A program made the position numbers and the translations under genes. Below the pieces are notes generated by a model that was given only the letters and a program-made list of their open reading frames with translations, had not been told where the DNA came from and ran no database searches. From contig PAQK01000019.1 in assembly GCA_002709665.1 (NCBI GenBank), forward strand, positions 55,005 through 96,577: a DNA stretch of 41,573 nucleotides. Reading direction: 5' to 3'. The DNA comes from Gemmatimonadota bacterium. Lineage in GTDB: Bacteria; Latescibacterota; UBA2968; GCA-2709665. Shown here one piece after another: positions 1 to 41,573 of this stretch (position 1 is the first letter of the stretch; each line of letters begins with the position of its first letter).

Positions 1-802
1 CTTGCTTATTCGAAGCACCATCACCGGAGGTATCTCGCTGAAGTTCCCACTCCAGCAATGGGGATTTGATCCCGAGCCTTCTTCAGGAGAAAACGCTCTC
101 TCCTCAAGACCATCCAGAATGAATCCCGCTTCAAAACATGCACCTAATAGAGATTCCAGGGGTCAGCGGAAGTAGAGATGTGGCTTGGGTTGACCATTGA
201 TGGCCAGTCCCGGTTCAATCGTTTCACTCATGTATCCGAAAAGCTTTACAGCATAACCGTGATACATTCATCGCCCAGATACTGCAATTCGTCGCGTTGC
301 GACATATGCGGATTGTTGAAGCAGGGATGCGTCTTGGAAAAGACGAAACGCCCGTACGGTTTTAAGAGTTTGTTCAGGGCGCTCAGGTGTGGTCGGATAT
401 CGGCCATATCGAAAAGCGCCATATTGCACAGGGCGGCGTCGAATGTTCCTGGACCCAACCCGAGCAGGTCCGGTTCATTCGTGGCATCCATCACGTGATA
501 TGTTATGCGATCCCCATACGCCTTGGAGCGCTCCTCGGCAAACCGAATCATCTCCTCCGCAAAGTCCAGGGCCACCACTGTTGCCCAAGGTTGGACAGCC
601 TTCTCAATGTGAGCCCATTTCCACACGCCACATCCAGGGTTGTTTCGCCTTCAGTCACCCCGAGCAGTCGTTGAGCGGCCAGCCAAATCAGGATCTCCAC
701 AAACCGATTTCCTTCGCCCATTTTATCGTTCCAGAATGACGCGTTGGCATTCCACGCATCACGTGCCTCCTGGTTCGCCTGCTTTAGATTTGTGTTGTCC
801 AA
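1..802 (-). pseudogene. Decayed class I SAM-dependent methyltransferase (partial)
   Basis: The gene starts at a TTG (802) with GGAGGAAGG just upstream, 17 bases after the stop of the upstream gene, and runs off the window start. Motif I (TLDVACGNG) lies in the first frame. Near 584-586 the reading frame shifts, and the expected strand-beta2 motif ATVVALDFA follows in another frame. A second shift near 246-275 moves to a third frame, which carries the family C-terminal region (GYMSETIEPG, then LLGACFEAGFILDGLEERAF). An in-frame TGA lies at 163-165 in the third frame. UbiE/BioC-like small-molecule methyltransferases keep these parts in one frame, so as read this gene cannot make the full enzyme. 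Two shifts plus a stop favour true decay over one sequencing error. The substrate is unknown. Confidence 0.75.
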
Positions 803-819
803 CCTTCCTCCCTTTTGAA

Positions 820-2214
820 CTAGGCAAACCTGAAACTGAACAAATCGGCCTCCGCCAGCTCGAAACGGATCCGAATGGGTTTTTCCGACAAGCTTCCTAC
901 GTCTGCGGATCCGTTCCACCGAACTGTCCTGGAGATCTCGTCACCGAAGATTTCGGATGCCGTTGCCTCAAATCCGTCCAGCGACTGACAATGTTCATCC
1001 ATCAACCCGACCCTGACCACCCCCGCGCCACTTGTAGAGTAGTTGATCTCGAGCGATTTGCCGGAAAAGGCGAGTGGGTTCGTGATCAAAGCGCCGCCAC
1101 TGTCAGACGCATATGTCGACACGAAACCGTCCTCTCTCAAGCTGAAACGCCGGATATGTGCGGAATCGGTTCTGTAATTCTGCACCGAATACATCGACAT
1201 CTCGCCAGGAACGGTTGGTACTACCCGGGGCGCAATGAATATTGAGCGCTCGTGCCAGTTCTGGATGTCCGGACCGGGTCTTAAGAAGGCGTCGCCGCCG
1301 GAAAAATGGAAATTCTGTGCATCGCGGCTGGAAAGCAGGAGTACATCGGATTGGCCCTCGTAAGGCCAGTCAGACAGAAAGGTCCGATTCGGCATCAGAC
1401 GCTTGGGGAACATCAGGTAGTACGGGGCACGGTAGTAAGGATGGCCCGAGTTGGTATAGAGGTGGTATGGCCAACCGTCCAAATTGTCGATTTCGATGTA
1501 TTGGAAGGGTGTCCAATTGATGAAATCCTCGGAGGTTGTCATTCGAATTGCCCGGATTCGATTCTCGGCCCCACCCGGACCCCAGCCTCGGATATAAAGC
1601 ACGTATCGATTTGTTCGCCCGTCCCAGAATGCGCTCAAGGGACTGTCGAATTGCGGATCCTCGTCGGGCGCTACAATGAGCGCTTCCTCCTGAACCTTTT
1701 TCCAGCAGACACCATCACTCGAAACCATTCCGAATATTCGCGAAGGCCTGCCCTTCGTCCAACGACCCACCGCTTTGTATTTTTCTGCGTCCGAAACGCC
1801 CTCACGGTTGTCGATGAAAACCGCAACGTTCTTCATATCGGGGGAGTGGATGCAGATATTGTTCTCCGTGGAGTTCCCGAACATCTCCAACCCAAGATTC
1901 GGGCGATCCCAATGGATGCCATCGGGGCTCTCTGCATAAGCCGTGAATGAATGAGAGGACACCCCACCTTCCTCGTTACCAATGTGCTCGGACCGATACC
2001 ACATCCGGTATCGGTCTTCATCATCCATAACAACAGGACACCAGCTTACGTTTCCTTCCCAAGGCTGATCGAAACGGAAGGCAACCTCACGCGGAACTGG
2101 CGCATGCATACGCGTGCCTGCGCCCTCCATACGATCGATCAGCAGATCGTCAAGAAACAGCTGTCTGTCACTCCCAATCGAAATCACTTCTGTAGTTTGT
2201 CCCATCGTTCCCAT
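820..2214 (-). CDS. GH32/GH43-like beta-propeller protein, putative glycosidase
   Basis: A protein of about 464 residues with repeated blade-like segments (SPDGIHW, SSDGVCW, SEDFINW), each followed by aromatic strands. This is the pattern of five-bladed propellers such as GH32/43/68 and their uncharacterised relatives in Planctomycetota and Latescibacterota. The N-terminus has a LFLDDLLID segment typical of that uncharacterised group; the last ~90 residues look like a beta-sandwich. No secretion signal is evident, so it probably acts in the cytoplasm. I chose ATG 2214, four bases after the upstream PhyH stop; a TTG at 2247 would overlap that gene. ATG 2205 (GGAACG upstream) is an alternative. 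Position in the MFS-PhyH operon suggests a role in sugar breakdown. Catalytic acids cannot be assigned from sequence alone. Confidence 0.7.
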   Translation of the reverse strand: MGTMGQTTEVISIGSDRQLFLDDLLIDRMEGAGTRMHAPVPREVAFRFDQPWEGNVSWCPVVMDDEDRYRMWYRSEHIGNEEGGVSSHSFTAYAESPDGIHWDRPNLGLEMFGNSTENNICIHSPDMKNVAVFIDNREGVSDAEKYKAVGRWTKGRPSRIFGMVSSDGVCWKKVQEEALIVAPDEDPQFDSPLSAFWDGRTNRYVLYIRGWGPGGAENRIRAIRMTTSEDFINWTPFQYIEIDNLDGWPYHLYTNSGHPYYRAPYYLMFPKRLMPNRTFLSDWPYEGQSDVLLLSSRDAQNFHFSGGDAFLRPGPDIQNWHERSIFIAPRVVPTVPGEMSMYSVQNYRTDSAHIRRFSLREDGFVSTYASDSGGALITNPLAFSGKSLEINYSTSGAGVVRVGLMDEHCQSLDGFEATASEIFGDEISRTVRWNGSADVGSLSEKPIRIRFELAEADLFSFRFA

Positions 2215-2218
2215 TCGG

Positions 2219-3232
2219 TTAGTTGGCCGTTTCGTCGAGCTTGGCAATCAGTTCGGTTGCCCGCTTCTGCTTGTCCGGATCCGAATCTCTGCCAAGAATG
2301 CGTTGTAGAGCAGACCGAGCCGTTTCGTCCCCCTGCTCCGCCATCTCGAATGCCATCTGGTCCCGTTTCTCGTGATATTGCGTGTCATACTCGACAATCT
2401 CCAGGTCCAAATTCTCCCAGTAGTACCGGCGACTCTCTGCCGGCCAGTCTGCGTAGATCTCCTCCCAGGTGCACGGCTGACTGTGCGGTTTCAGACTCCC
2501 TGGAGCAATCGGATCACTCCCCTTTTGATATCGTGCGTCCATAGACATGCGAAGCCGTGAGGACGTGTTGGGCAAACCCTTGTGTACCGCCATACTGTGA
2601 AAGATCAGCACATCGCCCTGTTCGAACGGGCTGCCTACCCAGGTGCCGTCCAGCGGGTCCAGAACCTCCAGGCCTCCCGCGCCAAGCGCCGGCCTGAAGT
2701 CATATACACCGCTTCTGTGTGAACCTGCAGCGATCTGAAGTCCACCAAGCTGCAGGGGAACATCCGTTAGTGGGAACCAGGCGGTGTAGGTATCCGGTGT
2801 ACCCTGTATGGGAATGAAGTCCTGGTGTGGCGGCGTCGTAAAGGCTTCCCGCTGGGGGAATATCGTCCTCCCGATCAACCGAGGGTGAGGTAGAACGGCC
2901 TCTCCGAGCATCCGTTCGAACATTTCGACAAGGTTGGGATGGTGCTGTATCTCGTGAAATTCAGGCAAACTGTACATGCGATGATAGACTTCCATGTATT
3001 CTGGTTCCGGTTCCACACAGAATCCATCCAGATCGGCAAGACCATCCGAAAGTGGTACATCGGCTCTTACCCAACCGGCGTCCAGAATGATCTCCAGAAA
3101 CCGTATTCTAAGGCTTTCCAGAACTTCCCTCGGCAACAGCGCCTTCAGAAAAAGGTAGCCGTCTCTGTCCATCCTTTCGGCCAGCTCGCGGCCGTCCAGC
3201 AGAGCACCCGTTGAATCCAGGAATTCTTTCAA
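2219..3232 (-). CDS. Phytanoyl-CoA dioxygenase (PhyH) family protein
   Basis: A protein of about 337 residues of the Fe(II)/2-oxoglutarate-dependent PhyH family, which hydroxylates varied small substrates. The double-stranded beta-helix metal site is visible: HQD at about residues 136-138, a distal His in FHSMAVHKG at about 217, and a 2-oxoglutarate-binding Arg in SSRLRMSMDARY near 226-228. RDGYLFLKALLP near the N-terminus is a family hallmark. I prefer the TTG at 3232, because GAGGAGG lies 8 bases upstream and the protein then begins KEFLDSTGALLD, where relatives begin. The GTG at 3265 has no Shine-Dalgarno and would overlap the MFS gene by 8 bases. Genes of this family are abundant in Latescibacterota and Poribacteria. 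The substrate here is unknown but is probably the cargo of the adjacent transporter or a product of it. Confidence 0.85.
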   Translation of the reverse strand: MKEFLDSTGALLDGRELAERMDRDGYLFLKALLPREVLESLRIRFLEIILDAGWVRADVPLSDGLADLDGFCVEPEPEYMEVYHRMYSLPEFHEIQHHPNLVEMFERMLGEAVLPHPRLIGRTIFPQREAFTTPPHQDFIPIQGTPDTYTAWFPLTDVPLQLGGLQIAAGSHRSGVYDFRPALGAGGLEVLDPLDGTWVGSPFEQGDVLIFHSMAVHKGLPNTSSRLRMSMDARYQKGSDPIAPGSLKPHSQPCTWEEIYADWPAESRRYYWENLDLEIVEYDTQYHEKRDQMAFEMAEQGDETARSALQRILGRDSDPDKQKRATELIAKLDETAN

Positions 3233-3257
3233 GCCGGATACCTCCTCTGATTCAAAG

Positions 3258-4520
3258 TTAGTCACCTGCTTCGGCTATCGCGGGTGTCACATTGCTTCCA
3301 CTTGATCTGTAATAGATCACTGCGCCGATCAGAACCAGTGAGAGCAGCAACCCGAATCCACTCACGCCCATAATGCCACCAGCCGTAAACATGATCCCTG
3401 TCCCGAGGCTACCCGCTCCGGCACCCAATGCAACCAGCATCTCGCTGGCGCCCTGAGCCCTTCCCCGCTCTTCGGATCCCAGCGAATTTGTCAGTAGAGA
3501 CGACCCCGCGATAAAGCAGAAATTCCATCCCAATCCAAGCAGAAAGAGGGCAACAGCAATCATCGGTACCCCAACGGATACAGGCGTCAATATCGCTGAT
3601 ACGACCAGGATCAGGGCGCCAACCACGACCATGAAGATGCGTCCATACCTGTCCACAAGCCAACCTGTCACGCTTGCAAGTCCATACATCCCGAGGGTGT
3701 GGGACATAATCACCAATGAGATCTCATGAGTACCGTGATGGTGGTGATCCATATGTAGCGGTGTGATCACCATCAGAAGTGTCATCACCAACTGTCCTAT
3801 CACCAACGAGAGGATTGCCAGCCGCACCATCCCACCGGAGAAAATATCACGCAAAGCACGAGTTGGAATCTCCGTGATGGACTCAGCCTTTCCGGCTGAC
3901 AGACAACGACCAATATCAAGGGGATCCGGGCGCAAAAACGAGAATGATAGCAGGAGCGCCAGGCCGCTGAAAATCGCACCCAGGAGATAGGGTCCAGCAA
4001 ACTCTGCAAGACCATACACCATGCCCAACTTCCCGGATGGTCCAACAAGCAAGGGTCCGCCCACTGAGCCGATAGTCCCTGCGAATACGATCAGACCGAT
4101 CATTTTTGCCCGACGGTCAACCGGATGGACCTCTGCAGCGACGAATCTCACCTGCTCAGTTACACCTCTTGCCATCCCCAGAAACGATACACCAAGGCAG
4201 AATCCCCAGAAGGACTCCTGGTCTACCGAAACCATCGAAATCATCCCACCCAGTACGCCCAACAAATACCCTAAGGATAGGCCCAGACGTCTGCCTACCT
4301 TGTCCATCATCCAGCCAACAGGATATGCTGCAAGAGCGCGTCCCAGCAGCATCATTGTTGGGGGTACGCCCGCGGCGCTGTCACTCCCGCTAAGCCGGGA
4401 GCCAATCACGGCCATCAAGGTGAACGCCAGGATTGTCGTTGCACCAAAAAAGCTCTGGCACGCGAAAAGCGTCGTGGTGATTCGTCGTTGAGTGGACTTT
4501 GTAACCGTCACTTCTACCAA
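3258..4520 (-). CDS. MFS transporter with a His-rich loop
   Basis: A 420-residue major facilitator superfamily permease with about 12 hydrophobic segments. The loop 2-3 motif is seen as DKVGRRLG (residues ~74-81) and repeats in the second half as DRYGR (~289). A central cytoplasmic loop of about 30 residues follows segment 6. Just after segment 7 is an unusual MDHHHHGTHE stretch (3724-3756). Related MFS subfamilies have shorter HM..HGH versions at the same place, so this is probably a family trait that is exaggerated here. The start is TTG 4520 with AAGGAGA about 5 bases upstream. The gene sits immediately upstream of PhyH in the same direction and probably imports the substrate of the locus. 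The direction of transport and the cargo are inferred. Confidence 0.85.
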   Translation of the reverse strand: MVEVTVTKSTQRRITTTLFACQSFFGATTILAFTLMAVIGSRLSGSDSAAGVPPTMMLLGRALAAYPVGWMMDKVGRRLGLSLGYLLGVLGGMISMVSVDQESFWGFCLGVSFLGMARGVTEQVRFVAAEVHPVDRRAKMIGLIVFAGTIGSVGGPLLVGPSGKLGMVYGLAEFAGPYLLGAIFSGLALLLSFSFLRPDPLDIGRCLSAGKAESITEIPTRALRDIFSGGMVRLAILSLVIGQLVMTLLMVITPLHMDHHHHGTHEISLVIMSHTLGMYGLASVTGWLVDRYGRIFMVVVGALILVVSAILTPVSVGVPMIAVALFLLGLGWNFCFIAGSSLLTNSLGSEERGRAQGASEMLVALGAGAGSLGTGIMFTAGGIMGVSGFGLLLSLVLIGAVIYYRSSGSNVTPAIAEAGD

Positions 4521-4612
4521 ACAGTCTCCTTCACAGGTGCTCCCTTACACCGTACAACAGCCCCACACTCACCGCAAAAACAGCGTATTCTTGGTTTCCA
4601 GGATTGCCGGAC

Positions 4613-5017
4613 CTAGTCTTCCTCACCTCCCTTGAATTTTAGGGATGCGGAATTCGTGCAATATCGTAGTCCGGTCGGCTGAGGTCCATCTTCGAAAACA
4701 TGACCGAGGTGTGCATCGCATCTGCTGCACCTGATTTCTACGCGAACCATGCCGTGGCTGGAATCAGGGATCTCTTCGACCTTATCTTTCGATAAGGGTT
4801 CCCAGAAGCTTGGCCATCCGGAACCGGAATCATACTTGGTGTCCGAATTAAACAGCTCATTGTCGCAGCACACACAGAGATACGTCCCGTTCCCTTTGAA
4901 ATCGTTGTACTCGCCGGTGAACGCTCGCTCTGTGCCATGTTCGCGGGTTACGTGGTATTGCTCATCTGTAAGCTGTGCTCCCCATTCTTCGTCCGTCTTT
5001 TCTATTTTCTCTGCCAT
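4613..5017 (-). CDS. msrB: Peptide-methionine (R)-S-oxide reductase MsrB
   Basis: A 134-residue enzyme that reduces methionine-R-sulfoxide in oxidised proteins, using thioredoxin. All hallmarks are present: GSGWPSFW (residues ~65-72), two zinc CxxC pairs (C48/C51 and C97/C100), HLGHVF (103-108) and the catalytic cysteine in RYCTNSASL (C120). Most relatives have RYCVNSASL or RYCINSASL, so Thr is a mild variant. The length matches the single-domain cytosolic family. GAGAGGAGA lies directly before ATG 5017. It lies 29 bases after the polysaccharide-lyase-like gene and 92 bases before the MFS gene, so it may be co-transcribed, though its role is general oxidative repair. Confidence 0.96.
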
Positions 5018-5046
5018 TTCTCTCCTCTCTCAATCTATGGCGGATC

Positions 5047-6705
5047 CTACTTGATCTCCAGCTTCAGCTCATAGCGAGGCGTGTCTTTCGAAAAGGACAA
5101 CGCGACCGCAATCCAGCCCTTTTCTACAGAGGCGTCACCCAATTTACGATATGCATCGTGTGGATGAGCTGGCCACACCAGCCGCGATCCCTCGGGCAAT
5201 GACATGCGCCAACCTGCGTGCTCTACCCATCCTCCCTCGCTTCCGGACCACTCGACTGCTTCCTCTCCAAGTTTCTCGACGCTGCCGCCCGAAGAGGCCA
5301 GGGGTTCACCCAGATGTGGGATCAGGGTGACGTGCCCCTCCACTTCCATTCCGGAATTCGAAGTCGCCTCATAAATCAGCGTCAACGTTCCATCGTCTTC
5401 GGGATGAGTGGTTACCTTACAGGTCTCGTTTCCATAATTCAAGCTCAAGGCAGGCGCTTCGTCACTGTCACCAAGGGTGATGTCGTCTGGAATATGGAGC
5501 AACCCCTCGAAGGGTCCGAAATTTGGATCCGACTGGTCTCCTGTGTTTACCATCAAGGAGGTGTCGCCAACCGTGAACGTACTCCAAAGGGGTTGTAGTT
5601 TCGTATTCCCACCGCCTACGATCAATCCGGTCTTCTCATGGAAAACACTGATGAAATTCTGCCTGTCTTGCCTGAACCGGTTCTCGTTCAATGGGCAAAA
5701 ATAGGCTGAAATACTCACGAACCACGGAGACTGTCGCGAAATCAGGGCATCCTCGCCCATCCGATAGGCTTGTGTTCCGGACCCGGAATCCAATTCCTCC
5801 GTAGGGCCTTCTCCTGAGTAGAGTAACATATTGGTCGCATAGTCTACTGCGAAGGACTCCCCCGAATCGATGATCCGCCTGTGCTGCCAGGACAGATACC
5901 AACGGCCCAGGGCCGTGTGGCTGAATCCTGGGTTTCCCTCGTGGACACCCTTACTATAGGCGTTCCGCTCATCAACCGTCTCCACCGAACTCCCATCGGG
6001 ATAGGTGTAGTTCGCGTGAAATCTGGCTGCTCGCTCAAGCGCCTCGAGCACAATGGGATCACCCGATGCGTGGTAGTAGACACCCAACGCGTCTGGGTAG
6101 ACAAAGTTGTACGAAACCACAGGACCGACATTCTCGGTCCACCATCCATATTCCGACTGTTCGGCCACCACACGAGCCAGGAAATCAGCTGCCTGGGACT
6201 TCCAATCCTCCCTGCCAAACACAATCCCCGCATAGTAAAGCGACATGGCGTGGTGTGTCGGAATATTGTGAACTCTCTCTAGGGCTGTCCTACTTATACC
6301 CTCGAAGCCCAGCAAGAGCCCTTTACTCCACCGATCCTGTGCCTCTTGGGACATGGCCTCCCGAACGATTAGATACGTCCTGATCCACCGGCTGTATGTC
6401 CAGGGCATGTAGATTTGTCCCCACGTAGAATGGTCCTTCTTCCTGAAGATCCACATTCCAATCTCGTCCTGCTCATCGATTAGGGCGTCCCCCCCAAACA
6501 CGATTGCCTCTAAGATCTTATCATCCTGATAGTAGGGGCTGTCCTGGAGTGACCAGGCCGCAGCGAGGGGAAACATCATCTGCTGATCTCTGCAAATCCA
6601 GGGCTCCGTCCCGAACCGTCCATCAGCTCTCTGAGATTCGAGAATTTCGGGCACAGCATCGAAGAGGGTTTGACGCAATTCTGGCTCTGGTTTCCACTCG
6701 CTCAT
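5047..6705 (-). CDS. Polysaccharide-lyase/heparinase-like toroid protein
   Basis: A 552-residue protein. Residues 1-~300 are alpha-helical with repeated aromatic-rich helices (FPLAAAWSLQ, YMPWTYSRWIRTYL, HALGRWYLSW-like), including a conserved-looking HNIPTHHAMSLYY block at ~144-156. The rest is beta-rich (DTSLMVNTGDQSDPNFGPF, TLTLIYEATSNSG). An (alpha/alpha) toroid followed by a beta-sandwich is the architecture of heparinase/alginate-lyase-type enzymes and GH88/105-like relatives. No signal peptide is seen, which points to intracellular action on oligosaccharides. The ATG at 6705 has only a weak ribosome site. It lies between the propeller gene and msrB in one strand block. This is a fold-level call; a lyase or hydrolase activity is not proven. 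Confidence 0.55.
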   Translation of the reverse strand: MSEWKPEPELRQTLFDAVPEILESQRADGRFGTEPWICRDQQMMFPLAAAWSLQDSPYYQDDKILEAIVFGGDALIDEQDEIGMWIFRKKDHSTWGQIYMPWTYSRWIRTYLIVREAMSQEAQDRWSKGLLLGFEGISRTALERVHNIPTHHAMSLYYAGIVFGREDWKSQAADFLARVVAEQSEYGWWTENVGPVVSYNFVYPDALGVYYHASGDPIVLEALERAARFHANYTYPDGSSVETVDERNAYSKGVHEGNPGFSHTALGRWYLSWQHRRIIDSGESFAVDYATNMLLYSGEGPTEELDSGSGTQAYRMGEDALISRQSPWFVSISAYFCPLNENRFRQDRQNFISVFHEKTGLIVGGGNTKLQPLWSTFTVGDTSLMVNTGDQSDPNFGPFEGLLHIPDDITLGDSDEAPALSLNYGNETCKVTTHPEDDGTLTLIYEATSNSGMEVEGHVTLIPHLGEPLASSGGSVEKLGEEAVEWSGSEGGWVEHAGWRMSLPEGSRLVWPAHPHDAYRKLGDASVEKGWIAVALSFSKDTPRYELKLEIK

Positions 6706-6774
6706 ATTCGACTCTTTTTCAATCGTTCAATCGAGATAACGTATCGGCACCATATCAACGGCCTCTGGGATCGT

Positions 6775-8574
6775 CTAGAATATCTTGGAGGACAGGAGGC
6801 GATGACCGGAGGAAAAATATATTTCATCTCCAATAATGGGACCGGCCGCTGCGTGTCCTTGCAAACGCTCGGGGAACTTCACAATCTCCTCCACACCCAG
6901 AGTCTCGGGGTCGAGTCTGTACACGCAGGCACCCGTCACACCATAGATCATCCCATCGCGACCATTCTGCAGGCCATTGTCTACCGGTCCACCCTCGGGA
7001 GGAACAACCCTGTCACCGAAGCTCCGTGTGCTTGGATCGAACACGAAAATCTCCGCGGGATCCTCACCACCTCTTACCGTTCCGTAAACACGCCCGTTCG
7101 CACCTGTCACAAGTGCGTTGAACTGGTGCACGTTGCGATCCAGCGTCCCTTCCCAAACCTTTTCCTCTTTTTTGTGGTCGAACAGGAAGAGAATCGCCTG
7201 GTCTACTTTTGCCTGAGTACCACTTCCACCTGAAATGCTAGTTCCCACGACAATCAGGTCTTCCACCTCCAGATAGGCCAGCGTGTAACAGCTCCCGTCA
7301 CCCACAATCCTGTAGTAAGACTTCTTCTCCTTGGTCTTTGGGTCGTAGTACGCCAGTGGGCCACCCCACATTCCATAATCAGGGATTGAAGCCAGCCAAA
7401 CCTTCCCTCCAGGCCCAGCCAGTGTGGACCTGGGACGGTAGGAGATATTGTCGACTCTCCCAATATCTCTCGGGTTGCTGCCTGGTTCTTCGCCAAAATT
7501 GTATCCTTGAGACGGATCATAGATCGAAATCTTAGCGGCTGGATAGGAGGAGATATACATCTTGCCGTCGAGATTGGCCATAGAATACGCCTCTCCCGTA
7601 CACGTCGAGCAAATTCCGAGATCGATCAGCTCCTCGTCATTCGGGTTATACCTGAACAGCCGCTCCGGCAATACGCTCGACCCGTACACACATTGGTCAG
7701 GACCACCGTGGAGACAGAAAATATCCGTCCCTGCCGCTTCAAATTCCAGGTCAAACGTCTTGGAGTTTCCATCTGTGTCTGTTATCTCGAGAATCCGGCA
7801 GGTTTGCTCTACTGCATCGACAAAACGGAACGTACTTCCATCGGGAAGTGTGGCCTCCACTTTCTCCGCAGGCACGGTCTCCTGGACCGGTATGGCTTCC
7901 ATGCCTTCGATTCTGAAATTTCCTTTGCTGGACTCTATATAAAGGTGCTCATCACTACCTCGATGAAGTGTCAGCGTCCCTTCCCCTCTCGTCACTACCG
8001 GACCCACAGTTTCCTTCACCCCTGTCTTTGGATCCAGAACCACCACGTGGGGCCGTGTCTGCATGATCATGCTAGCAATAGTTCCATCTTTGTTCACGTA
8101 GCAGTAAGCATACATGTCCACTTCGTCAAGTCTACCGTATCGAGTGAATTCGCCGGTGGCCGGATTGAAGCTCGTCAGGTCAGCCGTTCCGTAGCTGCTT
8201 ATCCAAATCTCTCCAGTCGAATCCTCGTCGATCCGACACGGGAAAATCGCCGCTTTCCCATTGATCGTACCGAAGTTGACCAGCTCATCTTGCTCCGGAT
8301 CAAAACAGTACAGCTGTCCGGAATGTGCGGCGCCTATGTAAAGGCGACCGTTCCGGGCCTGGTAAACAGCTGTGGTATAATTGGACTCTGGCACATCAGG
8401 CCAGAACTGCTTCAAAGCACCTGTGTTAGGATCGATCTGCAAAACGAAAAGGTTATCCGCCTGCTGCGACATGGTTGCGTAAAGGCATGCTTCGCCTGCT
8501 TTGTTCCGGCCAGCATACAGTTGCGCCCGATTCACTGCTCGTACTAGAATTCCCACCTCTCGAACCTGCGACAT
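6775..8574 (-). CDS. Large beta-propeller protein (SMP-30/streptogramin-lyase-like repeats)
   Basis: About 599 residues made of repeated blades of the form NxxLYIGxxxxGxLYxFDP, ending in phrases such as YCFDPEQDELVNFG, TSFNPATGEFTRYG, FRYNPNDEELIDLG and FVFDPSTRSFGD. I count at least ten such units, enough for two propellers. Such proteins bind or hydrolyse small ligands (SMP-30/gluconolactonase and Vgb-lyase relatives), but no metal site can be assigned with confidence. There is no signal peptide. I chose ATG 8574 because GGGAGG lies 6 bases upstream; a longer frame to 8655 would overlap the promoter. It is the first gene of the minus-strand block and probably belongs to the same sugar-related function. 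Confidence 0.65.
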   Translation of the reverse strand: MSQVREVGILVRAVNRAQLYAGRNKAGEACLYATMSQQADNLFVLQIDPNTGALKQFWPDVPESNYTTAVYQARNGRLYIGAAHSGQLYCFDPEQDELVNFGTINGKAAIFPCRIDEDSTGEIWISSYGTADLTSFNPATGEFTRYGRLDEVDMYAYCYVNKDGTIASMIMQTRPHVVVLDPKTGVKETVGPVVTRGEGTLTLHRGSDEHLYIESSKGNFRIEGMEAIPVQETVPAEKVEATLPDGSTFRFVDAVEQTCRILEITDTDGNSKTFDLEFEAAGTDIFCLHGGPDQCVYGSSVLPERLFRYNPNDEELIDLGICSTCTGEAYSMANLDGKMYISSYPAAKISIYDPSQGYNFGEEPGSNPRDIGRVDNISYRPRSTLAGPGGKVWLASIPDYGMWGGPLAYYDPKTKEKKSYYRIVGDGSCYTLAYLEVEDLIVVGTSISGGSGTQAKVDQAILFLFDHKKEEKVWEGTLDRNVHQFNALVTGANGRVYGTVRGGEDPAEIFVFDPSTRSFGDRVVPPEGGPVDNGLQNGRDGMIYGVTGACVYRLDPETLGVEEIVKFPERLQGHAAAGPIIGDEIYFSSGHRLLSSKIF

Positions 8575-8626
8575 ATCGGCCTCCCTCGGTCTGATATTGG
8601 ACCATCCAACCTGCAGTGTCGTCGCC

Positions 8627-8655
8627 AATATTGGGCATTGTGTGAAGCCTGTCAA
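8627..8655 (-). promoter_or_regulatory. Sigma-70-like promoter for the 8574-to-1 block
   Basis: On the minus strand a perfect TTGACA (8650-8655) is followed after 17 bases by AATATT (8627-8632), four of six matches to the -10 consensus. Transcription would start near 8620, about 45 bases before ATG 8574. Confidence 0.5.
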
Positions 8656-8729
8656 GCTCGGACTCCACCCCTGATTCTACCCCTATTTCTGCCGTATGGA
8701 CTCACCTCAGACAACCGTTGACTGTCACC

Positions 8730-8761
8730 TTGAAAGGCCTCCCTGAATACGTTAAATTCAG
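8730..8761 (+). promoter_or_regulatory. Promoter and overlapping candidate operator for the DapA-family gene
   Basis: TTGAAA (8730-8735), 16 bases, then TTAAAT (8752-8757) gives a plausible promoter about 80 bases before the aldolase start. An inverted repeat, CTGAAT-N7-ATTCAG (8743-8761), covers the -10, where a repressor would block transcription. No regulator gene is adjacent, so the binding protein is unknown. Confidence 0.4.
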
Positions 8762-8839
8762 TATGTTCCAGAGTAGGAAAGGAGCACTCGGGCTCAAAAT
8801 TCCGGAAGTTGTAGGACACCACTACAAATGGAGACGAAA

Positions 8840-9712
8840 ATGAAGGAACTCAAAGGTATGTGTGCTGCCCTTTGCACCCCATTCTCGGAGGATGGGGAAC
8901 AGGTGGATGAAACCGCATTGAGGAATCACATCGATTCAATGCTCGAAGCAGGGGTCCATAGCATCCTGGTAAACGGAGGAACCGGAGAGTTCGCCTACCT
9001 TACCCGTGAGGAGCGCCGTCGACTTGCAGAGCTTGCATCAGAACACATAGACGGCCGTGCCGACTATGTTGTGATGGCATCGGCGGTAAGCACAACAGAG
9101 GCCATCGAGTATTCCAAGCACGCGGAAGGTGTTGGAGCAGACTGCTTGTTGATCCTCCCACCATATTTCGAGGGACCTGATCTGGAAGGGGTCTATTACC
9201 ACTATGCACGAATTTCCGGAGCTGTCGACCTCCCCATCATGGTGTACAACATTCCCGTCCATACCGGAATCGACATCACGCCTTCCTTTTACCAACGGCT
9301 CATGGAAATCGACAACGTGGATTACATCAAGGACAGCATGGCCGACATCCTTCGAATTCAGGAGCTCCTGGCAGTTGGCGCCAAAGTCTTCAATGGTGGA
9401 GACCCTATCGCATTTTTCAGCCTCGTAGCGGGATGTCCCGGTTGCGTATGGGGAGCCGTCAACGCCATGCCCGTTGAGGCCGTTAACCTCTACAACCTGG
9501 TTTCATCAGGAAGTATTGGAGAGGCGAGAGATCTCTGGGAAAAGATGTTCCCGACCAATCGTTTTTTCTGGCGTCACGTCTATAATGCGTCCGTCAAGGC
9601 TGCAACTAACCTCTCAGGTCGACCAGTTGGTCCTTGCAGGAAACCGGTACAGCCACTTACCGATGTGGAGATGGCCGATCTCAAACAAGCCATGGCGCCA
9701 TTGGGCATATAA
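8840..9712 (+). CDS. Dihydrodipicolinate synthase/N-acetylneuraminate lyase family aldolase
   Basis: About 290 residues with the TIM-barrel aldolase signature of the DapA/NanA superfamily. The phosphate/carboxylate loop is GGTGE (residues ~46-50), the catalytic Tyr is in YNIP (Tyr136) and the Schiff-base Lys in YIKDS (Lys164). These enzymes cleave or form 2-keto acids (lysine synthesis, sialic acid, keto-deoxy sugar acids). The loop begins GG rather than GT/GS, and the gene has no lysine-pathway neighbours, so a catabolic 2-keto-sugar-acid aldolase or dehydratase is more likely than DapA itself. ATG 8840 has GGAG 6 bases upstream; an in-frame ATG at 8828 is less well placed. It is divergent from the propeller/lyase block and probably co-regulated with it. 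Confidence 0.85.
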   Translation: MKELKGMCAALCTPFSEDGEQVDETALRNHIDSMLEAGVHSILVNGGTGEFAYLTREERRRLAELASEHIDGRADYVVMASAVSTTEAIEYSKHAEGVGADCLLILPPYFEGPDLEGVYYHYARISGAVDLPIMVYNIPVHTGIDITPSFYQRLMEIDNVDYIKDSMADILRIQELLAVGAKVFNGGDPIAFFSLVAGCPGCVWGAVNAMPVEAVNLYNLVSSGSIGEARDLWEKMFPTNRFFWRHVYNASVKAATNLSGRPVGPCRKPVQPLTDVEMADLKQAMAPLGI

Positions 9713-9736
9713 AAAGCGCGGGAGGTCATCCCGCGC
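9711..9736 (-). terminator. Rho-independent terminator of the alpha/beta hydrolase gene
   Basis: A perfect 8-bp stem, GCGCGGGA (9716-9723) / TCCCGCGC (9729-9736), with a 5-base loop. Read on the minus strand it is followed by TTTTT (9715-9711). It directly abuts the stop of the plus-strand aldolase, for which there is no U-tract. Confidence 0.8.
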
Positions 9737-9763
9737 CACAACAACACCTAATTTGCTTACCCG

Positions 9764-10489
9764 TCAAGCTAGGCAATCCTTTACCCAATCCACCACTTTA
9801 TCCACCATCACCGGTGTGGCCGCCTCGCTGAATACGTGATCCGCCCCTTCTACAAGAAATAACTCCTTGGATTCCGGGGCTTTTTCGAACACTTCCTGCG
9901 AATCTCCCGGGGGAACAACATCATCCTCTGTCCCATGCACCAGCAACCACGGCACGTCGATCCGCGAGGCCCGGCCAGCCACGGTCCCAATTGCCGACAT
10001 ATCGTCTACATACTGCTGGGAAAGAGGGCATGTCGGCTCGTCCCACATACATCCCTCACCTGGCACGACATCCGAGAACTCCCGTTCGAAAAACCCTTGA
10101 GTATCCACCATTCCTGCCAGTGAGACCAGGAACTGAATTCTGCTGTCTTCACTCGATCGTATCACACCCACCGCACCGCCCATACTATGGCCAACATATA
10201 CCACCTGGCTACCCTCCAGTGCGTTCAAAACCGAACCCAGATCCCGCACTTCCTTGCTGATTGTAGCGTCTTCGAAACGCCCCTCGCTGTTACCATTGCC
10301 CGAAAAGGAAACACGCAAGGCAGAAACCCCGGACTGTGCAAGCCCTTCCGCGAGCGCAACCACGAACGGCCGATCCTTGTTTCCCGTCACACCGTGGCCA
10401 ATCACCACCACATCTTGAGAAGTGCCGTTCCCTTCGTGGTAACTGTAATCTAATCGTTCCCCTTGCACATTCCGAATCTCTCCTTGCAT
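9764..10489 (-). CDS. Alpha/beta hydrolase
   Basis: A 241-residue serine hydrolase of the alpha/beta fold. The nucleophile elbow is GHSMGG (Ser102), the acid is in HGTEDDVVP (Asp189) and the base in GADHVF (His218); the oxyanion region is GHGVTGNKD (31-39). This layout is that of the cytosolic esterase/lipase-like BD-FAE/YheT-like group, often annotated as acyl esterase or dienelactone-hydrolase-like. No signal peptide is visible. AGGAG lies about 6 bases before ATG 10489, and a terminator follows the gene. The physiological ester is unknown. Confidence 0.9.
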   Translation of the reverse strand: MQGEIRNVQGERLDYSYHEGNGTSQDVVVIGHGVTGNKDRPFVVALAEGLAQSGVSALRVSFSGNGNSEGRFEDATISKEVRDLGSVLNALEGSQVVYVGHSMGGAVGVIRSSEDSRIQFLVSLAGMVDTQGFFEREFSDVVPGEGCMWDEPTCPLSQQYVDDMSAIGTVAGRASRIDVPWLLVHGTEDDVVPPGDSQEVFEKAPESKELFLVEGADHVFSEAATPVMVDKVVDWVKDCLA

Positions 10490-10520
10490 CTGTCACTCCT
10501 AGCTAAGACGTGTATCACGA

Positions 10521-11711
10521 TCAATCGTCCTGTGTCTCTTCGAACGGAACCAGACTCGCACCCTCAGGACGCCTCGCCGCAGGTCGGTGTGGAGGTATAT
10601 CGTATGATTGATATGACACATCCAGATGCGGCGTCTCCAGTCGTATACCGCCTTGATATCTGGAATCCATCGCTGCCTCGAGAATACCGGATGCCAGGAG
10701 CGTTCGCTCCACAGGATATTGCGGTTTACCTGTAAGGAACATCTCCTCTATGTTCATGCAGAGGTAGCTGAAATGGGGATGGGGTGGTCCGGGCTTTAGG
10801 TAGAATTCGCTGCTCAGGACTTCATTCCCCAGCCTTGCGGCATATGAAAAATCCACGACATATCCGGTGAGCATCAACACAGTGGCCTTGAGACCGTCGG
10901 AGTACTCGATGAGAAATGCGACAGGATTCTCTGCGTGATCTTCCATGGGACCGTCCGGTTTCTTCTCGATAGCATTACTTGCGGCCCTCGACAGCTCGAT
11001 CGACCAGGTGCCCTCGTGGGCGGCACGCCAGACTACGTCCCCTTCGAGACAGGTTACAGCAAACACACCGGTCTCGCCCCCCACACGACGCTCGACCATG
11101 CACTGTAAAGCATCGATGGCGTGGAAACCGTAGATGTCCAAACCCGAAAATCCTATAACCAGAGCTTCCTCGATGGGAGTTTCAAGCTCGTGCTCCAACC
11201 AGGGGTTCCGCCAGCAAGTCGCAAATGAAGAACCGGCCATGAACGGAACATCCAGATGTGTCGCTCTGTCGTACATCCACTTGGCATCCGCCCAACTGTA
11301 AGAAAGATGCTTGTCGTTGAAGACGGGAACCGACCTTCCGCTCGTGGCGAAAACTCCACAGATCTGCTCCATGAAATATTTGCGTGGGAAAAGATGCTGA
11401 TCCTTCTCGTTCCAGGCGTAGTCCCCGTGCTCACCGATCAGCAGGACGCCGTCCACCACCAGATCCTTGCCCCCCAGCGTCAGGGCCTTCACGATACTGT
11501 TGTAGATCGGGACACCATGCTCTTCGGAGAGTCTCCGGCTGAGGTCTTGCTCCGGAAACTGATCCACATACATAGAAACCAGATCCACACGAGGCGCCAG
11601 CAGGCCTCCATCGGTCGGAAAACCCTTAAGAAACTTTGTGACAATAGCCACGGCGTGGGATCCGGGCCGATACTCTGTGATTATCGCGGCGATCTTCTTT
11701 CGGTCGCCCAT
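10521..11711 (-). CDS. Gfo/Idh/MocA-like oxidoreductase, atypical nucleotide loop
   Basis: About 396 residues. The N-terminal part follows the Gfo/Idh/MocA pattern: beta1 (KIAAIIT), then VDLVSMYVD and a helix with LSEEHGVPIYNSI, where family members carry the strand 2 / helix pattern of an NAD(P) Rossmann fold. The usual GxGxxG after beta1 is replaced by EYRPGSHA, and the usual EKP motif is not seen; HGDYAWNEK stands in that region. The C-terminal half contains HAIDALQCMVERR and TYP-like substrate-domain segments. Such proteins are frequent in Planctomycetota and relatives. ATG 11711 is preferred over TTG 11714. A redox role is uncertain; it may bind a sugar without NAD. Confidence 0.6.
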   Translation of the reverse strand: MGDRKKIAAIITEYRPGSHAVAIVTKFLKGFPTDGGLLAPRVDLVSMYVDQFPEQDLSRRLSEEHGVPIYNSIVKALTLGGKDLVVDGVLLIGEHGDYAWNEKDQHLFPRKYFMEQICGVFATSGRSVPVFNDKHLSYSWADAKWMYDRATHLDVPFMAGSSFATCWRNPWLEHELETPIEEALVIGFSGLDIYGFHAIDALQCMVERRVGGETGVFAVTCLEGDVVWRAAHEGTWSIELSRAASNAIEKKPDGPMEDHAENPVAFLIEYSDGLKATVLMLTGYVVDFSYAARLGNEVLSSEFYLKPGPPHPHFSYLCMNIEEMFLTGKPQYPVERTLLASGILEAAMDSRYQGGIRLETPHLDVSYQSYDIPPHRPAARRPEGASLVPFEETQDD

Positions 11712-11723
11712 CAATTATCACCC

Positions 11724-12134
11724 TTATCCAAGATGAATTTTTCCGCCGCCACCGGGCTGTGGCCCCCCTCCCAGATTCGGCATACCAGGGGCACCCGGTA
11801 CCACGATCTTCGAGGACTCCTGACGTTTCCGTTCCTGGGCTTCCTCGATCATGTCTTCAACTGCCACCTGCATCGCCTGTGGAAATTTCTCCACTGCCTC
11901 AGATAGGTTTGAGGCATCGATTTCTCCCTGAACGGGTATGGGTCCCATCTGAGACATGATATGCGTCTGACCAATGTAAATCGGGCGTCTGGATTCGTCG
12001 GGAGATCCGTCCGACTTGATCGGATTGAGACGGCGGATCGAGGCAACCTTCAGGTCCGTAAAGGACTCCTCGCGATAAAGATTCGCCACATCCACTTTAA
12101 TGTCATTCAGCGACTGCTGTTCGTTTTCTCCCAC
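11724..12134 (-). CDS. Conserved small cytoplasmic protein of unknown function
   Basis: A 136-residue soluble protein. I chose GTG 12134 because a strong AGGAGG sits 6 bases upstream; the frame stays open to 12182 but has no ribosome site there. The body (LNDIKVDVANLYREE, then SIRRLNPIKSDGSPD) resembles an unnamed family I have seen in several phyla. A predicted helix with many Glu/Gln/Arg follows, and the tail is rich in Gly and Pro (APGMPNLGGGPQPGGGGKIHLG region). No transmembrane segment, catalytic motif or metal site is visible. It lies 12 bases upstream of the Gfo/Idh-like gene and may be co-transcribed with it. Function unknown. Confidence 0.7.
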   Translation of the reverse strand: MGENEQQSLNDIKVDVANLYREESFTDLKVASIRRLNPIKSDGSPDESRRPIYIGQTHIMSQMGPIPVQGEIDASNLSEAVEKFPQAMQVAVEDMIEEAQERKRQESSKIVVPGAPGMPNLGGGPQPGGGGKIHLG

Positions 12135-12217
12135 CCTATGCCTCCTGTGTTTGGGTTGGTATGATTTGGGAGTCGAGGGCATTGGTTACTCCACTCGCTT
12201 CCACATTTTGTTATACT

Positions 12218-12928
12218 CTAACGAAATCTTTCCGGCCAGAATTTCTCCGGCTCCGCCTCAAAGCGCATCTCTTCCTTTCGAGTCGGATGCGACAACACAA
12301 GCGTCCTGGCGTGCAGGGCGAGCGCCTTGTTGGGAAACGATACGCTTGACCCGTACCTGAAATCCCCAATCACCGGGTGCCCACGGTGAGCGAATTGTAC
12401 ACGAACCTGGTGATGCCTACCGGATTCCAAGCTCACCTCCACCCACGAAACATCCTCTTGGAACTTAAGCCGTCTGAAGTCCAATTCCGCTTTCTGATCT
12501 TCCAAACCATCGGACACCCTGCTCGTCGGGCCGTTCCTCACCAACCGGTCCTCCAACCTGCCGTTGGCAGGTACTTCCCCCTCTACCAATGCCCAGTACG
12601 TCTTCTTGACTTCCCTTTTCCTGAATTGGTCCGAAAGGCGTGACGCAGCCTTGGAGGTGCGAGCGAACACGATAACGCCGGATGTGGGTCGGTCCAATCG
12701 ATGCACGAGCCCCAGGAACACATTGCCAGGTTTGTCAAATACAACCTTTACGTAATCTTTCACCTCCTCCAGCAGTGAACGATCCCCTGTCCGATCTCCT
12801 TGCACAAGGGTTCCCGACGGCTTGTTCACCACCAGCAGGTGGTTGTCTACATACAGGACATTCGGGTCGCTCAAATGAAAGTTCCATATATTGCGGGGGT
12901 GAGCTTCATTGTACGCGATTGAGTCCAT
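12218..12928 (-). CDS. RluA-family RNA pseudouridine synthase
   Basis: A 236-residue enzyme that isomerises uridine to pseudouridine in rRNA or tRNA. Motif [11 protein letters not shown], is at residues ~76-84 with the catalytic Asp79. Motif III appears as [10 protein letters not shown], where most members have GRTHQIRVH. The protein lacks an N-terminal S4 domain, as in short RluA/RluC-like members such as YqcB/TruC. It begins with ATG 12928 inside the last codons of the sthA-like gene (23-base overlap), so it is probably translationally coupled to it. The exact RNA target cannot be named. Confidence 0.9.
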
Positions 12929-14273
12929 TCATTGCAGCAACACGATACGCTTCGGCCATGGTGGGGTAGTTGAAGGTTGTGTTGATGAAATACATTAGGG
13001 AATTGGCGTCCCCTTTCTGAGTCATGATGGCCTGACCAATATGGATTATCTCGGACGCCTCGGAGCCAAAGCAGTGGATCCCCAGGATCTCCAGTGTCTC
13101 CCGGTGAAAGAGCAGCTTGAGCATGCCTGTTGTTCTGCCTGTGATCTGAGCCCGAGCCAGATGCCGGAAAGAGGCATGGCCCACTTCGTATGGGATCTTA
13201 TTCGATGTCAACTCCCGCTCGGTCAACCCCAGCGAACTGATCTCCGGGATCGTGTATATTCCCGTGGGGATGTCTTCCACCAGATGATAGGCGCAACTGC
13301 CGGTCACGAGGTGCGTTGCGGCAAACCTGCCCTGGTCGTAGGCGGCGCTTGCAAGATTTGGATAGCCCACCACGTCCCCTACGGCGTAGATATGGCTGCA
13401 GGCGGTCTGGTAATCGCTATTCACCACAATTGCACCCCTGGAGTCCCGCTCGATCCCAAGCTCCTCCAAACTCATCCTGTCGGAATTCCCCGTTCGCCCC
13501 TGCGCCCACAAGAGCATGTCGCTTTGTATTTCTTTGTTCGACTTCAGATACAACTTCACGCCACCCTCGTCTGCTGAAACACGGTCGTATTCTTCATCGT
13601 GGCGGATCAGAACACCCAGTTCACGCAAATGGTAACTCAACGCATCCACGATTTCATCATCCAAGAATGCTAGGAGTCGATCCCGGCTGTTGATCAAATT
13701 TACCTTGATTCTCAAACCCCTGAAAATGGAAGCATATTCACACCCGATCACACCGGCTCCATAGATAGTCACCGAACGCGGATTGTCCTCGATGCTCAGG
13801 ATCGAATCGCTGTCTACGATTCGGGGATGATCGAAATCGACATCCTCCGGATGGTATGGTCTTGCGCCCGTTGCGATTACGAATCCGTCCGCTTGGATTC
13901 GCTCCATCACCCCACCCTCTCTCGTCACCGCCAGTGTATTCGAATCTTCAAATGCGCCTCTCCCATGGATGACCTCTACCAGATTCCGCTCATAGAATCC
14001 CTGCCTGAGATCCACTTGTTGGGCAATGACGGATTCCGCAGATGCCAGTAGGTCTTGAAACTTCGCCTCTCTGAATTTACCCGTGTCCACAAGTTGCTGG
14101 ATCGCCTGCCGAAGCGCCTTGCTGGGGATGGTACCCTTGTGGGTGCAGTTTCCTCCAACCTGGGGTAGATCATCCACGACAGCGACAGTTTTTCCTTCCT
14201 TTGTTGCCTTCATGGCGGCACCCTCGCCACCTGGACCGCTGCCGATAACGATCACGTCGTATCTATCTGCCAT
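12906..14273 (-). CDS. sthA: Soluble pyridine nucleotide transhydrogenase (Si-specific)
   Basis: About 455 residues, an FAD flavoprotein of the pyridine-nucleotide-disulfide oxidoreductase family. It has the FAD loop GSGPGG (11-16), then [16 protein letters not shown] (39-54). Lipoamide dehydrogenases have CxxxxC here; a single Cys43 with Thr48 in the second place is diagnostic of SthA, which exchanges hydride between NADH and NADPH. The second nucleotide loop [10 protein letters not shown] and a C-terminal dimerisation domain are present. ATG 14273 has GGGA about 6 bases upstream; a GTG at 14285 is possible. The protein ends in an overlap with the pseudouridine synthase gene. Confidence 0.93.
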
Positions 14274-14320
14274 ACCATTTCCCACTCTTCAATGCCCGGC
14301 CTATCTTGGCAACGAAGAGC

Positions 14321-16003
14321 TCAGCGTGTCAGTTGCCTGTACTTGATACGGTGTGGCCGATCTGCTTCCGCCCCAAGCCGCATCTTTCGGTTCGCCTCGT
14401 ATTCGGAGTAATTCCCATCAAACCAGACCACATCACTGTTCCCCTCGAACGCAAGGATATGTGTGGCGATCCGATCAAGGAACCAGCGATCATGACTTAT
14501 CACCACGGCACACCCGGCAAAATTCTCAAGGGCTTCTTCCAGGGCACGCATCGTGTTCACATCCAGGTCGTTCGTGGGCTCGTCGAGAAGAAGCACATTG
14601 GCCCCTTCTTTCAACATACGGGCCAGATGGACCCTGTTTCGTTCCCCACCCGAAATCATATCGAGCCGCTTCTGCTGATCCGGGCCGGAGAAATTGAACC
14701 GAGCGACATAGGCCCGGGAATTTACTTCTCTGCCGCCCATGTCAATGGTGTCGAGACCCCCTGAGATCGCCTCCCAGATACTCAGTTCCGGCTTCAGGAC
14801 GTCCCGGCTCTGCTCTACGTATGCCAGTTCCACTGAGTCTCCTACCCGAATGCTGCCGTGGTCGGGTTGCTCCTGTCTCGTAATCATCCGAAACAGTGTC
14901 GTTTTTCCGGCTCCATTTGGTCCGATCACACCAACAATGCCACCGGGAGGAAGCGCAAAGGTCATATCCTCCACCAGGATCCGATCTCCGTAGACCTTCT
15001 TTACCCCACTGGCCTCAATCACCACATCACCAAGGCGAGAACCGGGTGGCACGTAGATCTGCAGCTCTTTATCACGCGATTCGTAGTCCTGGCTGAGCAA
15101 CGCCTCATAGGAATTGATCCTCGCCTTTCCCTTCGCTATACGGCCCTTTGGCGACATCCGAATCCATTCCAGTTCTCTTTGAAGCGTTTTCTGACGTTCC
15201 CCCTCTTCACGGTCCTCCTGGACAAGCCTGGCCTGTTTCTGTTCCAACCAGGAAGAATAATTCCCTTTCCAGGGAATACCACGTCCTCGGTCGAGTTCTA
15301 GGATCCAACCTGCCACATTGTCAAGAAAATACCGGTCGTGCGTCACGGCAATCACGGTGCCGGCATATCGTTGAAGATGTTGTTCGAGCCACGCTACGGA
15401 TTCTGCATCGAGATGGTTTGTAGGCTCGTCCAGAAGCAAAATGTCTGGGGCCAGAAGCAACAACCGGCAAAGCGCCACGCGCCTTCGTTCACCCCCGGAC
15501 AGAACGTTGACCGCCACGTCTCCCTCGGGACACCTGAGCGCGTCCATGGCCATCTCCAGCCGAGCATCCAAATCCCAGGCATTTTGTGCATCAAGCTTTT
15601 CCTGGACCTCTCCCTGTCGCTCAATCAACTTGCTCATCTCATCATCGGACATGGGTTCGGCGAATTTCTCATTGATTCTGTCGTACTCTGCCAGCAGATC
15701 CACCGTATCCTGAACGCCCTGCTCAACCACCTCTCGAACGGTGATCTTCTCATCTACCAGAGGCTCTTGTTCCAGATACCCAACGGTATAGCCTTCCGAA
15801 AGTACCGTCTCCCCAGTGAACTCTCGATCCACTCCTGCCAGGATGCGAAGCAATGAGCTCTTCCCGGAGCCATTCAATCCCAGCACACCGATTTTCGCAC
15901 CATAGAAATAGGATAAGGAGATGTTCTCCAGGACCGGCTTTTTGTCGTAAAACTTGCTCACACGGACCATGGAATAAATGATCTTGTTGGGTTCTAAACC
16001 CAT
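14321..16003 (-). CDS. ettA: Energy-dependent translational throttle protein EttA (ABC-F)
   Basis: A 560-residue soluble ABC-F protein with two ATPase domains. Walker A motifs are GLNGSGKSS (~42-50) and GPNGAGKTT; signatures SGGERRR and SGGERNR; Walker B lines ILLLDEPTNHLD and VLLLDEPTNDLD. The linker includes an arm-type insert and the RELEWIRMSPKGR segment typical of EttA. EttA binds the ribosomal E site and gates entry into elongation according to ATP level. The start MGLEPNKIIYSM aligns with the usual MAQYIFTM opening. It has its own likely promoter and lies between the cold-shock gene and sthA. The length matches the family. Confidence 0.96.
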   Translation of the reverse strand: MGLEPNKIIYSMVRVSKFYDKKPVLENISLSYFYGAKIGVLGLNGSGKSSLLRILAGVDREFTGETVLSEGYTVGYLEQEPLVDEKITVREVVEQGVQDTVDLLAEYDRINEKFAEPMSDDEMSKLIERQGEVQEKLDAQNAWDLDARLEMAMDALRCPEGDVAVNVLSGGERRRVALCRLLLLAPDILLLDEPTNHLDAESVAWLEQHLQRYAGTVIAVTHDRYFLDNVAGWILELDRGRGIPWKGNYSSWLEQKQARLVQEDREEGERQKTLQRELEWIRMSPKGRIAKGKARINSYEALLSQDYESRDKELQIYVPPGSRLGDVVIEASGVKKVYGDRILVEDMTFALPPGGIVGVIGPNGAGKTTLFRMITRQEQPDHGSIRVGDSVELAYVEQSRDVLKPELSIWEAISGGLDTIDMGGREVNSRAYVARFNFSGPDQQKRLDMISGGERNRVHLARMLKEGANVLLLDEPTNDLDVNTMRALEEALENFAGCAVVISHDRWFLDRIATHILAFEGNSDVVWFDGNYSEYEANRKMRLGAEADRPHRIKYRQLTR

Positions 16004-16078
16004 GGGAAATTTCTACCTCTCTAAATCGACCTGAGTCTTGAGATAAGGGTCCCCCAGGTGTGATGCCTGAGCGATCTT

Positions 16079-16108
16079 AGAATATAGAAAACTAGCGAAT
16101 TGGATCAA
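16079..16108 (-). promoter_or_regulatory. Sigma-70-like promoter for ettA
   Basis: Minus strand TTGATC (16103-16108), an 18-base spacer, then TATTCT (16079-16084). The predicted start is near 16072, leaving a leader of about 70 bases. Confidence 0.45.
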
Positions 16109-16251
16109 GACCTCTTTGTGCAACAACAGCCATCCGGTTCACTCGAAAACTCAAAACTTGCCCACACAATCGTTCTCGCCTACCTTGTGGAATACTTGCC
16201 ATTGGGCCCTTCTGACATACCTGACCGCATCCCTGGACAGGCTGCAGGCAC

Positions 16252-16286
16252 AAAAAAACAGGCACCGACTAGTGAATCGGCGCCTG
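16252..16286 (-). terminator. Rho-independent terminator of the cold-shock gene
   Basis: Minus-strand stem CAGGCGCCGA / TCGGTGCCTG (16277-16286 with 16259-16268, one G.U pair) with an 8-base loop, then seven T (16258-16252). It lies 33 bases after the cold-shock stop codon. Confidence 0.88.
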
Positions 16287-16318
16287 TATTCGAATGCGAT
16301 TATTTTTCGCAAAGATAG

Positions 16319-16540
16319 TTAGAGTTCGCCCTGACCCCCACCGGCCTTCGCCACATTCGCTGCCTGGAGACCCTTCGGCCCCTGAACGATGTCGAATGTG
16401 ACCTCTTCGCCTTCCGCCAAAGATTTGAATCCCTCCATCGTGATAGCAGAGAAATGTACGAATACATCCTCGCCGCCATCCTGCTCGATGAATCCAAAGC
16501 CTTTCGAATCGTTGAACCACTTCACGCGACCTTCAGCCAC
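16319..16540 (-). CDS. Cold-shock domain protein (CspA family)
   Basis: A 73-residue single cold-shock domain, a nucleic-acid chaperone that melts RNA structure. RNP1 is KGFGFI (13-18) and RNP2 VFVHF (26-30), with GRVKWFN at the N-terminus, all canonical. I chose GTG 16540, which gives the exact family start; the frame stays open upstream to 16666 but that part has no homologous character and overlaps the leader. The gene has a strong promoter, a leader of about 135 bases and a terminator, so it is a single-gene unit. Long leaders are typical for genes induced by cold. Confidence 0.96.
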
Positions 16541-16711
16541 TTGCCTTTCACCACCTTTCAACTTTGGACCTCTGTACCAGCACGCCCGAATTAAAAAGGG
16601 CAAGGACCTGAACCTCTGATCCTCGCCGCATTTTAAATCTAACTGCAAAGGAGACAGAAACTTCATCCTTCAATTCAGAACGAAAATAATTCATTCTTAT
16701 TGCAATGTCAA
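16541..16711 (-). promoter_or_regulatory. Cold-shock gene promoter and long leader
   Basis: Minus strand TTGACA (16706-16711), exactly 17 bases, then TATTTT (16683-16688), a near-consensus promoter inside an AT-rich tract. Transcription should begin near 16676, giving about 135 bases of untranslated leader (16541-16676). Bases 16712-16844 further upstream are AT-rich and hold no gene I can support. Confidence 0.7.
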
Positions 16712-16844
16712 CTTTATTTTGAATTTTATTTGGGCGGAAATCCGCGTCCAAACAGGCTTGCAACCGGAATTCAACGACACACTTAAATAACTATTAATAA
16801 ATTTCTTATGGCAACTCAATCGGCTCGCATCATTCGATATATTC

Positions 16845-18194
16845 GTGTCCTGTTGGAATTCTCAATGGATATACGTGAGACTTGGGAGTGGCATCTATGT
16901 CGGTCTGCCGGCACTGACAGGTCTTATCGCCAGCAATCCCATCACCTTACTTCCCATCCCGTGGATCGACCTAACACGGACCACCGAACACTTCCTTCCA
17001 GCAGCACCGCTCGGAATAGGTACCGACCTTGGCCTAGTGATTCTGGGCATGGTACTGCCGTTTTGGGTCGTCTTGGGAAGTTTCACCGCGGCCATGGTAC
17101 ATGCCCTTGGCAGTCCAATCTTATATCATGCTGGCTACCTGACCCACTGGCGCCCGGGTATGGACACCATCATGACGAACTTTTCGAATGATGTGGACGT
17201 GTGGCTCAGTGTCTACATCGGTGCTGGCGTCGCCGTGGGTACAATTGGAATCTTTCATGAGATGAAGGCACTGAGGACACGCAGCAAAGCAAAAGGGGTG
17301 GTCAATTGGAAAGACCGCATTCAACCTCCGATAGGACGTGGCGACGTGTCGCTTTTGGGAGCCTTCGGGGTCTACTTGCTCACCACCTTCGGGGCCATTC
17401 TGCTTTGCAAATACCTCCTTGAGGATCACGATTTTCCGCTTCTCTTTCTGCTCATATTCGGATTCCTCCTGACACCGCTGGTATCCTATGTAAACGCGAG
17501 AATGGCTGGCCTGACGGGCCTGACAGTGGGATTCCCGATGATCAAGGAGGGAGCGGGAGCCTTGATTCTCAGTGGGTACCGAGGCGTCGACATTTGGTTC
17601 GTCCCTATTCCTTATGCCGATCATGGTCGCCGTGCGCAGCTGTTCCGGGAAGTCGAGCTGACGGGGACCAGACTCAGCAGCGTCCTCAAAGCTGAGTTGC
17701 TCCTCTTACCGCTGAGTCTCCTGTGTGGGTTCATCTTCTGGTCTCTCATATGGGAAATATCACCTATTCCCTCACCGGCTTTTCAATATGCCCAGACTTA
17801 CTGGCACCTGATCGCTCTGCGTCAATCCCTGTGGTATTCCTCAACGGCCTCTGAAGGCCCCGGGTTGTTCGATGAGGCCATCAAAATAGAGTGGATTGTA
17901 GGTGGATTCGGCCTGGCAGGTGGGACATTTCTGGTGCTGTCCTGGCTCCGTATGCCCCTGTCTCTTGTCTATGGTTTTGTCCGGGGTATCCAGGGATTGC
18001 CACATATGCTCATTCCAGAAATGATAGGCGCCCTGATTGGTCGGTACTCCCTGGAGCGCCGTTTCGGCATAGAAAAATGGCGCCGGTACGCACCCGTACT
18101 CTTTACAGGTTTTGCTTGTGGTATGGGCCTCATCGGAATGTCCGCAGTGGCCGTTGCACTTATATCTCGTTCTGTTTCCCAGCTCCGGTTCTAA
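16845..18194 (+). CDS. OPT/DUF6785-like membrane transporter, N-terminally short
   Basis: About 449 residues with roughly nine to ten hydrophobic segments. Segments such as GIGTDLGLVILGMVLPFWV, PMIKEGAGALILSGY and the final LRMPLSLVYGFVRGIQG block resemble the middle and C-terminal parts (DUF6785/DUF6784) of OPT-like oligopeptide transporters of Planctomycetota and relatives. Those proteins are usually 600 residues or more, so the first ~150-200 residues and several helices appear to be missing. The only start is GTG 16845 with no Shine-Dalgarno, and the upstream DNA is the cold-shock promoter. It is therefore either a truncated remnant or a short variant. Substrate unknown. Confidence 0.6.
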   Translation: MSCWNSQWIYVRLGSGIYVGLPALTGLIASNPITLLPIPWIDLTRTTEHFLPAAPLGIGTDLGLVILGMVLPFWVVLGSFTAAMVHALGSPILYHAGYLTHWRPGMDTIMTNFSNDVDVWLSVYIGAGVAVGTIGIFHEMKALRTRSKAKGVVNWKDRIQPPIGRGDVSLLGAFGVYLLTTFGAILLCKYLLEDHDFPLLFLLIFGFLLTPLVSYVNARMAGLTGLTVGFPMIKEGAGALILSGYRGVDIWFVPIPYADHGRRAQLFREVELTGTRLSSVLKAELLLLPLSLLCGFIFWSLIWEISPIPSPAFQYAQTYWHLIALRQSLWYSSTASEGPGLFDEAIKIEWIVGGFGLAGGTFLVLSWLRMPLSLVYGFVRGIQGLPHMLIPEMIGALIGRYSLERRFGIEKWRRYAPVLFTGFACGMGLIGMSAVAVALISRSVSQLRF

Positions 18195-18580
18195 CAGACC
18201 CCATTGAATTTGCCAAATACATAATATATTATACAACTATGTAGTATTACTTTACACAATTAAAGATCGTGTAAGTATCTATTTTTTCATACATTTCCGC
18301 TGTAGCAAATTCTGGTTGTGCCGATTTATAATACCGAGGACTTGACCGGCTCAGGTGTCTGGACCACAGTCCGATTCTGAATCCTGGAGACCTCCCCAAG
18401 GCCGGCGAACCAATTTCCGAAATTGCTGGAATGGAATTGATTTTAGCCCTGCAATCCGACCAGGCCGTCATTTGGTGTGTCTTGAGCTAGGTTGATCCGG
18501 GCAGAATGTGGTTCCCATTTCGTTTTCAAAGGGACCAGATATGAGATTATCTGATGCCCTCATAACAGGATAGCTTTCCT
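18195..18580. other. AT-rich intergenic region without a supported gene
   Basis: The first 100 bases are strongly AT-rich with near-palindromic TA runs (18220-18245). Bases ~18320-18490 hold a plus-strand stretch of about 50 codons ending in TAG (18488-18490) with protein-like composition but no start or ribosome site; it may be a gene remnant. I recognise no RNA gene or terminator here. Confidence 0.5.
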
Positions 18581-18781
18581 ATGAATTCAAGCGTACGGAC
18601 CAAACCGTTACCCCCTGGAACCGATGGGGAACCGGCGGAAACCAGGAAAGAAAAATTGAGCAGAATTAGATCTCAGGTCAGTACAGGATACTACTCCAAG
18701 GATGATGTGATGAAGGACGTGGCTGACGCCCTGTTGATGAACCCGGCTGCATTCGAGAATCTCAACGATAAGGAGGGCTGA
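18581..18781 (+). CDS. Small FlgM-like protein
   Basis: A 66-residue charged, probably flexible protein. The core RKEKLSRIRSQVSTGYYSKDDVMKDVADALL region (22-52) follows the FlgM pattern: a helix, then G-Y/F-Y, then a helix with VA..LL, which in FlgM contacts sigma-28. True FlgM is about 90-100 residues. No flagellar gene lies in the window, and similar short FlgM-like proteins occur in bacteria without flagella. ATG 18581 has AGGA about 10 bases upstream. Function inferred only at the level of a possible sigma-factor or protein-binding peptide. Confidence 0.5.
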   Translation: MNSSVRTKPLPPGTDGEPAETRKEKLSRIRSQVSTGYYSKDDVMKDVADALLMNPAAFENLNDKEG

Positions 18782-18936
18782 AGGACTCCACACCCAATCG
18801 ATTTTTAGAAGGGCCGACATCTTTCGGTCACTGGTGGTCCCTTGAAGATTTGGATTTTACCTTCCTGATCGTGGTCTCATCGAACAGTGAGTCACGCGGG
18901 CCAAGCCGGCAACTTCATCTCAAGCAGATCCACAAC

Positions 18937-19908
18937 ATGGAAAACATCCTGCAGGTTGAGCATTTGAACGCAGAACCTGGGGCTCGGAGCGAGGGCTATC
19001 TTTCGGTCTCTGAAATGGTGGACGGCACCCAGGCCAGGATTCCGGTGGTTTTGCTCAATGGGACGAATCCTGGCTCCACGCTCTACCTTCAATCTGTAAG
19101 CGATGGCGATGAGTTGAATGGGCTCGCAGTGATCAGGAGGATTCTGCATCGCCTCGATCCCAACCGTCTCAACGGTCAAATCATCGCGGTCTTGATCGTC
19201 AATATCCATGCCTTCCTAGACGGACAATCTCTCAATCCTGTTGACGGGAAAAAAATGAACAGGTGCTTTCCAGGGCGTCGCGACGGAACCTCGAGCGAAC
19301 GTATTGCCCACCACCTGTACCAGCACGCCATCAAGCAGGCAGATTACTGCATTGACCTCCATCAGGGAGGCGTTCGCCCCTTGATCGATGAGGTCAGGGT
19401 TCGAGCGGACCGCAGAAAGCGGGTCCACAAATCATGTATGGACCTGGCCCGTGTGTTCGGCATAGGATACGTTCTGGATGCAAGTGGGCCGGACGGTCAG
19501 CTGGCCCGCGTTGCGCCGGAGCAGGGCATTCCTACCATTGATCCAGAACTTGGTGGATGTCACGGGTGGGACGAGTCCAGCATCCGAAAGGGTGTCCTAG
19601 GAGTAGAGAACGTCCTGAAGAATTATGGATTTATCCAGGGCGAACCACAGATACCCGAGAAACAGGTAGTGGTGGATGGGTTTCTCAGCATTATCTCCAA
19701 TCGGGGTGGATTTATCGAATACCACGCAGATCTCTACGATCACCTTCAGAAGGGGGATCCTGTGGTGGACATTACCGATGCATTTGGAAACGTACTGGAA
19801 ACCCTCCACGCCCCTCAGGAGTCCATTCTCTGGTCGCGTACCCTGAAACCAATGATCGCCAGCGGCGAGAGCGTAGCAACGGTTGGAAAAAACATCAGAT
19901 ATATTTGA
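18937..19908 (+). CDS. AstE/AspA-like deacylase (M14-type zinc hydrolase), altered metal motif
   Basis: About 323 residues of the succinylglutamate desuccinylase/aspartoacylase family, which removes acyl groups from N-acyl amino acids or related compounds. The fold markers are present: NPGSTLYLQ (44-52), then SDGDELNG (55-62) where the family has HGDE/HGNE, NRCFPG (108-113), and DLHQGG with His142. PTIDPELGG near residue 200 matches the family Glu. The first zinc ligand His is therefore Asp56. The C-terminal third is a small beta-domain as in AspA. ATG 18937 aligns with the family start although no clear ribosome site exists; the frame is open from 18850. A terminator follows. Confidence 0.8.
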   Translation: MENILQVEHLNAEPGARSEGYLSVSEMVDGTQARIPVVLLNGTNPGSTLYLQSVSDGDELNGLAVIRRILHRLDPNRLNGQIIAVLIVNIHAFLDGQSLNPVDGKKMNRCFPGRRDGTSSERIAHHLYQHAIKQADYCIDLHQGGVRPLIDEVRVRADRRKRVHKSCMDLARVFGIGYVLDASGPDGQLARVAPEQGIPTIDPELGGCHGWDESSIRKGVLGVENVLKNYGFIQGEPQIPEKQVVVDGFLSIISNRGGFIEYHADLYDHLQKGDPVVDITDAFGNVLETLHAPQESILWSRTLKPMIASGESVATVGKNIRYI

Positions 19909-19936
19909 ACGATGTGATCGTCGATATAGATCAACC

Positions 19937-19965
19937 AAAGGGACAGCCTCAGCGGTCCCTTTTTT
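19937..19965 (+). terminator. Rho-independent terminator after the AstE-like gene
   Basis: Stem AAAGGGAC (19937-19944) / GTCCCTTT (19955-19962), 10-base loop, with a run of six T (19960-19965). It lies 28 bases after the stop and just before the kinase ribosome site. Confidence 0.85.
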
Positions 19966-19980
19966 GTTGGAGGTCATCCA

Positions 19981-21399
19981 TTGGGAAGTATCCTGGGACT
20001 CGACGTAGGCACCACAACCGTTACGGCCCTCATACTGGACACGGCGTCGGGCAGGGTCTCCTCGGTTGTAACAATTCCCAACGAATCTGAGACTACCTCG
20101 GTTACGGACCGGGCACTGGGTCGCAGCGAGTGGGATGCCCATCACATGCTGAAACTTGCCACACAGGCCATTTCAGGCCTGTCCACTAAAAACGCGTTGA
20201 AAGGCATCGGCGTGACCGGCCAGATGCATGGGATGCTCATGGTTTCACCTTCAGGTCAACCGGTGAGTCCATTTATTGGTTGGCAGGACCGCAGGGGTGC
20301 AGATCCTACTCCTCAAGGTGGAGGTTCGTACGTGGAAACCATGCTGGATCTGGCCTCAATAACCCTGTCGGAATGTCGCCCACACATTGGCTATCTGGGT
20401 GTTACAATGTTCTGGATGGGTCGTCAGGGATTGCTGCCGGCGGGACCCTCCAAGGCATCGTTCTTACCGGATTTCATCGTGTCCAGGTTGACTGACACAG
20501 AACCGGTCACTGACGCAACTAATGCGGCAGGTTCAGGACTCTACGACATGTCGAACCGGAAGTGGCACGAGGAATTCATTTACCGGCTGGGCCTGGATTT
20601 CGACCATCTGCCCCGGGTTGTCCCTTCCGGATCTCCAGCAGGAACGCTCAGCGATCAGAGCGCTTTAGAGACGGGCTTGCCTAAGGGATTGCCGGTATAT
20701 GTGGCCTGTGGAGACAACCAGGCGAGTTTCGCAGGCAGCGTGGAAGACTATGCGAACAGCCTCCTCGTCAACGTTGGGACAGGCGGGCAGGTATCTGCCC
20801 ACATGTCGGAAACAAGGTCAACAGGGGAACTGGAAGCTCGACCCTTTATGGATGGCAGTGACCTGCTTGTGGGTGCTGGTCTGGTGGGTGGTCGCTCTTA
20901 CGCGTGGTTGAGAGATTTCTTCCGTGAGGTGGGCACGTCGATCTTCGGGCAGGAGGAGAAAATCGATCTCTACGAGACGATGAACCGTCTGGCATCCCGT
21001 GTCCCTCCGGGCTCTGAAGGGCTTCGGTGTGAGCCGCTCTTTACCGGCACAAGGCTAGATCCCGATCGGCGAGGACTCTGGGAAGGTGTAGGCACTTCCA
21101 ATTTTACCCCTGGCCACCTGTCGCGAGCACTCCTGGAAGGCCTTGCACAACAGTTCCACGACCTCTACTGCCAGATGAAAGGCCTGGGTGCCGGCAACAG
21201 GTCCAAGCTTGTAGGCGCAGGGAACGGCATCCGTAAGAACGATCTCCTCAGGTCTGTTCTTGAGGAATCATTCGGTATGCAAATGAGTATACCGGTGCAC
21301 AAAGAAGAAGCCGCCTTCGGAGCGGCACTTCTGGCGGCTGTGGGTAGTGGTGAATTCGGTAGTCTTTCTGATGCCGGAGCAGTCATCCGTTATCAGTAA
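19981..21399 (+). CDS. FGGY carbohydrate kinase, sedoheptulokinase-like
   Basis: A 472-residue ATP-dependent sugar kinase of the FGGY family. The N-domain opens LGLDVGTTTVTALI (phosphate 1 loop). GVTGQMHGML (~76-85) and GWQDRR (~100) are the substrate region, and CGDNQASFAGS with LLVNVGTGGQ (~243-270) forms the C-domain nucleotide site. GQMHG plus GDxQAS are features shared with sedoheptulokinase (SHPK), more than with xylulokinase or glycerol kinase. The start is TTG 19981 with GGAGG 8 bases upstream. No partner sugar isomerase or aldolase is adjacent except the DapA-type genes. The sugar cannot be named with certainty. The last 17 bases overlap the convergent gene downstream. Confidence 0.8.
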   Translation: MGSILGLDVGTTTVTALILDTASGRVSSVVTIPNESETTSVTDRALGRSEWDAHHMLKLATQAISGLSTKNALKGIGVTGQMHGMLMVSPSGQPVSPFIGWQDRRGADPTPQGGGSYVETMLDLASITLSECRPHIGYLGVTMFWMGRQGLLPAGPSKASFLPDFIVSRLTDTEPVTDATNAAGSGLYDMSNRKWHEEFIYRLGLDFDHLPRVVPSGSPAGTLSDQSALETGLPKGLPVYVACGDNQASFAGSVEDYANSLLVNVGTGGQVSAHMSETRSTGELEARPFMDGSDLLVGAGLVGGRSYAWLRDFFREVGTSIFGQEEKIDLYETMNRLASRVPPGSEGLRCEPLFTGTRLDPDRRGLWEGVGTSNFTPGHLSRALLEGLAQQFHDLYCQMKGLGAGNRSKLVGAGNGIRKNDLLRSVLEESFGMQMSIPVHKEEAAFGAALLAAVGSGEFGSLSDAGAVIRYQ

Positions 21400-21667
21400 A
21401 CAGTCTTGCCGACGATTCTGTGGTGGACTCTATCTTATCCCGGACCCGTGGAACCAAATAGACGTCGTCCAGAGGCAGCCGAGACAGTTCCTTGGCGAAA
21501 ATCTCCACCTGACTCTTAACGTCCAACCCACGGTCTAGAATGAACCGGCGTTCCCCCCTGATCACACAGAAGCCCCCTGGACGACCCTCCAGGTCTACAT
21601 GACAAACCTGGATCTCCAATCGGTGGGCAAGCGCTTCGAATTCCTGCAGTAACTGGGTATCGGTCAT
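21383..21667 (-). CDS. Conserved hypothetical protein
   Basis: A 94-residue soluble protein with HRLEIQV, GGFCVIRGERRFILDRGLD and IFAKELSRLPLDDVYLVPRVRD segments. This matches an unnamed family in which a G(L/F)C..KGE strand precedes a helix and a DxxYxxPxxR motif; I have no function for it. ATG 21667 has GGAAAG upstream; the frame extends to 21790 without a good start. It is convergent with the kinase gene and overlaps its end by 17 bases. Confidence 0.65.
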   Translation of the reverse strand: MTDTQLLQEFEALAHRLEIQVCHVDLEGRPGGFCVIRGERRFILDRGLDVKSQVEIFAKELSRLPLDDVYLVPRVRDKIESTTESSARLFTDNG

Positions 21668-21870
21668 TTCACTTTCCAGGTCAGGATCACTGCTTGGACA
21701 AACAGTACTCCTGAATATAAGACCACTCTCCGATACGATCAATTCTTGACGAGGAAAAATGCAGGGTCTTTGGGTGCCTGACCTGTCCACCCGAAGGCAG
21801 AACTTGCTTCTTCTCCCCGAATTTGGGAAATTCCGGGGAATTTGGGAGCCCCATTACAGAAGGGAATACA

Positions 21871-23250
21871 TTGGCATTGGATTGGAAAGTGGTGGATCGT
21901 TGGCTCATGGGGGAGGCATTTACCGGATCTCGCATCCGTGAACACCTGGCGGAACTGTGCGACGAAATCGGTCCCAGGTGGTCCTCCTCCGCAGGTGAGA
22001 GGAAGGCCGTCGCCTACATCCGTGACCAGATGGAATCCGAGGGATTGGACAATCCAGCACTTGAAGAGTACCAGCTTGAAACCTGGTCCTGGGAATCTGC
22101 CAAGGCAAGAGTGGTGGAGGACAACACACACATTGACCTGCTGCCCCTTAACCGGTGCCCTCCCTTTGTAGCGGAGGGCAAAATAGTGGACGTCGGATAT
22201 GGTACTCCCAGACAGGTCGAAATGGCAAAGCAGGACCTTTCGGACGCTGTTGCAGTAATGCACCTGGCATTCGAGCCGTTTACAACGCCTGTACACCATG
22301 CAATTCGCCTTCAGGCACTCGCCCAGGCAGGTGCTGTAGCCGCCATTCTGATCGAGAAGAAGGTTGGGCGCCGCATGGAATACCACAGCGCCAGCGACTG
22401 GCGGGATCCGGGACTGGCTGAGCATCCATTGCCCACGGTGGTTACCTCTCAAGAGCACGGCACCTTGCTTCGGCAGCTGGCAAACAGGCAGAAGTCTATC
22501 AAGTTAAGTGTACACAGCAAATTCTACAATGCGCCCTCCTGGAACACGACTTCGGAGATAACCGGAGAGCTTTGGCCCAATGAACACCTGGTCCTGGGTG
22601 GTCACCACGACACCGTTCTCGGGGTTTCAGGTGGAAATGACAATGCCTCAGGCACCATAGCTGTCATGGAAGCCGCTAGGGCGCTCTCCCGCCTGCGCTC
22701 AGAAACGGCTCAGGGGCCTGGAAGGACCATTCGGTTCGTAACCTACAGCGCAGAGGAACAGAAACTTCAAGGATCTTCTGCATATGTGGCCGTACACTAC
22801 GGCCCTGAGAATCCACCCAGACTCGCGATCAATCTGGATGAACTCTCCACCGGTCCCATAAAAGGCGTTGTCCTGGGTTTCCCCCATTTGCGTGAACTGG
22901 TTCAGCGACAGCTCGATTCAATGAACGACGGACTCGCCTGCCATGTAATGGCCCAGATCGACCCTTCCTCCGATCATTTTCCGTTTCTTCGTGCCGGCCT
23001 GGATGCCGCCTTCCTGTGGCGATGGCGATTTCACGGACGTCATGCAGATTCTGAATTCCATCATGAGGCGGGTGACACCAGCGACAAGCTCAATGTACGA
23101 GAGCTCAAGGAATATGCAGGGCAACTCGCGCGACTCCTCCTGAGGCTCTCTCATGTACCACCTCTGGAATGGCCCGATAATTCAGTCACCCCGGCCCAGG
23201 TCGCTGAACGCCTCGAAGCAGAACGTGGTGAAATCGTTAGAGTATTTTAG
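21871..23250 (+). CDS. M28-family zinc peptidase
   Basis: About 459 residues, a cytosolic aminopeptidase/carboxypeptidase-like metallopeptidase with two zinc ions. Seen in order: a PA-like segment (about 60-200, with AGAVAAILIE), GGHHDTV (His245, Asp247), GGNDNASG with the bridging Asp, SAEEQKLQGS (catalytic Glu and the next ligand Glu), NLDEL and finally the last ligand in FHHEAGDTSD. No signal peptide is seen. I chose TTG 21871, which has GAAGGGA 5-6 bases upstream; the frame extends upstream to 21823. It opens a plus-strand run that continues with an aldolase 63 bases later. Confidence 0.9.
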   Translation: MALDWKVVDRWLMGEAFTGSRIREHLAELCDEIGPRWSSSAGERKAVAYIRDQMESEGLDNPALEEYQLETWSWESAKARVVEDNTHIDLLPLNRCPPFVAEGKIVDVGYGTPRQVEMAKQDLSDAVAVMHLAFEPFTTPVHHAIRLQALAQAGAVAAILIEKKVGRRMEYHSASDWRDPGLAEHPLPTVVTSQEHGTLLRQLANRQKSIKLSVHSKFYNAPSWNTTSEITGELWPNEHLVLGGHHDTVLGVSGGNDNASGTIAVMEAARALSRLRSETAQGPGRTIRFVTYSAEEQKLQGSSAYVAVHYGPENPPRLAINLDELSTGPIKGVVLGFPHLRELVQRQLDSMNDGLACHVMAQIDPSSDHFPFLRAGLDAAFLWRWRFHGRHADSEFHHEAGDTSDKLNVRELKEYAGQLARLLLRLSHVPPLEWPDNSVTPAQVAERLEAERGEIVRVF

Positions 23251-23313
23251 CGCAATAACCTATTCCGAGGTCCACGCTCGGCCACTAACCAAACCACCTG
23301 GAGAGTAACCCAT

Positions 23314-24207
23314 ATGTCGAAGCTTATTCGCGGGATCGTCCCCGCCCTAGTAACACCATTTGATGAAGACGACAATCTTGCAGTCAACCGTGTCCCTGCC
23401 CTCGTCAAGAACCTTCTGGACGCCAATGTCTCCGGATTCTTTGTTTGCGGGTCCACCGGCGAGGGCAAGGCAATGACTGTCGACGAGAGAAAGCGGATGG
23501 CCGAAGCGGTTGTACCCGAGGTAGGAGGCACCGTCCCGGTCCTGATGCACGTTGGCGCAACAAGCACGGAGAATGCAATAGACCTGGCCAAACACGCAAA
23601 ATCAACCGGCGCGGATGCGGTCTCATCCATCGCACCAATAGATGCCCCAAACGATTTCGAAGCAGCGCTCACCCATTACTCCGCCATCGGGGAAGCCACT
23701 GATCTTCCATTCTACGTCTACTGGTTCCCGTCAAGTGGGAGTACGGATATGACTGCCGAGCGGTTTCTCGAAGGACTTGCCAAGGTGAGAAACTTCGTTG
23801 GATTCAAGTTCACGGATATGAATCTGTACCTCTTCAGCCGCCTGGTGGATCAATCTGGGGGTGAGTTGAATGCGATAACGGGACCGGACGAGATTTGTGC
23901 CGCAGGAATGATGATGGGCAGTGACGGTGCGGTGGGATCTACATACAATATTATGCCGAGGATCTTTATCGATATGTACGAGTCCTTCCAATCTGGTAAT
24001 GTAAAAGCGGCAATGGAGGCACAGGTAAAGGCCAACCGTGTCCTGGCCTTGCTATTCAAGGTAGGGCCCGTGACAGGTATCAAGGAGATTCTCGCCATCA
24101 GGAGCATTCCGGTTGGACAAACACGATCGGGTTATCCCAGAATAACGGATGAAGGTCGTGAAACCCTCAGGAAAGGCATGGGTGCCTTCGACTTCGAAGT
24201 GGCCTGA
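23314..24207 (+). CDS. N-acetylneuraminate-lyase-like DapA-family aldolase
   Basis: A 297-residue TIM-barrel Schiff-base aldolase. The carboxylate loop is GSTGEG (46-51), the catalytic Tyr lies in FYVYWFP (Tyr136) and the Schiff Lys in GFKFTD (Lys165). GSDGAVGSTYNIMP in the C-terminal half matches the AVGSTYN phrase of N-acetylneuraminate lyases (NPL/NanA), more than DapA. It is distinct from the aldolase at 8840, which has GGTGE and YNIP. The ATG has GGAGAG upstream. The gene ends TGATG, overlapping the lipoprotein start by one base, so they are translationally coupled. Cleavage of a sialic acid or related keto-sugar acid is inferred. Confidence 0.85.
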   Translation: MSKLIRGIVPALVTPFDEDDNLAVNRVPALVKNLLDANVSGFFVCGSTGEGKAMTVDERKRMAEAVVPEVGGTVPVLMHVGATSTENAIDLAKHAKSTGADAVSSIAPIDAPNDFEAALTHYSAIGEATDLPFYVYWFPSSGSTDMTAERFLEGLAKVRNFVGFKFTDMNLYLFSRLVDQSGGELNAITGPDEICAAGMMMGSDGAVGSTYNIMPRIFIDMYESFQSGNVKAAMEAQVKANRVLALLFKVGPVTGIKEILAIRSIPVGQTRSGYPRITDEGRETLRKGMGAFDFEVA

Positions 24208-24911
24208 TGTCGTCTCGTTCATTGTTCAGATGTTCTCTTGTGGTTATGCTTCTACTCCTGGTAGCTTGTGGGGGTGAAGACACGAGCCTCTCTACCAGGC
24301 CCTCCCTCAGAATCCTTGCCTTAGGCGATTCGTACACTATCGGGAAAGGCGTCGGTCGTTCTGAAAGCTGGCCGTTTCAACTGGTAGCCGCCCTAAGTTC
24401 TGACACCCTGACAGTTGCGCAACCTACCGTCGTCGCCGCCACCGGGTGGACAACCAGAGACCTTTTCCAGGCTATTGCGCAGGCTGCTCTGGATCCACCT
24501 TACGACATCGTAACGCTCCTCATCGGTGTCAACGATCAGTTCCAGGGCTACAATGAGGAAGCCTACACAACCGGGTTTGAGACATTGCTCGAAAGGACAA
24601 TTTACTTCGCTCGGTCAGATACTGCGCGGGTCATTATTCTTTCAATTCCGGACTATACGCTCACGCCGTTTGGCCGGGTGAACAGTCCTGCAAACAGCGC
24701 TAAGGCGCTGAGCAGGTTCAACACCATCAACAGAGAGATTGCCATGAATCGTGGTGTAACCTATGTCGATATCACACCGATCTCCAGGCTCGTCAGTGGT
24801 GACCCCGAATTGATCGCCTTGGACGATCTTCATCCTTCCGGAAAGATGTACTCCCTGTGGGTTCGGGAGTTGCTTCCTGTTGTCCGTCCTATCCTTCGAG
24901 GGTCCCTCTAA
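24207..24911 (+). CDS. Lipoprotein SGNH/GDSL-type esterase
   Basis: A 234-residue exported esterase. The N-terminus is a lipoprotein signal peptide: positively charged, then a hydrophobic run ending in LLVAC (Cys21), followed by Gly, so it should be lipidated and anchored to a membrane. SGNH blocks are visible: block I GDSYTIGKG (~40-48), Gly of block II in AATGWTT, block III GVND (~106-109) and block V DDLHPSGKMY with Asp and His. These enzymes deacylate sugars, lipids or peptides. It overlaps the aldolase by one base (TGATG) and the GNAT gene by one base (TAATG). Substrate unknown. Confidence 0.9.
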   Translation: MSSRSLFRCSLVVMLLLLVACGGEDTSLSTRPSLRILALGDSYTIGKGVGRSESWPFQLVAALSSDTLTVAQPTVVAATGWTTRDLFQAIAQAALDPPYDIVTLLIGVNDQFQGYNEEAYTTGFETLLERTIYFARSDTARVIILSIPDYTLTPFGRVNSPANSAKALSRFNTINREIAMNRGVTYVDITPISRLVSGDPELIALDDLHPSGKMYSLWVRELLPVVRPILRGSL

Positions 24912-25501
24912 TGGCGAGTTTGACTTCAGAATTGCTGACCCGTTCCCCAGAGTGCATCACAAAAACCCTCCACATGCCCGATGGACAGCCATTCGATTTC
25001 CGGCTCCTGCTCGAGGATGATGGGCCATTGATAGGGAAGTATTTCGAATCTCTAGGAGACGACACCCGGTCCAAGTTCGGACCTCACCCGCTGGATATGG
25101 CAACAGGTCACGCCCTTTGCACGGAATTGGACTATACAAAATTCCTCAGGATGATTGCAGTCCATCGGGACACGGCCATTGCCTATTTCATATTGATCCT
25201 GGACGTGCGGCCAGGGGAGCGAAATAGGTACGAGAGCTATGGGATAACGCTGGTAGATGGTCAAGACTGTATAGTTGCACCTTCGGTGGCCGACGAGTAT
25301 CAGAATCGGGGACTTGGAAGCGTGCTGATGCTGCGGATCCTGGATATCGTCGCGTCCCTTGGTTTTACACGCATACTCCTCAGTGGTGGCACGCGGGCAA
25401 CCAACCTTCGAGCAGTTCACTTCTACGAAAAATTCGGCTTGCGGGAGGTCGGGAGATTCGAAACCAGCTGCGACAACATCGATATGATCCGCCAGTTATG
25501 A
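24911..25501 (+). CDS. GNAT-family N-acetyltransferase
   Basis: About 196 residues of the GNAT fold. The acetyl-CoA pyrophosphate loop appears as VADEYQNRGLGSVLM (V/I-x-x-x-x-Q-x-x-G-x-G/A), followed by the strand-helix TRILLSGGTRATNLRAVHFYEKFGLREVG, the hallmark motif B. It transfers an acetyl group from acetyl-CoA to an amine; the acceptor is unknown. ATG 24911 overlaps the stop of the esterase gene (TAATG) with GAGGG about 8 bases upstream. Its tight coupling with a lipoprotein esterase and an aldolase suggests related substrates. Confidence 0.88.
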   Translation: MASLTSELLTRSPECITKTLHMPDGQPFDFRLLLEDDGPLIGKYFESLGDDTRSKFGPHPLDMATGHALCTELDYTKFLRMIAVHRDTAIAYFILILDVRPGERNRYESYGITLVDGQDCIVAPSVADEYQNRGLGSVLMLRILDIVASLGFTRILLSGGTRATNLRAVHFYEKFGLREVGRFETSCDNIDMIRQL

Positions 25502-25549
25502 CACTTAGACATTTTTCATCCTATCATTCGTGAAGTGAGGTCCTTGAAG

Positions 25550-27643
25550 ATGAGTGAATCGGATCCCCAACTCGCGGCAAACCCTCTCGTGCAGATGGAG
25601 GGTTTACCGAAGTTCAACCTGATAGAACCAGACCATGTGGCCCCGGCTGTCAAACACCTGCTGGAACAATGCGAACGTCAAATATCCGAAATCGAGCAAA
25701 CGTTGGAACCCACCTGGGAGGGTTTGCTCCAACCCCTCGAAGAAATGGACCTGGGTTGGGAATATGCCTGGGGTCCCGTATGTCATCTCCTGAGCGTGAA
25801 GAACACCGAAGCATTGCGGGAAGCTCACAAATCCGTTCTCAGTGAAATTGTTGCCTTTGGGCTCCGAGTGTCACAGAGCCAGGCGATATACAAGGGACTA
25901 CGGGAACTCCGCGACGGGCAGGGGTGGACGCATCTGGACGGGGTACAACGACGAATCGTAGAGCGACAGTTGAGAAGCGCGGAGCACGCGGGTGTGGGTC
26001 TGGAGGGAGAAGCCAAAACCCGCTTCAACGAAATTGCCGAGCAGTTGTCGAAGAACAGCACCGACTTCTCGAACCATGTGCTGGACGCCACAAAGGCATT
26101 CACACTGGACATCTTGGATCCGCAGGATGCAGATGGGTGGCCCGAAAGCCTAAAACGGGTGACATCTCAGTCTTACAACCAGGGCAAGGCGGAGGACGAT
26201 CCCGAATCCACGTCTGAGCGCGGTCCCTGGAGAATCACCCTCGATCTCCCTTGTTTCATCCCGTTTATGCAGCACAGCAAGCGGCGAGACCATCGGGAGG
26301 ACGTATATCGCGTATTCCTTACACGTGCCTCAGATGGCAACTTGGACAATTCAGACCTGATTACCCAGACCCTTTCTCTACGGAAAGAACGTGCCGGACT
26401 GCTCGGATTCGACACCTATGCTGAACTCAGTCTGGACTCCAAGATGGCCCCGGACGTGGACGCGGTTCAGGGCATGTTCGATGAACTCCTGGCCGCATCC
26501 AGACCGTACGCGGTTGAGGACCTGGACGAAGTCAGAAAACTAGCAGAAGACGAGGGCGAGTCGGCTCCACTGGAGCATTGGGACGTTGCGTTCTGGTCGG
26601 AACGACTCAGGGAAAAAAGATTCGATTTCACCGACGATCAGCTACGGCCCTACTTCCCCCTCCCACGTGTTACGGACGGTCTCTTTGGGTTATCCCAAAA
26701 ACTCTTTGGCATCACCATAGACATTGTGGAAGACGAAGAAAGCGTGTGGCACTCCGATGTTCGATACTTCCGGGTCCTGAACGAAAAGAGCGACCAGATT
26801 GCGTCCTTCTATCTGGACCCCTACTCACGGCCACAGGACAAGCGTGGCGGCGCCTGGATGGGTGGGTGCTTGAGCAGACGAAGAGTTCGGGGTGAACTCA
26901 GACTACCAGTCGTCCATCTCTGCTGTAACGGCACCCCGCCGGTTGGAGACCAACCCTCTCTAATGAGCTTTCGTGAGGTCGAGACATTGTTTCACGAATT
27001 CGGCCACGGCCTCCAGGCTATGCTTACAACCGTGGACTATGCCGATGCCTCGGGTACAAGTGGAATTGAGTGGGATGCAGTTGAACTGGCTAGCCAGTTT
27101 ATGGAAAACTGGTGCTACCACAAACCGACGTTAATGGGTATGGCCGCCCACGTAGAAACAGGAGATCCCTTGCCGGAGGACCTCTTCAAGAAGATTGTGG
27201 CGGCCCGAACCTTCCGCTCGGGATCCAATATGGTCAGGCAGCTCGAATTCGGCATGACGGATATGGAACTGCACCACCACCACGACCCCGATGGATCCGA
27301 ATCGGCCTTTGATGTTCGTAGCCGTATTGCCGAGAGAACTTCAGTAATACCGATTCTTCCGGAGGATAGATTCCTGTGCGGATTCGGGCATATCTTCTCG
27401 GGGGGGTATGCCGCCGGCTACTACAGCTACAAGTGGTCCGAAGTCTTGAGCGCCGATGCGTTCTCGGCCTTTGAGGAGGTAGGTCTGGACAACGACTCAG
27501 AGGTAGAAAGACTTGGGAGAAAGTTTCGGGATACCGTTTTGGCAATAGGCGGAGGACAGCATCCTATGGATGTCTTCGTCGAGTTTCGGGGAAGAAAGCC
27601 TACCACAGAAGCACTTCTACGCCACTCGGGGCTACGAGGATAA
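25550..27643 (+). CDS. M3-family oligopeptidase (oligopeptidase A-like)
   Basis: About 697 residues, a zinc thimet-type peptidase that degrades small peptides in the cytoplasm. The catalytic HEFGH is at residues 482-486, followed by GLQAMLTT, with the third zinc ligand Glu in SGIEWDAVELASQF about 25 residues on. FRSGSNMVRQLEFGMTDMELH and HIFSGGYAAGYYSYKWSEVLSAD near the C-terminus are family signatures (PrlC/OpdA). ATG 25550 has GAGG about 9 bases upstream; a GTG at 25535 is possible. It follows the GNAT gene by 48 bases. The family is about 680 residues, so it is full length. Confidence 0.95.
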   Translation: MSESDPQLAANPLVQMEGLPKFNLIEPDHVAPAVKHLLEQCERQISEIEQTLEPTWEGLLQPLEEMDLGWEYAWGPVCHLLSVKNTEALREAHKSVLSEIVAFGLRVSQSQAIYKGLRELRDGQGWTHLDGVQRRIVERQLRSAEHAGVGLEGEAKTRFNEIAEQLSKNSTDFSNHVLDATKAFTLDILDPQDADGWPESLKRVTSQSYNQGKAEDDPESTSERGPWRITLDLPCFIPFMQHSKRRDHREDVYRVFLTRASDGNLDNSDLITQTLSLRKERAGLLGFDTYAELSLDSKMAPDVDAVQGMFDELLAASRPYAVEDLDEVRKLAEDEGESAPLEHWDVAFWSERLREKRFDFTDDQLRPYFPLPRVTDGLFGLSQKLFGITIDIVEDEESVWHSDVRYFRVLNEKSDQIASFYLDPYSRPQDKRGGAWMGGCLSRRRVRGELRLPVVHLCCNGTPPVGDQPSLMSFREVETLFHEFGHGLQAMLTTVDYADASGTSGIEWDAVELASQFMENWCYHKPTLMGMAAHVETGDPLPEDLFKKIVAARTFRSGSNMVRQLEFGMTDMELHHHHDPDGSESAFDVRSRIAERTSVIPILPEDRFLCGFGHIFSGGYAAGYYSYKWSEVLSADAFSAFEEVGLDNDSEVERLGRKFRDTVLAIGGGQHPMDVFVEFRGRKPTTEALLRHSGLRG

Positions 27644-27684
27644 CCGTCTCGTTTGATCCTCCGGGATCATCCAGGGAAGACACA

Positions 27685-27960
27685 TTGAAGACTGAACGAA
27701 TCTGGCAGTTGCCCTTGTTCTACTCCACGTCATCGGTTCGCTCCCCAGGCCAAAGCTGGTGCAGGATCTCGTGAAGGGATACCCTGTTGGCAGACCGCTA
27801 TCGTGGCCGGATGGACGAAATGGTCACGTTCGCCATTCGCCTGCAAGAGGAAGCTGGGCTGGATGTGGTAAGGGATGGCGAATGGAGAAGGGGTCACTAC
27901 ATCAACAATTTCCTGTCACAAATAGGCGGATTCGAAACCGTTCGCAACTTCAATCATTGA
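27685..27960 (+). pseudogene. Fragment of a MetE-like (cobalamin-independent methionine synthase family) gene
   Basis: From a TTG start (27685, GGGAAG upstream) the frame reads KTERIWQLPLF. It shifts near 27725 to VIGSLPRPKLVQDLVKGYPVG, then near 27800 to DRYRGRMDEMVTFAIRLQEEAGLDVVRDGEW and RRGHYINNFLSQIGGF, then stops with TGA at 27958-27960. These are the first ~90 residues of short MetE/UROD-type proteins (COG0620), usually about 350 residues. Two frameshifts and the loss of three quarters of the protein show it is dead. The break falls in the same 11 bases where the opposite-strand receiver pseudogene stops. Confidence 0.8.
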
Positions 27961-28225
27961 CTCGAGATCTGTCGTCGGCCGACAGCAGAGCTATGGGCAA
28001 CAGTTCGTATCGACGTTCCTCCCGGACGGTCTTAAGAATCTCGTACCCGTCGGTCTTAGGCAGACTCAGATACTACAGCATAACAGCGGGCATGGATTCC
28101 GAGAGCAGCTCGAAGGCATCCTCGGCATTGGTATTCGTATCGACCTCGAAATCCTCATCACACAAAGCGGACTGAACGTAGGCCAGTAAATTGGGGTCGT
28201 CATCAACAACCAGCACTCGATACAT
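27950..28225 (-). pseudogene. Decayed response-regulator receiver (REC) domain gene
   Basis: Reading from ATG 28225, with GGAG 6 bases upstream, the frame begins YRVLVVDDDPNLLAYVQSAL and continues to VML, an in-frame TAG, then YLSLPKTDGYEILKTVR, ending in LLSADDRS and TGA at 27950-27952. It is a receiver domain with the acidic pocket DDD and the LSLP...DGYE stretch. A functional domain would read LLDLSLP, with the phosphoacceptor Asp just before LSLP. Here the TAG replaces the Leu and TAT (Tyr) replaces the Asp. The ~90-residue reading frame covers only about three quarters of a domain and has no output domain. The predicted promoter and ribosome site remain intact. Confidence 0.8.
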
Positions 28226-28262
28226 TTCGTTCTCCGGTGGGCTTCACTCCAAACCGACATGA

Positions 28263-28268
28263 ATTATA
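28263..28268 (-). promoter_or_regulatory. Perfect -10 box upstream of the broken receiver gene
   Basis: Minus strand TATAAT lies about 38 bases before the ATG at 28225. No good -35 element is found at 16-18 bases, so this is half a promoter by sequence. Confidence 0.4.
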
Positions 28269-28340
28269 GCCACGATGCCTTTCATAAATTGTTCTAGACC
28301 AAACTAATAGACAGATTCAACCGGGTTGGACAATGGATTC

Positions 28341-29816
28341 TCAACCATCCCGCCTTCCCACCTTTGTCACGATGCCAACCACCAGCAGATTCACCCCAAG
28401 ACCCCAGATTCCGGAATGGACACCAAGAGGTTTGGTGGACAGGCCTGCTCCAGAGATGGACAACACCATCAGAATCAGGGTAATTGCAGTCCCGGAAACC
28501 ATGCCGGCAAGAACTGCCCTGCCCCTCAACCCGTGAGAATGGATGCCCAGGAGCAGAGCCGGGGAGACCTGGCAGAGCAATTCCAGTTTGATCTCCGTTA
28601 GGCGCCATATCGTCTGCGGAAGCACTGTTGCCAGATAAGCCAGAGCGGCCATCAGCAACCACGAAAGTCGTTTGCCTACCGAAGTGAGTCGTTCTTGAGA
28701 TGCCTGAGGACGGAACGGCCTGTAAAGATCCTGTGTGATCGAAGACGATATCGCCAGAAGCGCTGAATCCACAGTGGACATGATGGCGGCCACCACAGCG
28801 AAAAGGAATAATACGATCAAAGGCGCAATGGCTGGAAGCTCGGCCGCAATGTCGGACAAGACGCGTAGTGCGACACCTTCGCTTCCTTGCCGGTCGAGTC
28901 CGGGGAACTGAGAAGCCCCCACAATACCCACCACAACGATAAAGAAGGTCGTCACGAGGGGCATGAATACCATCAACTGAAGGGAACGTCTCAGGATGTT
29001 CTCGTTTCTGGCAGCATAGATTCGCTGAATGGCCTGCGGGTATACAGGCACACCCAGAAAAATGATCGCAAGTGTGCTCAACCAGACCCGTTTCCCCTCT
29101 GCATCCGGCGGCTGCCAAAAGTCCGGTCTCATCGTCAGGAGTCGGTCGGCAGCTGCGGACAAACCACCGTACTGATACTCCATAGCCACGAAAATCACGA
29201 CACATCCTGCCAGAAGCATCACTCCTTGCATCACATCCGTCCAGGCCACGCTCCTTAACCCGCCAAGCGTCTCATAGATCACCATAATCAGGGACAGGAC
29301 AAGAATGCCCTGCGCAAACGAAATTCGTCCACCAGTCGATCCCTCGACCAGGTATCCCATTGCCTTCAAATTGGAAAGGATATAATTGGCCAGAGCGAAT
29401 ATACATAGTACCGTTGAGGCAATGGTTAATGTCTGTGATCGGTACCGGTGTTGGAGAAAATCACCAAGCGTTATAAAGCCTTCTTTTTTAGATAATCTGT
29501 GCAGTTTAGGGGCGAAAATGAGATACCCACCAATGATCGACATCATAAACGTCACGCTCACCAGAAACCTGAACCCTTGGCGATATGCTGCACCTGCGTA
29601 ACCGATCAGAGTATTTCCACTGTACTGGGTTGCATACAATGTCAGGAATAGAACAAGCAAGCCCATTTTGCGTCCACCCAGGAAGAAGTCCGCCATCGAA
29701 TTCTCCCTGCGGGCCCGCCTTCCAGCGACACCTATCAGAATCAGCACACACAGGTACACCCCAAGAAAGAAAGTTCCTCCGATCCCCAGCAGACTTGTAT
29801 CAGGCATCGGCTTCAT
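28341..29816 (-). CDS. Sodium:solute symporter (SSS family)
   Basis: About 491 residues with roughly 13 hydrophobic segments. The SSS signature is visible as GGRKMGLLVLFLTLYATQYSGNTLIG near the N-terminus, MGYLVEGSTGG and ALIVVMxSL-like IMSTVDSALLAISS near helix 9. These transporters couple Na+ to uptake of sugars, amino acids, pantothenate and other solutes. ATG 29816 overlaps the last codons of the small membrane gene, with AGGAG about 9 bases upstream; ATG 29807 is an alternative. The small partner upstream is typical of PanF/YhdT-like and acetate-type SSS pairs. Substrate unknown. Confidence 0.92.
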   Translation of the reverse strand: MKPMPDTSLLGIGGTFFLGVYLCVLILIGVAGRRARRENSMADFFLGGRKMGLLVLFLTLYATQYSGNTLIGYAGAAYRQGFRFLVSVTFMMSIIGGYLIFAPKLHRLSKKEGFITLGDFLQHRYRSQTLTIASTVLCIFALANYILSNLKAMGYLVEGSTGGRISFAQGILVLSLIMVIYETLGGLRSVAWTDVMQGVMLLAGCVVIFVAMEYQYGGLSAAADRLLTMRPDFWQPPDAEGKRVWLSTLAIIFLGVPVYPQAIQRIYAARNENILRRSLQLMVFMPLVTTFFIVVVGIVGASQFPGLDRQGSEGVALRVLSDIAAELPAIAPLIVLFLFAVVAAIMSTVDSALLAISSSITQDLYRPFRPQASQERLTSVGKRLSWLLMAALAYLATVLPQTIWRLTEIKLELLCQVSPALLLGIHSHGLRGRAVLAGMVSGTAITLILMVLSISGAGLSTKPLGVHSGIWGLGVNLLVVGIVTKVGRRDG

Positions 29817-30018
29817 CCTCGGTGTCTCCTGCCAGCAATGGCCAGAATCGCTGCAAGACAAACGCCACTGCCACGGCATACAAAATAGTGACCGCAAGAC
29901 TGTAAAGGGCCCATACCGGCAGCCCAAGGAAATGTTCTGCACCCCCCTCGAAGAAGAACCAGGGCACAGACGCGATCAGAATCAGTATCGTAATGCAATA
30001 GATCTTCGCCCTGGTCAT
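29800..30018 (-). CDS. Small two-helix membrane protein, symporter partner
   Basis: A 72-residue protein with two hydrophobic helices (ITILILIASVPWFFF and WALYSLAVTILYAVAVAFVL) and an acidic tail. Position and shape match DUF3311/DUF997 (YhdT-like) proteins that sit directly upstream of SSS symporters. It overlaps the symporter start by 17 bases (29800-29816) and the glycosylase end by 4 bases (ATGA at 30015-30018), so the three are one translational unit. It may aid symporter assembly; this is inferred from neighbour order. Confidence 0.75.
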   Translation of the reverse strand: MTRAKIYCITILILIASVPWFFFEGGAEHFLGLPVWALYSLAVTILYAVAVAFVLQRFWPLLAGDTEDEADA

Positions 30019-30545
30019 TTCCCCCTCCTTTTCCCAAACGTAACCGCAGTTTTCAGATCTATGTAGTACTGTAGCTTCTCCATCCTATGCATCGGCAGGG
30101 CTCCACTTGTGGATGGCGCAAGAAATAACTGAGCGCCGCAGAATTCCTCGTCCTGGAGGCCGTACTCGCATTTTCTGTTCAGAGCCCTGCAGTATCCGGT
30201 TTTGCCATTGAAACAGATCGTAACAGGTGAATATGGCGCCAGTTTGGTGGCTACAGCTCGCAATCCGTCACTGTATTCGCTTGACCGCAATTCACCAATC
30301 CCACGTGTAGCCCGTTTTACCATATCGGTCACCCCAATACCGAAGCCGAGAAGCTCTTTATCCTCCTCCGGCCGGAGGAGCCTGTCCACGAGACCTGCCT
30401 CATACAGAAACGCCCAGAATTGGTTTCCAGGGCCCGCATAGTAGTGCCCGATCTCGGCAGACTTGAGGCTCGGGTTAAACCCCACAAATACCAGATCGAG
30501 ACCTAGTTTGAGGTAGTCTGGCAACATACGATATACTCCGGACAT
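30015..30545 (-). CDS. mug: G:T/U mismatch-specific DNA glycosylase (Mug/TDG family)
   Basis: A 176-residue DNA repair enzyme that removes uracil or thymine mispaired with guanine. Motif A is GFNPS (~22-26) and the loop with NQFW is at 41-44; APSTSGALP near residue 143 corresponds to the family NPSGLSR-type intercalating loop. GFGIGVTDMVKRATRG matches the Mug middle region. Mug enzymes usually have NPS/GINPG; GFNPS fits. It overlaps the membrane gene by ATGA. Its presence in an operon with a symporter probably reflects shared transcription rather than shared function. Confidence 0.93.
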   Translation of the reverse strand: MSGVYRMLPDYLKLGLDLVFVGFNPSLKSAEIGHYYAGPGNQFWAFLYEAGLVDRLLRPEEDKELLGFGIGVTDMVKRATRGIGELRSSEYSDGLRAVATKLAPYSPVTICFNGKTGYCRALNRKCEYGLQDEEFCGAQLFLAPSTSGALPMHRMEKLQYYIDLKTAVTFGKRRGK

Positions 30546-30596
30546 CGCATTCCCTAAGGCCTGAGATACGCACGTATTCGATAACGGCGCCAGGAT

Positions 30597-30625
30597 TTGC
30601 GTGGAAAGGGGGTTTCAATTAGATT
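30597..30625 (+). promoter_or_regulatory. Candidate ilvD promoter
   Basis: TTGCGT (30597-30602), 17 bases, TAGATT (30620-30625) in the gap between the divergent mug and ilvD genes. Moderate matches only. Confidence 0.3.
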
Positions 30626-30679
30626 ATAGCCCTGCTGGAATTTTGAAGATATATACAAATCCGCCGAAAGGAAAGACCC

Positions 30680-32353
30680 ATGGCACTGAACAAGTACAGC
30701 GCTCGAATCACACAGAGAAAATCCCAGGTGGCTTCTCAGGCCATGCTGTACGGAACCGGCCTCACTGAAGAGGACATGGACAAGGCGCAGGTGGGAATCG
30801 CCAGCGTATGGTATGAGGGAAACACCTGCAATATGCACTTGCTCGACCTTGCCGATAAAGTGAAAGAGGGCGTTACTGCCGCCGGGCTCGTTGGAATGCG
30901 CTTCAACACCATAGGTGTCAGCGATGGCATTTCAATGGGCACGGAAGGGATGAGTTACTCCCTACAATCCAGGGATCTCATCGCGGATTCGATCGAAACC
31001 ATCATGGGCGCTCAGTGGTACGACTCAAACATCTCCCTTCCAGGATGCGATAAGAACATGCCTGGCTGTCTCATCGCTATGGGGCGGCTGAACAGACCCT
31101 CCCTTATGGTATACGGCGGTACCATCAAGCCGGGCTTCTACAAAGGTAAGAAACTGGATATCGTCTCCGCTTTCGAAAGCTATGGCGAATACATCGCCGG
31201 AAGCCTGGATGAGGAAGGCCTCAAGTGTGTACTCCAGCACGCCTGCCCGGGTGCGGGAGCCTGCGGCGGCATGTATACGGCAAATACCATGGCCTCCGCC
31301 ATCGAGGCCCTGGGGATGTCGCTTCCTTACAGTGCCTCCATTCCGGCTGTCGACCCTGACAAGCTCGCAGAGTGTGTCGATGCCGGCCAAGCCATTTTGA
31401 ACCTGATGGAAAGGGACATCAAACCCAGGGATATCATGACCCGAGAGGCTTTTGAAAACGCCATGGTCATCGTCATGGCACTGGGGGGATCCACAAATGC
31501 GGTCCTTCACCTCATAGCGATCGCCAAGTCCGTGGGTGTCAAACTCACCATTGACGACTTCCAGGCCGTGAGCGACCGTGTTCCTTACCTGTCGGATCTG
31601 AAACCCAGCGGCAAGTATGTAATGGAAGATTTGCACGATGTCGGTGGGACGCCGGCAGTAATGAAATACCTACTCGACAATGGACTGATGAACGGGGATT
31701 GCCTGACTGTCACAGGAAAATCCTTGGGTGAAAACCTGGAAGATGTCCCTGGTTTCAAAGTGGGACAGGATATCGTCAATCCTCTCGACAATCCCATCAA
31801 GTCCACGGGACACCTGCAGATCCTCCGAGGCAATCTCGCCCCCGAAGGTGCGGTGGCCAAAATTACGGGCAAGGAGGGTCTCACCTTCACAGGTCCAGCA
31901 AGAGTCTATGATTCCGAGGAAGACATGCTTACTGCTCTCGAACGTAGTGAGATCGAAGCCGGCAACATTGTGGTCATACGCTTCGAAGGACCAAAAGGTG
32001 GACCGGGTATGCCTGAAATGCTCACTGTAACAGCTGCACTGATGGGTGCAGGTCTGGGCACCTCCGTTGCATTAATTACGGACGGGCGATTCTCCGGTGG
32101 CACGCACGGATTCGTCGTCGGACACGTCACACCAGAAGCCCAGGAAGGTGGCGCAATCGGTCTGCTCCAGGATGAGGACGTCATCACCATCGACGCAGAG
32201 ACAAATGAACTCAAGGTAGATTTGAGCGACGAGGAATTGACCGCCAGAAGGTCCGCCTGGACGGCGCCCCCTTACAAGACCACACAGGGTACGTTGTACA
32301 AGTACATCAAGAATGTGACATCCGCCTCCGAGGGGTGTGTCACGGACGAGTAG
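30680..32353 (+). CDS. ilvD: Dihydroxy-acid dehydratase
   Basis: A 557-residue iron-sulfur enzyme that dehydrates 2,3-dihydroxy-isovalerate and related acids, the third common step of valine, leucine and isoleucine synthesis. The three cysteines of a [2Fe-2S] cluster are visible: Cys50 (GNTCNMH), Cys123 (PGCDKN) and Cys195 (GACGGM). CDKNMPG and [11 protein letters not shown]-like [16 protein letters not shown] also match IlvD, not sugar-acid dehydratases. The length is typical. AAAGGAAAG lies upstream of ATG 30680. It is single: no other ilv gene follows. Confidence 0.97.
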
Positions 32354-32415
32354 AAATGCATACATTTAATCCTAAACCATTGAAGGGGCCGATGATTCGG
32401 TCCCTTCTGCATTTC
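32353..32415. repeat. Nested inverted repeats at the ilvD 3' end
   Basis: An inner 10-bp stem AAGGGGCCGA (32383-32392) / TCGGTCCCTT (32397-32406) with a TGAT loop is enclosed by an outer 8-bp pair GAAATGCA (32353-32360) / TGCATTTC (32408-32415). The outer arm begins at the last base of the ilvD stop codon. There is no T-run, so it is not a classical terminator; it may stabilise the mRNA or cause a pause. Confidence 0.65.
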
Positions 32416-32516
32416 TGCCGGACAACGGAACAAATTGGAACCAGTCGTGCGGGGGAGTGTCCAATACCTATGGGGTTGTTAAAGCCTGACCACTCGAAGG
32501 TGGGAGCTAGAACTTG

Positions 32517-33203
32517 ATGGATGCACTGCGGATCGACGGACTCACTAAAACCTACACGAATGGCCGTCACTCACTGAAAGTCCTGCAAGACGTCTCGTTT
32601 ACACTGGCCGAAGGAGACAGCTGTTCGATCGTTGGGCCGTCCGGTAGCGGCAAAACCACACTTCTGGGGCTTTGTGCCGGATTGGATGGCCCCTCATCGG
32701 GCACCGTCAATCTCCTCGACATCCCATTGGGAGCCCTCACCGAGGATGAAAGAGCGGCTGCTCGCAACAAATACATTGGGTTTGTATTTCAGAATTTCCA
32801 GCTCATACCTACCCTCACCGCCCTGGAAAATGTAATGGTCCCGTTGGAGCTGAGAGGTGACCAATCTGCAAGTTCCGATGCGGTCTCTCTCCTTGATCGG
32901 GTCGGCCTGGCAGATCGAGCAGACCATTACCCTGCCCAGCTCTCGGGTGGGGAGCAACAGCGTGTCGCCATTGCCCGGGCGTTCATCAATCGCCCCCGTG
33001 TGCTGTTTGCAGACGAGCCCACCGGGAATCTGGACGCAGACACCAGCGGCAAAATTGAGAACCTCCTTTTCAAATTGAATCGGGAAACCGGTGTGACGCT
33101 CATGGTTGCGACTCACGATATGCATCTGGCCGAAAAGACCGGCCGTATCATCCACCTTCAGGGAGGTGTCGTTGTCTCAGATACCAGGAACGGCTCGGTT
33201 TGA
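32517..33203 (+). CDS. ABC transporter ATP-binding protein (YbbA/LolD-like)
   Basis: A 228-residue ATPase of the MacB/LolD/YbbA class. Walker [10 protein letters not shown] (40-48), Q-loop [15 protein letters not shown], signature LSGGEQQR, Walker [13 protein letters not shown] and the His switch THD are all intact. These ATPases pair with FtsX-type permeases. ATG 32517 is preferred; TTG 32514 is in frame. The gene ends in a TTGA overlap with the permease, so they form one unit. It most resembles YbbA by its neighbour. Confidence 0.93.
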
Positions 33204-35746
33204 GGAACTTATTCCCACCCCTCGACCCATGGGTTTGGCGAATGGCTTGGCGCGACAGCCGTTCCTACAGAAAGCATCTCGCCCTTTACCTCTCGTCAAT
33301 TGTGCTGGGTGTCGCCGTGCTTGTCGCCATTCGGTCCCTTGGCGATAATCTGGAGAGTATGGTCAGCAAGCAGGCTAAATCTCTTCTGGGAGCAGACCTC
33401 GTCATCCGAGGCAATCGAACCTTCGACAACGCCACCGAATCCCTCATCGATTCAATAGGCGGAGAACAGGCGCGCGAAGTTCAGTTCAACTCGATGGTCT
33501 ATTTCCCCCACAACGGGGGCACACGTCTGGTACAGGTCCGCGCGATATCCGGTGGGTTTCCATTCTACGGCGAGCTTGTCACAGAGCCCGTCGGTGCCAG
33601 GCTCACTTACCAGGACTGGGGGGAGGCACTTCTCGATGACGGTTTGCTCCTTCAGTTCGGAGCGTCGGTGGGTGACATCATAAAGTTGGGAACGCAGACG
33701 TTTCGCATAGGGGGAAGGCTCAAGCAAATCCCGGGCGAAAATTTCGCTGCCATGACACTCGCACCCCGTATCTTCATTCCTCTTTCGCTTCTCGAGCAGA
33801 CGGGCCTGGTGCAACCAGGTAGTCGAGTAAGTTATCAGGCCTATTTCAGACTCGAAGCATCCACCAATGTGGGATCCCTGTCTTCTGCGATTGGACCTCG
33901 ACTTGAGAGCCGGGGTCTCCGAACTGAAACGGTATCGAACAGGCGTTGGCGAATGGGGAGAACCCTGGGTAATCTCTACAACTACCTGGGTCTCGTAGGA
34001 TTTGTGGCACTGCTCCTGGGGTGCGTAGGTGTAGCCAGCGCAATACAGGTCTACGTCCGACATAAGCTCAGCACGGTCGCTGTCCTCCGATGTCTTGGTG
34101 CACGGTCCTCTCAGGCCTTCACCATCTATCTTATCCAGGCCGCCGCCCTTGGGCTGGGTGGTTCCATCCTGGGTGCTGCTGTGGGTCTGTTCGTGCAAAT
34201 GCTCCTACCCGGGGTATTGGCCGTTGTCCTGCCCATCGACATTCCCATCGCATTTTCCTGGCTCGCGATACTGCAGGGCATCTGCATTGGACTGAGCCTT
34301 ACCGTCCTGTTCGCGCTCCTTCCCTTGCTGCCGCTCAGACGAATCTCGCCGCTGGTAGCCCTGCAAACCGCATTCGGCTCTACTTCCGACAAACGCGACC
34401 TTCTCCAGCTCCTCATCTCCCTCATCATTCTGATCGCCACGGGTGCCCTTGCAATCATACAAACCGGCCGAATTTGGGTGGGTGTAGGGTTCACTTTGGG
34501 TTTGGCAATTGCGTTCCTCCTGCTCGCAACCGTCGCATTCCTACTGATGTACCTAGCCCGGCGGTTCTTTCCGTCCTCCTGGAAATACGTCTGGCGTCAG
34601 GGCCTTGCCAACCTCTACCGACCCAACAACCAGACCCGGATCCTTCTCCTCTCCCTGGGACTCGGAACCTTTCTCATCAGCACCCTCTATCTCTCTCATC
34701 ACACCTTGTTGAAGCAGGTATCAGTAGCCGGCGGAGGTACCCGATCCAATATGGTCATGTTCGACATACAGAAAGACCAGGTGGAAAACATCTCCAACCT
34801 GGTCGAATCCTACGACATGCCGGTTATGCACCGCGTACCAGTGGTCACGATGAGATTGTCTGCAGTGAAAGGCAGATCCGTTCAGGAGATTATCACAGAC
34901 CGGAAAAACAAGATTGGTAGATGGGTTCTACAGCGGGAGTATCGCACCACCTACCGGGATTACCTCTTTGACACGGAAGAAATTACAGCGGGATCCTTCG
35001 AAGGCACCACCGTCCAGGGGTTGGAGCCTGTACCCATTTCACCTGCTGAGGACGTAGCAAGAAGACTTGGCGTGACACTCGGGGATACCCTTTCCTTTGA
35101 CGTACAGGGTGTTTCTGTAGACGCTGTTGTATCCAGCCTTCGAAAGGTGGATTGGCAGCGAGTCCAGCCGAATTTTTGGATAGTGTTTCCCACGGGCGTA
35201 CTCGAAGCTGCACCTCAATTCTACGTCCTCACGACACGCGTACCATCGGTCAACATGTCAGCCGAACTCCAAAAAGCGCTTGTTCAGCAATTTCCAAACG
35301 TTTCGGTTGTCGACCTGGGACTGGTACTTAAAACTGTAGACGACATCCTCTCCCAGGTCTCTTTCGTCATCCGCTTTATGGCCTTGTTCAGCGTGCTTAC
35401 CGGGCTTACGGTTTTGGCTGCAGCGGCACTTACAGGTCGGTACCAGAGGATTCAGGAAGGCGTACTCCTCAGAACCCTCGGCGCGACACGGGGGCAAATC
35501 GTCCAAATCCTCCTACTCGAATACCTCTTCCTCGGCGCGCTGTCAGCCCTTACAGGTCTCCTGCTTGCAGTATCCGGCAGCTGGGCCCTGTCCAAGCTCG
35601 TCTTTGATCTCGCCTTCTCGCTTCCCACAAGTCCCCTCGCCATCATCTTCGCCCTGGTAACATTCCTAATTGTTGTCGTCGGAATGCTCAACAGTCGAGG
35701 TATCGCGAATCGGCCGCCACTCGAGGTCCTTCGCGCAGAGCTTTGA
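33200..35746 (+). CDS. FtsX-type ABC permease (YbbP-like)
   Basis: An 848-residue permease with ten or so transmembrane helices. The first helix is at ~27-47, followed by a large extracytoplasmic part. FtsX-like domains appear at ~257-300 (LLLGCVGVASAIQVYVRHKL, then RCLGARSSQAF) and ~722-767 (LRTLGATRGQI), each with the family LGA motif. Between them are further helix pairs. This double-FtsX layout and length match YbbP, which works with YbbA and the esterase TesA in export of lipids or lysophospholipids or release of acyl groups; that role is poorly defined. It starts at TTG 33200 overlapping the ATPase stop. A TesA-like gene follows on the other strand. Confidence 0.9.
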   Translation: MRNLFPPLDPWVWRMAWRDSRSYRKHLALYLSSIVLGVAVLVAIRSLGDNLESMVSKQAKSLLGADLVIRGNRTFDNATESLIDSIGGEQAREVQFNSMVYFPHNGGTRLVQVRAISGGFPFYGELVTEPVGARLTYQDWGEALLDDGLLLQFGASVGDIIKLGTQTFRIGGRLKQIPGENFAAMTLAPRIFIPLSLLEQTGLVQPGSRVSYQAYFRLEASTNVGSLSSAIGPRLESRGLRTETVSNRRWRMGRTLGNLYNYLGLVGFVALLLGCVGVASAIQVYVRHKLSTVAVLRCLGARSSQAFTIYLIQAAALGLGGSILGAAVGLFVQMLLPGVLAVVLPIDIPIAFSWLAILQGICIGLSLTVLFALLPLLPLRRISPLVALQTAFGSTSDKRDLLQLLISLIILIATGALAIIQTGRIWVGVGFTLGLAIAFLLLATVAFLLMYLARRFFPSSWKYVWRQGLANLYRPNNQTRILLLSLGLGTFLISTLYLSHHTLLKQVSVAGGGTRSNMVMFDIQKDQVENISNLVESYDMPVMHRVPVVTMRLSAVKGRSVQEIITDRKNKIGRWVLQREYRTTYRDYLFDTEEITAGSFEGTTVQGLEPVPISPAEDVARRLGVTLGDTLSFDVQGVSVDAVVSSLRKVDWQRVQPNFWIVFPTGVLEAAPQFYVLTTRVPSVNMSAELQKALVQQFPNVSVVDLGLVLKTVDDILSQVSFVIRFMALFSVLTGLTVLAAAALTGRYQRIQEGVLLRTLGATRGQIVQILLLEYLFLGALSALTGLLLAVSGSWALSKLVFDLAFSLPTSPLAIIFALVTFLIVVVGMLNSRGIANRPPLEVLRAEL

Positions 35747-35756
35747 TTGCAGCCAA

Positions 35757-36401
35757 CTACTCTTGCTGGCTGTCATCGGACAAGAGCGGCCCCAGCACTT
35801 TCCAGACATTCTCCGCAACCTTCCTATGTCCTGCCACGGTCGGATGAATGCCGTCAGCGAGATTAAATTCCTGTATACCTCCGACACCTTCGAGGAGAAA
35901 TGGGATCAGAGCCACCTTGTTTTTTGCTGCCAGCTCCGGGAAGATCTCTTTGAACTCGGAAGTGTATTCAGGACCCAGATTGGGTGGCACCTGAATCCCC
36001 GCCAGCACCACATTTACCTTGGGATACGCCTTTCGCGAGCTGTCGACGATCGCCTGCAGATTCTGCCGTGTCACCTTGAGTGGAACACCTCTAAGACCGT
36101 CATTCGCACCAAGCGCGATCACCAGGACATCTATTCTTCTTTTGAGCATCCAGTTCATCCGGCTCAGCCCGGCAGACGTCGTCTCTCCACTGATCCCTGC
36201 ATTGACTACCTCATAACCCAACCCGAGCGAATCGATCTTCGCCTGAATTACTGCAGGAAAAGCCCCCTCCGCACTCAAGCCATACCCCGAGGTCAGGCTA
36301 TCTCCCAGGAAGAGAATCGTTCTCTTCCCCGCCTTCTCCTCGGCGACCGCGATTGCAGCCACGAACAAAAAGACCAGCATCATACCCAATTTTTCTCTCA
36401 C
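35757..36401 (-). CDS. TesA-like SGNH esterase (arylesterase/lysophospholipase)
   Basis: A 214-residue exported SGNH hydrolase. A signal peptide is visible (GMMLVFLFVAAIAVA, cleaved near AVA-EE). Block I is GDSLTSGYG, Gly in NAGISGETT, block III LGANDGLRG and block V DGIHPTVAGH. This matches TesA/arylesterase, a periplasmic acyl-ester hydrolase. GTG 36401 has GGGAG 6 bases upstream; the frame is open to 36464. It converges with the permease gene across 10 bases. In E. coli tesA is divergent from ybbA; here it is convergent with ybbP at the other end. Confidence 0.93.
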   Translation of the reverse strand: MREKLGMMLVFLFVAAIAVAEEKAGKRTILFLGDSLTSGYGLSAEGAFPAVIQAKIDSLGLGYEVVNAGISGETTSAGLSRMNWMLKRRIDVLVIALGANDGLRGVPLKVTRQNLQAIVDSSRKAYPKVNVVLAGIQVPPNLGPEYTSEFKEIFPELAAKNKVALIPFLLEGVGGIQEFNLADGIHPTVAGHRKVAENVWKVLGPLLSDDSQQE

Positions 36402-36591
36402 CAGAACTCCCTTCTCAGCCTGTCTCCCTTTATCCAAATATACCACCTCCGATTCACCGATCAAGTCTACCAGTCCCTAGCCTCTGTTCCGCACCCAGTC
36501 CACCGAAGTTCGGTCCCTCATCCCAGTCCTTGTGATACCTCAAGATACCGCACCCTGGACTTGTGACTTCGGACGCAGTTGTCTTTTCCCC

Positions 36592-36620
36592 TTGTATATC
36601 CCCTAACTATTTGTTATTAT
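36592..36620 (+). promoter_or_regulatory. Strong promoter for the 69-residue gene
   Basis: TTGTAT (36592-36597), exactly 17 bases, then TATTAT (36615-36620). The start would be near 36627, with a leader of about 64 bases that contains a GGAGG-rich stretch and a final GGAGGTGAT (36682-36690) touching the ATG. Confidence 0.55.
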
Positions 36621-36690
36621 TAACTGGTCAAGGATTGACGGATAACGACCAAGGAGGGAGAAACGAAGGCTATTCTTCCTTGGAGGTGAT

Positions 36691-36900
36691 ATGTTAAGGG
36701 TGAACAACGTAGATTTGAGCCCTCAGAAACTGCTCCAGAACTCCGCTTCGCCACAGGGCCCTTTACCACCATCCACGAGCCCCCAGGGCGGTGCACAATT
36801 AGAGACCGCCGTAGGCTATAATCTAATCACCCAAACGATGAATCAGGTCAATACCGCTCAGGCCACAGGTGTTGGCGGAAGAGTTGACCTGCTCGGTTGA
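36691..36900 (+). CDS. 69-residue protein of unknown function
   Basis: A small, mostly hydrophilic protein. The N-terminal half is rich in Pro, Ser and Gln (SPQKLLQNSASPQGPLPPSTSPQGG region, residues ~10-34); the second half could form one amphipathic helix (ETAVGYNLITQTMNQVNTAQ, 38-57), followed by a Gly-rich end. No signal peptide, transmembrane segment or metal site is evident. It has a near-consensus promoter, a full-strength Shine-Dalgarno and a strong terminator within 300 bases, so it is probably a real, well-expressed single gene. I recognise no family; a loose resemblance in shape to small motility-associated proteins is not enough to assign it. Confidence 0.65.
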   Translation: MLRVNNVDLSPQKLLQNSASPQGPLPPSTSPQGGAQLETAVGYNLITQTMNQVNTAQATGVGGRVDLLG

Positions 36901-36912
36901 GCGAACCCATAC

Positions 36913-36962
36913 AAGAAAAAAAGAGAAACCGGGACGGCCAAATAGGCTGTCCCGGTTTCTCT
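36913..36962. terminator. Bidirectional terminator hairpin
   Basis: An 18-bp stem, 36922-36939 with 36945-36962, closed by an AAATA loop and only one G.U pair. On the minus strand it is followed by a T-rich run (36924-36913); on the plus strand by TCTCTGT. It can end both the 69-residue gene and the convergent propeller pseudogene. Confidence 0.85.
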
Positions 36963-37031
36963 CTGTACGAATTCTATTGATTTCCGGCTTTGATCCTCAG
37001 TCCCCTAACTTCCGGCTTCTCCCTTCCCGTC

Positions 37032-37848
37032 TTATTCGACCGTTCTCCCAGCAACGATCGGATGACCATTGATCGCAACGGCCTCTCGCTCATATGCTTG
37101 ACCAAATCGAATGAAGTCAGCGAACTCCACAGTCTCATTCTGATCCGTATCAGCGAGAAAGTTATACCTATCATCGCCTTCAGAAGAGTCGTAGGCCTGT
37201 GCAAAGGCGATAAAATCCTCAAAATCCTGTTTCGAGGGTGTATTACCGTCCAGCTTAACGATGTAGACCGGGTTACCCTCTAGATCGGTATACTGAGGTC
37301 GACCGGTAGGCGGCTGCACCTCGACTGTAACAGTCTCGCCACAAGTGACATTGTCCAGATCAAGCGCGTCAAGTCTAAAAACAGTTGCGGAAGATCCCGT
37401 GCCGATCCAGTAGGCACCCTTTTTGTCCTGAATGATCGATGGCACACGATTGTCCAGCAGACCGTCCTCTTGGTGGTAGGTGCGCCATACGGTTCCGTCG
37501 TACCTGCTCAGCCCGTTGCGTGTCGCGAACCAGAACACGCCCGTGCGGTCCTGGTGGGATATCCCACACCCAGTTGTGTGGCAGCTCTGCCCATCGAATC
37601 GACTGACACCGCCTTGGTGGCAAACCATATATATCCAGACCGATCCTGGATGATTGAAAACACTACACCATTCGCCAGGCCATCACCGAGACCATAAGTC
37701 TGACACAGACCCGTCTCGAGACCTGCGGGCAAAGTCTTCCCCACGGTGTAGAGGTGTTCAGGTCTGAAGATTGAACAGACCCTGTCCAGGCGATTAAAGG
37801 AAGCATCGCGACCGTCAACATTGATCTGCTGCGTGGGCTATGTCCCAC
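37032..37848 (-). pseudogene. Frameshifted regulator-propeller protein with dockerin-like C-terminus
   Basis: Propeller repeats of the two-component-regulator type appear in three frames: SIIQDRSGYIWFATK (about 37625-37670), GGVSRFDGQ (about 37595), ELPHNWVWDI (about 37565-37595), then HQDRTGVFWFATRNGLSRYDG and SIIQDKKGAYWIGTG. In intact proteins these occur in one frame as ~45-residue repeats. The frame changes near 37620 and again twice near 37560-37595, the last pair being tentative. The C-terminus (37032-37300) has DFEDFIAFAQAY and DTDQNETVEFADF, an EF-hand-like calcium loop pair resembling dockerin type I. Such DF.DF tails are common on exported proteins of Latescibacterota-like genomes. 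The N-terminus is unclear; a hydrophobic stretch near 37770-37820 may be a signal remnant. Confidence 0.6.
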
Positions 37849-37870
37849 TTCCGGACCTCACCAAAAGGAT

Positions 37871-37916
37871 AAATAAAAAGCCGCACCACCGAGTCCCAAC
37901 CTCCAACAGTGCGGCT
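37871..37916 (-). terminator. Rho-independent terminator downstream of glpK
   Basis: Minus-strand stem AGCCGCAC (37909-37916) / GTGCGGCT (37879-37886) with a 22-base loop, followed by TTTTTATTT (37879-37871). It lies about 90 bases after the glpK stop. The large loop makes it weaker than a typical terminator. Confidence 0.6.
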
Positions 37917-38005
37917 CCTCATACAACTGGCCTCACTGACTTCCCATCCGTCGTATTCAAAACCGCCACAGTATGTCAACCGTGTTAATAAGATGTCAAG
38001 TATTT

Positions 38006-39496
38006 TCACCCTGATCCGTGTGACCTCACCGTATCAACCGCCCGATGCCAACCATCGAGCAGATGGTCACGCTGATGTTGCGGCATCTTCGGTTCGTAGA
38101 CGTGATCGGGTGGGTTCAGGCCTTCCAGAACCGACAGGCCTTCCCAGAATCCCGTCGACAGCCCTGCCAACAGTGCAGCACCGAGGGCCGTCGTCTCGGT
38201 GTGCCGTGGGAGGACCACTGGAACGTCCAGAATGTCAGCCTGGAACTGCATCAGGAATCCGTTTGCTGAAGCCCCGCCATCTGCGTGGAGATTGTGAATA
38301 GGTTGTCCGGCATCCTTTACCATTGCGTCTATCAAGTCTGCAGTTTGAAAGGCGATTGACTCCAGAGCGGCACGCGCCACGTGGGCTTGGGTCGTCCCTC
38401 GGGTCACTCCCAGGAGAGCGGCACGCGCTTGTGGATCCCAATGAGGAGCCCCAAGACCGGTAAAGGCCGGAACAAGATGCACGCCACCTGTGTCGCTCAC
38501 CGAATGCGCCAGTCCTTCCGTCTCAGGCGCCGAATCTACAATCCTAAGACCATCTCTGAGCCACTGTACCGCGGACCCCGCACTGAAAACGGAGCCTTCC
38601 AGTGCGAAGCTTGCCTGTCCGTGAGCATCACAAGCAAGCGTTGTCAACAGGCCATGCTCCGAGGCCACTGCGGTCTCACCCGTCTGAAAAAGGGCGAAGC
38701 AGCCTGTGCCGTACGTATTCTTCACATCACCCTCAGCCACAGCTCCCTGACCGAACAACGCCGCCTGTTGGTCTCCTGCAATCCCACCAATCGGGATACC
38801 GGGGTCCAGAATATCACCATGGCCTGCAGTCTCCCCAAAAATGCCTGAAGAGGGATGCACTTCCGGAAGGACTTGCGCCGGAATGTCAAAAGCCTGCATC
38901 AATTCCGCATCCCATATCCGGTTGTGTATATCGTAACACATCGTACGGGAAGCATTGGTGGGCTCGGTGGCGTGGACGGTTCCTCCCGTCAACCTGTAAA
39001 GTAGAAAACTGTCGATCGTCCCGAAGCAGATCTCCCCTCGGGCCGCCCGGGCTTTCAGACCATCTACGTGCTCCAGCAGCCACACCACCTTAGTCGCAGA
39101 AAAATAGGGATCGAGCACGAGTCCGGTTCGTGTTTTTACCTGGTTTTCCAACCCGAGGCTCTTGAATTGCTGGCACAAATCCGCTGTGCGTCGACATTGC
39201 CACACAATAGCGTCGGCTAAGGGCTCTCCCGTCTCCCGATCCCACATCACAACTGTTTCACGCTGGTTGGTAATCCCGATAACGGCTAGGTCCCCTGACG
39301 AGATACCGGCTGCCTTCAGGGCCATTTCAACCACCTGCAAGGACGTATCCCATATTTCATTCGCGTCGTGTGACACCCACCCAGGCCGGGGGTAGATTTG
39401 CCTGAACTCCGAGTATCCTCGTCCCCGGATCTCACCTTCCCTGTCGATCACCAAACAGGTCGTTCCCGTCGTGCCCTGGTCAATACTCAGAATCAT
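38006..39496 (-). CDS. glpK: Glycerol kinase
   Basis: A 496-residue FGGY kinase that makes glycerol-3-phosphate from glycerol and ATP. It begins MILSIDQGTTGTT, has GITNQRETVVMWDR (~80-93) with the glycerol-binding Arg-Glu pair, KTRTGLVLDPYFSATK (~133-148), GTIDSFLLYRLTGG and the C-domain GGIAGDQQAALFGQ, all characteristic of GlpK rather than other FGGY kinases. ATG 39496 shares ATGA with the end of the phosphoesterase gene, so they are coupled. A terminator lies downstream. No glpF or glpD is adjacent. Confidence 0.95.
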   Translation of the reverse strand: MILSIDQGTTGTTCLVIDREGEIRGRGYSEFRQIYPRPGWVSHDANEIWDTSLQVVEMALKAAGISSGDLAVIGITNQRETVVMWDRETGEPLADAIVWQCRRTADLCQQFKSLGLENQVKTRTGLVLDPYFSATKVVWLLEHVDGLKARAARGEICFGTIDSFLLYRLTGGTVHATEPTNASRTMCYDIHNRIWDAELMQAFDIPAQVLPEVHPSSGIFGETAGHGDILDPGIPIGGIAGDQQAALFGQGAVAEGDVKNTYGTGCFALFQTGETAVASEHGLLTTLACDAHGQASFALEGSVFSAGSAVQWLRDGLRIVDSAPETEGLAHSVSDTGGVHLVPAFTGLGAPHWDPQARAALLGVTRGTTQAHVARAALESIAFQTADLIDAMVKDAGQPIHNLHADGGASANGFLMQFQADILDVPVVLPRHTETTALGAALLAGLSTGFWEGLSVLEGLNPPDHVYEPKMPQHQRDHLLDGWHRAVDTVRSHGSG

Positions 39497-40227
39497 GGAG
39501 CCTCCCACTCCATCAACGCAATTGCTCCGTTCTCCAGCACGGCGTAGGTGTCCTGTGACACCCAATCGCCCAGAACGATCAGCTGACCTTTCCCCACTTG
39601 CTCCTGTAGGAGGTAGTGATAATGGCCACAGATGACCACATCAGCACCCTTGCCGATCTGTTCCCTTGCCCCCCTTAGCAGGATTCTGCGGTTTCTTTCT
39701 GTATGGGCTCGAGCCCGTTGTTCGGAAATATGGGAGGTCCGACGAGCCAACCAGGCGCCAATGTCCGGATGGAGGAGTCTGAAGAGACCAATGCAAAGAA
39801 CGCTCTTCAGGATTGATCGACTCAAACGAAACTTCCAATCACTCCGAAATTCATCTCCGTGAGCGAGAAAAATCTTGATCCCCTGGTGAGTGACCGTAAC
39901 TGGTCCACCCAGCAGCTCGAAGCCAACTTCCTTCTCCAGATAGGGACCCAGCCATATGTCGTGATTCCCAGGTAGATACACCAGACGAACGCCCGACTCT
40001 CGAAGATTGTGCAGTTCGAACAATACCCGGGCACCCCATGAGGGCACGACCGTACGATATTCGAACCAGAAATCGAACAGATCGCCCACAATATACAGGA
40101 CCAGAGCACTGTCCTGAATCGAGCGGAGAAACCCGATCAGGGAATCCTCTTGTGCCCTGGATTCCCTGACCTCACCGGTGAGGCCCAGATGGACATCGGA
40201 AATAAAATAGACACGCGTTCTTGTCAC
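39493..40227 (-). CDS. LpxH-like UDP-2,3-diacylglucosamine hydrolase
   Basis: A 244-residue calcineurin-like metallophosphoesterase. Metal motifs are DVHLG (Asp11, His13), GDLFDFW (Asp49), GNHD (Asn88), AHGDE (His123) and CGHYHY near residue 200, in the order and spacing of LpxH, which makes lipid X in lipid A synthesis. GHTH is usual where GHYH is seen here. Several phyla use more distant relatives of LpxH, so other phosphoesterase activity is possible. GTG 40227 has AAGAGGA upstream; the frame stays open to 40299. It follows the TPR gene by 16 bases. Confidence 0.82.
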   Translation of the reverse strand: MTRTRVYFISDVHLGLTGEVRESRAQEDSLIGFLRSIQDSALVLYIVGDLFDFWFEYRTVVPSWGARVLFELHNLRESGVRLVYLPGNHDIWLGPYLEKEVGFELLGGPVTVTHQGIKIFLAHGDEFRSDWKFRLSRSILKSVLCIGLFRLLHPDIGAWLARRTSHISEQRARAHTERNRRILLRGAREQIGKGADVVICGHYHYLLQEQVGKGQLIVLGDWVSQDTYAVLENGAIALMEWEAP

Positions 40228-40243
40228 AATTCCTCTTAAGCAA

Positions 40244-41573
40244 TTACGGATTCTGCTCCAACCAGAACTTGATGGCGTCTGCCTTCTGATAGTCACCATC
40301 GAGTTCGAGGACTTTCAGAAACCCGGTCCTCGCTTCCTCCTTTGCCCCAAGTTCCAGCTGCGCCAGCGCCAGGTTGTAGTGCGCGTTCAGATAACCCGGA
40401 TCGGTTTCGATCGCTTTCCGGTACTGCACAACAGCTTCGCGGACCTGCTTCAAATCGCTGTAGGAATTACCCATATTCAAGTACGCAAGACTGTAGTCGG
40501 GGCTGAGCTGTATCGCTCTCCTATAGCGCGCAATTGCTGCCTCGTGTTCTCCCAGCCTCGAATAGGCCACACCCAAATTGAAATGTACATCTACCTCGTT
40601 GGGATTGGCCTCAAGCGCCGCCTTGTATTCTACAATCGCCTTCCTGACTTCCCCTGAACGGTAATGGACACTCCCGAGACTAGCGTGGGCATTGGCCAGG
40701 TTCTTTGAATAGGTTTCCGAATACGCAGGAGCGAGTTCAAATGCCTTTTCTAATGCATCAATGGCATCCTGGAATCGATCTAGCGCCAGGTATCGATTTC
40801 CCAGGGAAATCCAGTGTCGAGGATTTTCGGGGCTGGCTTCAATCGCCCGCTGGTAGGCTTCAGCCGCTTGTTCGTTCCTCCCTGACTCTCTCAGATAAAT
40901 CGCAAATGTCTCCCAGCCATACGATCTGGCATTCCCGGAAAGAGACCCCCTGGTCATCACATCTGTATATCGCGCCTCTGCTCTCGTCACCCTCGAGTTC
41001 ACACCCACCCAAAGTCCCGTATGCAAGAATGCTGACGCCACAACAAGGAAGCCTGCGTACTTAAGCTGTGCCTCATCCTGGAGAGCACCCGCAAGAGCCA
41101 CACCCGCCCAGAGCGTCATCGGCAATCCCGGAAAGGAAAACACATCCCAGTCCCGGAACGCACCGATCTCAGGATTGGCCACAAAGCTGAAAACAAAAGA
41201 AAAAACGGTCGTAGTGAGCAGAAACAGATGAGTCGGTTGCTGTCGAAACGCTGTCCGGCCCAGAATCGTCATTACCAGGAGGGCTGCCGGGGCAATCAGG
41301 AGGAACTGGTTGAAAATATCCTGAAGGTGCTCAACCGACAACATCCGATAGTTTTGATGGAAGGATATCTCGCCTGTGACCGGAAGCAGATGCGTAATTT
41401 TTGAAGATGCCAGATAGTTGACCGGATCAAAACCAATGATGCCCAGGAGCAGAACGGAAACGACGGGGGACAATGTAAGTATCCCAATAAGACCCATCCC
41501 AGAACGGAGCCTCGAAAGATCCGGCTGAGCTGTCGACCTGTAGTGCGTCCACACAAGAAACAAGAGTGAGGGA
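40244..41573 (-). CDS. TPR-repeat membrane protein (N-terminus beyond the window)
   Basis: At least 440 residues are present; the frame is still open at the window end, so the true start is outside. The first part holds several hydrophobic segments (GLIGILTLSPVVSVLLLGIIG, LLLTTTVFSFVFSFV-like), i.e. a polytopic membrane domain. From about 40900 down to 40260 there are roughly six to seven TPR units (AEAYQRAIEASPENPRHWISLG, then AIVEYKAALEANPNEVDVHFNLG and so on, each ~34 residues). Such proteins often scaffold envelope or polysaccharide machinery; several are O-GlcNAc-transferase-like or glycosyltransferase-linked. The function here is not assignable. Confidence 0.8.
   Translation of the reverse strand, partial: PSLLFLVWTHYRSTAQPDLSRLRSGMGLIGILTLSPVVSVLLLGIIGFDPVNYLASSKITHLLPVTGEISFHQNYRMLSVEHLQDIFNQFLLIAPAALLVMTILGRTAFRQQPTHLFLLTTTVFSFVFSFVANPEIGAFRDWDVFSFPGLPMTLWAGVALAGALQDEAQLKYAGFLVVASAFLHTGLWVGVNSRVTRAEARYTDVMTRGSLSGNARSYGWETFAIYLRESGRNEQAAEAYQRAIEASPENPRHWISLGNRYLALDRFQDAIDALEKAFELAPAYSETYSKNLANAHASLGSVHYRSGEVRKAIVEYKAALEANPNEVDVHFNLGVAYSRLGEHEAAIARYRRAIQLSPDYSLAYLNMGNSYSDLKQVREAVVQYRKAIETDPGYLNAHYNLALAQLELGAKEEARTGFLKVLELDGDYQKADAIKFWLEQNP

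Follow-up and report, generated by a model that had tools for sequence, protein, structure and literature searches.

Does a short gene that has its own promoter-like, ribosome-binding and terminator-like signals, and whose product fits no family that one can name, work through its protein, through its RNA, or through both? This locus raises that question within the window, by which we mean the whole 41,573-nt stretch of DNA that was analysed. Our preferred answer, drawn from sequence comparisons, is that the gene encodes a flagellum-linked small protein, which we call family A, that is probably made under predicted CsrA-FliW control, possibly from an mRNA that also titrates CsrA. The features that we refer to are collected in Table 1.

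Table 1. Features of the family A unit and its divergent neighbour (window positions) and members of the paralogous family B (genome and contig handles).
Feature	Position	Strand	Evidence or remark
GDSL hydrolase gene, divergent neighbour, outside the unit	35757..36464	-	Pfam PF13472, 3.8e-28
-35-like element TTGTAT	36592..36597	+	TTGNA kept in 5/5 homologues; absent from consensus scan
-10-like element TATTAT	36615..36620	+	TAT kept in 5/5 homologues
Predicted CsrA-type site 1, GUC-AAGGAUU-GAC, a possible hairpin whose loop would hold ANGGAN	36627..36639	+	GTC-ANGGANN-GAC in 5/5
Predicted CsrA-type site 2, CC-AAGGAG-GG	36649..36658	+	CC-ANGGAN-GG in 5/5
Shine-Dalgarno GGAGG	36682..36686	+	Invariant in 5/5; possible third GGA site
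69-codon gene, family A	36691..36900, stop codon included	+	Homologues in 5/64 genomes of the phylum; purifying selection
3' hairpin, probable terminator	36922..36962	+	Fold in 5/5 homologues
Family B, L111	G000:C18:16721-16927
Family B, L109	G016:C418
Family B, L110	G019:C64
Family B, L112	G015:C47
Family B, L113	G020:C29

The small gene and its signals

The 69-residue frame of the sequence-only reading was confirmed. It ends in a TGA at 36898-36900, and its product begins MLRVNN and ends GVGGRVDLLG. Homologues were found in four other genomes of the phylum, with identities to the window's protein of 68% (G019), 57% (G016), 48% (G020) and 46% (G015), and the family is absent from the other 59 of the 64 genomes searched. 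When the genomes of 84,980 species were scanned, the same four homologues were the only ones to come up (the records of the window's own genome were possibly left out). Two extra rows, with E-values of 0.016 and 0.047, had an internal stop or lay inside a 390-codon frame and were read as chance. We read most of the weak matches (E about 0.01-1) in the same way, having inspected the frames of L052, L053, L054, L057, L058, L007 and L009; L057 and L058 led us to the paralogous family described below. The evidence on family A comes from five sequences only, four of which are from MAGs, and in the family A and combined A+B alignments the G020 and G015 proteins appear without their first residue, the start Met.

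A small, intergenic frame without a named family could be spurious, with only the leader or the DNA itself being conserved. In this case we regard that explanation as refuted and give it next to no chance. The frame is open in all five genomes, both ends of the protein are conserved, a paralogous family exists, and pN (0.20-0.38) is well below pS (0.62-0.87, synonymous sites being saturated) in all 10 gene pairs, which indicates purifying selection. Homologues lacking the open frame, named beforehand as the finding that would count against a protein, did not occur. From these comparisons we believe that family A is almost certainly a real gene.

That the protein has no nameable family was borne out as well. 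Searches of Pfam, NCBIfam and PDB sequences with the single protein and with family profiles gave no family match; at an E-value of 10, Pfam returned zero families for any of the five members. PHROGs gave one weak line (E 0.31) for one of the five, and a weak line to ribonuclease HII (E 0.02-0.06), seen for one of eight sequences, offered nothing usable. In the open-access literature on CsrA-FliW leaders, YjfB and Latescibacteria flagella we found no account of family A, and none linking Latescibacterota with CsrA. The N-terminal half of the protein is rich in Pro and Gln and the end follows the pattern GVGG-V-DLLG. An AlphaFold model places helices at residues 11-18 and 37-59, with a mean pLDDT of 54.6 and a pTM of 0.24, and the single likely helix proposed earlier roughly agrees with this low-confidence model. 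This small protein is probably mostly unstructured and part of the flagellar programme. Our guess is that its role is a late one, either export-linked or filament-related.

The signals around the gene fared less evenly. To call the promoter near-consensus was an overstatement, as about 8 of the 12 sigma-70 consensus positions are matched (by count) and the consensus scan found none, but the conserved letters of the two elements recur in every homologue with the same 17-nt gap (read by eye). Judging from the -10-like element, we expect the transcript to start near 36626-36628; the mRNA would be about 335 nt long. The ribosome site abutting the ATG was confirmed, the GGAGG lying within the string GGAGGTGAT that adjoins the start codon. 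The proposed 18-bp terminator stands as a strong 3' hairpin of 18 pairs, including one G-U, around a 5-nt loop. It is not listed by the + strand terminator scan because no T-run follows it in the window. In the G019 and G016 homologues the hairpin is followed by a T-run.

On one side of the unit lies the GDSL hydrolase gene, which has a homologue on the family A contig, pointing away, in all five family A genomes. Of nine non-flagellate genomes of the order that were searched, four have retained a GDSL homologue, all of them in the sister genus; the DNA stretches examined around those four homologues contained no leader motif and no family A protein end. Elsewhere in the window, at 37032-37628 on the - strand, a frame with a two-component-regulator propeller repeat opens abruptly and, judged by eye, could be what is left of a longer gene.

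Leader sites in family A and flagellin mRNAs

The window's leader is 64 nt long when counted from the start of site 1, where we expect the mRNA to begin. From GGA to GGA, sites 1 and 2 are 20-25 nt apart in all five leaders, and the GGA of site 2 is 27-29 nt from the one in the Shine-Dalgarno sequence. This last GGA is present in all five without a preceding CAN, as it would be in any GGAGG. Site 2 was counted by pattern in the five leaders because MAFFT fails to line it up. Site 1 of G020 reads AGGGAG where the other leaders have AAGGA. For comparison, PMC7652899 gives the ANGGAN hexaloop and the consensus RUACARGGAUGU as features of CsrA sites, and PMC4894983 describes a C. jejuni flaA leader in which two hairpin loops with GGA, both CANGGANG-like hexaloops, are separated by 21 nt, close to the 18-nt optimum.

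Every family A leader has exactly two CANGGA, 10 in total against a shuffle mean of 0.95, and none of 5000 sets of dinucleotide shuffles had at least two in all five leaders (the leaders being treated as independent). A stronger argument than the shuffles is that neutral sites are near saturation, at the pS values given above, yet both leader sites persist. In the DNA examined from the five genomes, two CANGGA within about 60 nt upstream were seen at the five family A starts and at no other SD-like start: four of the five were recognised as such, and among 67 other starts listed, the lone positive, L042, was the G020 family A leader itself, which leaves 0 of 66. Outside the recognised family A leaders, 38 of 30,634 sequence windows contained two CANGGA.

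Folded as an isolated piece, site 1 presents its GGA in a hairpin loop in all five genomes. In MFE folds of the full leaders the site 1 hairpin is kept in G019 and G015 and is not kept in the window, G016 and G020; the window's full-leader fold has site 2 within a stem that pairs just upstream of the GGAGG. Rfam at gathering scores gave no matches in the window, so there was none to a CsrB/RsmZ-type regulatory RNA. Taking the conserved patterns together, we consider it likely that this is a CsrA-type leader.

A comparable hairpin, built on a different stem, occurs before flagellin genes in the same genomes. We read 19 flagellin starts of the five family A genomes, and most of their leaders are without a CANGGA pair. 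One flagellin leader in each of G000, G015, G019 and G020 has GGC-AAGGAY-GCC followed by CAAGGAGG before the ATG, and L120 in G016 has the same hairpin, with a start that could not be cleanly placed. When we searched 47 genomes of the class for GGCAAGGAYGCC-gap-GGAGG-gap-ATG, 8 of the 10 matches were directly before flagellin and the reversed control had 0. With the looser pattern CAAGGA-gap-AAGGAGG-ATG there were 8 matches in the five flagellate genomes, 4 of them flagellin leaders, versus 15 in 16 non-flagellate genomes, so that the enrichment in flagellates is slight. Two MAGs, G021 and G022, have the flagellin hairpin (G021:C26:321, G021:C46:14033 and G022:C121:7664) and no detectable CsrA or FliW, which may be due to assembly gaps, or the hairpin may serve something else. 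On two contigs, at L114 (G000:C69) and L115 (G000:C54), the flagellin leader and start are identical and the flagellin scores are equal, perhaps through assembly overlap or recent duplication.

Site 1 could also be read as DNA: the palindrome GTCA-N5-TGAC at the transcript start would then be an operator for a transcription factor and not an RNA site. Its half-site spacing is kept in four of the five leaders (G019 has AGAC), and it is located where transcription is expected to begin. However, the central GGA is invariant on one strand in all five, which a palindrome need not maintain, and a second GGA site, which is not palindromic, is present in all five as well. The flagellin leaders have the loop of site 1 on another stem (GGCA-TGCC), which favours an RNA site over a DNA operator. 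Elsewhere the pattern is at chance level, with 5 occurrences in G000 and 4 in the reversed control. We therefore find an operator quite improbable. A genome-wide regulon, sought with the pattern GTCARGGANWGAC, was rejected at these same chance-level counts. One further locus, G000:C48:16565-16577 (L084), has GTCAAGGAGAGAC, with one CANGGA there, some 70 nt upstream of the start codon (ATG) for a P-loop protein of 211 residues; named by eye, this protein reads like a uridine kinase.

Of the partners that such a leader would need, CsrA is present in all five genomes, and FliW lies beside CsrA in G000, where the matches are 8e-26 for CsrA and 1.2e-36 for FliW. In G000, csrA, fliW, flgL, flgK, flgN and flgI form one run, in which csrA-fliW adjoin flgL and a sulfotransferase-like gene lies between flgL and flgK. 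The family A gene adjoins the GDSL hydrolase gene and is outside this csrA-flgKL run.

Occurrence with flagella and related small proteins

Of the order's 21 genomes (G000-G020), only G000, G015, G016, G019 and G020 have CsrA, and the same is true of flagellin. Family A is in all five of these genomes and in none of the 16 that are without both. The chance of this match would be 1 in 20,349 if the genomes were independent, and they are related. Each of the order's two families contains both states, with and without flagellin, CsrA and family A, and therefore a single split fails to explain the distribution. Over the 60 genomes searched, 28 have flagellin and 20 have CsrA, with five of each also having family A. 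Since most such genomes (23 of the 28 and 15 of the 20) are without family A, it is dispensable for flagella in general. We conclude that family A is very probably linked to flagella, a link that the sequence-only reading had missed along with the leader motifs.

Other flagellated genomes of the class have a different small protein, YjfB (YjfB_motility, PF14070), which PMC11607428 describes as a small, uncharacterized protein tied to the flagellar sigma factor. PF14070 is above cut-off in 7 of the 60 genomes (G022, G024, G025, G028, G032, G033 and G043). All seven are flagellin-positive and belong to another family of the class; no family A genome reaches the cut-off. Inside the class the two distributions are thus complementary, and all five family A genomes are flagellin-positive as well. 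Both proteins are small and flagellum-linked, with one helix towards the C-terminus and a short tail that has an invariant Asp near its end, and family A could be a diverged and shortened YjfB that has the same role as YjfB in flagellated bacteria. Unlike YjfB, family A has the Pro/Gln-rich N-terminal half and the GVGG-V-DLLG end. There is no match to PF14070 in Pfam even at an E-value of 10, and profile comparison with the YjfB proteins of the class aligns only 4-7 tail columns, with a probability of 0.26-0.58 percent. We consider a YjfB-like role doubtful, if worth keeping in mind, and we do not claim that family A is YjfB, as the sequence and profile tests failed despite the complementary distribution. 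The YjfB-type small proteins that we collected from other flagellated genomes of the class (L085-L092) are absent where family A occurs. Our YjfB alignment holds seven of these eight, as L086 is nearly identical to L085 and was omitted; L092 is below the Pfam cut-off.

When we searched with a profile of family A plus three relatives, each of the five family A genomes proved to have a diverged paralogue, family B. These relatives were the first family B members (G000, G016 and G019), which were thus in the search profile, and the G015 and G020 members were found later; the family B alignment and the B rows of the combined alignment hold three of the five, without these last two. The part common to both families is the C-terminal half, ending G-GG-D, and hhalign of family A against family B gives a probability of 90 and an E-value of 1.5e-6. 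The G020 family B frame has an in-frame TAG ahead of the conserved end. No CsrA-type leader was seen by eye in the family B upstream regions. At least three of the five family B genes are preceded by a frame with a similar ending, and we read these frames by eye as one membrane-protein family.

Proposed control and its meaning

The family A leader is like the CsrA-FliW flagellin leaders of C. jejuni flaA and B. subtilis hag in having two ANGGAN-type GGA sites about 20 nt apart with a Shine-Dalgarno sequence downstream, in the adjacent csrA and fliW genes beside flgL in the genome, and in being confined, within the order, to flagellated genomes. Unlike flaA and hag, the message encodes a 69-residue protein of no known family in a compact stand-alone unit, and CsrA binding to it is predicted. 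By analogy we infer binding and repression by CsrA, and relief by FliW, at this leader. Until the flagellar hook is complete, a CsrA dimer spanning the two GGA sites, or else site 2 and the ribosome site, would keep ribosomes off the family A mRNA. Once flagellin is exported, CsrA would be removed by FliW, and the family A protein would then be made together with flagellin.

The sequence-only reading also suggested a small-RNA role, and the leader gives that idea a concrete shape which the reading itself had not proposed. Since the leader has two conserved GGA sites, CsrA could be bound or titrated by the short mRNA, which again we infer. In its strongest form this would make the unit mainly an RNA that titrates CsrA, with the protein being secondary. 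The unit is compact, has two sites of the high-affinity type and its own promoter and terminator, and keeps a distance of 268-276 nt from motif to stop (268, 268, 268, 269 and 276 nt in the five homologues). CsrB-type RNAs carry many CsrA sites, whereas this unit has only two upstream. The protein is also clearly under purifying selection, and the paralogue is without such a leader. A partial precedent is flaA_mini, an artificial C. jejuni transcript of the flaA leader, 17 codons and a terminator, which according to PMC4894983 antagonises CsrA. It resembles family A in joining a short leader with two GGA sites, in family A putative hairpins, to a short ORF and a terminator. Unlike that engineered transcript, family A is a natural gene, and its titration of CsrA is putative. 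On balance we think it unlikely that the unit acts mainly as RNA. We are only a little more inclined towards a dual-function transcript, a tentative reading in which the mRNA would be both a CsrA target and a sponge that tunes flagellin output, with family B acquired and lost in step with flagella.

Our preferred reading remains a flagellum-linked small protein under predicted CsrA-FliW control. It adds a new small-protein family and its paralogue to the genes whose presence follows that of flagella, and it provides, for a candidate phylum, a candidate target of CsrA-FliW that is not flagellin. If the family A mRNA does titrate CsrA, the engineered flaA_mini transcript would have a counterpart in nature.
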